The notes under the pieces are model-generated. The model saw only the letters and a list, made by a program, of their open reading frames with translations, had not been told where the DNA came from and ran no database searches. DNA of 47,587 nucleotides from an uncultured Pelagibacteraceae bacterium (GTDB lineage Bacteria; Pseudomonadota; Alphaproteobacteria; Pelagibacterales; AG-422-B15). The stretch covers positions 1 through 47,587 of the forward strand of contig CACDOH010000008.1 in the NCBI GenBank assembly GCA_902554325.1, read 5' to 3'. A program made the position numbers and the translations under genes. This document shows positions 1 through 47,587 of this stretch, piece after piece; within the stretch, counting starts at the first letter, position 1, and the number at the start of each line of letters is the position of its first letter.

Positions 1-783
1 AATCATAGGAGACGGTGATAATTTCATTAATAATGCGGTTACATTTGCAAAAGATAGAGGCAGAGGAAGGATAATTCTTTTAATTTTTAATGTGTTTAGA
101 ATTAATTGATAAATTTCTTTAAGTGTCATTACCTCAGGTCCGCCAAACTCATAAATTTTTCCTGCTGTCTCCTTATCTCCTAAAATTTTAATTAACCCCT
201 CAGCAATATCCTTAACATACACGCACTGAAACTTGTTATTACTAAACAAAGGAACAATTGGAAGAAGCTTCACAAGCTTTGACTGCAAAGTAAAAAATCC
301 GTCACCAGGTCCAAAAACAATTGATGGTCTAATAATTGTTGATGATGAAAAGTTATCTAAAATATTTTTTTCTCCTAAACCTTTTGATACTTGATATTTT
401 GCATCGCTATTAATATCAGCTCCTATAGATGAAAAGTGAATTAAACGTTCAATTTTGTGTTCAGAGCATAATTCTGCAATATTTTTTGGTCCTGCTGCAT
501 GACAGTTATCAAAAGTCTGATCACCTGAAGACTCATTAAGTATACCGACAAAATTAATGACAATATCTGATCCAATTATGTGAGGTTCAATCGTATGCTT
601 TAAGCTTATATTTCCCTTAATTATATCTAGTTGATCAATGGGACCCATCGTTCTTATATTTCCAGCAAGATGGGTATTTCTGCATATAATTTTTAATTTA
701 TGCCCGAGTTTTAGTAATTCTGAAATGCAATATTTGGCTAAAAAACCAGAACCTCCAATTATAGTAATTTTTTTTTGCTTCAT
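1..783 (-). CDS. NDUFA9-like NAD(P)-binding protein (complex I-associated family), 3' end outside window
   Basis: I translated this from the minus strand: an open frame of 261 codons runs from ATG at 783 to the window edge without a stop. The N-terminus KITIIGGSGFLAKYC is a Rossmann dinucleotide-binding loop of the atypical short-chain dehydrogenase type. Further on, LIHFSSIGAD and a YQVSKGLGE segment match the modified Tyr/Lys region, and IIRPSIVFGPGDGFF is the usual signature of the NDUFA9/complex I NAD(P)H-binding family. Family members act at the inner membrane, probably in complex I assembly or quinone metabolism; the exact bacterial role is not settled. It is divergent from the exonuclease gene at 836, with 52 bp between the two starts. 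The C-terminal part is missing only because the window ends. Confidence 0.85.
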   Translation of the reverse strand, partial: MKQKKITIIGGSGFLAKYCISELLKLGHKLKIICRNTHLAGNIRTMGPIDQLDIIKGNISLKHTIEPHIIGSDIVINFVGILNESSGDQTFDNCHAAGPKNIAELCSEHKIERLIHFSSIGADINSDAKYQVSKGLGEKNILDNFSSSTIIRPSIVFGPGDGFFTLQSKLVKLLPIVPLFSNNKFQCVYVKDIAEGLIKILGDKETAGKIYEFGGPEVMTLKEIYQLILNTLKIKRIILPLPLSFANVTALLMKLSPSPMI

Positions 784-835
784 ATTTGATAAATATACCT
801 TATGTACATCTTTGAAATAAGTTAATTTTCATACA

Positions 836-1447
836 ATGCAAACAATTTTACATAAAAACGATTTAGCAGAGGGTGTTGAATTTTCAGATCTTATAGCTGC
901 CGATTGTGAAATGATGGGTTTGCAACCTGATAGAGATCCTTTATGCCTTATACAACTATTTGATGGCCAAGGCGATTGTCATTTGGTTCAATTTATTGAT
1001 AAAAAATTTGAGGCTCCTAATCTTAAAAAGCTACTGAGTAGTGATAAGACATTCATTTTTCATTATGCGAGACATGATTTAGCTGCGATCAAGCATGATT
1101 TAGGCATAATGATTAAAAATGTTTACTGCACAAAACTAAGTTCAAAAATTGCGCGCACATATTCCCAGGGTCATGGATATAAAGATTTATGCAAGGAACT
1201 TCTAAACATCGATATATCAAAAAAGCAACAATCAAGTGACTGGTCAAATCCTGATTTAACCAAGGAGCAAATTAATTATGCTGCTACTGATGTGATGCAC
1301 TTGCATGCTATAAAGGTAAAACTAGATGAAATTCTCAAAAGACAAAGTAGAGAACTACTTGTTGAGTCGTGTATCAAATTTTTGCCAATTAGAGTTGAAC
1401 TCGATTTAAGAGGATGGGAAAATGATATTTTTTCTCATTCTAGTTAA
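836..1447 (+). CDS. rnd: RNase D-like 3'-5' exonuclease (short alphaproteobacterial form)
   Basis: 203 residues, a stand-alone DEDDy exonuclease domain without the HRDC domains of long RNase D. Exo I is the D-x-E of IAADCEMMGL (about residue 20), exo II is HYARHDLAAI (about residue 76), and exo III is NYAATDVMHLHAIK (about residue 148) with the Tyr and Asp of the DEDDy class. The expected role is 3' trimming of tRNA precursors or other structured RNA in the cytoplasm. It leads a plus-strand run with kdsD and the lpt genes, 8 bp before kdsD, an order common in alphaproteobacteria. The start ATG at 836 is the first in frame and gives a normal N-terminus. The family call is firm; the name rnd is by convention for this short form. 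Confidence 0.88.
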   Translation: MQTILHKNDLAEGVEFSDLIAADCEMMGLQPDRDPLCLIQLFDGQGDCHLVQFIDKKFEAPNLKKLLSSDKTFIFHYARHDLAAIKHDLGIMIKNVYCTKLSSKIARTYSQGHGYKDLCKELLNIDISKKQQSSDWSNPDLTKEQINYAATDVMHLHAIKVKLDEILKRQSRELLVESCIKFLPIRVELDLRGWENDIFSHSS

Positions 1448-1455
1448 TATTACAT

Positions 1456-2421
1456 ATGAGCACAAAAAAAATTAAAAGTTACGGAAAATCAGTAATAGAA
1501 ACAGAGATATCTGGAGCTAAGAAACTTTTTAAATCAATCAATTCAGATTTTGTCAAAGCAATCAACAAACTATCAAAAATTAAGGGAAAGGTAATCATCA
1601 CAGGTGTAGGAAAATCAGGTCATATCGCAAGTAAAATTTCAAGCACAATGAGTTCAACTGGCACGCTTTCTCAGTATTGCTCTCCTACAGATATGAGTCA
1701 TGGTGATTTAGGGATAATTACTAAAAATGATGCTATAATAATTATATCTAATTCTGGTAAAAGTGAGGAATTTAAAGCTTTACTAGATTTTGCAGAAAAA
1801 AATAAAGTTTTTGTTATAGGGATTACATCCAATCCAAGAAGTACTCTCTTTAAATCATGTAATATACCATTGTTAATTCCGAATTCAAAAGAAGCATGTT
1901 CAATAGGATTGGCCCCTACAACTTCAACCACTATGTCATTAATTTTAGGCGACGCAATCTGTGTATCTCTTATGAAGGTTAAAAATTTTAAGCTTAAAGA
2001 CTACAAAATGATACATCCTGGAGGTGCTTTAGGCGCTAATATGCTTCAAGTTGAAGACATAATGCATACTGGAAATAAAATGCCAATAGTTCAGGAAGAT
2101 TCTTCAATGAAGTCTGTCATTGTTGAAATGACAAAAAAATCTTTTGGTCATGTAGCGGTAAAAAATAAGCAAAATAGACTGATCGGGATAATTACAGATG
2201 GAGATTTAAGAAGACATATTAAAAAGGCATTATCAGATGTAAATGTTAAAGAAGTTATGTCCTCAAAACCACTGCTTATATGCAAAGAAGAGCTAGTTAT
2301 TAATATACTGCAAAAAATGAATACAAATAAAATTACATGTTTATTTGTAGTAAATAATTTAAAAGAAAAGAAACCGATAGGCATTATCCATATCCATGAC
2401 TGCATTCGATATGTTAATTAA
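1456..2421 (+). CDS. kdsD: D-arabinose 5-phosphate isomerase (KdsD/KpsF/GutQ family)
   Basis: 321 residues, the normal family length. An N-terminal SIS sugar-isomerase domain contains KVIITGVGKSGHIASKIS (about residue 45) and IIISNSGKSEEF (about residue 95). Two C-terminal CBS motifs follow (VEDIMHTGNKMPIV at about 200 and VKEVMSSKPLLI at about 265). The enzyme interconverts ribulose 5-phosphate and arabinose 5-phosphate, the first step toward Kdo of the LPS inner core. It lies directly upstream of lptC, lptA and lptB and overlaps lptC by 26 bp, so Kdo supply and LPS transport are probably co-expressed. CBS domains in this family may sense nucleotides; nothing here shows the ligand. Confidence 0.93.
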   Translation: MSTKKIKSYGKSVIETEISGAKKLFKSINSDFVKAINKLSKIKGKVIITGVGKSGHIASKISSTMSSTGTLSQYCSPTDMSHGDLGIITKNDAIIIISNSGKSEEFKALLDFAEKNKVFVIGITSNPRSTLFKSCNIPLLIPNSKEACSIGLAPTTSTTMSLILGDAICVSLMKVKNFKLKDYKMIHPGGALGANMLQVEDIMHTGNKMPIVQEDSSMKSVIVEMTKKSFGHVAVKNKQNRLIGIITDGDLRRHIKKALSDVNVKEVMSSKPLLICKEELVINILQKMNTNKITCLFVVNNLKEKKPIGIIHIHDCIRYVN

Positions 2422-2917
2422 GAATATTACTAAATTTTCTGTACTCTTTTTATTAATATTATTATTATTCCAGTCTAATCTATTTTCTAATGAAAACATC
2501 GAAATTGAAATAGATAAACCAAAATTTTCTGAAAAAGGCCTTAATAACAGGCTTTATGAAATTAAGGCAGAAAAGGGGATTCAAAAAGAAGGTGATTTGG
2601 AGTTATTTATTGTTGAGGGCAAGCTAAGAACTGACTCTGGTATTTGGATTTATTTAAATGCTAAGAAGGGTAACTTTGACCAAATGGCGAATTTAATAGA
2701 ACTTAGCGGGGAAATAAACTTCTACACTGATGAAGAAGACAGGTTTCAGTCTGACAATGCATCGTTTTCAATTAATGATGATTTAGTCGAATTTAATAAT
2801 AATGTTAAACATGTTAAAGGAAGTAGTATTATAACAGCTGATGAATCAAGAATAAGAAACAATTTTAATCATATTGTCTATAAAGGTAATGTGAGTGCTT
2901 TTTATATTATAGACTAA
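2396..2917 (+). CDS. lptC: LPS transport periplasmic/inner-membrane protein LptC
   Basis: 173 residues. A single N-terminal hydrophobic anchor (about residues 13-29, FSVLFLLILLLFQSNLF) precedes a beta-rich periplasmic domain of LptC/YrbK type with repeated strand patterns (GIWIYLNAKKGNFDQ and RFQSDNASFSINDD). LptC bridges the LptB2FG transporter to the LptA periplasmic conduit. The start at 2396 lies inside kdsD and gives a 26-bp overlap; Met6 at 2411 would reduce the overlap to 11 bp, and I cannot decide between them. Sequence identity in this family is low, so the call rests on topology and on its place between kdsD and lptA. Confidence 0.85.
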   Translation: MTAFDMLIKNITKFSVLFLLILLLFQSNLFSNENIEIEIDKPKFSEKGLNNRLYEIKAEKGIQKEGDLELFIVEGKLRTDSGIWIYLNAKKGNFDQMANLIELSGEINFYTDEEDRFQSDNASFSINDDLVEFNNNVKHVKGSSIITADESRIRNNFNHIVYKGNVSAFYIID

Positions 2918-2920
2918 TTT

Positions 2921-3364
2921 ATGCTTAAAATTTTTTTTATTACTCTTTTTTCCATTTTATTTATTAACGCTACAAATGCTGAGCAAATAAAAATAATATC
3001 TAATAAATTAGAGATTATAAGAGCAGAGAATATTTCAATTTTTTCTGGGAACGTATATGCGATAGAAGGTAATTTAGAAATTTGGTCTGAAAAATTAATT
3101 ATGACCTCAAGCAATGATGAAACTGAAGTTGAGGAAATCAATGCCCATGGTAATGTCAAAATTGTGAGAGAAGAATTATCCATTAGTGGTGATAGAGCGC
3201 AGTATGATCCAATTCAAAATAAATTAATTGTTTTTAATAAAGTTGAAGTTATACAAAATCGAAGTATTATCATGTGTGACAAAATAATTGTGGATCTTGA
3301 AAATTCATCAAGTATTATGAGCAGTGAGTCTAATAAAAGAGTGGAAGCATTAATAATCAACTAA
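2921..3364 (+). CDS. lptA: LPS transport periplasmic protein LptA
   Basis: 147 residues. There is a cleavable signal peptide (about residues 1-20, hydrophobic LKIFFITLFSILFINATNA ending in a plausible A-x-A type site). The rest is an OstA/LptA beta-jellyroll with the typical pattern LEIIRAENISIFSGNVYAIEG and GDRAQYDPIQNKLIVFNKVEV. It forms the periplasmic bridge carrying LPS from LptC to the outer-membrane LptDE complex. It starts 3 bp after the lptC stop and 13 bp before lptB, so it is in the same operon. It is a little shorter than the E. coli protein, within the range seen in alphaproteobacteria. Confidence 0.9.
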   Translation: MLKIFFITLFSILFINATNAEQIKIISNKLEIIRAENISIFSGNVYAIEGNLEIWSEKLIMTSSNDETEVEEINAHGNVKIVREELSISGDRAQYDPIQNKLIVFNKVEVIQNRSIIMCDKIIVDLENSSSIMSSESNKRVEALIIN

Positions 3365-3377
3365 ATATAGAATTGTA

Positions 3378-4130
3378 ATGATTAAAAAACCCACATTAAT
3401 TTCTTCAAATTCGGGGCTTGAAATTAATAACTTAAGAAAATCGCTTTCTGGAAAACAAATCGTGAGAAATGTCTCAATGAAAGTTGAAAAAGGAAAAGTA
3501 ATTGGATTGCTTGGTCCAAATGGTGCGGGCAAAAGCACAGCTTTGTATTGTATTATGGGACTCATTGTCTGTGATGGTGGAGAAATTAAATTAAATAATA
3601 AAGATATTACTACTCTTCCCATGTGGAAAAGAGCTCAGGCTGGACTTGGCTATTTACCCCAGCAGCCAAGCATCTTCAGAGGCTTAAGTGTTGAGAATAA
3701 TATTATGGCTATATTAGAAACAACTAAACTCAACTTAGATCAAAGAATAAACAGACTTGAGGAGCTATTGGCAGAATTTAATTTAACTCATTTACGAAAT
3801 GCAATGCCTCATCAAATATCTGGTGGCGAAAGGCGAAAGTGTGAATGCGCAAGACTTCTTGGGACCAACCCATCTTATGTGTTATTTGATGAACCTTTCT
3901 CAGCACTGGATCCCATTTCTATTAACGATATCAAGTCTGAAATTAATAGACTCAAAGAAAAAGGTATTTCTGTAATAATCACTGATCACCAGGTAAGAGA
4001 GGTGCTAGATATCAGTGACTATAGCTATCTTCTTTTTAGTGGTGAAATAATAGCCCATGGAACAAGTGACAAAATACTTGGCAATAAAGAAGCAAGAAAA
4101 TTTTACTTGGGTGACACGTTCAAATTTTAA
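3378..4130 (+). CDS. lptB: LPS export ABC transporter ATPase LptB
   Basis: 250 residues, a complete ABC ATPase. Walker A is GPNGAGKST (about residues 46-54), the Q-loop region is YLPQQPSIFRGLSVENN, the ABC signature is ISGGERRKCECAR, Walker B is YVLFDEPFSALDP, and the switch His is in VIITDHQVREVL. The SIFRGLSVENN segment after the Q-loop and the RRKCECAR signature are typical of LptB rather than LivG-type proteins. It powers extraction of LPS from the inner membrane with LptFG (not in this window). Its TAA stop ends at 4130 and the next base, 4131, is the 3' end of the opposite-strand tRNA-Ala. The rpoN and hpf genes that often follow lptB are absent here. Confidence 0.96.
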   Translation: MIKKPTLISSNSGLEINNLRKSLSGKQIVRNVSMKVEKGKVIGLLGPNGAGKSTALYCIMGLIVCDGGEIKLNNKDITTLPMWKRAQAGLGYLPQQPSIFRGLSVENNIMAILETTKLNLDQRINRLEELLAEFNLTHLRNAMPHQISGGERRKCECARLLGTNPSYVLFDEPFSALDPISINDIKSEINRLKEKGISVIITDHQVREVLDISDYSYLLFSGEIIAHGTSDKILGNKEARKFYLGDTFKF

Positions 4131-4206
4131 TGGTGGAGCTGACCGGGATCGAACCGGTGACCCTCAACATGCCATGCTGATGCTCTCCCAGCTGAGCTAC
4201 AGCCCC
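4131..4206 (-). tRNA. tRNA-Ala (anticodon GGC)
   Basis: The reverse complement folds as a 76-nt cloverleaf including an encoded CCA. The acceptor stem GGGGCTG pairs with CAGCTCC, the D-arm is GCTC/GAGC, the anticodon stem TCAGC pairs with GTTGA (one G-T pair), the loop is ATGGCAT with anticodon GGC at 4171-4173, and the T-arm is ACCGG/CCGGT with loop TTCGATC. It sits 4 bp after the stop of the TIGR02300 gene on the same strand and is probably co-transcribed with it. Its 3' end abuts the lptB stop codon on the other strand. Confidence 0.97.
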
Positions 4207-4210
4207 ATAT

Positions 4211-4579
4211 TTAGTCTTGATCAATTCCTTCACTAGTTTCGCCATTATCTAGATCGATGTCAACATCACCAGTCATAACTTCATTATCTACTTCCGCGTC
4301 TTCAAGAGTAATTGTATCTTCGTCTATTTCATCATTAAGTTCTATCTCTGTTACATCAGCGATCGACTCCGTTGCATTACTTCCAACTAAGTTATCGTCA
4401 TTCACTGTATCAACATCATCGATAAAAACTTGTTTTGCTGTAGATGTTATTGTCTCATTTAATGGGTCTACATATTCAGTGCCACAGTGCGGACAAACAG
4501 CTGGTTTTCGATTAAGATCATAAAATTTTGCTTCACAATTACTGCAAACAACTTTCTTTCCAAATTTTATGTCTGGCAT
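4211..4579 (-). CDS. TIGR02300 family (FYDLN acid domain) zinc-ribbon protein
   Basis: 122 residues. The N-terminus has a zinc ribbon made of two CxxC pairs, VVCSNCEAKFYDLNRKPAVC followed by PHCG (Cys at about residues 12, 15, 29, 32), with the FYDLN motif that names the family. The remaining ~80 residues are very acidic, rich in Asp, Glu and Thr, and look disordered. The family is essentially alphaproteobacterial and of unknown function. It is divergent from aroA, with 103 bp between them, and followed by tRNA-Ala. The identification is by motif and is firm; no function should be read into it. Confidence 0.92.
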   Translation of the reverse strand: MPDIKFGKKVVCSNCEAKFYDLNRKPAVCPHCGTEYVDPLNETITSTAKQVFIDDVDTVNDDNLVGSNATESIADVTEIELNDEIDEDTITLEDAEVDNEVMTGDVDIDLDNGETSEGIDQD

Positions 4580-4682
4580 ATATAATTTCTAAATAATTTA
4601 TTGGTTAAAATTTTGACAATTTATAAAAAAATATACAGTATTATCAAAAAATATCCTAATTTATTAAATTAATAATACAAGA
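4580..4682. promoter_or_regulatory. Divergent intergenic region between the TIGR02300 gene and aroA, with a candidate -35
   Basis: This 103-bp very AT-rich gap must hold promoters for both flanking genes. On the plus strand there is a consensus TTGACA at 4613-4618. The best -10-like sequence, TACAGT at 4634-4639, is only 15 bp away, and TATTAT at 4639-4644 is 20 bp away, so spacing is not ideal for either. Treat it as a candidate only. Confidence 0.35.
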
Positions 4683-5972
4683 GTGATTAAATTAAAAGGT
4701 TCAATTAAAATATCTGGAGATAAGTCTATTTCACATAGAGCTCTAATTTTTGCCTCACTTTCTACAGGCAAAGTAAAAATTTCAAATTTACTTGAGTCAG
4801 ATGACGTAATGCGAACCCTCAATATTCTACAGGAGTTGGGCATAAAAATAATTAAAAAAAATGAAAAATGGATTGTGTATGGTAATGGAACCGGAGGTTA
4901 TATTCAACCTACTCAAGTACTAGATTGTGGTAATAGTGGCACAAGCGCACGTTTAATGATGGGAGCAGTTGCTTCTAATCCGATAAGCTGCACCTTTATA
5001 GGCGATGACTCCTTGAGTAAGCGATCAATGTCAAGACTATCAATATTTCTTGAAAAAATGGGGGCGGAAATAAAGCTTACTAAAAAAGATTTTTTACCAC
5101 TCCATATAAAAGGTGACATAAATCTTATTCCTTTGGAGCATGTTATGCAAAAAGCATCCGCTCAAGTTAAATCTGCCATTATTCTATCAGCTCTTAACTT
5201 GCGAGGAAAAACTAGAATAATTGAAAAAAGAAATACACGTGATCATACAGAAAGATTAATGAGTTATCTTAAAATCAAGTTTAAAAAGAAAATATTGAGC
5301 AAAAGCTCGACGTCAATTGAACTTAATGGCCCATATGAAATAAAGCCAAGAGATATGATAGTAGCAAGTGACCCTTCCAGTGCGGCTTTTTTTATTGTGG
5401 GAGCATTAATTATTCCAGAGTCTAGAATTACTCTAAAAAATATAGCACTTAACAAATCTAGAATTGCTTTTATCGATGTACTAAAAAAGATGGGGGGTAA
5501 GATAAGAGTAAAAAAAAATAAAACAGTATCTGGTGAAAATGTTGGTGACATTAACGTAACGCACAGCTCACTAAAATCGATTACAATAAAAGCATCTTTA
5601 TCTCCTTATTTAATAGACGAGTATCCAATACTCTCCATTGCGGCGTCACAGGCCAAGGGTGTAACAGTTATGAGAGGATTATCAGAATTAAGACATAAAG
5701 AAAGTGATCGAATAAGGAGTATAATAACAAATTTATCAAAAATAGGATACAAAGTATTTTCTAAAAAGGATGATATATCTATTAAAGGATCCAACAAAAT
5801 AAAGCTAATTAATCAAAAAAAAATAAAAACATATGGTGATCATAGAATTGCCATGTCGTTTGTAATTCTAAGTCTTATTTTTAAAAATAAATTAATTATC
5901 GATGACGAGTCCTGTATTTCAATAAGTTATCCTGATTTTAAGAAACATCTAAAAAAATTGTCTACTAATTAA
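4683..5972 (+). CDS. aroA: 3-phosphoshikimate 1-carboxyvinyltransferase (EPSP synthase)
   Basis: 429 residues, a full-length EPSP synthase. Family motifs in order: GSIKISGDKSISHRALIFAS (about residues 6-25), LDCGNSGTSARLMMG (about 80), SAQVKSAIILSAL (about 159), RDHTERLM (about 188), ASDPSSAAFFIVGA (about 228), LIDEYPILSIAA (about 311), GLSELRHKESDRI (about 332) and GDHRIAMSF (about 387). It catalyses the sixth step of the shikimate pathway. The start is GTG at 4683 and omits the short basic N-terminal extension many alphaproteobacterial AroA carry. The GNSGT and adjacent residues should allow a class I/II glyphosate-type judgement by alignment, which I did not do. It overlaps cmk by one base (TAATG). 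Confidence 0.96.
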   Translation: MIKLKGSIKISGDKSISHRALIFASLSTGKVKISNLLESDDVMRTLNILQELGIKIIKKNEKWIVYGNGTGGYIQPTQVLDCGNSGTSARLMMGAVASNPISCTFIGDDSLSKRSMSRLSIFLEKMGAEIKLTKKDFLPLHIKGDINLIPLEHVMQKASAQVKSAIILSALNLRGKTRIIEKRNTRDHTERLMSYLKIKFKKKILSKSSTSIELNGPYEIKPRDMIVASDPSSAAFFIVGALIIPESRITLKNIALNKSRIAFIDVLKKMGGKIRVKKNKTVSGENVGDINVTHSSLKSITIKASLSPYLIDEYPILSIAASQAKGVTVMRGLSELRHKESDRIRSIITNLSKIGYKVFSKKDDISIKGSNKIKLINQKKIKTYGDHRIAMSFVILSLIFKNKLIIDDESCISISYPDFKKHLKKLSTN

Positions 5973-6601
5973 TGGTAAAAATAATCGCAATCGATGGGCC
6001 AGCTTCAGTAGGAAAATCAACACTAGCTAAAAAAATCTCAAAAACATTTAAGTCACCTGTATTATATAGTGGTAAGCTATATCGCGCGTTAGCACTAAAA
6101 ATCATCAAAAGAAATATTAGTTTCAATAATACTGAAGCAATTTTAAAATGTATTAAATATATCGATTTAGATAATCTCAGCTCTGCAGAACTTTACTCTA
6201 GTCAAGTAGATAACATATCCTCAATAATATCGGCAAAGAAACAAGTAAGGAATAAATTAGTTACACTCCAAAGAAGTTTCCCAAAAAAGTATGGGAGCGG
6301 CAAAAAATTTGCGATTATTGAGGGTAGAGATATTGGTACAATTATTTTTCCAAAAGCAGACTATAAGATTTTTTTGTGGGCGGCAGCAGAAGTAAGAGCC
6401 AAAAGAAGACAAGAGCAGCTCAGAAAAAATGCGAAAAATCCAAGTTATCGTAAGATTTTTAGTGAAATAAACTCTCGTGATCGAAAGGATATGACAAGAA
6501 AAATTGCCCCTCTAATGCCAGCAGCAAATTCGGTATTGCTAGATACCACTTATATTGATATAGAACAGGTTTTTAACGCATTAAAAGAGATAATACTATA
6601 A
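5972..6601 (+). CDS. cmk: Cytidylate kinase
   Basis: 209 residues. The P-loop is IAIDGPASVGKSTLAKKI (residues 4-21), a variant of the family's GPAGSGKGT. Other cytidylate kinase features are VLYSGKLYRALA, IEGRDIGTIIFPKA and RAKRRQEQL, followed by SEINSRDRKDMTR. It phosphorylates CMP and dCMP. The order aroA-cmk-rpsA is conserved across proteobacteria. The ATG shares its A with the last base of the aroA stop, so it is probably translationally coupled. It is slightly short for the family (usually about 215-230), with no obvious missing motif. Confidence 0.95.
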   Translation: MVKIIAIDGPASVGKSTLAKKISKTFKSPVLYSGKLYRALALKIIKRNISFNNTEAILKCIKYIDLDNLSSAELYSSQVDNISSIISAKKQVRNKLVTLQRSFPKKYGSGKKFAIIEGRDIGTIIFPKADYKIFLWAAAEVRAKRRQEQLRKNAKNPSYRKIFSEINSRDRKDMTRKIAPLMPAANSVLLDTTYIDIEQVFNALKEIIL

Positions 6602-6612
6602 ACAAAAACTGT

Positions 6613-8310
6613 ATGAATCAAGAGTCCGTAGATAATAATCAAATGACAGAGTTTGACTCAATCCTCAATGAGTCAATTAAAAATTCAAAATTAAAAGAAG
6701 GTACAATTATTAAAGGGACTATTTCCGAAATTGAAGATGACGCAGTGATAGTTGATATAGGAGCAAAAATCGAGGGAAGAATCTCAAAACGCGAATTTGC
6801 ATTTAGAAAAGATCAAAAAGAATTGGAAGTTGGTGATGAAATAGATGTTTATTTAGACAAGATTGAAAATCATAACGGCGATTGTATACTTTCACGATCA
6901 AAAGCTAAGTCCAAAGAAATTTGGGCTGAAATTGAAAAATCTTTTGAAGCTGAAAAATTAATTGAAGGTGTCATTACAGGAAAAGTTAAGGGCGGATTAT
7001 CAGTTGAAATTGGTGTTACTGCGTTCCTTCCGGGATCACAGATAGATACAAGAGTTCAGAGAGATGTTAGTCATTTAATGAATATTCCACAGAAATTTAA
7101 AATCCTCAAGATGGATGTAAAAAGGAATAACATTGTAGTATCCCGAAGAGCAGTCTTAGAAGAGATGCACAAAGAGGTTAGACAAGAGAGATTTTCACAA
7201 CTTAAATTAGGTGATGAAGTAGAAGGAAAAATAAAAGCATTGACCGATTATGGAGCCTTTGTGGATCTTGGAGGATACGACTCTCTTCTTCATAGCAGTG
7301 ATATTACGTATAAAAGAATTGGCCATCCATCTGAAGTTTTACATATTGATCAGCAAGTACGAGTCAAAATTATCAAAGTTGACCCAGAAAAAAATCGCGT
7401 TTCAGTGGGAATGAAACAGCTAGAGAGTGATCCATGGCTTTTAGTTAAAGAAAAATTTAATGTTGATGACAAAGTTAAGGGGGTTGTTACAAATGTTGCT
7501 GAATATGGTATATTTATTGAAATTGAGAATGGCGTTGAGGGACTATGCCATAAAGATATGCTTACATGGAGTCAAAGACAAAACTCCAAACCAGGAAACT
7601 TATATGCTAGATCCCAATCTGTTGACTGCCAAATACTTGAAATTGACCATGATAAAAGAAGGTTAAGTCTTGGAATTAAACAATTAACACCAAATCCTTG
7701 GCAAAAGTTTAATGAAGCCAACCCAGTTGGCAGCATAATGGAAGCAAATATTACAAATATAAAAGATGGAATTATTTTCTGTAACCTCGAGGGAGAAATA
7801 GACGGAGCGATATTCAGCAAAGATCTCTCATGGGACGCAGATCCTAAGGAAGAAATTAAGAAATATAAAGTTGGTGATAGTATTAAGGCTAAAATTATTA
7901 CAAATGATAATGACAAGGTATCACTCTCTATACGAGAAATTGATGGAAATCCATTTGATGAATTAAAAGGTAAAAGTAAAGGTGATATTGTTACATGTAA
8001 TGTAGTTGAAACTGGTGATTTTGGATTAAAGGTACGTGTTGGTGAAAAAGGACCAGTATCGATAATTAAAAGAAGTGAATTAGCTCTTCGAAAGTCTGAT
8101 GCTCGTCCTGAAAGATGGGCAAAAAATGATAAGTTGGATGCTACAATAACAAATATTGATCAAGCAAGTTATAAAATTAGTTTGTCTGTACGTATGATGG
8201 AAGAAACTACGGAACGAGAAGCAATGGAAAAGTACGGCTCGAAGGATAGTGGAGCAAGTCTTGGGGCCATTTTAGGAAAAGCTCTTGGTAGAGACAAAAA
8301 AGAAGACTAA
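6613..8310 (+). CDS. rpsA: 30S ribosomal protein S1
   Basis: 565 residues, six S1 RNA-binding repeats. The repeats can be followed by the motifs GTIIKGTISEIEDDAVIVDIG (shown in part), GVITGKVKGGLSVEIG, GDEVEGKIKALTDYGAFVDL, KVKGVVTNVAEYGIFIEI, GSIMEANITNIKDGIIFCNL and GDIVTCNVVETGDFGLKV. Repeats 3 and 4 show the best conserved GAFVDL/GIFIEI cores. S1 binds mRNA on the small subunit and promotes initiation on structured or weakly Shine-Dalgarno-led messages, which fits the many genes here with poor ribosome-binding sites. It lies 11 bp after cmk and 54 bp before ihfB. Confidence 0.97.
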   Translation: MNQESVDNNQMTEFDSILNESIKNSKLKEGTIIKGTISEIEDDAVIVDIGAKIEGRISKREFAFRKDQKELEVGDEIDVYLDKIENHNGDCILSRSKAKSKEIWAEIEKSFEAEKLIEGVITGKVKGGLSVEIGVTAFLPGSQIDTRVQRDVSHLMNIPQKFKILKMDVKRNNIVVSRRAVLEEMHKEVRQERFSQLKLGDEVEGKIKALTDYGAFVDLGGYDSLLHSSDITYKRIGHPSEVLHIDQQVRVKIIKVDPEKNRVSVGMKQLESDPWLLVKEKFNVDDKVKGVVTNVAEYGIFIEIENGVEGLCHKDMLTWSQRQNSKPGNLYARSQSVDCQILEIDHDKRRLSLGIKQLTPNPWQKFNEANPVGSIMEANITNIKDGIIFCNLEGEIDGAIFSKDLSWDADPKEEIKKYKVGDSIKAKIITNDNDKVSLSIREIDGNPFDELKGKSKGDIVTCNVVETGDFGLKVRVGEKGPVSIIKRSELALRKSDARPERWAKNDKLDATITNIDQASYKISLSVRMMEETTEREAMEKYGSKDSGASLGAILGKALGRDKKED

Positions 8311-8364
8311 ATATTCATTACATTCAATTATTTACAATAAGTCTCAATAACATATAATTATTAT

Positions 8365-8685
8365 ATGAGCTTAATTAAATCTAAACTTATACAAAATATT
8401 ACGGAAGCTAATCCTCATTTATTTGTCAGGGACGTAGAAAGAATAGTTAATACGATATTTAATGAAATCACACACTCTTTGGCTGAGGGCAAAAGAGTAG
8501 AGTTAAGAGGCTTTGGGGCATTTTCAGTTCAACACCGAAAAGAAAGAACAGGAAGAAATCCAAGGACTGGAGAAGCAGTGCAAGTAGATGAGAAATTTAT
8601 TCCAAGATTTAAAACTGGAAAAGAGTTAAGACTTAAATTAAATTCAAAAAACAACACCTCTGTTTTACAGGAAAAAGGCGATTAA
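8365..8685 (+). CDS. ihfB: Integration host factor beta subunit (HU/IHF family)
   Basis: 106 residues, one HU/IHF DNA-bending domain. [18 protein letters not shown] and [18 protein letters not shown] form the helical base, [20 protein letters not shown] and [18 protein letters not shown] form the beta arm with the GRNPRTGE tip and its intercalating Pro. The position after rpsA is the classic ihfB location. The normal roles are nucleoid folding and assistance to promoters and site-specific recombination. The lapA (DUF1049) gene that often stands between ihfB and pyrF in proteobacteria is missing; only 13 bp separate the two. Confidence 0.94.
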
Positions 8686-8698
8686 CCTATAATTTGTT

Positions 8699-9391
8699 TT
8701 GACTAATAATCCTATTTTTTGCGCTATCGATACAAGTGATATTGATAAGGCAGTGGCATTAGTTAACCAAATTTCCCCCCATATAGGAGGGATTAAATTA
8801 GGCTTAGAATTTTTTACGTCATCCGGTCTTTTAGGACTGGAAAAAATAAAAAAATTAGAAATTCCAATTTTTATAGATCTAAAATTATACGATATTCCTA
8901 ATACAGTTAAACAGGCGCTTAGTAATATTTTACAATTTGAACCCGAATATACTACTTTGCATATTTCAGGAGGCTCAGAAATGCTAATTGAATGTGTAAA
9001 CGTAAGAGATAAATTTAATAGCAGAGCTAAATTGATTGGTGTAACCATGCTTACCAGTTTTAATGATACGCTTATTTCAGAGATTGGTATTGAAAAATCC
9101 ATTAAGGAGAATGTCAAACGACTAACTCAACTTGCTGTTGATTGTGGGATGGACGGCATAGTTTGCAGCCCTCTAGAGATTGTAGAAGTAAAAAATACTC
9201 ATGAAAGTAAACTACAAATAATTTCTCCAGGAATTAGAGGTAAGGAAGATGTATCACATGATCAAAAAAGAACACTTTCAGCAAAAGAAGCTATTGAAGC
9301 TGGGGCTGATATTTTAGTTGTAGGTAGACCAATAACAAATGCTCAAGATCCTGCTATAGCAGCTGAAAATATTTATTCAGAAATAACGTGA
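8699..9391 (+). CDS. pyrF: Orotidine 5'-phosphate decarboxylase
   Basis: 230 residues. The catalytic motif is FIDLKLYDIPNTV (about residues 58-70), with the D-x-K-x-x-D charge network. IFCAIDTSDIDKA is the N-terminal substrate loop and ISPGIRG with DILVVGRPIT forms the C-terminal phosphate-binding site. It decarboxylates OMP to UMP in pyrimidine synthesis. The start is TTG at 8699; there is no ATG that keeps the N-terminal FCAIDTSD strand. It overlaps trpF by 4 bp (GTGA), placing it in the trpFB operon, as in other alphaproteobacteria. Confidence 0.95.
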   Translation: MTNNPIFCAIDTSDIDKAVALVNQISPHIGGIKLGLEFFTSSGLLGLEKIKKLEIPIFIDLKLYDIPNTVKQALSNILQFEPEYTTLHISGGSEMLIECVNVRDKFNSRAKLIGVTMLTSFNDTLISEIGIEKSIKENVKRLTQLAVDCGMDGIVCSPLEIVEVKNTHESKLQIISPGIRGKEDVSHDQKRTLSAKEAIEAGADILVVGRPITNAQDPAIAAENIYSEIT

Positions 9392-10026
9392 GTGATATCC
9401 AAATTAAAATTTGTGGTGTTAAAAATAAAGAAATTGCAAAGCATGCAATTGATGCTGGTGCAAGCTTTATAGGATTTATTTTTTATCAAAAATCTCACAG
9501 AAATATTGCCATTGAGAATTGTGAGCAAATTTTACATGAGATAAAAGATCTGACCATACCAGTAGCTGTTACAGTAAATCCTGATGATAAGTTATTAGAT
9601 GATTTATTGAGAATTGGATTTCAATATATTCAATTGCATGGCCAAGAGACTCTTGAAATGGTCGAAAGAATAAAATTAGAGTATGATTTTAAAATCATAA
9701 AGGCCTTTGGTATTTCTTCCTCTGAAGACTTAGATGAGTTAGTTAAATACGAACCATTTGTAGAATACTTCTTACTTGATTCACCTCCTCAAGCTGATGT
9801 TCAAGGAGGGACTGGCCATAGATTTGATTGGAAGATAATTGAGAATTTATCGATAACTAAGAACTTTTTTCTGTCAGGAGGACTTAATAAAGACAATATA
9901 ATCTCAGCTATAAGCCTTAAAAAGACTAGTTATTTTGATGTTAGTTCTGGTGTTGAGGATTCAGAGGGTATAAAAGATAAACAATTAATTACCGAATTTA
10001 TAGATAAAGCAAAAAATATTATATGA
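9388..10026 (+). CDS. trpF: Phosphoribosylanthranilate isomerase
   Basis: 212 residues, a TIM barrel. The catalytic Cys is in QIKICGVKN (residue 8) and the catalytic Asp in YFLLDSPPQADVQGGTGHRF (about residue 131). GFIFYQKSHRNI carries the phosphate-binding Arg region, and FLSGGLNKDN and FDVSSGVEDSEGIKD are the C-terminal family motifs. It performs the third committed step of tryptophan synthesis. All catalytic residues are intact, in contrast to the neighbouring trpB-like gene. The start is GTG, overlapping pyrF; the stop overlaps the trpB ATG by 4 bp. Confidence 0.95.
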   Translation: MSDIQIKICGVKNKEIAKHAIDAGASFIGFIFYQKSHRNIAIENCEQILHEIKDLTIPVAVTVNPDDKLLDDLLRIGFQYIQLHGQETLEMVERIKLEYDFKIIKAFGISSSEDLDELVKYEPFVEYFLLDSPPQADVQGGTGHRFDWKIIENLSITKNFFLSGGLNKDNIISAISLKKTSYFDVSSGVEDSEGIKDKQLITEFIDKAKNII

Positions 10027-11255
10027 TCGAATTACAAAAGGGTATTCCACTTATTGATCAGCATGACGAAAATGGATACTGGGGAGGAAAATTTGGTGGA
10101 AATCAGATTGCAGAAAGTTTAAATCATCCCATTGAGGAATTAACAAGAGAATTTGAGAAACTTAGAAATGACGAAACCTTCATTGCAGAGAGAGACTTCT
10201 ATTTTAAAAACTTTATAGGAGCTCCTACTCCTTTCATTAAACTAGAAAACCTCACTAAACACCTTGGTGGAGCACAAATTTATTGCAAGCTTGTTTCAAA
10301 AGCTACTGGCGGAGCACATAAAGCATATAACGCGGTAGTACATAGTCTTATCTGTAAAAGATTAGGAAAAACTTATATCGGTGGAGATACAGGTGCGGGT
10401 TATGCAGGAAAGATGCTGAGCATGGCTGCTGCAAAATTCAATCTGAAATGTAAAATATTTATGGGCTCTAAAGACATCGAGCGACAATCCATTAATGTAT
10501 TTTCAATGAGAAGTTATGGTGCCGAAGTTGTTCCTGTTGACTCAGGATCGCAAACACTTGTAGATGCTGTTTCCGAATGTATGAGATGGTGGACTAGTGA
10601 AAATGAACAGGCCCACATGTGTGTAGGAAGCACAGTTGGACCAACAATATTTATAAAAATATGTGCATGGTCTACTGCACAAATTTCACGGGAAATGAAA
10701 AAACAGGTGATTGATGAGTTTGGTGAGATCCCTAAAGACATGAAACTGATTAACTGTGTCGGAGGGGGATCCTCTGCAGCTGGGTTTTGGAATGAATGGA
10801 TGGATCATGATAATGTTGAATTAATTGGAGTAGAAGCTGGTGGACCTGAAGGGTCTTCAATGCACGCAGCCCCTCTTACTAACAATTCTCCTTTAGGCGT
10901 TCTTCACGGGGCAACACAATATGTAATTCAAGATAATCAGGGAGAGATTGAAGAAACAGCATCTATTAGTGCGGGTTTAGACTATCCAGGTGTTTCTCCA
11001 CTGCACTGTTTTCTTAAAGAAACTGGAAGAGCCAGGTATACATCGGCATCTGATGAAGAAGCAATTGATGCTTTTCAATTGGTTAGCAAAATGGAAGGTT
11101 TTGTAAGTCCTTCATTAGAGCCTTCACATGCCTTTGCTGAAGCAATAAAAATTGCTCCGTCTTTAAGTAAGGACACAGTCATAGTAGTCGACTCATGCGG
11201 AGACTCAGCAAAAGATTCTAGAATAATAGCTGAACGTTTAGGATATAAGATATGA
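10023..11255 (+). CDS. trpB: Divergent TrpB-like PLP enzyme (tryptophan synthase beta family, altered active site)
   Basis: 410 residues, collinear with TrpB1 over its length: DENGYWGGKFGGNQIAESL at the N-terminus, FIGAPTPFIKLENLTKHLGG, MGSKDIERQSINVFSMRSYG, and SISAGLDYPGV. The PLP lysine K100 (GAHK) and D320 are kept. By alignment to the Salmonella enzyme, however, E109 is D122, the KREDLNHT loop is KLVSKATG (89-96), Q114-H115 is Y127-A128, GGGSN is GGGSS (247-251), the GPHPFP segment is GPTIFI (206-211), and S377/R379 are C392/D394. These are residues normally near-invariant in TrpB1 and TrpB2. It may be a tryptophan synthase with unusual kinetics or may use another nucleophile or substrate. 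It overlaps trpF and the trpA start by 4 bp each. The family is certain; the activity is open. Confidence 0.8.
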   Translation: MIELQKGIPLIDQHDENGYWGGKFGGNQIAESLNHPIEELTREFEKLRNDETFIAERDFYFKNFIGAPTPFIKLENLTKHLGGAQIYCKLVSKATGGAHKAYNAVVHSLICKRLGKTYIGGDTGAGYAGKMLSMAAAKFNLKCKIFMGSKDIERQSINVFSMRSYGAEVVPVDSGSQTLVDAVSECMRWWTSENEQAHMCVGSTVGPTIFIKICAWSTAQISREMKKQVIDEFGEIPKDMKLINCVGGGSSAAGFWNEWMDHDNVELIGVEAGGPEGSSMHAAPLTNNSPLGVLHGATQYVIQDNQGEIEETASISAGLDYPGVSPLHCFLKETGRARYTSASDEEAIDAFQLVSKMEGFVSPSLEPSHAFAEAIKIAPSLSKDTVIVVDSCGDSAKDSRIIAERLGYKI

Positions 11256-11398
11256 CTAACTCACCGTTATTAAATGCTTTTAATCAAAATAATGCAGCTT
11301 TCTTGACTTATACAGTTGGTGGAGATCCAAACAAAGAAACTTCTCTTGAAATTTTCAGGGAAATAGCCCGATCAGGAGCTGATATTATTGAATGTGGC
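11252..11398 (+). pseudogene. trpA: trpA 5' fragment (tryptophan synthase alpha, first ~49 codons) in chimeric ORF
   Basis: The ORF 11252-11935 starts as TrpA: ATG overlaps the trpB stop by 4 bp, and FLTYTVGGDPNKETSLEIF followed by GADIIECG matches the first strand-helix and second strand of the TrpA barrel, up to and including the catalytic Glu (E47 here, E49 in E. coli). TrpA should continue with V/I-P-F-S-D-P and the second catalytic Asp; instead the frame passes into cytochrome c1. About 80% of TrpA is missing, so no alpha subunit can be made from this locus as read. The junction is at about 11396-11420. Misassembly and real deletion are both possible. Confidence 0.8.
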
Positions 11399-11935
11399 CC
11401 TGAGTTCTCTGAGGCGCAAGTGAAAGCTATGGCAGCTGCTTTTGAGGTAAAGGGCGCTCCAGATGAGTATGGTGATGTAGTTATGCGACCAGCTATCTTG
11501 TCAGATAAATTTGTCAGTCCCTATGAAAATGAACAACAAGGAAGAGCAGCTAATGGTGGAGCATATCCTCCGGACCTCTCTGTAATGGTTAAAGCACGAC
11601 ATGGTGGAGCAGATTATGTTTATTCATTACTGCTTGGGTATGAAGATGCCCCTGAGGGCATGGTTCTTGATGATGGTGTATACTACAATATTTACGCTAA
11701 GGGACAAAAAATTGCTATGCCGCAATTACTTTCAGCTGATGCTGTTGAGTATAGTGACGGAACAGCGGCAACTCCTGAACAAATGGCTCGAGATGTAACT
11801 ATGTTTTTGACATGGACAGCTGAACCTAAATTAGAGGCGCGTAAGAGAATCGGTTTTAAAGTTATAACTTACCTTTTAATACTTTCATTCTTGCTATATT
11901 TCACAAATAAGCAAATTTGGAAAGAGTCACACTAA
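11399..11935 (+). pseudogene. petC: petC 3' fragment (cytochrome c1 C-terminal two thirds) in chimeric ORF
   Basis: From P50 onward the same reading frame is cytochrome c1 of the bc1 complex. FSEAQVKAMAAAFEV, GRAANGGAYPPDLSVMVKAR, HGGADYVYSLLLGYEDAPEG, KGQKIAMPQLLSADAVEYSD (with the axial heme Met in IAMP), DVTMFLTWTAEPKLEARKR and the C-terminal membrane helix VITYLLILSFLLYF are all canonical for alphaproteobacteria. The N-terminal signal sequence and CxxCH heme-attachment site are absent, and no petA or petB lies upstream. The fragment therefore cannot attach heme. The following purine genes look like a natural petC-side neighbourhood. Confidence 0.88.
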
Positions 11936-12084
11936 AGAAATTATAAATATACTCATTATTTCAATTATTTAATTTTTTTCCTTATAGTAAATTATAAGCG
12001 ACCGTTATCCACAAGCAGTATAAATCTATCTCGAAATGCATTTTTGATTAATGTAAGATTTAACTTATTTGATGGAGGAATCTA
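11936..12084. other. Intergenic region before the purine permease: hairpin and strong Shine-Dalgarno
   Basis: This 149-bp gap holds a short inverted repeat, CTTATA/TATAAG with a 6-nt loop, at 11981-11998, a perfect DnaA-box 9-mer TTATCCACA at 12005-12013, and a strong ribosome-binding site GGAGG at 12073-12077 ahead of the ATG at 12085. The hairpin is not followed by a T-run on either strand, so it is not a simple terminator. One DnaA 9-mer is expected by chance in a window of this size, so it is not evidence for an origin. Confidence 0.4.
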
Positions 12085-13374
12085 ATGTTAGAAAATATTT
12101 TTAAATTAAATGAAAATGGGACGAGTGTAAGAACAGAAATTCTTGCAGGACTCGCAACATTTTTAACAATGGCTTATATCATTGTTGTTAACCCAGCAAT
12201 ATTATCAACCGATGGTACAGGCATGGATTTTGGTGGTGTATTTGTTGCAACTATAATCGCAGCTGTCGTTGGTTGCTTGGTTATGGGATTATGGGCTAAT
12301 TGGCCAATAGCACTTGCTCCAGGAATGGGGCTTAATGCATTCTTTGCCTTTGGTGTTGTATTTGGAATGGGTTATTCCTATCAGCAGGCACTTGCAGCAG
12401 TATTCATCGCAGGTATTGCTTTCCTTATATTATCTATAACTCCTGCGCGTCAGTGGATTATAAACAGTATTCCAAAAAGCATGAAGTTTGGAGTAGGTGC
12501 TGGTATTGGTTTATTCTTAGCAATTATTGGCTTAAAAAATGCAGGTGTTGTTGTCGATAACCCAGCAACTTTAGTAGGGCTTGGAGATGTAAGCTCCATG
12601 CCAGTAATTCTTGCTGCAATTGGTTTTGCAATAATGGCCATTCTCGATAAGAGAGGTGTGCCGGGTTCAATCATTATTGGAATACTTGTGGTAAGCGTTG
12701 TTGCCTGGATGACAGGGGTCAGTGCAATTAATGGCGTAGTGGGATCTATACCTCCAGCTGTTCACGCATTTTCAATGGATTTTAGTCTCATCGCGACAGC
12801 TGGGTTTATTGGTGTAGCTTTTGCGTTTCTTTTTGTAGATTTCTTTGATACTGCTGGAACGCTAACTTCAGTTGCCAACCTGACAGGAAAAGTTGATCAA
12901 GATGGAAATGTCGAAGGTATTGGTAAAGCTGTTTTAGCAGACTCTGCAGCGACGACGGTTGGTGCTTTAGTGGGAACATCAAATACAACATCTTACATTG
13001 AGTCAGGAGCTGGTATTAAAGAAGGTGGCAGAACAGGCCTTACAGCTGTAACAGTCGCAATTCTTTTTGCTATATGTTTATTTCTTGCTCCATTAGCTCA
13101 AAGTATACCAGCTTTTGCAACTGCGCCTGCGCTTGTTTTTGTTGCAACTTTCTTCTTGAAGAATTTGCGCGATATAGAATGGGACGATGTGAGTGAATAT
13201 GCTCCTGCAGTTTTAGCGGCTGTCTTAATGCCTCTAACTTTCAGTATTGCTCATGGTATAGCTCTAGGTTTCATTGCCTATGTAGTGATAAAAGCTTTAA
13301 GTGGTAGACATGAAGATCTGAATGCAGGATCTATTGTAATCGGAGCATTATCCATACTCTACTTCATCTTTTAA
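12085..13374 (+). CDS. NCS2/AzgA-type purine permease
   Basis: 429 residues, polytopic with about 12-14 membrane segments. TEILAGLATFLTMAYIIVVN with NPAIL, APGMGLNAFFAF (the conserved APGMGLNA motif, about residue 76) and FVDFFDTAGTL followed by TTTVGALVGTSNTTSYIESG (part) are signatures of the AzgA-like branch of NCS2, which imports adenine, guanine or hypoxanthine with protons in the inner membrane. The start has the best Shine-Dalgarno of the window (GGAGG, 7 bp before ATG). It converges on a phosphoribosyltransferase gene with 6 bp between stops, so uptake and conversion of purine bases are physically paired. The exact substrate is inferred from the family only. Confidence 0.9.
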   Translation: MLENIFKLNENGTSVRTEILAGLATFLTMAYIIVVNPAILSTDGTGMDFGGVFVATIIAAVVGCLVMGLWANWPIALAPGMGLNAFFAFGVVFGMGYSYQQALAAVFIAGIAFLILSITPARQWIINSIPKSMKFGVGAGIGLFLAIIGLKNAGVVVDNPATLVGLGDVSSMPVILAAIGFAIMAILDKRGVPGSIIIGILVVSVVAWMTGVSAINGVVGSIPPAVHAFSMDFSLIATAGFIGVAFAFLFVDFFDTAGTLTSVANLTGKVDQDGNVEGIGKAVLADSAATTVGALVGTSNTTSYIESGAGIKEGGRTGLTAVTVAILFAICLFLAPLAQSIPAFATAPALVFVATFFLKNLRDIEWDDVSEYAPAVLAAVLMPLTFSIAHGIALGFIAYVVIKALSGRHEDLNAGSIVIGALSILYFIF

Positions 13375-13380
13375 AGTTAC

Positions 13381-13827
13381 TTAATGATTGGCTTTGTCTT
13401 CCTCATCCCAGGGGAAGACAGGCCAAGTATCTTGAGTTATTTCTTCAACATACGTACTAGCTAATGGTAGCCCTCTAGGCTTAGCATAAATCACAGCTAA
13501 ATGCATATTAGGCATATATTCTTTAAGAGCTTTTGCCGTTCCACCCTTATCTACAATATCATCAATTACGAGTACTATTTCGTCTGTTTTTGGAGCGCGG
13601 TGAACAATAGCCTCGCCTGCCTCTCGATGAATATAACTTTGTATGGAAACAATGTCCACGTCTTGTATGCCTAGAGTGTAAGCAATAACTGCAGCGGGTA
13701 CAAAGCCTCCTCTAGAAACAACAACCATTTTATCGAAGTTAATATTTTTACTTTTTATTAAGTGTCCAAGCTTTACAGCTTTCTCATGCATTTCTTCATA
13801 AGTCGGGAATACTAATTTATGTTCCAT
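13381..13827 (-). CDS. Purine phosphoribosyltransferase (xanthine/guanine type)
   Basis: 148 residues, a small type I phosphoribosyltransferase. The PRPP-binding motif is VLVIDDIVDKGGTAKAL (about residues 87-103), and VVVSRGGFVPAAVIAYTLG is the upstream PRPP loop. The C-terminal YVEEITQDTWPVFPWDEED resembles the aromatic hood of Gpt-type enzymes and of archaeal/bacterial Hpt-like proteins, where W-x-x-F-P-W-E/D is common. It probably converts xanthine, guanine or hypoxanthine to the nucleotide. It sits in the minus-strand run ahead of (downstream of) ychF, 2 bp from it, and is convergent with the permease. Substrate preference cannot be read from sequence alone. Confidence 0.85.
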   Translation of the reverse strand: MEHKLVFPTYEEMHEKAVKLGHLIKSKNINFDKMVVVSRGGFVPAAVIAYTLGIQDVDIVSIQSYIHREAGEAIVHRAPKTDEIVLVIDDIVDKGGTAKALKEYMPNMHLAVIYAKPRGLPLASTYVEEITQDTWPVFPWDEEDKANH

Positions 13828-13829
13828 AT

Positions 13830-14918
13830 CTAATTATTAAATAAAAAATGCATTACGTCACCATCTTGTACAGTATATTCTTTACCTTCGCTGCGCATCT
13901 TTCCTTGTTCTTTTGCTTTTATTTCACCCATGCATTCAATGTAATCATTATACGCAATAGTTTCAGCTCGAATAAAACCTTTTTCAAAATCAGTATGAAT
14001 CCTTCCTGCAGCCTGCGGTGCTGTTGTCCCCGATTCTATGGTCCACGCTCTCGTTTCTTGCTCACCTGCAGTAAAATAAGTAATCAAATTTAGCGTTTTG
14101 TAGCCGCTACGGATAATTTTATTCAAACCCGACTCCTCTAAACCTAAGCTCTGTACATACTCCTTTTGATCTTCATCACTTAATGAGGAAATCTGGGACT
14201 CTATTTCTGCAGAAATAAGAATAATTTCATTGTTAAAACTATTTTTAATTTTTTCTGTGAATTCATTCCCATCTATAATTGACTCTTCATTCACATTACA
14301 CACATAGATTGTTGGTTTAAACGTAATTAAATTAAACTCCGACGAATTTGATTTTATCTCAGCTAAATTTTCAATTGTAATTGCTGGCTCACCTTTCCCA
14401 AGATGGTTAAGTAACTGTTCCGCTGCTGAGATCTTTATTTTTGCATCTTTATCACCTTTTTTTGCTTGTTTTTCGTAACCAGATTTTAATTTTTCTAGTA
14501 ATTCAATATCGGATAAAACTAATTCAGTATTTATTGTTTCAATATCATCCAAGGGGTCAATTTTATTACTTACATGAGTTATATTGTCATCTTCAAAGCA
14601 CCTAACCACGTGTATGATTGCATCAACCTCTCTTATATGTGATAAGAATTTATTTCCTAATCCTTCACCCTTTGATGCACCTTTAACAAGTCCTGCTATA
14701 TCAAAAAATGTCAGTGAGGTAGGTATAGTTTTTTTTGATTTTGCTATTTCAGTTAGAGTGTTAACTCTTTCATCAGGAACTATTACAGTACCCTCATTTG
14801 GTTCTATTGTGCAAAAGGGATAGTTGGCGGCTTCAGCTGAAATTTTTTTGGTAAGTGCATTAAATAAAGTTGATTTTCCAACATTAGGTAGTCCAACAAT
14901 TCCACATTTAAATCCCAT
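13830..14918 (-). CDS. ychF: Redox-regulated/ribosome-binding ATPase YchF (OLA1 family)
   Basis: 362 residues, full length. MGFKCGIVGLPNVGKSTLFN is the G1 loop, FFDIAGLVKGASKGEGLGNK the G3/switch II region, and YVCNVNEES the N-x-x-E that replaces NKxD and explains ATP rather than GTP preference. The C-terminal TGS domain ends in TVQDGDVMHFLFNN. It binds ribosomes and is linked to stress and translation fidelity in other bacteria. The pth-ychF neighbourhood is widely conserved; here the pth stop and ychF start are 1 bp apart. Confidence 0.96.
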   Translation of the reverse strand: MGFKCGIVGLPNVGKSTLFNALTKKISAEAANYPFCTIEPNEGTVIVPDERVNTLTEIAKSKKTIPTSLTFFDIAGLVKGASKGEGLGNKFLSHIREVDAIIHVVRCFEDDNITHVSNKIDPLDDIETINTELVLSDIELLEKLKSGYEKQAKKGDKDAKIKISAAEQLLNHLGKGEPAITIENLAEIKSNSSEFNLITFKPTIYVCNVNEESIIDGNEFTEKIKNSFNNEIILISAEIESQISSLSDEDQKEYVQSLGLEESGLNKIIRSGYKTLNLITYFTAGEQETRAWTIESGTTAPQAAGRIHTDFEKGFIRAETIAYNDYIECMGEIKAKEQGKMRSEGKEYTVQDGDVMHFLFNN

Positions 14919-14919
14919 A

Positions 14920-15477
14920 TTATAATTTAATATTATTTAAGAATTGAGATTTATTTTCTGATATCAGGAATTTTAAGTGCGATGAAATACTGATCTTTAA
15001 TTGATCAACAATTTCCAACTCCTTTTTTTTAAAGTTGCCTAGAACATGCCTGTTAACCAATTCACGGCTTCCAGGGTGATCAATTCCAACCCTTACTCTA
15101 TTATAATTTTTGCCTATACGTGAGTCTATGGATTTTAATCCATTATGACCAGCGGGTGAGCCACCATTCTTGATTTTTACTTTTCCAAGAGAAATATCAA
15201 GGTCATCGTGGAAAACATAAACTGAGTCTAGATTGAGTTTGTAAAAATTAACGAGTTTTGCAATACTGCCACCACATTCATTCATGTAATCGCATGACTT
15301 AAATGTGACTATTTTTTTTCTGCCGATAGAAAAAGTTGTTAAATCACCGTTGAATTTCTTTTCAATTTTAATAATTTCATTACTATCATTGAGTTCATCA
15401 ATAACAATGAATCCTATATTATGTCTATTTAAGGAATGTTTCTTACCGGGGTTTCCTAAACCAATTAGAGCAATCAT
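14920..15477 (-). CDS. pth: Peptidyl-tRNA hydrolase
   Basis: 185 residues, the usual length. ALIGLGNPGKKHSLNRHNIG (about residues 3-22) contains the catalytic His region. DYMNECGGSIAKLVNFYKL carries the substrate-binding Met-Asn, VFHDDLDISLGKVKIKNGG the conserved Asp, and GHNGLKSIDSRIG the second Asn loop, followed by RVRVGIDHPG. It recycles peptidyl-tRNA dropped from ribosomes and is normally essential. The order rplY-pth-ychF is conserved in many alphaproteobacteria. The upstream gap to rplY is 45 bp. Confidence 0.96.
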   Translation of the reverse strand: MIALIGLGNPGKKHSLNRHNIGFIVIDELNDSNEIIKIEKKFNGDLTTFSIGRKKIVTFKSCDYMNECGGSIAKLVNFYKLNLDSVYVFHDDLDISLGKVKIKNGGSPAGHNGLKSIDSRIGKNYNRVRVGIDHPGSRELVNRHVLGNFKKKELEIVDQLKISISSHLKFLISENKSQFLNNIKL

Positions 15478-15522
15478 ACGTTTAAGAATATAGAAATTAT
15501 ATATTTGTTGAAAGGTAAAGAA

Positions 15523-16209
15523 TTAATCTTTATTTTCTTCCTTTTTAGCATCATCAGTTGATGCTTCTTTAGCTTCATCAGTTGTTTCTGCTCCTTCTTC
15601 AGTTGTTTCTTCACCTTCTGCTGGGGCTTCAGGTTCTTTAACAACAGTTGGTGCAGCGACCGATGCTACAGTAAAGTCACGATCACTAATTGTAGGAGTA
15701 ATATCGCTTGATAAATTTGCAGCTGATATCCTGATGGTATCGCCAATATCTAGACCATCCAAATCAAATACAATTTCTTCAGGAATATTATTTGCTGGGC
15801 AACTTAATTGCACAGTTCTTCTGTTAACATTAAGAACTCCACCACGCTTAAGCCCGGGAGATGACTCTTCATTGATAAATCGAGTTGGTATATCCAGAGT
15901 GATTTTTGAGTCTTCTGCCAATCTTAAAAAGTCCACGTGAACTGGTTGATCTGAAAGTGGATCAAATTGAACATCTCTGGGGATTGCGAGATTTTTCTCA
16001 CCTGCGATATTTAGAGAAATGATTCTTGTAAGGAATCCACCCGAGTTGATTTCTTTTTGGACAGAAATTTTATCAAGGGAAATATTAAGAGAATCTTCAC
16101 CTAATCCATAGATAACAGAGGGAATTTTACCAGAAGCAAGGACTTTTTTAACTGCTGATTTTCCAGATTCTACCCTTATTTCTGCATCTAAATGTGTTTC
16201 TTTTGACAT
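15523..16209 (-). CDS. rplY: 50S ribosomal protein L25 (long Ctc/TL5 form)
   Basis: 228 residues. An N-terminal L25 domain with LDAEIRVESGKSAVKKVLA and GKIPSVIYG is followed by the beta-rich TL5 domain (VHVDFLRLAEDSKITLDIP, RGGVLNVNRRTVQLSCPA). The C-terminus is a low-complexity tail of about 40 residues rich in Glu, Ala, Thr and Asp ending in KKEENKD. The protein binds 5S rRNA. The acidic tail is typical of alphaproteobacterial L25. It is transcribed after prs, with a 51-bp gap. Confidence 0.95.
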   Translation of the reverse strand: MSKETHLDAEIRVESGKSAVKKVLASGKIPSVIYGLGEDSLNISLDKISVQKEINSGGFLTRIISLNIAGEKNLAIPRDVQFDPLSDQPVHVDFLRLAEDSKITLDIPTRFINEESSPGLKRGGVLNVNRRTVQLSCPANNIPEEIVFDLDGLDIGDTIRISAANLSSDITPTISDRDFTVASVAAPTVVKEPEAPAEGEETTEEGAETTDEAKEASTDDAKKEENKD

Positions 16210-16260
16210 AATAATGATGTGGTAATTAGATTAAATTTACATATATGGCAAGCATATTAA

Positions 16261-17196
16261 TCAAAAATCAAACAGGCTGGATACCGAGCTTTCTTCAGAG
16301 ATTCTTTTTATCGCTTCACCTAATAGATTGGATACATCAATAGAACGTATTTTGTTGCCATTACTTAATATATCCTGATTATTAATAGAATTGGTAATTA
16401 CCAACTCAGATAATTTTGAATTATTTATTCTCTCGAGAGCATTTCCGGTAAGTACGCCGTGTGTTACGTAGGATGTTATGCTATTAGCTCCAAGATCCAT
16501 TATCTTATTAGCTGCATTAGAAATCGTTCCCGCAGAGTCGATTATGTCGTCTAAAATAATACAGTCTTTTCCTTTAACATCTCCAATAATATTCATAACT
16601 TCGCTCTCACCGGGTTTAGATCGCCTTTTATCAACAATGGCTATTGAAGCGCCGAGCTTATTAGCAATAGCTCTAGCCCTTACAACTCCCCCGATATCAG
16701 GTGAAACTGCAACTAAGTTTCCAATATCATATTTTTCTTTTATATCTTTTGAAAAAACTGGTCCTGCAAAAAGATTATCAGTAGGGATATCAAAGAAACC
16801 TTGTATCTGTTCAGCATGTAAATCTAATGTTAAAACTCTATCAGCCCCAGCAGTTGTGATTAAGTTAGCAACTAATTTCGCAGATATAGGTGTTCTAGGG
16901 CCAGGCTTTCTATCTTGTCGTGCATAACCGTAATAAGGAATTACAGCTGTAATTCTTTTTGCAGATGCTCTTTTTAAAGCATCCATAATTACTAGCAGCT
17001 CCATAAGATTATCGTTAGCAGGATGGGATAGAGATTCTATAACAAATACATCCTCACCACGTATATTTTCTTTAATTTCAACGTAAACTTCATCGTCGGC
17101 AAACCTGTGTATGGAAGCATTCGTTAAGTTCTCACCAAGATAATCAGAGACGCTTTTAGAAAGAGGTAAATTACTATTTCCTGCAATAATTCTCAT
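16261..17196 (-). CDS. prs: Ribose-phosphate pyrophosphokinase (PRPP synthetase)
   Basis: 311 residues, class I enzyme. Motifs: [20 protein letters not shown] (about residues 32-51), [20 protein letters not shown] (about 93-112), [15 protein letters not shown] (about 127), and the PRPP loop [14 protein letters not shown] (about 213). It makes PRPP for purine, pyrimidine, histidine and tryptophan synthesis, and so feeds both TrpF-pathway intermediates and the purine phosphoribosyltransferase nearby. ATG overlaps the pgeF stop by 4 bp (ATGA), consistent with coupling. Confidence 0.97.
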
Positions 17197-17954
17197 GAAT
17201 GATCTCCTTTTATAGTAATTGTTGAAATCATTCTACCATAATCATCCTCTTTTTTATGAAGTGAACGCCTGTAGCTGAAACAAAGGTGTTCGTCTTTATA
17301 AGTATCAATTGCGAAAGTATCTATGTTTCTAACGCCTTGATCTTCAAGCTTAAATGTAATGAAATTTTTTAGGGAAAATAGATATTTATCTTCATTTAAT
17401 TTAATAAAGAATTGCTGATTCTTGATCGACTTGTCCAAGAATGATCTGAGAAAGTCTGATTTTACTTCATAAGAGCTTTGCCCTATACATGGTCCAATTG
17501 CACAACTCACATTATTAATGTTTGAACCAAGTAGCCTCATACTTGATAGAGTATTCTCAATAATGCCATTCAGGGCTCCTCTCCAACCAGCGTGACAAGC
17601 TCCAATAATTGATTCTTTTTCATCATAAAATAAGATCGGAGCACAATCAGCTGTCAGAACTGACAATATTATATCGGGATGTCTTGTTACGATACCGTCA
17701 CACTTATACTCTTTTTTCAACAATTTAGGCTCAACAATTTTACATATATTCGAATGTGTTTGGTACATTGTAATCAACTTTGATTTTGGAAGGTTGAAAT
17801 ACTTGTGAACTATTTCTAAATTATTTTCTACCGATAGACGGTTATCATTTGAACCTTTGCCACAGTTTAGTGATGAATATTTTTTTTTACTATAGCCGCC
17901 AATTCTTGAAAAAAAACAATGATCAACATCACGTAGATTTTTTGAAAAAAACAT
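17193..17954 (-). CDS. pgeF: YfiH/PgeF family purine nucleoside phosphorylase/peptidoglycan editing factor (laccase domain)
   Basis: 253 residues. [20 protein letters not shown] is the N-terminal family motif, [11 protein letters not shown] and [14 protein letters not shown] carry the Cys and His zinc ligands, and [14 protein letters not shown] completes the site; [17 protein letters not shown] is the C-terminus. Bacterial homologues remove misplaced amino acids from UDP-MurNAc, and multicopper-independent purine nucleoside activity has been shown for relatives. All metal ligands appear present. It lies between midA and prs with no spacing. The biochemical name is inferred from the family. 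Confidence 0.9.
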
Positions 17955-18983
17955 TTATATCTCAACTTCCAATACTTTGAACAGTTTCCCCATATGTTCA
18001 TTATCAATTAACCGGTTTAATTGTGTTTTTATTTCCTCAGCTTTACCTGGGTTTTGTTTGCACAATCGATTTGCTCTTTCCTCAATGCCATTAAATTTCA
18101 AAAAATCTGCTTGTGTCTGAAATCTGTATTCTAAAAATTTTTTATTTTTTAGAATACTTATCAAGCAATCAAAATTCACATGGTAAGTTATGTCTTGTTT
18201 TCCAATGTTATTTAATACATCAGTCATTTTATGATTTTTAATTGACTGGATAGTACTTTTTAAAGGATGGTTTACGTATCCGTAGTCAATTAATAGAAGA
18301 TATCCTTTATTTTTCTCTAAAAAATTAATAATTTGATTAAGTGCTTCTATTGTTTTTGGAGAGTACTCAAAGATCTGATTATTTTTTAAATCAATTCTAG
18401 ACTTTACATATATTTCACTTTCAGTTCTTGCAACTTCAATATCAAATTCTAAGTTTCCATCTAATGATCTTTTTATAACTGTCTCATAATATATGTTGTC
18501 TCTTTTTTTTATTTGTCTGAAGGGAAGTGCATCTACAAATTCATTTGCGATAAAAAAAGAATATCGATCAGGATAATCACCAATTACTGAATGAAATTTA
18601 CATTTTGGAAATTGTAATTTTAGGTTTTTGATAAAATTTTTGTTAATTTCATTAAAGTGAAGCGAAATATTTATTTTAGAAGATAATCGTTTGTTTAACA
18701 CTCTTAAAATATCAATAATGAGAGTTCCCCTTCCAGGACCTAATTCTATTAAATTAAAGTGTTTGATATTATTCTTACTTATAACCTGAAGAATCTTGAT
18801 TGCTATTACTTCACCAAACATTTGCGATATTTCAGGAGCAGTTATAAAATCACCTTTACTGCCAATCATCTCCTCAGAGACATAATACCCATGATCTTGA
18901 TCAGAATGCACTAGTTGAATAAATTCATCAAAATATATATAAGGGTTTTTACGGAGATATTTAAGCAATTTATCTTTAATCAT
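17955..18983 (-). CDS. SAM-dependent methyltransferase of the MidA/NDUFAF7 family
   Basis: 342 residues. YFDEFIQLVHSDQDHGYYVS and GSKGDFITAPEISQMFGEVI are the distinctive N-terminal motifs; NLIELGPGRGTLIIDILR is the SAM-binding motif I; FFIANEFVDALPFRQIKKRD is motif IV with the N-E-F-x-D-A-L-P core. The mitochondrial member methylates an arginine of a complex I subunit. A similar job in this organism is an inference. The stop of lgt overlaps its ATG by 4 bp and pgeF follows with no gap, an arrangement frequent in alphaproteobacteria. Confidence 0.92.
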   Translation of the reverse strand: MIKDKLLKYLRKNPYIYFDEFIQLVHSDQDHGYYVSEEMIGSKGDFITAPEISQMFGEVIAIKILQVISKNNIKHFNLIELGPGRGTLIIDILRVLNKRLSSKINISLHFNEINKNFIKNLKLQFPKCKFHSVIGDYPDRYSFFIANEFVDALPFRQIKKRDNIYYETVIKRSLDGNLEFDIEVARTESEIYVKSRIDLKNNQIFEYSPKTIEALNQIINFLEKNKGYLLLIDYGYVNHPLKSTIQSIKNHKMTDVLNNIGKQDITYHVNFDCLISILKNKKFLEYRFQTQADFLKFNGIEERANRLCKQNPGKAEEIKTQLNRLIDNEHMGKLFKVLEVEI

Positions 18984-19783
18984 TTTTTATTTGCTAAAAG
19001 TAAGATGATCAAACCAGCTATAATCATTGGTACAGAAAGCAACATTCCCATAGTAAAGAAGTTGGCAATATATCCAACTTGTACATCGGGCTCACGAGTA
19101 AACTCTACAGAATATCTAAATACACCGTATAATAAGAGAAAGGCTCCAGAAACAAAACCGGGAGACCTAAGTTTATAAAATTTAAAGATAAGTATATTTA
19201 ATATGATGAACAGCAATAGGCCTTCCAAGAATGCCTCATAGAGCTGACTGGGATGCCGAAATTGGTCATCTGCATTTGGAAAGATCATGCCAAACAAAAA
19301 ATTTGCTGGCCGTCCATAAAGCTCACCATTAATAAAATTTGCAATTCGCCCAAAGAATATGCCAACAGGAGCAGAAACACATATTAAGTCACTAACTTCA
19401 AAAAAAGAGCACTTAAAGTTTCTTGAAACAAGTAAAGCAGCAATTATGATACCTATTAATCCACCATGGAATGACAGTCCTCCTTGCCATAGGTAGAATA
19501 TTTCTACAACGTTATCGCTGTAGTATGCAAAATTATAAAATAATACGTATCCAACTCTAGCTCCAATTATAAGACCTAAAATTGAATAGAATACTAAGTC
19601 ATCAACTAATTTTTCATTTATATTAGCTTTAACGTCATATATTTTTTTGTTAGAAGACAAGTATTTGATGTATCGCCAAGCAAATATAAAACCCACTATG
19701 TACGCTAAAGAGTACCATCTAATTTCAAGTGGACCTATTGAGAAAAAAATCGGACTAATAGATGGAAAACTAAGATAAATCAC
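18980..19783 (-). CDS. lgt: Prolipoprotein diacylglyceryl transferase
   Basis: 267 residues, inner-membrane protein with about seven helices. LEIRWYSLAYIVGFIFAWRY and GGLSFHGGLIGIIIAALLV (with the conserved H-G-G-x-x-G) are family signatures, and FFGRIANFINGELYGRP is the Lgt signature around the essential Arg and Asn; RHPSQLYEAFLEGL completes the set. It attaches diacylglycerol to lipoprotein lipoboxes. The start is GTG at 19783. It heads the minus-strand run lgt-midA-pgeF-prs, so the promoter should lie in the 182-bp gap toward proC. Confidence 0.95.
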   Translation of the reverse strand: MIYLSFPSISPIFFSIGPLEIRWYSLAYIVGFIFAWRYIKYLSSNKKIYDVKANINEKLVDDLVFYSILGLIIGARVGYVLFYNFAYYSDNVVEIFYLWQGGLSFHGGLIGIIIAALLVSRNFKCSFFEVSDLICVSAPVGIFFGRIANFINGELYGRPANFLFGMIFPNADDQFRHPSQLYEAFLEGLLLFIILNILIFKFYKLRSPGFVSGAFLLLYGVFRYSVEFTREPDVQVGYIANFFTMGMLLSVPMIIAGLIILLLANKK

Positions 19784-19882
19784 GCTATTTTAAATTTGAT
19801 ATAAGAATAACCTAGCACCATTTATGTATAGTAGAAATAAAATATTAAATAAAGTTACAGACATCTGTATAAGTTTATATGA

Positions 19883-19910
19883 GATCTCTTTATCTTTTAA
19901 AGATGAGATC
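19883..19910. other. Bulged inverted repeat in the lgt/proC divergent intergenic region
   Basis: GATCTC at 19883-19888 pairs with GAGATC at 19905-19910, and inside it ATCTT pairs with AAGAT, leaving a TTT bulge and a small loop. There is no T-run after it on the plus strand. The rest of the 182-bp gap (19784-19965) is AT-rich with no convincing gene; a 20-codon ORF at 19917-19979 overlaps the proC start and is probably spurious. The repeat could be an operator or a leader hairpin. Confidence 0.35.
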
Positions 19911-19965
19911 AAAACGATGAATAAATTTAAAGAGGATAGAAAAAATACATCAGCTCAAAAGTCAA

Positions 19966-20796
19966 ATGATAAATCTTAAAAAACAAAAATTTCTTATTCT
20001 TGGCGCTGGAAATATGGGCTATGCAGTGCTTAATTCATTGATTGAAAATAAGATATCTTCAAAAAATATTTTAATTATTGAACAAAAAATCTCACCAAAA
20101 TTAAAAAAGTTAAAGTCAAAACATAATCTTAAAATAAGGAAAAATATTCAGTCACTTCAAGATGGGTTTGTGCCATCTATTTCATTAATTGCTGTTAAAC
20201 CAAATCAATTAAACTCAGCAATTAACAGTTCTTTAGAAAAATTTTTATCCAATTCTCTTATTGTGTCAATTGTAGCAGGAAAGAAGATTTCTGATTTAAA
20301 AAAAATATTTACCTTTAATAAAGGTATTGTTAGAGCTATGACAAATACTCCAGCATCAGTTAATATGGGTACAACTCTCATTTGTTTTGATAAAACAATT
20401 AAGAGTGATCAGAAAAAAATAGTTAAGAATTTCCTCTCATTACTTGGGCAAATTAATGAAACTAAAAATGAGAGAATTATTGATGATTTCACAGCAATCT
20501 TTGGAAGCGGCCCTGCCTATATATTTCTTTTCATTGAAACGCTTATTAAAATAGCTGATAAGTCTGGTTTCAAAAACTCAAAAAATATGGTTCTTCAAAC
20601 CTTTCTTGGTTCTCTTCTCCTTCTTTTAAATGAAAAAGATAGTCCAACACATTTAAAAAATAGTGTTACTAGTAAGGGAGGTACAACTGAAGCTGCACTT
20701 AAAATATTAGAAAACAAAAATGGCCTTAGTACGTTAATTTCTAAAGCCATAGATAAAGCAAGGAAAAGATCGAAGGAGCTCAGTAAGGCTAATTAA
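19966..20796 (+). CDS. proC: Pyrroline-5-carboxylate reductase
   Basis: 276 residues. The Rossmann loop is FLILGAGNMGYAVLNSLIEN (about residues 8-27), LIAVKPNQL matches the VKPQ motif, VRAMTNTPASVNMG the conserved RxMPNxP-like motif (here MTNTP), and GSGPAYIFLFIETL followed by SVTSKGGTTEAALKILE the C-terminal dimer and active-site region. It performs the last step of proline synthesis. It is preceded by a weak ribosome-binding site. Its last 4 bp overlap the stop of the convergent sensor kinase gene. The MPN to MTN change is conservative in position and probably harmless. Confidence 0.95.
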   Translation: MINLKKQKFLILGAGNMGYAVLNSLIENKISSKNILIIEQKISPKLKKLKSKHNLKIRKNIQSLQDGFVPSISLIAVKPNQLNSAINSSLEKFLSNSLIVSIVAGKKISDLKKIFTFNKGIVRAMTNTPASVNMGTTLICFDKTIKSDQKKIVKNFLSLLGQINETKNERIIDDFTAIFGSGPAYIFLFIETLIKIADKSGFKNSKNMVLQTFLGSLLLLLNEKDSPTHLKNSVTSKGGTTEAALKILENKNGLSTLISKAIDKARKRSKELSKAN

Positions 20797-22085
20797 TTTT
20801 GTATTACTATAGCCACTTCCAAGCCCCCTAAATAACTATCGTGCAAACTTATTTTTCCGTTTATTGAGCCAAGAAGTGATTTAGTTGTTGCTAGACCTAA
20901 ACCTGAATTTGTCTTATTTTGATTTCTACTCTTGTCAATCCTATAGAAGGGCTTGAATACATTTGCTTTTTCTTCATCATCAATACCAGGGCCGTTGTCG
21001 TGAATATTGATTTTAATCATTCTGCTATTGACTTCAGCTTTGATGATAATTCTACCTGCTTTATCAATCGCATTATTCAAAATATTTGTAATTGACCTCA
21101 CAAATACATTTTCATTTACAGTTACAGCCTCATCGTTAAGTACCTCTAATTCAATTTCGTGGTTTCTAAAATGAACATCATTTTTAATTTTAATTATAGC
21201 TTCTATAGGATTAATCACTGACCTATCTTTTGAATCATCAGCAGCTGCAAAATCGAGGTATTCAATTAGCATTTCATTCATATGATTAATTTCATCATTA
21301 ATATCTTTTTTTATATCCTTATTATCTAGTGTTTCTATTATTAGTTTCATTCTGGTTAATGGTGTCTTTAAATCATGACTTACCCCTGCAAGCATTAGAG
21401 ATCGCTGATCAATTTGTTTTAATATTCGATTTTTCATTTTTATAAATTCCTTACCAGCCTGTCTAACTTCAAGAGCTCCTGAAATTTTAAAATTATCTAA
21501 CTCTTGTCCTTTGCCAAATTGCTCTGCTGCTTTTGCTAAGTTACTAATTGGTTTTACTTGGTTTTTTAGAAATAAATAAGAAATTAGAACTAATATAAGT
21601 GCAGAGATAATCTGCCAACCAAGAAAAATATGGTTTCTAGCAGTAGTTATTCTATCTTTCGGAAAATTAATCATCATATATGAAGACTCAAATTGTATTA
21701 TTACTTCAATCGTATCATTGAGCGTCTCTTTGATTGAAAAAGGATTTTCAATTCTTGTGGCTAGTTCTTGACTAAAGCTATCAAGAATTTGTGTATTATA
21801 ACTTTCTGTTTCAATAAAAAATTTTAGCTCATCATAAGTATTTACATCGAACAGAAATATTTCCTGTAGTTCAATTTTATCAATTAGAGAATTTTTATCT
21901 TCATCATATTGTCTGGTAACCATTTGTATTTCCATTGCAACTGATCTTGAAAGTCTATTGAGGGTACGCTCCCATAAACTATTATAGTAGTAAGATAAAA
22001 TAATTAACTGAAACATGACGATAGGAAATAAAACTATTAAAATTGTTCGACCTAGTAAGCTTGTAGGAAGTAAATTTCTAAACAT
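20793..22085 (-). CDS. EnvZ-type sensor histidine kinase
   Basis: 430 residues. First membrane helix at about 12-31 (LGRTILIVLFPIVMFQLIIL), a periplasmic domain of about 115 residues, a second helix at about 149-170, then a HAMP domain (KNQVKPISNLAKAAEQFGKG). The H-box is MLAGVSHDLKTPLTRMK (phospho-His in SHDLKTP), N-box ITNILNNAIDKA, G1 NIHDNGPGIDDEE and G2 SGLGLATTKSL. The architecture matches EnvZ-like kinases of alphaproteobacteria. It is encoded 3 bp downstream of the response regulator. The stimulus is unknown; the name envZ should not be transferred with certainty. Confidence 0.92.
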   Translation of the reverse strand: MFRNLLPTSLLGRTILIVLFPIVMFQLIILSYYYNSLWERTLNRLSRSVAMEIQMVTRQYDEDKNSLIDKIELQEIFLFDVNTYDELKFFIETESYNTQILDSFSQELATRIENPFSIKETLNDTIEVIIQFESSYMMINFPKDRITTARNHIFLGWQIISALILVLISYLFLKNQVKPISNLAKAAEQFGKGQELDNFKISGALEVRQAGKEFIKMKNRILKQIDQRSLMLAGVSHDLKTPLTRMKLIIETLDNKDIKKDINDEINHMNEMLIEYLDFAAADDSKDRSVINPIEAIIKIKNDVHFRNHEIELEVLNDEAVTVNENVFVRSITNILNNAIDKAGRIIIKAEVNSRMIKINIHDNGPGIDDEEKANVFKPFYRIDKSRNQNKTNSGLGLATTKSLLGSINGKISLHDSYLGGLEVAIVIQN

Positions 22086-22088
22086 TAC

Positions 22089-22763
22089 CTAATCAATCCA
22101 CAGTTCATATCCTGAACCTCTTTTAGTTCTCAAAAATCTTGGTATTTTAGGATTCTTTTCAATTTTCTTTCTTAATCTATTAATACACACATCTAATGTA
22201 CGTTCCTGTGAAAAATTTAACTCTTTTATTAATTGATCTCTAGAAAATGACTTTCCTGGGTCAGCAGACAGCAGTTGTAAAATTTTCAGCTCATTTTGAT
22301 TAAGTGATAAGTCTGCTGTTCTTCCTTTTATAGACCCATTTGATAAATCTATAACTATATTATCTAATTGGATTTTACTTTTAAAATTTTTAGTTGATGT
22401 TTTATTAATTATATTTCTTATTCTTAATAGTAATTCTTTTGGTTCAAATGGTTTACTTAAATAATCATCAGCACCAATTTCGAGTCCATGAACTCTATTC
22501 TCTGACTCATTCATAGCCGTTAGATGGATTATAGGCGTAAGAGATGATTGCCTTATATCCTTTGTGAGCTCGTAGCCATCTTGACCTGGCATCATGATAT
22601 CAACAATTAGTAGATCAAAAATTATATATCTAAGTAGCTCTTTGGCATCTTCCGCATTAGATGCAGTAGATACAAGAAAGCTATGTTCTATTAAATATGA
22701 TTTTAAAAGGTTTCTAATTTTGTCATCATCATCAACAATGAGTAAATGCTGCAGATTATTCAT
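22089..22763 (-). CDS. OmpR/PhoB-family response regulator
   Basis: 224 residues. The receiver domain has the acidic pocket LLIVDDDDKIRNLL, the phospho-acceptor Asp in LLIVDIMMPGQDGYE (about residue 55), the switch Thr/Ser region and the Lys in YLSKPFEPKELLLRI. A winged-helix DNA-binding domain follows (FSRDQLIKELNF, RTLDVCINRLRKKIEK, RTKRGSGYELW). It forms a pair with the kinase gene directly downstream. The MarR-family gene upstream overlaps it by 8 bp, so the three are one transcription unit. Confidence 0.94.
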   Translation of the reverse strand: MNNLQHLLIVDDDDKIRNLLKSYLIEHSFLVSTASNAEDAKELLRYIIFDLLIVDIMMPGQDGYELTKDIRQSSLTPIIHLTAMNESENRVHGLEIGADDYLSKPFEPKELLLRIRNIINKTSTKNFKSKIQLDNIVIDLSNGSIKGRTADLSLNQNELKILQLLSADPGKSFSRDQLIKELNFSQERTLDVCINRLRKKIEKNPKIPRFLRTKRGSGYELWID

Positions 22764-23232
22764 TATTTTTTTCTATTAAATTATTTACAACCATATTAAA
22801 TCCCTGAACAGCGTTAGCCCCAGATTTAACATAAGATTTTGAGAGTTTATCTATTAAAGGTTTAATAACGTCATTCAACCTGTCTTTAGCAACATCTGTA
22901 AGATATAAATTCTTTTTTCTGCCATCATTAGAATTAATTTTTTGAATAATAAATTTTTCTTTCAATAAAATTCTTAAAACTCTATTCAAACTTTGCTTTC
23001 TAATATCAAGAATATTTAACAGTTCATTAAATATTATCCCGGGATTTAGATGTATTATTAAAAGACACCTAATATCAGCCATACCAAGACCTTCATCGTC
23101 TAAGTTATTAAATATTTCTTTTTCAAATATTCTATTGGCCTCAAAAAAATTATTTAATGAAATTTTGATACGGTCTTCACGCAGATAGAGTAGAGAAGAT
23201 GCTTTGCTATTGGATGTATTTAAGTCAGCCAT
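22756..23232 (-). CDS. MarR-family transcriptional regulator
   Basis: About 158 residues from ATG at 23232. A longer frame starts at TTG 23268, but its first 12 residues (Ile/Tyr/Phe-rich) look like translated promoter DNA, so I prefer the ATG. GLGMADIRCLLIIHLNPGII, FNELLNILDIRKQSLNRVLR (recognition helix) and KNLYLTDVAKDRLNDV (wing and third helix) match MarR winged-helix dimers. It is divergent from the aminotransferase gene and precedes the two-component pair. A MarR gene beside a BCAT gene and an EnvZ/OmpR-like pair is also seen in other alphaproteobacteria as far as I recall. The effector is unknown. Confidence 0.85.
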   Translation of the reverse strand: MADLNTSNSKASSLLYLREDRIKISLNNFFEANRIFEKEIFNNLDDEGLGMADIRCLLIIHLNPGIIFNELLNILDIRKQSLNRVLRILLKEKFIIQKINSNDGRKKNLYLTDVAKDRLNDVIKPLIDKLSKSYVKSGANAVQGFNMVVNNLIEKNNE

Positions 23233-23266
23233 TATGACATAGTTACGATAAAAATATATATTAATC

Positions 23267-23288
23267 AAGGAGTTTTTCTGTTATGTAA
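23267..23288 (+). promoter_or_regulatory. Consensus Shine-Dalgarno followed by an ATG-TAA start-stop, leader of the aminotransferase gene
   Basis: AAGGAG at 23267-23272 is one of the best ribosome-binding sites of the window. The only start at a suitable distance is ATG at 23283, which is directly followed by TAA at 23286. The real gene begins 26 bp further on at 23314 with no recognisable Shine-Dalgarno, and an in-frame TAA at 23302 prevents extending it upstream. This could be chance or a ribosome-loading element. Confidence 0.35.
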
Positions 23289-23313
23289 TCTATTCTTAAA
23301 CTAAAAAAAATAT

Positions 23314-24195
23314 ATGGAAATACCACCATTTGATAACAGAGATGGCTTTATATGGATGAATGGCAAATTTATTCCATGGAATGATGCTAAATGTCATGTC
23401 ATTACCCAAGGACTTCATTACGCAAGTTCTGTTTTTGAAGGTGAGAGGGCTTATAAAGGAAAAATATTTAAATCTGAAGAACATACGAAAAGACTATTTA
23501 AGTCAGCTGAGACAGTTGGCATAAAAATCCCCTATACTCAGGAAGAAATTAATCAGGCTAAAGATGATCTAATCAGTAAGATGGGTTATCAAGATTGTTA
23601 TGTACGTCCAATTGCCTGGCGTGGAAGTCAGCAGATGGGACTATCTACTTCTAATGCTGATATAAATGTTGCCATAGCTGTTTGGGATGATTGGGCATCA
23701 TATTTCAAAATTGAAGATAGAAAAGCAGGCCTAAGGTTGATTACATCACCCTGGAAACGACCAGCACCAGATACAGCTCCATGTGAAGCTAAAGCATCAG
23801 GTCCTTATGTTATTTGCACAATGTCAAAGGAATATGCAGAGAGCAATGGTTACAATGATGCTCTTATGCTTGATTATAGAGGTTATGTGGCAGAAGGAAC
23901 TGGAGCGAACATATTCTTCATAAAAGATAAAACAATACATACGCCCATACCAGATTGTTTTCTAAATGGCATTACTAGGCAAACAGTTATTGAAATGGTA
24001 ACAAAAAAAGGATTTTCAGTTGAGGAAAAACATATAATGCCGGATGAAATAGCTAACTATGATGAGGCTTTTTTAACTGGGACAGCTGCAGAAATCACTC
24101 CTATACAATCAATTGATAACATTAAATTTAAGACCGGTGATGAAAGTCAAAATTTTCAGTTCATGCAAGATTATCACGATCTAGTAAGATCTTAG
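23314..24195 (+). CDS. ilvE: Branched-chain amino acid aminotransferase (class IV PLP)
   Basis: 293 residues, fold-type IV aminotransferase. HVITQGLHYASSVFEGERAY is the N-terminal signature, YVRPIAWRGSQQMG the substrate loop, and APCEAKASGPYVICTMSKEY contains the PLP lysine. Further on, GYVAEGTGANIFFIKD and FLNGITRQTVIEM are the E-G-T/S-N and G-I-T-R motifs, with FLTGTAAEITPI at the end. It interconverts Leu, Ile and Val with their keto acids. D-amino-acid transferases share the fold, but length and motifs favour BCAT. Its stop abuts the convergent pgsA stop (24195/24196). Confidence 0.93.
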   Translation: MEIPPFDNRDGFIWMNGKFIPWNDAKCHVITQGLHYASSVFEGERAYKGKIFKSEEHTKRLFKSAETVGIKIPYTQEEINQAKDDLISKMGYQDCYVRPIAWRGSQQMGLSTSNADINVAIAVWDDWASYFKIEDRKAGLRLITSPWKRPAPDTAPCEAKASGPYVICTMSKEYAESNGYNDALMLDYRGYVAEGTGANIFFIKDKTIHTPIPDCFLNGITRQTVIEMVTKKGFSVEEKHIMPDEIANYDEAFLTGTAAEITPIQSIDNIKFKTGDESQNFQFMQDYHDLVRS

Positions 24196-24738
24196 TCAAA
24201 AAATGTTTCTATAGTATTGATATCCACTATGTATCGATGCGATCATGGCAATCCATAAAAGTGCTATACCAAAATTATTAATTAATAATAAGCTGCTGTA
24301 AACATCAGCTACTAGTATCAAAAATAAGCTGCTCATTTGAGCCGCAGTTTTATATTTACCTAAAGTTGATACAAGTATTTCTTTTTTATTAACATCACTT
24401 GATGCATATTCTCTCAAGCCAGAAATAAATATTTCTCTAGCTATAATTAGATATGCAGGTATCAGATGTATTCCCAGCAACATCCCATCTGAAATAAAAG
24501 TAATCAAGATAAGAACTACGAAAAGTTTATCAGCGATGGGATCAAGCATTTTTCCAAAATTTGATGTATTTTTTGTCTCTCTAGCAATTAACCCATCAAG
24601 ATAATCGGTAATCGACATCATAATAAATAAAACTACTGATAAGAAATTTATTAAATTTGAATCAGAGAAAATAAATATTATTAGGACTGGAAGCAGTACT
24701 ATTCTTGAAATTGTTAATATGTTTGGCAATTTGGACAT
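24196..24738 (-). CDS. pgsA: CDP-diacylglycerol-glycerol-3-phosphate 3-phosphatidyltransferase
   Basis: 180 residues from ATG at 24738, whose A is the last base of the uvrC stop (TGATG). The CDP-alcohol phosphotransferase motif is complete: D-YL-DG-LI-AR, eight residues, G-KML-D-PIA-D (about residues 43-66). About five to six membrane helices surround it. It makes phosphatidylglycerophosphate, precursor of phosphatidylglycerol and cardiolipin. uvrC-pgsA adjacency is widespread in proteobacteria. One codon upstream there is also a TTG, which I do not use. Confidence 0.95.
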   Translation of the reverse strand: MSKLPNILTISRIVLLPVLIIFIFSDSNLINFLSVVLFIMMSITDYLDGLIARETKNTSNFGKMLDPIADKLFVVLILITFISDGMLLGIHLIPAYLIIAREIFISGLREYASSDVNKKEILVSTLGKYKTAAQMSSLFLILVADVYSSLLLINNFGIALLWIAMIASIHSGYQYYRNIF

Positions 24739-26570
24739 CAATCATTAAAGTAAGCATATATTTTTTCTGATAGCAACCTGCTTATTCCCTTAACCTTCAT
24801 TATATCTTGAGATGATGCCGTTTTTATATTTTTAACTGACCCAAAATGATTCAGTAGTAGCTTTTTTCTAACTCTTCCCAAACCTTCAATAGGTTCTAAT
24901 TCTGATGTATGCATTTCTTTTTTTCTTTTGTCTCTATGAGCACCAATAGCATATCTATGTGATTCATCTCTGAGCCTTTGCATAAAGAAAAATGAAGGTG
25001 TATCTTTTTTTATATAATTTTTCTGATCATTGAAAATAATTTGATCTAGGCTCTCCTTTCTTCCTTCGCCCTTAAAAATTGACGCTAATTTAATTTCACT
25101 TAAATTTTTTTCTTCTAATATTTTTTTAGCCAAATCATAGTGGCCTTTGCCACCATCTATTATGAGAAGCTCAGGTAAATTTTGATATTTTTTTTGATTT
25201 TTTATTGCTTCAGAAGAAAACCTCCTTTCGAGAACATGCCGCATCATGCCATAATCATCTCCAGGTTTAACCTTGTTTGAATCAATATTAAATTTTCTAT
25301 AAGATTTTTTATCAAAACCTTCGTTTGAAAATACAATCATGGCACCAACAGCATTTTTGCCAAATAAGTGACTGTTATCAAAAGCTTCTATTCGATTAAT
25401 ATCATGGGCAATTCCTAAATCTTTCTTTAAGGCTTTTAAATTTTCTTTATCAGAAAATGACCGGGTAATATGATTTTTTAATGATAATTCGGAATTCCTT
25501 ATTGCATAATTAATGATTTCTAATTTTTTACCTTTTTTTGGGATTGAAAAATTTGTCTGATAAGAATAAATCGATTTTAGAGAATTTTTAATGAGCTTAG
25601 AATTATTAATGGGGTTATTTATGAGTACATTTTTTGGAGGTGAATACTTTGTATAAAAATCAACTATAAACCTCTCTAATATTTCATAAGTTTCGACTTC
25701 TTCTCCATGTTTTGGAAAGTATGATCTATTCCCCCAATTCTGGCCTGATCTGTATATGAATACCTGCACGCAAGATTTATTTCCTTTTCTTGAAATAGAT
25801 ATCACGTCAGTATTTTTAATGTCATGCAAGTTTATATTTTGTTGACTTTGTATTTGAGTTAAAGCTTCAATTTTATCTCTATAGCTTGCAGCTTTTTCAT
25901 AATTCAAAATTTCACTTTCTCTTTCCATCTTCTTTGAGAGCTCTGCCTGCAGAGTGCTGTGATGGCCTGAAAGAAAATTTTCAGCATTTTTTACTGTTGA
26001 ATTGTAGTCTTTCTTATTAATTGTATCATTCACACAAGGACCGCTGCAGCGTTCTATTTGATAAAGAAGACAAGGTTTTGATCTGTTTTCAAATATTGTA
26101 TCGTCACATGAACGCAGTAAGAAAACTTTCTGTAATATCTTTAGTGTATAATTAAGAGAGTTGATTGTTGCAAAAGGACCAAAATACTTTCCTTTAAATT
26201 TTTGCTTACCTCTATGTTTTGTAATTTGAGGATATTCTTGTTCATGGTTAATAAAGATATAAGGAAAAGACTTGTCATCACGAAGAAGTATATTAAATGG
26301 TGGCTTTAGTTTCTTGATTAAATTTGCCTCTAAGAGTAATGCTTCTTTTTCAGTTTGTGTAATCACAACATCAATAGTTGATATTTTACTTACCATTCTT
26401 TTTATGCGGGTTGATAAATTGCTAGCATTCAGGTAGCTTTTGAGACGATTTTGTATATTCTTGGCTTTTCCTACGTAGAGTATTTCATCTTTTTCATTCA
26501 GCATTTTATAAATGCCTGCAGACGTAGGAGATTGATTTATAATTTCTTTTAGATTTTCTGTACTATTCAT
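24738..26570 (-). CDS. uvrC: Excinuclease ABC subunit UvrC
   Basis: 610 residues, full length. N-terminal GIY-YIG nuclease: AGIYKMLNEKDEILYVGKAK and IQNRLKSYL. A four-Cys-like cluster (CDDTIFENRSKPCLLYQIERC, in part) and CSGPC follow, then a UVR domain (ESEILNYEKAASYRDKIEAL). The RNase H-like 5' incision domain has IEAFDNSHLFGKNAVGAMIV and LLIDGGKGHYDLA, and the C-terminus has the helix-hairpin-helix pair (PIEGLGRVRKKLLLNHFG and IMKVKGISRLLSEKIYAYF). It incises damaged DNA with UvrB. It is in the same transcription unit as uvrB. Confidence 0.97.
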   Translation of the reverse strand: MNSTENLKEIINQSPTSAGIYKMLNEKDEILYVGKAKNIQNRLKSYLNASNLSTRIKRMVSKISTIDVVITQTEKEALLLEANLIKKLKPPFNILLRDDKSFPYIFINHEQEYPQITKHRGKQKFKGKYFGPFATINSLNYTLKILQKVFLLRSCDDTIFENRSKPCLLYQIERCSGPCVNDTINKKDYNSTVKNAENFLSGHHSTLQAELSKKMERESEILNYEKAASYRDKIEALTQIQSQQNINLHDIKNTDVISISRKGNKSCVQVFIYRSGQNWGNRSYFPKHGEEVETYEILERFIVDFYTKYSPPKNVLINNPINNSKLIKNSLKSIYSYQTNFSIPKKGKKLEIINYAIRNSELSLKNHITRSFSDKENLKALKKDLGIAHDINRIEAFDNSHLFGKNAVGAMIVFSNEGFDKKSYRKFNIDSNKVKPGDDYGMMRHVLERRFSSEAIKNQKKYQNLPELLIIDGGKGHYDLAKKILEEKNLSEIKLASIFKGEGRKESLDQIIFNDQKNYIKKDTPSFFFMQRLRDESHRYAIGAHRDKRKKEMHTSELEPIEGLGRVRKKLLLNHFGSVKNIKTASSQDIMKVKGISRLLSEKIYAYFND

Positions 26571-26572
26571 TT

Positions 26573-26998
26573 TTAAGCGCGTGAGCGCTCAATTTCAATA
26601 CCAGCACTCGCAGCCTCTTTTATTGCGTCTAATTTTTCTAGCCTAATTTTCATTGTCTCAATTCTTTTATTTTTGAAACACTCCTGAAATATCTTTTCAG
26701 CCAATTTCTCAAGAAGAACTGTATGGCCAGCACCTATAATTTTTTTAATTTTTTTTGATATTTGATTATAGCAAACAACACTTTGCAATCTGCTGTCGTT
26801 AATTGTTTTAGGATTTTTAACTTTAGCAATAACATTTATTCGAAGTGGTTGTCGTTTTAACTTTTCATGTTTGTAGACACCAATGTTTGCATCAATCATA
26901 AAATCATTTAAAAATATCAAATCATATCCTGACAACGGATCTACTAAATCCGTATTTGATTTTAAATCGTTAATTTTTAGTACATTTTTATGGTTCAT
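26573..26998 (-). CDS. folB: Dihydroneopterin aldolase family protein
   Basis: 141 residues. DLIFLNDFMIDANIGVYKHE followed by RQPLRIN is the FolB/T-fold N-terminal motif, and HTVLLEKLAEKIFQECFKN includes the catalytic Lys-like position and Leu-Leu-Glu of the family. The C-terminus MKIRLEKLDAIKEAASAGIE contains the K-x-x-A-I core. It would convert dihydroneopterin to 6-hydroxymethyl dihydropterin for folate, or in some relatives act as an epimerase. The next upstream gene is a pteridine-reductase-like SDR, overlapping by 4 bp, which fits a pterin role. Confidence 0.88.
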   Translation of the reverse strand: MNHKNVLKINDLKSNTDLVDPLSGYDLIFLNDFMIDANIGVYKHEKLKRQPLRINVIAKVKNPKTINDSRLQSVVCYNQISKKIKKIIGAGHTVLLEKLAEKIFQECFKNKRIETMKIRLEKLDAIKEAASAGIEIERSRA

Positions 26999-27720
26999 GA
27001 TAAATGCTCTCCCCCGTCAACGGCTATAAATTGGCCTGTAATTGACTTTGATTCAAGCAAAAATTTAACTGATTTTGCTATTTCTTCTGGAGGTGAACCA
27101 ATCTTTAAAATTGTATTGTTCAATGACTTATCAAAGTGTTTCTTTGATTGATGAATATTTTTTAAAGTTGGTCCGGGTCCAATTGAATTAACTCTTATAT
27201 TTGGAGCAAAAGATTTAGCTAAAATTGGTGTTGCTGCATATAGAGCGGCCTTTGCAATTGAGTAAGAAAGAAATGAAGTGTCAGCGTTGACTACATTTTG
27301 ATCTAAAATATTTATGATATGTCCATTGGACTTTCTTGGTAAGTGCTTTTTAAATTCTTTGGATAGTAATAAAGGCGCATACAAATTTATATTCATATGA
27401 TCGTACCACAAGCCATCACTGAGTGTTTCAATATTGTCATTTAAAAATAGTGAAGCATTGTTAACAAGAAAATCGACTGATCCAAAAATTTTTTTTGATT
27501 TCGATATTATTTTTGAAACTTGACCTGGTTTATTTAAATCGCACTTAATTATTTCACATTGATTTCCAGATTTTAGGAGAGTATTTTTTAAATCTTTTGC
27601 CTCTTTAATCGAGTTATTATAATGAATTATAAAATTGAGGTTATTATTTTTCAAACTTAAAGCAACAGCCTTGCCAATTCTTTGCGCACCTCCTGTAATT
27701 AAAATGGTTTGTTTTTTCAT
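26995..27720 (-). CDS. Short-chain dehydrogenase, pteridine reductase-like
   Basis: 241 residues, classical SDR. The NADP-binding loop is ILITGGAQRIGKAVALSL (TGGAQRIG, typical of pteridine reductase and FolM rather than the usual TGxxxGxG), NNAS is at about residue 88, and the catalytic Tyr-x-x-x-Lys is SYSIAKAALYAATPILA (about residue 152). RVNSIGPGPTL and GQFIAVDGGEHLS close the fold. Proteins of this type reduce dihydrobiopterin or dihydrofolate. Overlap with folB by 4 bp supports a pterin/folate function; FolM-like dihydromonapterin reductase is an alternative name. Confidence 0.82.
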   Translation of the reverse strand: MKKQTILITGGAQRIGKAVALSLKNNNLNFIIHYNNSIKEAKDLKNTLLKSGNQCEIIKCDLNKPGQVSKIISKSKKIFGSVDFLVNNASLFLNDNIETLSDGLWYDHMNINLYAPLLLSKEFKKHLPRKSNGHIINILDQNVVNADTSFLSYSIAKAALYAATPILAKSFAPNIRVNSIGPGPTLKNIHQSKKHFDKSLNNTILKIGSPPEEIAKSVKFLLESKSITGQFIAVDGGEHLS

Positions 27721-28649
27721 GATAGTAAATATCCTATATATATCGCATACGACGCAAGAAAACCCAAAGCAAATATTATATTTAGTTTTAATTTCAATAA
27801 CGACATTACTGTTATTATTAATGTTACTAATAACAAGACATTAATATGTACAATTTCAATATTTTCTAATGGAAAATCCAAGTTTCTTGATTTTACAATT
27901 ATTGCTCCTGGCAAGAAAACAAAAAGAATATTCATTATATTGCTTCCAATGATATTACCAATGCCAATAGAGCCTTTTTTTCTTATATAAGAAATTACTA
28001 CAGTTGCTAGTTCAGGAAGCGAAGTGCCAATGGCTAAAATAGATATTCCTATAATTGTTTCCTCTATTCCAAAAGTTGTAAATATATTAAGTGAACTATC
28101 TAAAAATATTTTCCCACCGATAAAGATGCCAATAAATGAAAATAAAAGAATTAAGTAAGTTCTATTGCCAAAATCTTTGAATTCTTCTTTCTCATTATCA
28201 GACTCATAATTTTTAAGTAAATTCAAAAAGAGTATTACAAAAACTATTAATCCAATAATAATTGCAAAGCTTAGAGAGCCCGCAAAATAGAACATTGCTG
28301 CAAAATAGGATGTCAGTATTAACAAAAAAATATTATCTTTAAGTCCAATACTGCTTAAATCTATTTTAAAAAAAAGTGAGGCAGTGCCTAAAATAAGTAG
28401 AATATTTGCAATGTTTGAGCCAATAATGTTACCAATTATCGCATCTGTCGCTGGGATTGCTTTAAAAGCTGCGAATAAGGTAATAACTAATTCGGGAGCA
28501 GATGTACCGAATGCAACAATTGTTAGTCCTATAAGAATAGGTGACAGTTTAAATTTTTTTGCAATTAAATCTGAGGAATTTATCATTACGTCAGCGCTAT
28601 AAAGCAATAAGACAAGTCCAATCAAAAGTATTAAAATATCGACAAACAT
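27717..28649 (-). CDS. K+-independent calcium/sodium antiporter (YrbG family)
   Basis: 310 residues, about ten membrane helices in two inverted repeats. The alpha-1 repeat is TIVAFGTSAPELVITLFAAF and IIGNIIGSNIANILLILG; the alpha-2 repeat is ISILAIGTSLPELATVVISY and IGNIIGSNIMNILFVFL. These G-T-S-x-P-E and G-S-N-x-x-N motifs form the ion sites of the CaCA superfamily. It probably exports Ca2+ in exchange for Na+ at the inner membrane, a sensible trait in sea water. It overlaps the SDR gene by 4 bp and starts 1 bp after uvrB. Confidence 0.93.
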   Translation of the reverse strand: MFVDILILLIGLVLLLYSADVMINSSDLIAKKFKLSPILIGLTIVAFGTSAPELVITLFAAFKAIPATDAIIGNIIGSNIANILLILGTASLFFKIDLSSIGLKDNIFLLILTSYFAAMFYFAGSLSFAIIIGLIVFVILFLNLLKNYESDNEKEEFKDFGNRTYLILLFSFIGIFIGGKIFLDSSLNIFTTFGIEETIIGISILAIGTSLPELATVVISYIRKKGSIGIGNIIGSNIMNILFVFLPGAIIVKSRNLDFPLENIEIVHINVLLLVTLIITVMSLLKLKLNIIFALGFLASYAIYIGYLLS

Positions 28650-30704
28650 TTATGTGAAATACTTCCTTTTACTTCTTCTATTCTTTTTATATTGTCTGAG
28701 ATTATTAGGTAGCAATTCTAATTGATTATTTTCAAGCCTTTTTATTTCATCTCTTAACTTAGCGGCTTCCTCGAAATTCAAGTCATCGGCTAGATCAATC
28801 ATGTTCTTTCTAAGCCCTTTGATATGCTTTTGCAAATTATCTCCTACAAGATTCTTATTCTCACCGTCTAATTCAACGTTAACTCTATCATTTTCATATA
28901 TACTCTCTAAAATATCACTAATATCTCTTTTAATAGTTTCAGGAGTGATATTATTTTCTAGATTAAATTGTTTTTGAATCTCTCTTCTTCTATCAGTCTC
29001 TTTTATTGCTTTTTTAATACTCTCCGTTTCTTTATCAGCATAAAGAATCACCCGGCCATCAACATTTCGAGCTGCTCTTCCAATGGTTTGAACAAGCGAT
29101 CTTTCAGATCTTAAGAACCCCTCTTTATCAGCATCAAGAATAGCCACTAACGCGCACTCAGGTATATCGAGTCCTTCTCTAAGTAAATTAATTCCAACTA
29201 GAACATCGAACATACCTTTTCTTAAATCTCTAATTATTTCAATTCTTTCTAAAGTATCGATGTCTGAGTGCATATACTTAACTTTAATTCCATTCTCGTG
29301 CATATACTCTGATAAATCTTCAGCCATCCGTTTGGTCAAAGTTGTAACCAAAACTCTATATTTCATATCAATGATTTTTTTACATTCGGAAATAAGATCT
29401 TCAACTTGTGTTTTAGCAGGCCGAATCTCAATATCTGGGTCTATCAGTCCAGTTGGCCTAATGATTTGTTCAGTAAATAAACCTTGAGTTTTCTGCATTT
29501 CCCAAGGCCCTGGCGTAGCAGAAATAAAAAGACTTTGAGGTCTCATTGCTTCCCATTCTTCAAATTTTAATGGCCTATTATCAAGGCAAGATGGAAGTCT
29601 AAATCCATACTCGGAAAGTGTTGTTTTTCTGCTTCTGTCACCTTTATACATGCCTTCAAGCTGTGGTACTGTTACATGACTTTCGTCTACAAATAATAAT
29701 GAATTTTCAGGCAAGTACTCAAATAATGTTGGCGGCGCTTCACCTGGTTTACGACCAGACAAATATCTCGAGTAATTTTCAATTCCTGGGCAACTTCCAG
29801 TCGCTTCAATCATTTCTAAATCAAAACGCGTTCTTTCCTCTATTCGTTGAGCTTCAATTAATTTATTTTCTTTTTTAAATTCTGGAACTCTGAGTTCTAA
29901 ATCTTTTCGGATTTGTTTAATTGCAGTTTGCAATGTAGGTCTTGGAGTAACATAGTGACTATTTGCATATATCTTTATCGTTTCTAGTTCATCCGTTTTT
30001 TTCCCCGTTAAGGGATCAAATTCACTTATTGCTTCAAGCTCATCACCGAAAAGTGATAGTTTCCATGCTCTGTCTTCATAATGAGAGGGAAATATTTCTA
30101 TAAGGTCTCCTCTAACTCTGAAAGTGCCTCTGTGAAAATCTGTATCATTGCGTGTGTATTGAAGAGTAATAAGTTTTTGTATAATTTCATTACGTCCAAT
30201 TTTTTGGTTTTTTTCAAGCTTTATGGTCATGGACCGGTATGTTTCAACTGAGCCAATTCCATAAATACATGATACACTCGCAACAATAATAACATCCTTT
30301 CTTTCAAGCAATGACTGCGTAGCCGAGTGTCGCATTCGGTCAATTTGCTCATTAATTGAGGCTTCTTTCTCAATATAAGTATTTGATCTCGGCACGTAAG
30401 CTTCTGGAATATAATAATCGTAATACGAGACAAAATATTCAACTGCGTTATCTGGAAAAAAAGACTTCATCTCACCATAAAGCTGAGCAGCTAAAGTTTT
30501 ATTGGGAGCAAGAATCAATGTTGGTCTTTGAACTCTTTCAATGATTTTGGCCATAGTGAATGTTTTACCTGATCCTGTCACACCAAGTAAAACTTGCTCC
30601 ATTTCATTCCCGTTAATGCTTTTCACAATTTCTTCGATGGCCTGAGGCTGGTCTCCTGCAGGGCTATATTCGGATGTGACTTTTAGTAGCTCAGTATTAG
30701 GCAT
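28650..30704 (-). CDS. uvrB: Excinuclease ABC subunit UvrB
   Basis: 684 residues, full length. Walker A is [17 protein letters not shown] (about residues 38-54), the beta-hairpin region includes [16 protein letters not shown], the DEAD-like box is [13 protein letters not shown], and the helicase C motifs include [16 protein letters not shown] and [15 protein letters not shown]-terminal UVR domain ([20 protein letters not shown]) for UvrC contact follows, then a basic tail. It is the damage-verifying subunit of nucleotide excision repair. It is the first gene of the co-directional chain ending at pgsA and is divergent from aspC. Confidence 0.97.
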
Positions 30705-30794
30705 TAATTATGTATTTTTTCAATTTTAGTTGAGTATACTTAATTTCTAATATAATTGCTGATTAATCAAATAACAATTATTGGAGAAAAAACA

Positions 30795-31997
30795 TTGGTA
30801 ACTCTATCAAAAAGCATCAAACGAATAAAGCCTTCAGCTACTATGGCGGTTACCCAGAAAGCTCGGGAGTTAAAGGCTCAAGGTAAAGATATAATTGGTT
30901 TAGGAGCAGGAGAACCAGACTTTGACACGCCAGATAACATTAAGAAAGCAGCTATTGATGCAATCAAAGACGGCGATACAAAATATACTGCAGTTGATGG
31001 AACACCCGCACTAAAAGAGGCTATTCAGGCAAAATTCAAAAGAGAAAATAATTTGGAATATGGATTAAATGAAATATCTGTAGGCACAGGCGGTAAGCAA
31101 ATTATTTTTAATGCAATGGCCGTAACACTAGATGCTTTAGATGAAGTTATAATTCCAGCACCTTATTGGGTAACCTATCCTGATGTAGTAAATTATTTTG
31201 ACGCTAAGCCAATCATCATTACTTGCGGGGAAGAAGCAGGCTTTAAAATTACACCTGATCAACTTGAAAAAGCAATAAATAAATCAACTAAGTGGTTTAT
31301 TTTAAATTCACCTTCTAATCCTACTGGCTCCTGCTATACGGAAGGTGAGCTTATTGCCTTATCTAAGGTCTTAGAAAATCATCCTCACGTTAATATAATG
31401 ACTGATGATTTATATGAACATCTTATTTATGATGACGTCCAGTTTCATACGCTTGCATGCGTTGCTCCATTTCTTAAAGATCGTACTCTAACTCTAAATG
31501 GCGTGAGTAAGGCTTATGCCATGACAGGGTGGAGAATAGGGTATGCTGGGGGAAGCAAGGATTTGATTAAAGCAATGGGTAAATTGCAATCACAATCAAC
31601 GAGTAACCCAACTTCTATAAGCCAGGCAGCCTCCGTAGAGGCCTTAAATGGTGATAACTCTTTTATAGCTGAAAGATCTAAGGTGTTTAAGAAAAGAAGA
31701 GACAAACTAATTTCTGAATTGAATAGTATGAATGGTATTTCATGCAGAAAACCTGAAGGTGCTTTTTATGTATTTCCTTCATGTCAGAACATTATTGGTA
31801 AGACAGACAATTCGGGTAATATAATTAGCAACGATCAAGAATTTGTGACCTCTTTATTGGAGCAAGCTGGAGTTGCTGTAGTTCAAGGATCCGCGTTTGG
31901 ACTTGAGGGATATTTTAGAATTTCGTATGCTACTTCAGATGAAAATTTAGAAGAAGCATGTTCTCGCATGCGGACCTACTTAGAAAATTTAAAATAA
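30795..31997 (+). CDS. aspC: Class I/II aspartate aminotransferase
   Basis: 400 residues from TTG at 30795. A longer frame reaches TTG at 30756, but GGAGA at 30783-30787 lies 7 bp before the 30795 TTG, and family members begin with the V/M-x-L-S-x-x-x-x-R-I-K-P-S-A-T pattern found there, so I choose the downstream start. IIGLGAGEPDFDTP is the substrate-specificity segment, NSPSNPTGSCY the conserved NPTG, SKAYAMTGWRIGYAGG contains the PLP lysine, and GYFRISYAT carries the carboxylate-binding Arg. It transfers amino groups between aspartate and 2-oxoglutarate; prephenate activity is possible in this branch. One base separates its stop from the trxB stop. Confidence 0.93.
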   Translation: MVTLSKSIKRIKPSATMAVTQKARELKAQGKDIIGLGAGEPDFDTPDNIKKAAIDAIKDGDTKYTAVDGTPALKEAIQAKFKRENNLEYGLNEISVGTGGKQIIFNAMAVTLDALDEVIIPAPYWVTYPDVVNYFDAKPIIITCGEEAGFKITPDQLEKAINKSTKWFILNSPSNPTGSCYTEGELIALSKVLENHPHVNIMTDDLYEHLIYDDVQFHTLACVAPFLKDRTLTLNGVSKAYAMTGWRIGYAGGSKDLIKAMGKLQSQSTSNPTSISQAASVEALNGDNSFIAERSKVFKKRRDKLISELNSMNGISCRKPEGAFYVFPSCQNIIGKTDNSGNIISNDQEFVTSLLEQAGVAVVQGSAFGLEGYFRISYATSDENLEEACSRMRTYLENLK

Positions 31998-31998
31998 T

Positions 31999-32931
31999 TT
32001 AAGATTTCTCTGCTAGAAACTTTTCTGCCTCAAGAGCAGCCATGCATCCCATGCCAGCTGCGGTCACAGCTTGACGGTAAGTTTTATCTTTTACATCACC
32101 AGCTGCGTAAACACCATTAACATTTGTTAGAGTTGAGTCAGGTTTTGTAATAATATAGCCTTCATTATCCATCTCAACTTGATTTCTGAAGATTTGTGTA
32201 GCAGGATCGTGTCCTATTGCTATAAATACTCCGTCTAATTCAATATCCTGAACCTCGTTAGTTTTTACATTTTTGACTTTAATACCTTTTACATTAAGAG
32301 GATCTTCATCACCTAGAATATCCTGCAGTTGATGGTCCCAAATACATTTAATTTTTTCATTATTAAAAAGTCTATCTTGAAGTATTTTTTCAGCTCTCAA
32401 TTCATCTCTTCGGTGTATTAAATAAACTGTCGATGCAAAATTAGTTAAATACAAGGCTTCTTCTACAGCTGAATTGCCTCCGCCAATAACGGCAACTTTT
32501 TTTTCTTTAAAGAAAAAGCCATCACATGTAGCGCAAGCAGAAACTCCATATCCTTGAAATTTTTTTTCAGACTCTAGACCTAACCACCTTGCTTGAGCAC
32601 CTGTTGAAATGATTACTGAGTCGGCAGTATAAGTCTTACCAGACTCACTTATGGCTTTAAAGGGGGTTGATTTAAAATCAACACTTTCAATAATGTCACT
32701 AATAATTTTTGTTCCAACATTCTTTGCTTGGACTTCCATTTGTTCCATAAGCCAAGGACCTTGTATAACATCTCCGTAACCAGGATAATTCTCTACATCA
32801 GTTGTTATTGTTAATTGACCTCCTGGTTGAATTCCCTGCACAAGGGTAGGTTCAAGCATAGCACGCGCAGCATAGATAGCGGCTGTATATCCTGCAGGTC
32901 CTGAACCAATTATGAGAACTTTTGAATGCAT
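31999..32931 (-). CDS. trxB: Thioredoxin reductase
   Basis: 310 residues. FAD loop KVLIIGSGPAGYTAAIYAAR (residues 4-23), NADPH loop KVAVIGGGNSAVEEALYL (about 146), the redox disulfide CATC in YGVSACATCDGFFF (about 132-145), and the C-terminal FAD motif GVYAAGDVKDKTYRQAVTAA. It reduces thioredoxin with NADPH. The gene is divergent from the ELM1-family gene, with 76 bp between starts, and convergent with aspC. Confidence 0.96.
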   Translation of the reverse strand: MHSKVLIIGSGPAGYTAAIYAARAMLEPTLVQGIQPGGQLTITTDVENYPGYGDVIQGPWLMEQMEVQAKNVGTKIISDIIESVDFKSTPFKAISESGKTYTADSVIISTGAQARWLGLESEKKFQGYGVSACATCDGFFFKEKKVAVIGGGNSAVEEALYLTNFASTVYLIHRRDELRAEKILQDRLFNNEKIKCIWDHQLQDILGDEDPLNVKGIKVKNVKTNEVQDIELDGVFIAIGHDPATQIFRNQVEMDNEGYIITKPDSTLTNVNGVYAAGDVKDKTYRQAVTAAGMGCMAALEAEKFLAEKS

Positions 32932-33007
32932 TTGGCTTTTAGTATAATCTATATATTATCAAACTAATTAAAAGAATATTTATATTCAGATTCTAAGTAA
33001 TATCTAA

Positions 33008-33976
33008 ATGAATAATTTCAAGACTAATAAGTTAGCATGGTGTTTGACTGATGGCTCAGCCGGCATGATTAGTCAAGTCAGAGGCCTTGCCGAAGCACTT
33101 AATGTAAATTATGAACTGAAAGTGGTTAAACTTAATTTTCCATGGAATAAGCTACCAGTTAATTTTTTACCATTGTCAAAAATGATGTTTAAGAATTTAA
33201 GTGACTTCAATCTAGATTCAAAAGTTCCAGATATATTGATTTCTTGTGGCAAAAGAAGCATTCATGCTTCACTATTCATTAAAAAAAAATTTACTAAACA
33301 GGTATTCTCTATCCATATTCAAAATCCAAGAATAAATACAAATAATTTTGATATTGTTGTTGCCCCATCTCATGACAATGTAGTTGGGCACAATGTCATC
33401 ACCACTGATCTTGCTATTAATCACATAACACCAAAACTACTTGATAAGCATGCAGAAAAAATGAAGGACAGCTTTGGGTCAATTCAAAAGCCAATTTGTA
33501 CAGTTTTTATTGGTGGTAAAAGCAGAAATTACAAATTTGATCAATCAAATGTTATCGAATTGGCAAAGTCTCTAGATAAAGTGATGAATAATAATGATGT
33601 CCAAATGTTTATTGTTTTTTCAAGAAGAACAGAAGAATTTATAAAAGATTATTTAAAAAAGAAATACTCAAAACAAAATATTGTTTGGGAAGGAAAAGAA
33701 AATCCTTACTTAGCTCTTATGTATTACTCAAAATACCTAATCTGTACGTCGGACTCAGTTTCAATCATATCTGAGTCTGTATCCACAAAAAAACCAGTTT
33801 TTATATACAAGCTACCAAGCTCAAAAAGATATAATCGAATTGAAAGCTTCTTATCAACTTTAGTCAAAAAAAACTATGTAAAAATATTAACAGATAAATT
33901 AGAGGATTATTCAAATTCTTACACGAACGAAACTATGGAAGTAGCCAGAACAATTAATGAGAGCTATAATAAATAA
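33008..33976 (+). CDS. ELM1 family protein (mitochondrial fission ELM1-like, GT-B-like fold)
   Basis: 322 residues. LAWCLTDGSAGMISQVRGLA (residues 9-28) is the hallmark N-terminal motif, followed by NFPWNKLPVNFLP, DILISCGKRS, HIQNPRINTNNFDIVVAPSH and TVFIGGKSRNYKFD; SDSVSIISESVSTKKPVFIY near the C-terminus resembles the sugar-nucleotide site of GT-B glycosyltransferases. The plant member affects mitochondrial fission; the bacterial role is not known and may concern cell-envelope glycans. It is followed 2 bp later by a 2OG-oxygenase-like gene and then an Lrp-type regulator. Confidence 0.88.
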   Translation: MNNFKTNKLAWCLTDGSAGMISQVRGLAEALNVNYELKVVKLNFPWNKLPVNFLPLSKMMFKNLSDFNLDSKVPDILISCGKRSIHASLFIKKKFTKQVFSIHIQNPRINTNNFDIVVAPSHDNVVGHNVITTDLAINHITPKLLDKHAEKMKDSFGSIQKPICTVFIGGKSRNYKFDQSNVIELAKSLDKVMNNNDVQMFIVFSRRTEEFIKDYLKKKYSKQNIVWEGKENPYLALMYYSKYLICTSDSVSIISESVSTKKPVFIYKLPSSKRYNRIESFLSTLVKKNYVKILTDKLEDYSNSYTNETMEVARTINESYNK

Positions 33977-33978
33977 TA

Positions 33979-34605
33979 ATGTCGTTAATTAATGCACTTA
34001 GAAATAATTTAAATCATTACAAAGAACCCTTTAGTCATTGGACATTGGAGAAACCTTTATCAGAAACTTCCATAGATGAGGTCTATAGCATAGAATTTCC
34101 AGAAGGTGATGTGATATTTGATGGTACTAGAGCAGGAGACAAAACAGGAAAAAACCTATTAAGCAAATTAAGGGTTTTTATTACAAAGGAAAATTCCTCT
34201 GATTATCCTGAATTGTATGAGCTTGTAAAAGAAATGCAATCAAAGGAGTGTACTGATTTAATTTCAAAAATGATTAATAGAAACCTAGCAAATTCCTTTG
34301 TAAGGGTTGAAGTCATTGCTGATAAAAATGGTTTTTGGCTTGAACCGCACTGCGACATAAAAGAAAAATTAATGTCATCAATTTTATTTGTTAATAGGTA
34401 TGGAGAAAACGAAAATCTTGGAACTGATTTTTATACTCCTGATCTTAAGGTTGCAAAGACCTTACCTTATAGAAATAATTTCGGGTATATTTTTACTTCA
34501 GAAAAAGATTCATGGCATGGATTAGAAAAAAAATATATCAAAAACGAAAGACGATGCTTACAATTAAATTATGTCACGTTTGAAACAGAGTGGCCCGTAT
34601 CTTAA
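33979..34605 (+). CDS. 2-oxoglutarate/Fe(II) oxygenase-like protein
   Basis: 208 residues. The iron facial triad can be read as H124-x-D126 (FWLEPHCDIKEK) and H180 (DSWHGLEKK), with R191 or R192 (NERRCLQLNYV) in the place of the 2OG-binding Arg. The intervening strands SSILFVNRYG and LGTDFYTP fit a double-stranded beta-helix of the prolyl-hydroxylase-like type. The substrate is unknown; small-molecule, sugar or protein targets are all possible. It is coupled to the ELM1 gene (2-bp gap) and to the Lrp gene (TAATG overlap). The family call is based on spacing and motifs, not on a database match. Confidence 0.72.
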   Translation: MSLINALRNNLNHYKEPFSHWTLEKPLSETSIDEVYSIEFPEGDVIFDGTRAGDKTGKNLLSKLRVFITKENSSDYPELYELVKEMQSKECTDLISKMINRNLANSFVRVEVIADKNGFWLEPHCDIKEKLMSSILFVNRYGENENLGTDFYTPDLKVAKTLPYRNNFGYIFTSEKDSWHGLEKKYIKNERRCLQLNYVTFETEWPVS

Positions 34606-35075
34606 TGGTAAAAAAAACTCTTGATAGTGTAGATTTAAAAATACTAAGGATACTTCAAGATGAGGGAAGAATATCCAATCTAGATCTTTCAAAAAAAATT
34701 AGTATGTCACCACCTCCGACCCTTAGAAGAGTACGTGACTTAGAAGACAATGGCTATATTGATGGATTTAGAGCTAACCTTGATCCAACAAAATTAGGAT
34801 ATGACTTAACAGCATGGATTTTTATTAGTTTAAAGAACCAGAATGAGGAGAGCTTGAGCGCATTTGAAAAACAGATATGGGGATGGGAAGCGATAAGAGA
34901 GTGTTTTATGCTTAATGGCGAAATTGACTTTATTTTGAAATGTGTTGTTAAAAATATGAATGAATTTAATGATTTTTTGACACAAAATATCACACCCAAT
35001 GAAAATATCTCAAGCGTTAAAACAGCATTTGTAATTAAGAATACAAAAAAACTTGGCAACGTTCCCTTAGACTAG
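34605..35075 (+). CDS. Lrp/AsnC-family transcriptional regulator
   Basis: 156 residues from ATG at 34605, which overlaps the upstream TAA (TAATG); a GTG at 34590 would add five residues but is less likely. [20 protein letters not shown] and [19 protein letters not shown] form the winged helix-turn-helix. The C-terminal alpha/beta domain ([33 protein letters not shown]) is the RAM ligand-binding fold. Lrp-type proteins commonly respond to amino acids and control their own operon, so the ELM1 and oxygenase genes are candidate targets. It converges on carB with a 4-bp overlap. Confidence 0.92.
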
Positions 35076-38000
35076 TGAAAGCTTGTAATTTGATTAACTT
35101 CAAGATCGTTGTTACGTAACTCCTTAATTGAATTTATTGCCGCTCTTGCCCCTGATATAGTGAGAAAGTAGGGTAGACTTTTCATTAATGCTGTTCTTCT
35201 TACACTAAAAGAGTCATTTATAGATTTTCTGCCTTCTGTTGTATTAATCAGTATGTCTATTTTCTCATCTAATAAATCTTCTACAATGTGAGGTGAACCT
35301 TGAGAAACTTTATTAATCTTACTGACCTTAATACCTTGATCTATTAAATATGAAGCTGTGCCATGCGTAGCCTTGATTTTAAATCCAAGTTTTTGAAATG
35401 ACCTAACAATAGGTACTATTTTCGGCTTATCAGAATTCTTAACAGATACAAATAAATTACCTTTTTTTGGAAGAGGATTTGATGAAGCTAATTGGCATTT
35501 AATGAACGCTGCCTCAAATGACTTATCAATTGCCATGACTTCTCCTGTCGACTTCATCTCAGGACCTAATATTGTATCTACATTTGGAAATCTTTTGAAA
35601 GGAAAGACCGGCTCCTTAATCGAAATATATTCTTTCTTACTTTCTTTGAAATCTCTTTTATCTAATTTCTTACCCATTGCAACATTTAGAGCAATCTTGA
35701 CAATAGGATTTCCTGTTGCCTTTGCAACAAAAGGAACAGTTCTACTACTTCTTGGGTTAACTTCTAAAAGGAATATATTATTATTTTGTATAGCAAATTG
35801 AATATTTAAAAGCCCTTTCACGTTGAGGGCCATTGCAAGTTTTTTTGTTTGCTTTTCAATATCTTTTATTATTTTTTCTGACAATGAGTATGGAGGTAGG
35901 GTACAGGTTGAGTCGCCTGAATGTATTCCTGCCTCCTCAATGTGTTCCATAATACCTGCAATAATTACTTTTTTTCCATCAGATACGGCGTCTACATCAA
36001 CCTCAATTGAGTCTTTCAAGTAATGATCTATCAATACTGGACTATCGCCAGATACAATGACCGCTTCTTTAAAATATTTCTTGAGTTCATCTTTATTGTG
36101 AACAATTTCCATTGCTCTCCCGCCTAAAACATATGATGGCCGAATAACAGCAGGGTATCCAATTTTATTAATTACCTCGAAAGCTTGTTTTTCTGAAAAG
36201 GCTATACCATTTGAGGGTTGTAAGAGATTTAAGTCTTCTGAAATCTTTTTAAATTTCTCTCTATCTTCAGCAGCATCAATAGAGTCCTTTGATGTTCCAA
36301 GAATTGGAATTCTCATTTTCTTTAAAAATGATGCAAGTTTAAGAGGAGTTTGACCTCCAAACTGTACTATAACACCAAGCAATTTTCCCTTCGTTTTTTC
36401 TTTTAATATAATGTCGTAAACATTCTCTTCAGCGAGCGGCTCAAAATAAAGTCTATCACTTGTATCAGGGTCTGTTGATACAGTTTCAGGATTACAATTA
36501 ATCATAATTGTTTCATATTTAAGTTCTTTAAGTGCAAATGATGCGTGACAACAACAATAGTCAAACTCAACTCCTTGACCAATTCTGTTTGGGCCACTTC
36601 CCAATATGATAACTTTCTTCTTGCCTGATGGATTTGACTCACAGGTATCTACATTTGAATAATTTTTTGAATATGTCGAATACATATACGGAGTCATTGA
36701 TTTAAATTCAGCTGCACAAGTATCAATTCTTTTAAAATCTGGGAATATTTTATTTTTTTTCCTTAAGTTAAATACTCTTTCCTCGTTCAATCCACATAGT
36801 TGAGATATTTTTTTATCTGAAAACCCTAATGCTTTGATTTTTAATATCTCCTCAGGTTTTTTTGGAAACCCCTTCGATTTAAGTTCAATTTCTTTATCTA
36901 TAATTCTCTTAATTTGCTCAATGAACCATTTATCAACTTTTGAAGCATTATGTATATCCTTAACTGAATTACCGAAACGCAAAGCTTGCGCAATTAGTAA
37001 GAGACGATCTGCTAAAGGTTTCTTAAGTTCACTGATTATATTTTTTTTATTTAGTTTTTTATTATTTATGTTTGTTTTTACTTCATCAAGCCCATCTAAT
37101 CCAACTTCAAGAGATCTCATTGCTTTTTGAAGTGACTCGGGAAATGATCTGCCTATAGCCATGACCTCACCAACGGATTTCATGGAACTAGAAAGAAGTG
37201 GTTGTGTAAGTTGGAACTTTTCAAAGGTAAATCTTGGAATCTTTGTTACTACATAGTCAATTGTTGGCTCAAAGGAAGCGGGAGTTACTTTTGTAATTTC
37301 ATTTCTCAACTCGTCTAAAGTATATCCTACTGCAAGCTTTGCAGCAATTTTGGCAATTGGAAATCCTGTTGCTTTAGATGCTAATGCTGATGATCTTGAT
37401 ACTCTAGGGTTCATTTCAATAATAACTAGACGACCGTTTTTTGGATTTACAGCAAATTGAACATTTGAACCACCAGTCTCAACTCCGATTTCTCTCAAAC
37501 AAGCTATTGAGGCGTTCCTCATTATTTGAAACTCTTTATCTGTTAATGTTAGTGCAGGCGCAATAGTAATAGAGTCTCCAGTATGAATACCCATAGGGTC
37601 TATATTTTCAATTGAACATACAATAATACAATTATCATTTCGATCTCTGACAACTTCCATTTCATACTCTTTCCAACCAGCAACAGATTCTTCAATTAAA
37701 ATTTCACTAATAGGAGAGCTGTAAAGGCCTGAATTAGCTATCTCATCAAATTGCTTTTCAGTTGTTGCAATTCCTCCTCCAGTACCTCCTAAAGTAAAAG
37801 AGGGTCTAATAATCACAGGAAGTCCAATTTTTTTTAAGGCTTTTTTTGCATCTTTAAAATTTCGAGCAATTTCTGCTCGAGGACATTCAAGACCAATTTT
37901 TATCATTGCTTTATAGAATCTTTCTCTTTCTTCAGCTTTTTTTATTGCTTTAAGATTTGCTCCAATGAGTTCAACATTATATTTTTTAAGGGTACCATTG

Positions 38001-38311
38001 TTAGAAAGAGCTATAGCAATATTTAATGCTGTCTGTCCTCCCATAGTAGGCAACATTACATCAGGTTTTTCTTTGGCTATTATCTTAGTTACAATTTCAG
38101 GAGTGATTGGTTCAATATAAACTGCGTCAGCTGTATCAGGATCAGTCATAATAGTGGCAGGATTAGAATTAATTAAAATTACTCTATACCCTTCTTCTCT
38201 TAATGCTTTGCAAGCCTGAGTGCCTGAATAATCAAATTCACATGCTTGGCCTATAATGATTGGTCCAGCGCCTACCACCAGTATTGATTTAATATCATTT
38301 CTTTTAGGCAT
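35072..38311 (-). CDS. carB: Carbamoyl-phosphate synthase large subunit
   Basis: 1079 residues, the full duplicated ATP-grasp enzyme. The first half has [31 protein letters not shown] and [15 protein letters not shown]; the second has [30 protein letters not shown] and [18 protein letters not shown]-site motifs [20 protein letters not shown] and [14 protein letters not shown] are intact. A C-terminal MGS-like allosteric domain ([36 protein letters not shown]) follows. It makes carbamoyl phosphate for pyrimidines and arginine with carA. It overlaps carA by 8 bp. Confidence 0.97.
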
Positions 38312-39455
38312 TATTATTAATCATTCTTTTAAATTTTTGAAAAAGATACTGGCTGTCATGAGGTCCAGGACTTGCTTCTGGATGGTATTGAACCGCAAAA
38401 ATCTTTTTATGTTTATGCTCTATACCCTCAACACTTCCATCAAATAGAGATTTATGAGTAATCTTTACATTTTTAGGTATAGACTTTTCTGTAACAACAA
38501 AACCATGGTTTTGAGATGTAATTTCTACCTTATTATTTTCTAAATTCTGAACAGGGTGATTGGCTCCTCGATGGCCTTGAAACATTTTTTTTGTCTTAGC
38601 GCCAAGTGCGAGAGATATTAATTGATGCCCTAAACAGATCCCAAAGATAGGAATTTTTTGATGAATAAAGTCTTTTATGGTTGGTATAGCATATTTACCC
38701 GTAGCTTTTGGGTCACCAGGGCCATTCGATAAAAAAATCCCATTAGGTTCATGTTCTAATATTTCATCTGATGTAGTATTCGCAGGAACAACAATTACAT
38801 TTACATTTAATTCTAGTAAGCAATTTAAGATATTTTGTTTCATACCATAATCGATAGCTACTATGTTTAATTTTGACTTTGATTTGCTTTTAAATTTCTG
38901 AATTTTTTTGCGTGTTACTTCAATCGCAAGATCAAGATTGTTAAGTCCCTGCCATTTTTTTACTTCTGTGAGAAATTTTTTCTCACGATCTTTATTTATA
39001 AGTTTTTTAATTATTCCTCCTTTTGGAGCACCTTTAGATCTTATTCTATTAGTAATTGATCTTGTATCTATATTGCATAATCCAGGAATACCCTTTTTTT
39101 TAAGCCATGCATCTAAATGCTGTATAGATCTAAAATTAGATGGATCTGAAATATCACAATTAATTATGATGCCTTTTGCATAAGACATTGATGACTCATT
39201 ATCTTGAATATTAGTGCCAACATTTCCAATATGAGGAAATGTAAAATTAATTATTTGCCCTGCGTATGATGGATCAGTGATAATTTCTTGATATCCTGTC
39301 ATTGAAGTATTGAAACATACTTCGCCAATAGAATTGATATTTGATCCGATTCTTATACCCTCAAAAGAAGTTCCGTCTTCTAAAATAAGCTGACCTAAAA
39401 TAGGTTTAGATCGAGTGGTTATACGATCTTTTTTCAACCTATTCGTCTTTAACAT
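38304..39455 (-). CDS. carA: Carbamoyl-phosphate synthase small subunit (glutaminase)
   Basis: 383 residues. The N-terminal CPSase small-chain domain has [31 protein letters not shown] (SMTGYQE) and [15 protein letters not shown]. The class I glutamine amidotransferase domain has the nucleophile Cys in [16 protein letters not shown] (about residue 270) and the His/Glu pair in [15 protein letters not shown]. It supplies ammonia to CarB. It is upstream of carB on the same strand, the usual order. Its start at 39455 faces yqeY across 129 bp. Confidence 0.97.
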
Positions 39456-39573
39456 AAATATGATTCTAGATTTATTGGAATTTAAGGCAAATGAATGCCC
39501 GATGCAACAGTAAGATAATAAAATATTAGTTTAACTTTTATTGATACTTCAGATTAGTTGATGTAGTTTCCTT

Positions 39574-39586
39574 ATACGTTACGTAT
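39574..39586. other. Inverted repeat ATACGT-T-ACGTAT over the yqeY start codon, in the carA/yqeY intergenic region
   Basis: A perfect 6-bp palindromic arm pair with a one-base centre covers 39574-39586, so the ATG of yqeY (39585-39587) begins inside the right arm. The remaining divergent gap (39456-39584) is AT-rich with no convincing -35/-10 pair. The symmetry suits a DNA-binding site, but 6-bp arms occur by chance in this composition. Confidence 0.3.
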
Positions 39587-40040
39587 GAAAGATATAATCA
39601 CAAATGAATTGTCAAAGGCACTGAAAAGTGGTGATAAAGAGAGAATCCATACTTTAAGGTTAATTATAGCCGCAATAAAAGATAAAGAGATAGCCAGTCG
39701 TTCTTCTGGAGAAGACTCAGAAATTATAGAAGAGACGATTATACAACTTTTAAAAAAAATGGTTAAGCAACGAAATGATTCGATCGAAATGTTCGAAAAA
39801 GCAAGTAGGACTGAACTAGTAGAAAAAGAAAAATTAGAAATCGCAATTATCAATGAATTCTTGCCAAAACAGTTAAGTGAAGAAGAAACGGCCACAATAT
39901 GTGATAAGGCAATCAATGCTACTGATGCGTCAAACCTCAAAGAAATCGGCAAGGTAATAAAATACCTTAAAGATAACAGTTCTTCTTCATTAGATATGTC
40001 TCTTGCAAGTAAATTAATTAGGGAAAAGCTCCAAAATTAG
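39585..40040 (+). CDS. GatB/YqeY domain-containing protein
   Basis: 151 residues. MKDIITNELSKALKSGDKER and LRLIIAAIKDKEIASR are the N-terminal YqeY motifs. MVKQRNDSIEMFEKASRTEL, EKEKLEIAIINEFLPKQLSE and EIGKVIKYLKDNSSSSLDMS follow the family's order, the last being the K-x-M-x-x-x-x-x-x-x-G-x-x-D/S-x-x-x-x-S region. It is related to the tRNA-binding tail of GatB, and its function is unsettled. Its position ahead of dnaG and rpoD is the standard macromolecular-synthesis context. Confidence 0.93.
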   Translation: MKDIITNELSKALKSGDKERIHTLRLIIAAIKDKEIASRSSGEDSEIIEETIIQLLKKMVKQRNDSIEMFEKASRTELVEKEKLEIAIINEFLPKQLSEEETATICDKAINATDASNLKEIGKVIKYLKDNSSSSLDMSLASKLIREKLQN

Positions 40041-40090
40041 TTGTAATTTGCTAACTATTTTTTCCTGTAATTAGGTACTATACTTTGTTG

Positions 40091-41896
40091 ATGCCCAGAT
40101 ACTCAAAAGAATTTATCACTGAAATCAAGTCAAGACTCAGAGTATCTGAGGTTGTTGGTAAATTTGTAAAGTTAACTCAACGCGGGAATGAATATGTTGG
40201 CTTAAGCCCATTTAAAAATGAGAAGACGCCATCATTTACAGTAAATGATGATAAAGAGTTTTTTCATTGTTTTAGTAGCGCAGAACATGGCGATATATTT
40301 TCATTTCTTATGAAGCATAAAAATATGTCATATCCTGACTCAATTGAGTACCTTGCTAAGCAGGCAGGTCTTAATCCTGAGACTGGAATTATAAAGGACC
40401 CTAATTATGTAGAAAATAATTATGCAAGTCTGAGAAATATTATGATCGAGGCAAACAAATTTTACATGTCAATGCTGAATCAGAGTGAGGAGATTAAGAA
40501 GTATTTAGACAAACGACAAGTTAACCGTGATATGTGGAAAAAATTTGAGTTGGGATTTGCCGGATCTCAAAGTAATGAACTTTATATTCATTTAAAAAAG
40601 ATAGGCATAAATATCGAAGATGCTTTATCGTTAGGTCTGATAAAAAAATCAAAACATAAAGAAAATGAATATTATGATTTTTTTAGAAACAGACTTATGT
40701 TTCCGATTAAAGACTATAAATCAAACTTAATTGCATTTGGAGGAAGAGCTATAGATAACTCAAATATTAAATATATAAATTCTTCTGATAGCCTAATTTT
40801 TAAAAAAAGTTTTAACTTATTTAATCTTAATTTAGCAATTGAAGAGAACAGAAAAGTAGAAAATTTAATTATAGTTGAAGGTTACATGGATGTAATATCA
40901 TTATTCCAGAACGACTTTAAGACTACTGTTGCTCCTTTAGGTACTGCGCTCACTAGTTATCAACTACAAAGAGCATGGAAAGTGTGCAATAGTCCAATTA
41001 TTATGTTTGATGGGGATGAAGCTGGTCAAAAAGCAGCTGAGCGTGCAGCAGTTTTAGCTTTAAGTAACATATCACCAGATTTATCAGCGAGGTTTTGTGT
41101 ATTGCCAAGTGATTATGATCCTGATGATTTTTTATTAAGAAATAGTCCTGAAGAGTTTAAGAAGATTTTGAACAACTCATATTCTTTATCAGAATTTATT
41201 TGGAAGGTAGAACTGGAAAAGGATGATATTTCAACTCCAGAAAAAAAAGCAGGATTTGAAAAAAGGATTAAGTCAATGATAGGAAAAATTGAGAACCAAA
41301 CAGTAAAAGATTATTACATAAAAGAATTTAATGATAAAATTAATATTCTTAAACGATCGAATTTTCAAAAGAATGCTCCATACTCGGGCTATTTTAATAA
41401 TAAAGTTTCAAAAGAAATTTATAATAGTGATAGGGTTAATCAATCTAGTCACGACTCGGTCGTAAGAGAAAAAATTATTTTAATGCATATTATTGAGAAC
41501 CCACTACTTATATTGAAGTATATTGAGGAATTGGGAAGAATTAGCTTTAATGACCTTAAATTATCAAAATTGGTATCAGAAATCATTGAATTTGGCTCAG
41601 TAAATTCAGATAAAGATCTTGAAAATTTTGACTTTCAGTCATATTTACTAGATAAGGGGTTCACGGAAGAGATTGCTTATATATACAAGCCTAATTTGCT
41701 TAAAACTTACAGATCAGTCATAAAAAGTGATATTGAAATAGTAGAAAAGAGCTTTTTAGGATTACTTGACTTACATAATAATCTCCTTGAGAAGAAAGAT
41801 CTGTCAGAAGCTTTCAAAGATTTAGAACAGAATATGGATCAAGAAAGCTATGAAAATTTTTTAAAAATAAAAAAAGAGAGTTTGGCTAAAAATTGA
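40091..41896 (+). CDS. dnaG: DNA primase DnaG (zinc ligands replaced)
   Basis: 601 residues from ATG at 40091; two TTG codons just upstream (40085, 40088) are possible but unnecessary. The N-terminal domain keeps the CHC2 fold, with [18 protein letters not shown] and [12 protein letters not shown]. However, the zinc ligands C-x-x-H ... C-x-x-C have become S39-x-x-K42 ... C60-x-x-S63, so only one Cys remains. Alphaproteobacterial primases generally show this loss. The catalytic Toprim domain is intact ([40 protein letters not shown]). It makes Okazaki primers with DnaB. It is followed 1 bp later by rpoD. Confidence 0.96.
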
Positions 41897-41897
41897 T

Positions 41898-43913
41898 ATG
41901 AAAAAACGTGGAAGAAAAAAGAAACAAGTAAAGCAAGTATCAGAAACTAATGCTTCCACAACAATGGAACAAGATGGGCCTGTCTTAGATTTAGAAAAAT
42001 CTATTATAAAGAAGTTAATTAAGCAGGGTAAGAAAGACGGATATTTAACTAATGAATTAATTAAAAAGTCATTTCCAGAGGATAAGTTTTCTTCTGAACA
42101 AATTGAACAATATACAACCAAGTTATCACAAGTTGGATTTGATATTATTGACTCAGATGACTCAGATAATGATGATGATAAAGATGAAGACGCAAGTGGT
42201 ACCAAAACAGGTACAGAAAAAACAGACGACCCAGTAAAACTTTATCTCAGAGAAATGGGTACAGTTGACCTTCTTTCGCGCGAAGGAGAAATAGCTATTG
42301 CTAAAAGAATTGAAGCTGGACAGGAAGCTATGATCTCTGGTTTATGTGAAAGTCCATTAACATTAAAAGCAATCCTTGATTGGAGGGATGATATTGTAGA
42401 GGAAAAAATTACACTCAGGGAAGTTATAGACCTTGAATCTTTATTTGAAGAGTCTCCTAATAAAAAAGAACTTAGTAAAAAAATTAAAGAAGCTAAAAAA
42501 AGAAAAGAGCGTGAGGAAAAGGAAGAGATCAGAAAGCGAAAAGAAGCTGAGAAAAAATCAGCAATTTACGGGGATGACACTGAGCCTATGATAGAAACCT
42601 CTACAGATCAGTCAGTTGAAGAATACGAAGATTCAGATGACGAGTTGAATGTTTCTATTGCTATAATGGAAGAGGAATTAAAGCCCATTATTTTAGAAAC
42701 TTTTAAAAAGTTAAATAAAAGTTTTAAAAAGTTACAAAAGCTTCAACAGGATAAAATCGCATTTCAAGAAAAGGGTAAAGAATTTCCAACAAGATCTGAA
42801 AAGAATTACCAATTATCGAAAATATCTGTTGTTGAATTGATCAAGGGTCTTCAAATTAATACAAGTAAAATTGAGGAATTGATTAATAAGCTATACATAA
42901 TTAATAAAGAAGTTGTGTCACTAGAAGGTAAATTACTTCGCTTAGCTATGCAGTATAAAATCTCGCGAGAAGAGTTCTTGGATAAGTATGTAGGCAATGA
43001 GAATAACCCATACTGGTTAAGAAAAATTACAAGACTTTCGGGATGGGAAAAATTTGTTAAGTTAGAAAAAAATAGTATCAAGAATATTATGAATGAAGTT
43101 AGGGCATCAGCAAGTAACATAGGTTTAACATTAAATGAATTTAAAAGGATTGTTAGCAATGTTCAGAAGGGCGAAAGAGAGTCTAGTATTGCAAAAAAGG
43201 AAATGATTGAAGCTAATCTCAGATTAGTAATCTCAATTGCTAAAAAATACACAAACAGAGGACTTCAGTTTCTAGATCTTATTCAGGAGGGAAATATTGG
43301 ACTTATGAAAGCAGTTGATAAGTTTGAGTATAGAAGAGGATATAAATTTTCAACTTATGCCACATGGTGGATAAGGCAGGCAATTACTCGCTCGATAGCA
43401 GATCAGGCGAGAACTATTAGAATACCTGTTCATATGATCGAAACTATTAATAAAATTGTTAGAACTCAGAGACTTCTACTAAATGATATTGGCCGGGAAC
43501 CTACTCCAGAAGAAATATCTATCAAATTAAACATGCCTCTTGAAAAAGTAAGGAAAGTATTAAAGATTGCAAAAGAACCAGTAAGTCTTGAAACTCCTGT
43601 GGGAGACGAAGAAGACAGTCATTTAGGTGACTTTATACAAGATGACAATGCTGTTATCCCAATTGATGCAGCAATAAATTCCAACTTAAGACAAACAACT
43701 ACTAAGATACTGTCCTCGCTTACTCCTAGAGAAGAACGTGTACTAAGAATGAGGTTTGGGATTGGAATGAATTCAGACCACACTTTAGAAGAAGTTGGTC
43801 AACAATTCTCTGTCACGAGAGAGCGAATTAGACAGATTGAAGCTAAAGCATTACGTAAATTAAAGCATCCTACAAGAGCTAAACAACTCAAGAGCTTTTT
43901 AGATAAAAACTAA
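41898..43913 (+). CDS. rpoD: RNA polymerase primary sigma factor (sigma-70)
   Basis: 671 residues. Region 1.1 ([20 protein letters not shown]) follows a Lys-rich N-terminus. Region 1.2 is [21 protein letters not shown] long charged non-conserved region lies at about residues 150-380. Region 2 has [20 protein letters not shown] and [20 protein letters not shown], region 3 [14 protein letters not shown], and region 4 [17 protein letters not shown] with [20 protein letters not shown]. The order dnaG-rpoD is standard. Regions 2.4 and 4.2 look canonical, so promoters should be of the ordinary TTGACA/TATAAT kind. Confidence 0.97.
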
Positions 43914-43925
43914 CTTATTAGACTG

Positions 43926-43941
43926 TAAATAAGCTTATTTA
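43926..43941. other. 16-bp perfect palindrome between rpoD and the tRNA gene
   Basis: TAAATAAGCTTATTTA lies 12 bp after the rpoD stop and 21 bp before the tRNA. As RNA it would form a weak AT-rich stem without a following T-run, so it is at best a weak terminator. It might also be a binding site or an RNA-processing signal between rpoD mRNA and tRNA. Confidence 0.35.
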
Positions 43942-43962
43942 TTATATATAACAAAATTAAAG

Positions 43963-44039
43963 GGGCCCATAGCTCAGTTGGTTAGAGCCCTCCGCTCATA
44001 ACGGAGTTGTCCTAGGTTCGAGTCCTAGTGGGCCCACCA
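43963..44039 (+). tRNA. tRNA with CAU anticodon, probably tRNA-Ile2 (lysidine type)
   Basis: A 77-nt cloverleaf with encoded CCA. Acceptor GGGCCCA pairs with TGGGCCC, the D-stem GCTC with GAGC, and the anticodon stem CTCCG with CGGAG around loop CTCATAA, anticodon CAT at 43997-43999. The T-stem CTAGG pairs with CCTAG around TTCGAGT. It lacks the C1-A72 mismatch and GGG/CCC anticodon-stem pairs of initiator tRNA. The G1-C72-rich acceptor resembles Ile2 more than elongator Met, but only TilS determinants and comparison can decide. Its 3' 45 bases are repeated at 44781-44825, so it is the target of an insertion. Confidence 0.93.
43995..44039 (+). repeat. Left copy of 45-bp direct repeat (attL-like, within the intact tRNA)
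   Basis: This copy is the tRNA 3' part from the first base of the anticodon loop (C43995) through the CCA. It is identical at all 45 positions to 44781-44825; identity breaks at the flanking base on each side (G versus A before, T versus C after). Tyrosine-recombinase attachment cores in tRNA genes commonly start at the anticodon loop and run to the 3' end. Confidence 0.95.
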
Positions 44040-44058
44040 TTTTTTCTGGAAAAGTTTT

Positions 44059-44742
44059 ATGATTCCAATATTAAAAAAAATAATAATTAATACATTGAAA
44101 ATTATATTGCCGTACTTTTATGCTTACTTAATCTTACGTCGAACTGAAAAAACATTACCTGAGAATTTTATTGCTCACTTAAAAAGACTGCCAAATGATT
44201 CTCTTGCAATCGATCTCGGTGCCAATGTAGGTCTAATTTCACAAATAATGTCTAAATATATTAATCAGGTTCATTCCTTTGAACCTAATATAGAAGCATA
44301 TTCAATATTAAGACGCACGACATTAAACAATAAAAAAATTAAGACATATCCTTTTGCTGCTGGTATAAAAAATAGAATGAGCAAACTTTACCTCCATAAA
44401 GGATCTGATAAATCTAAAGCTGATCTAACTCAGGCTAGTAGTTTATTATTTTCTAAACCAAATATAGATGAAAATATTTTTTATGAAGTTAAGGAAATTG
44501 ATATTGCAGAATTTGTTAAAAGTTTAAATAAAAAAATAGATCTTATTAAGATTGACGTTGAAGGGTATGAAGTAGAAATAATTAATCACTTACTTGATGA
44601 AGTAGATTTCTCACGGATCGGATTTATTTATTGTGAAACACACTCAAGAAATTGGGATGAAAGAAAAATTCCACTTGATCATTTGCGAGATAGAATTGCG
44701 AAGTTAGGCCTTACAGATAAATTTGATTTAAATTGGCACTAA
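44059..44742 (+). CDS. FkbM-family SAM-dependent methyltransferase (islet cargo)
   Basis: 227 residues. The N-terminus has a hydrophobic stretch (residues 4-26, ILKKIIINTLKIILPYFYAY in part), perhaps a membrane-associating helix. Motif I is SLAIDLGANVGLISQIM (residues 48-64), then HSFEPNIEAYSILR (motif II with the acidic ribose-binding Glu) and KIDLIKIDVEGYEVEII (the I-D-V-E-G-x-E signature that defines FkbM proteins, about 156-172), and FIYCETHSRNW. FkbM enzymes O-methylate sugars or secondary metabolites. It is the only gene between the tRNA repeats, with no partner glycosyltransferase nearby. Envelope or LPS glycan methylation is a plausible guess, not shown. Confidence 0.88.
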   Translation: MIPILKKIIINTLKIILPYFYAYLILRRTEKTLPENFIAHLKRLPNDSLAIDLGANVGLISQIMSKYINQVHSFEPNIEAYSILRRTTLNNKKIKTYPFAAGIKNRMSKLYLHKGSDKSKADLTQASSLLFSKPNIDENIFYEVKEIDIAEFVKSLNKKIDLIKIDVEGYEVEIINHLLDEVDFSRIGFIYCETHSRNWDERKIPLDHLRDRIAKLGLTDKFDLNWH

Positions 44743-44780
44743 AAATATATTATTATATAATAGATAATATGGGTAAAATA

Positions 44781-44825
44781 CTCATAACGGAGTTGTCCTA
44801 GGTTCGAGTCCTAGTGGGCCCACCA
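44781..44825 (+). repeat. Right copy of 45-bp direct repeat (attR-like tRNA 3' fragment)
   Basis: An isolated tRNA 3' end (anticodon loop, 3' half of the anticodon stem, variable loop, T-arm, acceptor 3' strand and CCA) with no matching 5' half: the preceding bases, gggtaaaata, bear no resemblance to the tRNA. It cannot make a tRNA. It lies 27 bp from the end of the convergent cfa gene and is probably the displaced original 3' end of the target tRNA. Confidence 0.93.
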
Positions 44826-44852
44826 CTTGTTTAAATTAAAAGCTTTCCCTAC

Positions 44853-46016
44853 CTAGCTTATTGTAAAATGTGAGACGTTTATTCTTTTAGACAGAAAACC
44901 TGCCTTGCAGTACATAAGGTAAAAAGACCAGATTTTTTTAAATCTACCATTAAACCCTAAATTAGAAATTTTTTCCCAATTTGTTAAAAATTGTTCATGC
45001 CATAAATCCAGTGTTTTTGCATAATCCTGCGCAAATGATCTTTTCTTTATCATTGTTAAGTTACAATTATTAGTGATCATTTCTAATTTTTGCTCACTTG
45101 CCATCATTCCTCCCGGGAAAATATAAGATTGAATAAAATCAATATTGTTTTCATAAAAATTAAAATACTTGTTATCAATAGTTATAGTTTGAATTAAAGC
45201 TTTTTTATTTGGCTTTAGAAAACTCTTAATTTTTAAGAAATAGCTTTTCCAGAACTCCTTTCCAACAGCCTCAAACATTTCAATAGAAACTACGGCATCA
45301 AATTTCATATCAAATTCTCGATAATCTTTTTTTATCACATTTGTGTTACTTATATATTTTTTTAATCTTTTTTTTGAGAAATTATATTGTTCATCAGAAA
45401 TAGTAATACCAGTGACATTATACCCCTTAGAAGCAGCATACTCCATAAAACCACCCCATCCGCAACCAATGTCAAGAATATGGTCTCCAAATTTGAGTTC
45501 AAGACTATCAATAATTTTTTGATATTTCATTTCTTGTGCATCAGATAAACTAATTTTTTGATCATCAAATAAAGCCGCTGAATATGTCATTGTTCTGTCA
45601 AGCCACAAACTATAAAAATCGTTTCCAAGATCATAGTGAGCTTGAATATTATTTTTACTTCCTTTAACGGTATTTTTATTTAACGCATGTTTAAGATGAT
45701 AAAACATTTTTAAATACTTTCTTCCGCCTGCAATGGTCTTAATTTCATTAAGATTATGTGAAAAAAATATCATTAATTTTGATATATCTGGAGTTGATAA
45801 ATAATTTTTAAAATAAGATTCTGCTAACCCAATGTCACCTTTAGTTATGCATAGCCAAATTGCTTTCCATGAATGAATTTCTAATTCTGCATAGTCATTA
45901 TCATCTCCATATTTATAAAAGTGTTTATCTGGATAAGTAATCTTTATTGAACCAAAGCTAATCTTTTTGAATGAATTATTAATAATACTTTTAAGTATTT
46001 TATTCAGCATAACCAT
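44853..46016 (-). CDS. cfa: Cyclopropane-fatty-acid-phospholipid synthase family methyltransferase
   Basis: 387 residues. NNIQAHYDLGNDFYSLWLD and TMTYSAALFDD (about residues 122-151) are the CFA synthase motifs before the SAM site HILDIGCGWGGFMEYAASKG (179-198). VSIEMFEAVGKEFWKSYF and FIQSYIFPGGMMAS follow, matching the bicarbonate- and lipid-site regions. It methylates unsaturated acyl chains of membrane phospholipids to cyclopropane or related branched products. It overlaps the DUF1365 gene by 17 bp. ATG at 46016 is used; Met3 at 46010 is an alternative. The exact product (cyclopropane or methylated) cannot be told from sequence. Confidence 0.92.
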   Translation of the reverse strand: MVMLNKILKSIINNSFKKISFGSIKITYPDKHFYKYGDDNDYAELEIHSWKAIWLCITKGDIGLAESYFKNYLSTPDISKLMIFFSHNLNEIKTIAGGRKYLKMFYHLKHALNKNTVKGSKNNIQAHYDLGNDFYSLWLDRTMTYSAALFDDQKISLSDAQEMKYQKIIDSLELKFGDHILDIGCGWGGFMEYAASKGYNVTGITISDEQYNFSKKRLKKYISNTNVIKKDYREFDMKFDAVVSIEMFEAVGKEFWKSYFLKIKSFLKPNKKALIQTITIDNKYFNFYENNIDFIQSYIFPGGMMASEQKLEMITNNCNLTMIKKRSFAQDYAKTLDLWHEQFLTNWEKISNLGFNGRFKKIWSFYLMYCKAGFLSKRINVSHFTIS

Positions 46017-46731
46017 TGCCTTTGTGAGGATAAACCCTGAGCTTTTTCATCCATAATTTGAGCGCTTGAAGATGTATTCTTGGAATTACCATCAATGAAT
46101 TTAATGACAACTTTGCAAAATATATAAAAAAATTTATAGTATTGGTTTTTTTTATCTTACCTTTTAAATTTGTCATTATCTCTAAATTATTATTTTTATT
46201 GAATTGATTTATTTTTATTTCCAAATTAGGCAAGCTTTTTAACATAAATTTATATTTACCAATTTTTTCAGAAAAAGGAGATACATACATAATTTTCGAT
46301 ACATCATACCAATTTGTATTATTAATTATTTTTCCATTATCATGAATATAATATGTCTGTTTTTCTCTAAAAGTGTTTGTAACTTCGGCTATGTAGGCAA
46401 TAATATTATTTTCTATTTTTAAAAACCAAAAGCATACAGGATTGAAAGAATTTTTGAATGAATTGGGCGTTTTCAGTAAATCTATAGATGCACATTTTTT
46501 ATTGATATCATGCTTTTTAATAAAGTTCTGGAACCAATGAATAATATTTTGATTTATAAATGTGGAATTAAAATCATAAGAAAGTGTGAAACTAAGTTCG
46601 TTAAACGCGCCATTTTTAAAATTAAAAACATCTTTGTTATAAATGCTTGTATATTTATAAACAAACTTATGTTTTTTTGGAAATGATCGGTTGTGCAAGA
46701 CAGTCCCATCAAATATATAACTTTTAATCAT
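46000..46731 (-). CDS. DUF1365 family protein
   Basis: 243 residues. SYIFDGTVLHNRSFPKKHKF is the N-terminal family motif (the usual L-Y-x-G-x-V-x-H-x-R), NSFNPVCFWFLKIENNIIAY the central F-N-P-V-S-F-W-F block, and VIPRIHLQALKLWMKKLRVY followed by PHKG the C-terminal I-H-W-Q-A-L-x-L-W-x-K motif. The family has no settled function but occurs next to CFA-type synthases and COG2907 flavoproteins in many proteobacteria, which is exactly the context here. Overlaps with both neighbours (17 and 8 bp) imply a single transcript. Confidence 0.9.
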   Translation of the reverse strand: MIKSYIFDGTVLHNRSFPKKHKFVYKYTSIYNKDVFNFKNGAFNELSFTLSYDFNSTFINQNIIHWFQNFIKKHDINKKCASIDLLKTPNSFKNSFNPVCFWFLKIENNIIAYIAEVTNTFREKQTYYIHDNGKIINNTNWYDVSKIMYVSPFSEKIGKYKFMLKSLPNLEIKINQFNKNNNLEIMTNLKGKIKKTNTINFFIYFAKLSLNSLMVIPRIHLQALKLWMKKLRVYPHKGNGYAE

Positions 46732-47587
46732 TTAAAATATTATTTATTTTCGTACTAACTCTCGCACCCGATTCAAACCCGTCCTCATGAAATCCATATC
46801 CCAAATACGCTCCGGCATAAAAAATATTATTTTTTCCTTGCATCTTTTCTATTCCTATTTGTCCCTTTAAAGTATTTTTAGAAAAAATTATATGTTCATA
46901 ATTAATTCTTTTAAGTACATTTTTTATTTTTAGATCTGAAATATCTCCAACTGTAACAAATAAATTATCTTTGGTGTCCAAGTTTTGAAGACTATTCATC
47001 CAATAAGTCAGATATTTCCTATTCTCAAAATCAAATGAATTCCACGAGCTCCAATTTTCCCTCTTAAGTGGCATTAATTGCTCATCTTGATGAAGAATGA
47101 CATTATTATTAGAATATTGGAAATTGTTCATGACCAAATCTTCTTCTTTGTCTCGGTTAAGTAAAATTTTTTTTATTTGATTAATATTACAGGTAAAGAC
47201 TACATAATCATATTCAACATTAAATTTACTTGAAATTAATTTGATTTTATTTTGTTTTCTTTCAATTTTAATATTTTCTGAAAGATAAATGTTTTTTATA
47301 TTTGAATTAAATATAAACTTTTCTATATATGCCTTACTTCCATTATCTAAAGTAAGCCACTGTGGGCGATTGATTATTTTCGTTAAACCGTGATTTTCAA
47401 AAAAATTTAATAAAGTAGATGCAGGAAATTCAGTAATTTTATTGTTTAGCGTTGACCAAATAGCTGATGCCATTGGAAAAATATATTGATCTGAAAATTG
47501 TTTTGAAAAATTATTTTCTTTTATCCATTCAATGATTGATTTATTTGTATTTTTTTTATTTCTAGCACATTTATTGAATTTCAAAAT
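46724..47587 (-). CDS. FAD-dependent oxidoreductase (amine oxidase-like, COG2907 type), 5' end outside window
   Basis: 288 codons are visible and the frame is open to the window edge; a TTG at 47584 is internal, not a start. The visible part contains FPMASAIWSTLNNKITEFPA, RPQWLTLDNGSKAYIEKF, a long substrate domain, and the C-terminal FAD motif NIFYAGAYLGYGFHEDGFES followed by GARVS, diagnostic of the family (AGAY-x-GYGFHEDG). The N-terminal Rossmann loop lies beyond the window. The partner genes DUF1365 and cfa follow with overlaps. It probably oxidises or desaturates a lipid-linked substrate, which is inference from the cluster. Confidence 0.9.
   Translation of the reverse strand: MLKFNKCARNKKNTNKSIIEWIKENNFSKQFSDQYIFPMASAIWSTLNNKITEFPASTLLNFFENHGLTKIINRPQWLTLDNGSKAYIEKFIFNSNIKNIYLSENIKIERKQNKIKLISSKFNVEYDYVVFTCNINQIKKILLNRDKEEDLVMNNFQYSNNNVILHQDEQLMPLKRENWSSWNSFDFENRKYLTYWMNSLQNLDTKDNLFVTVGDISDLKIKNVLKRINYEHIIFSKNTLKGQIGIEKMQGKNNIFYAGAYLGYGFHEDGFESGARVSTKINNILND

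Follow-up and report, generated by a model that had tools for sequence, protein, structure and literature searches.

Phage satellites, among them PICIs and marine encapsidated satellites, integrate at tRNAs, and the tycheposons of Prochlorococcus, the subject of Hackl et al. in 2023, are reportedly tRNA-flanked cargo elements. As portrayed in the part of PMC10872708 drawn on here, tycheposons span 4–200 kb, and a tyrosine recombinase is characteristic of them. Smaller units have been described as the tRNA-targeted gene cassettes of "additive" flexible genomic islands in Ca. Actinomarinales, which close with a repeat of a tRNA fragment (PMC7771536), and in the Methylophilaceae, where recurring repeats of the last 20 bp of tRNA-Lys suggest tRNA cassettes (PMC10872708). 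Both accounts concern streamlined marine or freshwater bacteria and tRNA targets, and in the portions drawn on here neither names an integrase, resolves the cassettes to single genes, or describes arm sites or a helper (PMC7771536, PMC10872708). tRNA cassettes are already known in marine plankton; what looks new in the units described below is their single-gene scale, their paired variable arms and a candidate family of helper integrases.

SAR11 bacteria rank with the most numerous cells of the ocean and, to our knowledge, few mobile elements are known from them. The window, the whole 47,587-nucleotide stretch of DNA that was analysed (contig CACDOH010000008.1), belongs to a SAR11 genome of 1.17 Mb in 37 contigs that is 79% complete and that we take to fall in GTDB family AG-422-B15, SAR11 subclade II. 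The sigma-70 gene rpoD (positions 41,898–43,913, forward strand; Pfam sigma70 domains) is the conserved upstream neighbour of an intact tRNA gene with the anticodon CAU (43,963–44,039, forward strand; ARAGORN), annotated as tRNA-Met. This gene may instead be tRNA-Ile2, by elimination, because the initiator and another Met-type CAU gene sit elsewhere (three CAU tRNAs were compared). Its last 45 bases (43,995–44,039) recur exactly, on the same strand and without a 5' half, at 44,781–44,825, just where an earlier interpretation made from the letters alone (the sequence-only reading) had placed them; by chance, the window would be expected to hold ~1e-22 further exact copies of a 45-mer. Identity begins at the first base of the seven-nucleotide anticodon loop CTCATAA (43,995–44,001, forward strand), the presumed crossover region, and only this one of the ~33 tRNA genes in the genome has a displaced 3' half. 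As an integration target, the intact tRNA would have had its 3' half regenerated by the insert (attL side), and the copy would be the displaced 3' end of the original tRNA (attR side).

Between tRNA and repeat lies an insert of 741 bp (44,040–44,780, forward strand). Its sole gene encodes a 227-aa FkbM-family SAM methyltransferase (44,059–44,742, forward strand), identified as an ORF and by family profiles (Pfam PF05050, E = 5e-15; NCBIfam TIGR01444, E = 7e-22). No recombinase gene was found in the insert by ORFs and family profiles, in agreement with the sequence-only description of a single FkbM gene and no integrase. The gene starts 19 bp past the CCA of the tRNA and follows a ribosome-site-like motif, GGAAAAG, at about 44,048–44,054; because a usual promoter of its own would not fit in the gap, it is probably read from the tRNA transcript. 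Compared with a tRNA-targeted integrative element, the unit has the 3'-end repeat and the anticodon-loop boundary and lacks an integrase of its own and arms. It shares tRNA-flanked cargo with the tycheposons, as these are portrayed in the part of the source cited above, but is 786 bp long and has no recombinase; it differs from a PICI-like satellite in the absence of integrase, replication and packaging genes, such as are present in the relatives L284 and L286. Beyond the repeat, the first 12 bases of the flank CTTGTTTAAATT... (44,826–44,840) are identical in genome G013, and the flank is unrelated in G004. Directly 3' of the repeat (44,853–47,584) come a gene for a cyclopropane synthase (CMAS), a DUF1365 gene and one more ORF. 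A different pair of genes comes first in G013 and G017, so that the flank past the cassette is variable too.

The same insert occupies the identical tRNA site in genome G004 (which matches AG-917-N15, CACLWE010000016.1). Over the 741 bp the two copies are 98.4% identical, whereas the rpoD genes beside them are only 79–80% identical. Similarity between the two loci begins at the start of the tRNA-CAU, itself 100% identical, and ends at the CCA of the repeat, with both outer flanks unrelated at base level. The FkbM gene is present in 2 of the 43 genus genomes, and no close relative was found elsewhere among 297 order genomes (best other match, 39% aa identity). Judged from these comparisons, the islet is a mobile unit that moved recently between two distantly related lineages, in keeping with recent arrival, one of two options raised from the sequence alone; the contrary outcome considered there, conservation of the gene across the clade with ordinary divergence, did not materialise. 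A second case of transfer is a thioesterase unit that is 97.5% identical over 709 bp in G023 and G073, against 79.7% for rpoD. Related genomes without the FkbM unit exist for the window's tRNA site; neither an excised circle nor a pair of empty and occupied sites within one species was seen among the genomes compared. Most of the named-record genomes are single-cell assemblies, so any individual case could conceivably be a chimera formed at tRNA repeats. In the thioesterase cassette (L053/L132), the 45–56 bp between the CCA and the arm repeat differ completely and the remainder is 97.5% identical; the arm repeat may itself be a recombination point.

Across the genus, 29 units were found at tRNA-Met(CAU), tRNA-Lys(UUU) and tRNA-Ser(GGA), with differing cargo that is usually a single gene, and no integrase gene was found in any of them. 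The repeat starts no more than two bases from the first anticodon-loop base in 22 of the 29, at three tRNAs of unlike sequence. At least 12 of the 43 genus genomes carry units at the window's tRNA-CAU, with two or three repeats in tandem at most, so that other cargo genes with the same tRNA 3'-half ends, as looked for by the earlier interpretation, do occur at this site in genus-mates. An additive island of the Actinomarinales type is defined by gene content that varies at a given tRNA and ends in a repeated tRNA fragment, an arrangement found at the window's unit. Cargo at tRNA-CAU includes a thioesterase, a TylF-type methyltransferase, small lipoprotein-like proteins and surface proteins with signal peptides; at tRNA-Lys(UUU) and tRNA-Ser(GGA), a T5orf172 protein and pilins (N_methyl) are among the cargo. 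A T-stem pair of the tRNA 3' half occurs in two variants: in G023 it is T-A in the tRNA and first repeat and C-G in the outermost repeat, and in G020 it is C-G in the tRNA and T-A in both repeats. Such exchange of T-stem variants along arrays would be expected if an insertion replaces the 3' half.

A surface-like family (322–456 aa, signal peptide, conserved C-terminus that ends in N-M-L-x-M-N, variable N-terminal parts) recurs as cargo in units L041, L053, L061, L071 and L193, at both tRNA-Met and tRNA-Lys, and two tRNA-Ser units (L195 and L199) each hold three to four pilin-like genes in a row with near-identical N-termini. A recurring cargo gene of 342–456 aa, cluster c24, was considered as an integrase and rejected, being signal-peptide-bearing and surface-like with no convincing Pfam match. 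A gene-less unit of 193 bp in G013 (L033:1011–1203) consists of cassette ends only and is perhaps a deletion product between left and right arm repeats.

Arm-type sites flank the attP core of tyrosine integrases in lambda-, L5- and P2-type systems. In most of the units a direct repeat of ~8–9 bp occurs as a pair at a spacing of 11 bp, located roughly 25–75 bp in from the left end; many also have a single matching copy or a matching pair within the right end. Of the 19 tandem repeats at unit ends that were significant, 18 had a period of 11. Repeat types vary among units (GTGCGGGAT, GATCGTCAT, TGCAGTCATT, CTGCAGGCC, TTTGCCGCAC, TTTGGTCAC and others, with GTGCGGGATCT also among the arm pairs beside TGCAGTCATT and GATCGTCAT), and left and right types agree within a unit (permutation P = 0.0005, n = 17; P = 0.007, n = 6). 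By analogy, these paired end repeats have the layout of putative arm-type integrase sites. Matched arms of 11-bp period, together with a size of 0.2–1.9 kb for most units and the start at the anticodon loop, set the SAR11 units apart from those of the Actinomarinales and Methylophilaceae, as far as the latter are characterised in the portions of the sources drawn on above. No arm-type pair was found in the window and G004 copies of the FkbM unit, nor a hidden pair inside it (best tandem P = 0.8). Because it lacks the repeats that most of the class has, its route of movement can be proposed only indirectly.

Genomes of the genus have two tyrosine recombinases each, and the search of the window genome (79% complete) that had been recommended did yield two, both of them XerC/XerD-like. 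Seventeen of 397 order genomes encode a member of a candidate helper family of tyrosine integrases; none of the 43 genus genomes does. At 12 of 14 loci the stretch that separates the tRNA fragment from the start of the integrase has 11 as its best tandem period (binomial P ~1e-9). In G038, of the sister family, a 5.1-kb element sits at another CAU tRNA with the integrase directly after the tRNA and a closing repeat at q31–77. In G062, of the window's own family, a 6.6-kb integrase element at tRNA-Lys(UUU) uses q32–76, the 45-bp core of the Lys cassettes; a TGACGTCC pair lies at its left end with more copies at the right, and the left block resembles that of the Lys cassettes. The integrase elements L284, L286 and L287 (5.6–6.6 kb) have the same repeat and arm anatomy as the cassettes. 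Pfam, run on L284 and L286, identified an AAA_25 replicase-like protein in both and Terminase_2 (terminase small subunit) in L286, and L287 encodes a large AAA_25-type replicase by resemblance; from this gene content the three are likely to be SAR11 phage satellites.

Larger integrase-bearing islands at tRNA 3' halves, of the kind that the sequence-only reading advised looking for, are present in sister taxa; within the genus no candidate-family integrase with a 3'-half core was found at the window's own tRNA. An integrase with arms identical to those of a cassette was not found among these elements. Searches of IMG/VR with the Met core (exact and relaxed), the Ser core, the Lys core, the integrase and the FkbM gene returned nothing related, and the GTGCGGGAT arm pair gave five matches with no visible cassette context, four of them GC-rich contigs. 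In phage records the tRNA matches were 79–84% identical and resembled phage tRNA genes; no attP was recognised.

The cassettes are most simply taken to be non-autonomous partners of such integrase-bearing elements, and for the window's islet we assign a probability of about 0.62 to its being a non-autonomous integrative cassette moved by a tyrosine integrase acting in trans. A cassette would combine its cargo, a single gene or a few, with a copied tRNA 3' half, and the integrase would be supplied by another element, either an integrase-encoding island or a phage-satellite-like element. Recombination of the cassette's tRNA copy with the chromosomal tRNA would take place inside the anticodon loop, presumably from a circular intermediate, with the incoming 3' half restoring the tRNA and the old one shifted to the far end; repeated insertions would give rise to tandem arrays. 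Because the cassette is enzyme-less and recently moved, an enzyme borrowed from another mobile element probably inserted the window's gene. The idea of a cassette mobilised in trans, already raised from the sequence, holds well for the class, which has the G004 twin, other cargo and other tRNAs to support it. For the arm-less FkbM unit a helper integrase is a somewhat better than even proposition, on the premise that it followed the same route; it may have been moved by a different integrase or by arm-independent recombination, or else by homologous recombination at the tRNA.

In this last alternative, RecA-type exchanges in the 5' part of the tRNA and in the 45-bp 3' half would have brought in the FkbM unit without any site-specific enzyme. 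The missing arm repeats fit such a route, and the tRNA, being 100% identical in the window genome and G004, offers a short homologous stretch at either side; competence genes and DNA uptake have also been noted in SAR11 (PMC7542561). The available homology is only ~32 and 45 bp, however, and homologous recombination does not predict that repeat starts cluster at loop base 1 in three tRNAs, nor the integrase-type arms on most sister units, which leaves it an unlikely explanation. The XerC and XerD proteins of the host come into consideration as the sole tyrosine recombinases found in the window genome. They would have had to recombine cores that are three different tRNA halves, whereas Xer acts on dif-like sites, and they are conserved while arm types change from unit to unit. 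Paired arms of period 11 are a feature of arm-binding integrases and are not used by Xer, and we regard this option as highly improbable.

The islet could also be the terminal remnant of a larger island whose integrase was lost by deletion, the other branch of the sequence-only reading. Integrase-bearing elements of 5–6.6 kb in sister taxa do use tRNA 3' halves, and the gene-less G013 unit resembles a deletion product. Against this, the 741-bp unit has both ends in two lineages that are ~80% identical in rpoD, so that the small unit itself travelled, in its present form, and any deletion was earlier; moreover, 29 independent small units with unlike cargo would each need the same type of deletion. 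That branch is accordingly weakened, and a remnant appears improbable. An old tandem duplication of the tRNA fragment together with a resident gene is conceivable insofar as tRNA fragments can be duplicated, but it has virtually no prospect of being correct, because a 98.4% identical insert stands on an ~80% rpoD background between unrelated flanks, the downstream ones included, and the gene occurs in only 2 of the 43 genus genomes.

If a helper-driven cassette is accepted, the nearest functional likeness is to integron cassettes, which likewise carry single genes, form tandem arrays, enter at one point, depend on a recombinase in trans and may take their promoter from the entry locus. The SAR11 core differs in being a tRNA half and not attC, and no integron integrase (IntI) was found in the window genome (79% complete), only the XerC/D-like proteins. 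As a tentative extension, for which the odds are somewhat below even, single genes in SAR11 may circulate as cassettes through essential tRNA genes, in an economy that resembles that of integrons. Integrase-less attP cassettes would carry at each end a paired 11-bp "address" of variable type, which integrases arriving transiently on satellites or islands would recognise through their arm-binding domain, and cassette and helper would be matched by address and not by target tRNA.

Mechanisms of gene exchange in SAR11 have been described as unknown (PMC7542561), and the SAR11 literature searched, whose coverage was incomplete and whose silence is weak evidence, contained no such cassettes; the cases found there were a prophage at tRNA-Val and a tRNA-associated O-chain island that had been relocated. 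Because the unit is exactly delimited, enters at a fixed point and has a candidate integrase as helper, it becomes directly testable how single genes related to the cell surface (methyltransferases, pilins, secreted proteins) are exchanged. Cassette exchange would explain variation in phage-exposed traits in streamlined genomes without recombinases of their own.

Elements of other layouts were also observed at tRNA genes. Apart from one unrelated element in G007, no integrase was found in the genus. That element (L141:3270–9180, ~5.9 kb) lies at tRNA-Gly(GCC), is closed by a 5'-half repeat (q1–37) and encodes a 439-aa integrase-like protein, a 193-aa recombinase and a rolling-circle-type replication protein (PF23343); its genes suggest an integrative element of SAR11 that resembles a plasmid or a satellite. 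The element was considered as a helper and rejected on account of the 5'-half repeat and of ends without the cassettes' arm types. G042 and G043 of the sister family (L256 and L257) bear, at the CAU tRNA that follows rpoD, islands of the opposite layout, in which the 5' half (q1–40) was left behind. Their cargo comprises two DNA cytosine methyltransferase genes and, in L256, also a probable HNH-type nuclease gene, that is, restriction-modification cargo.
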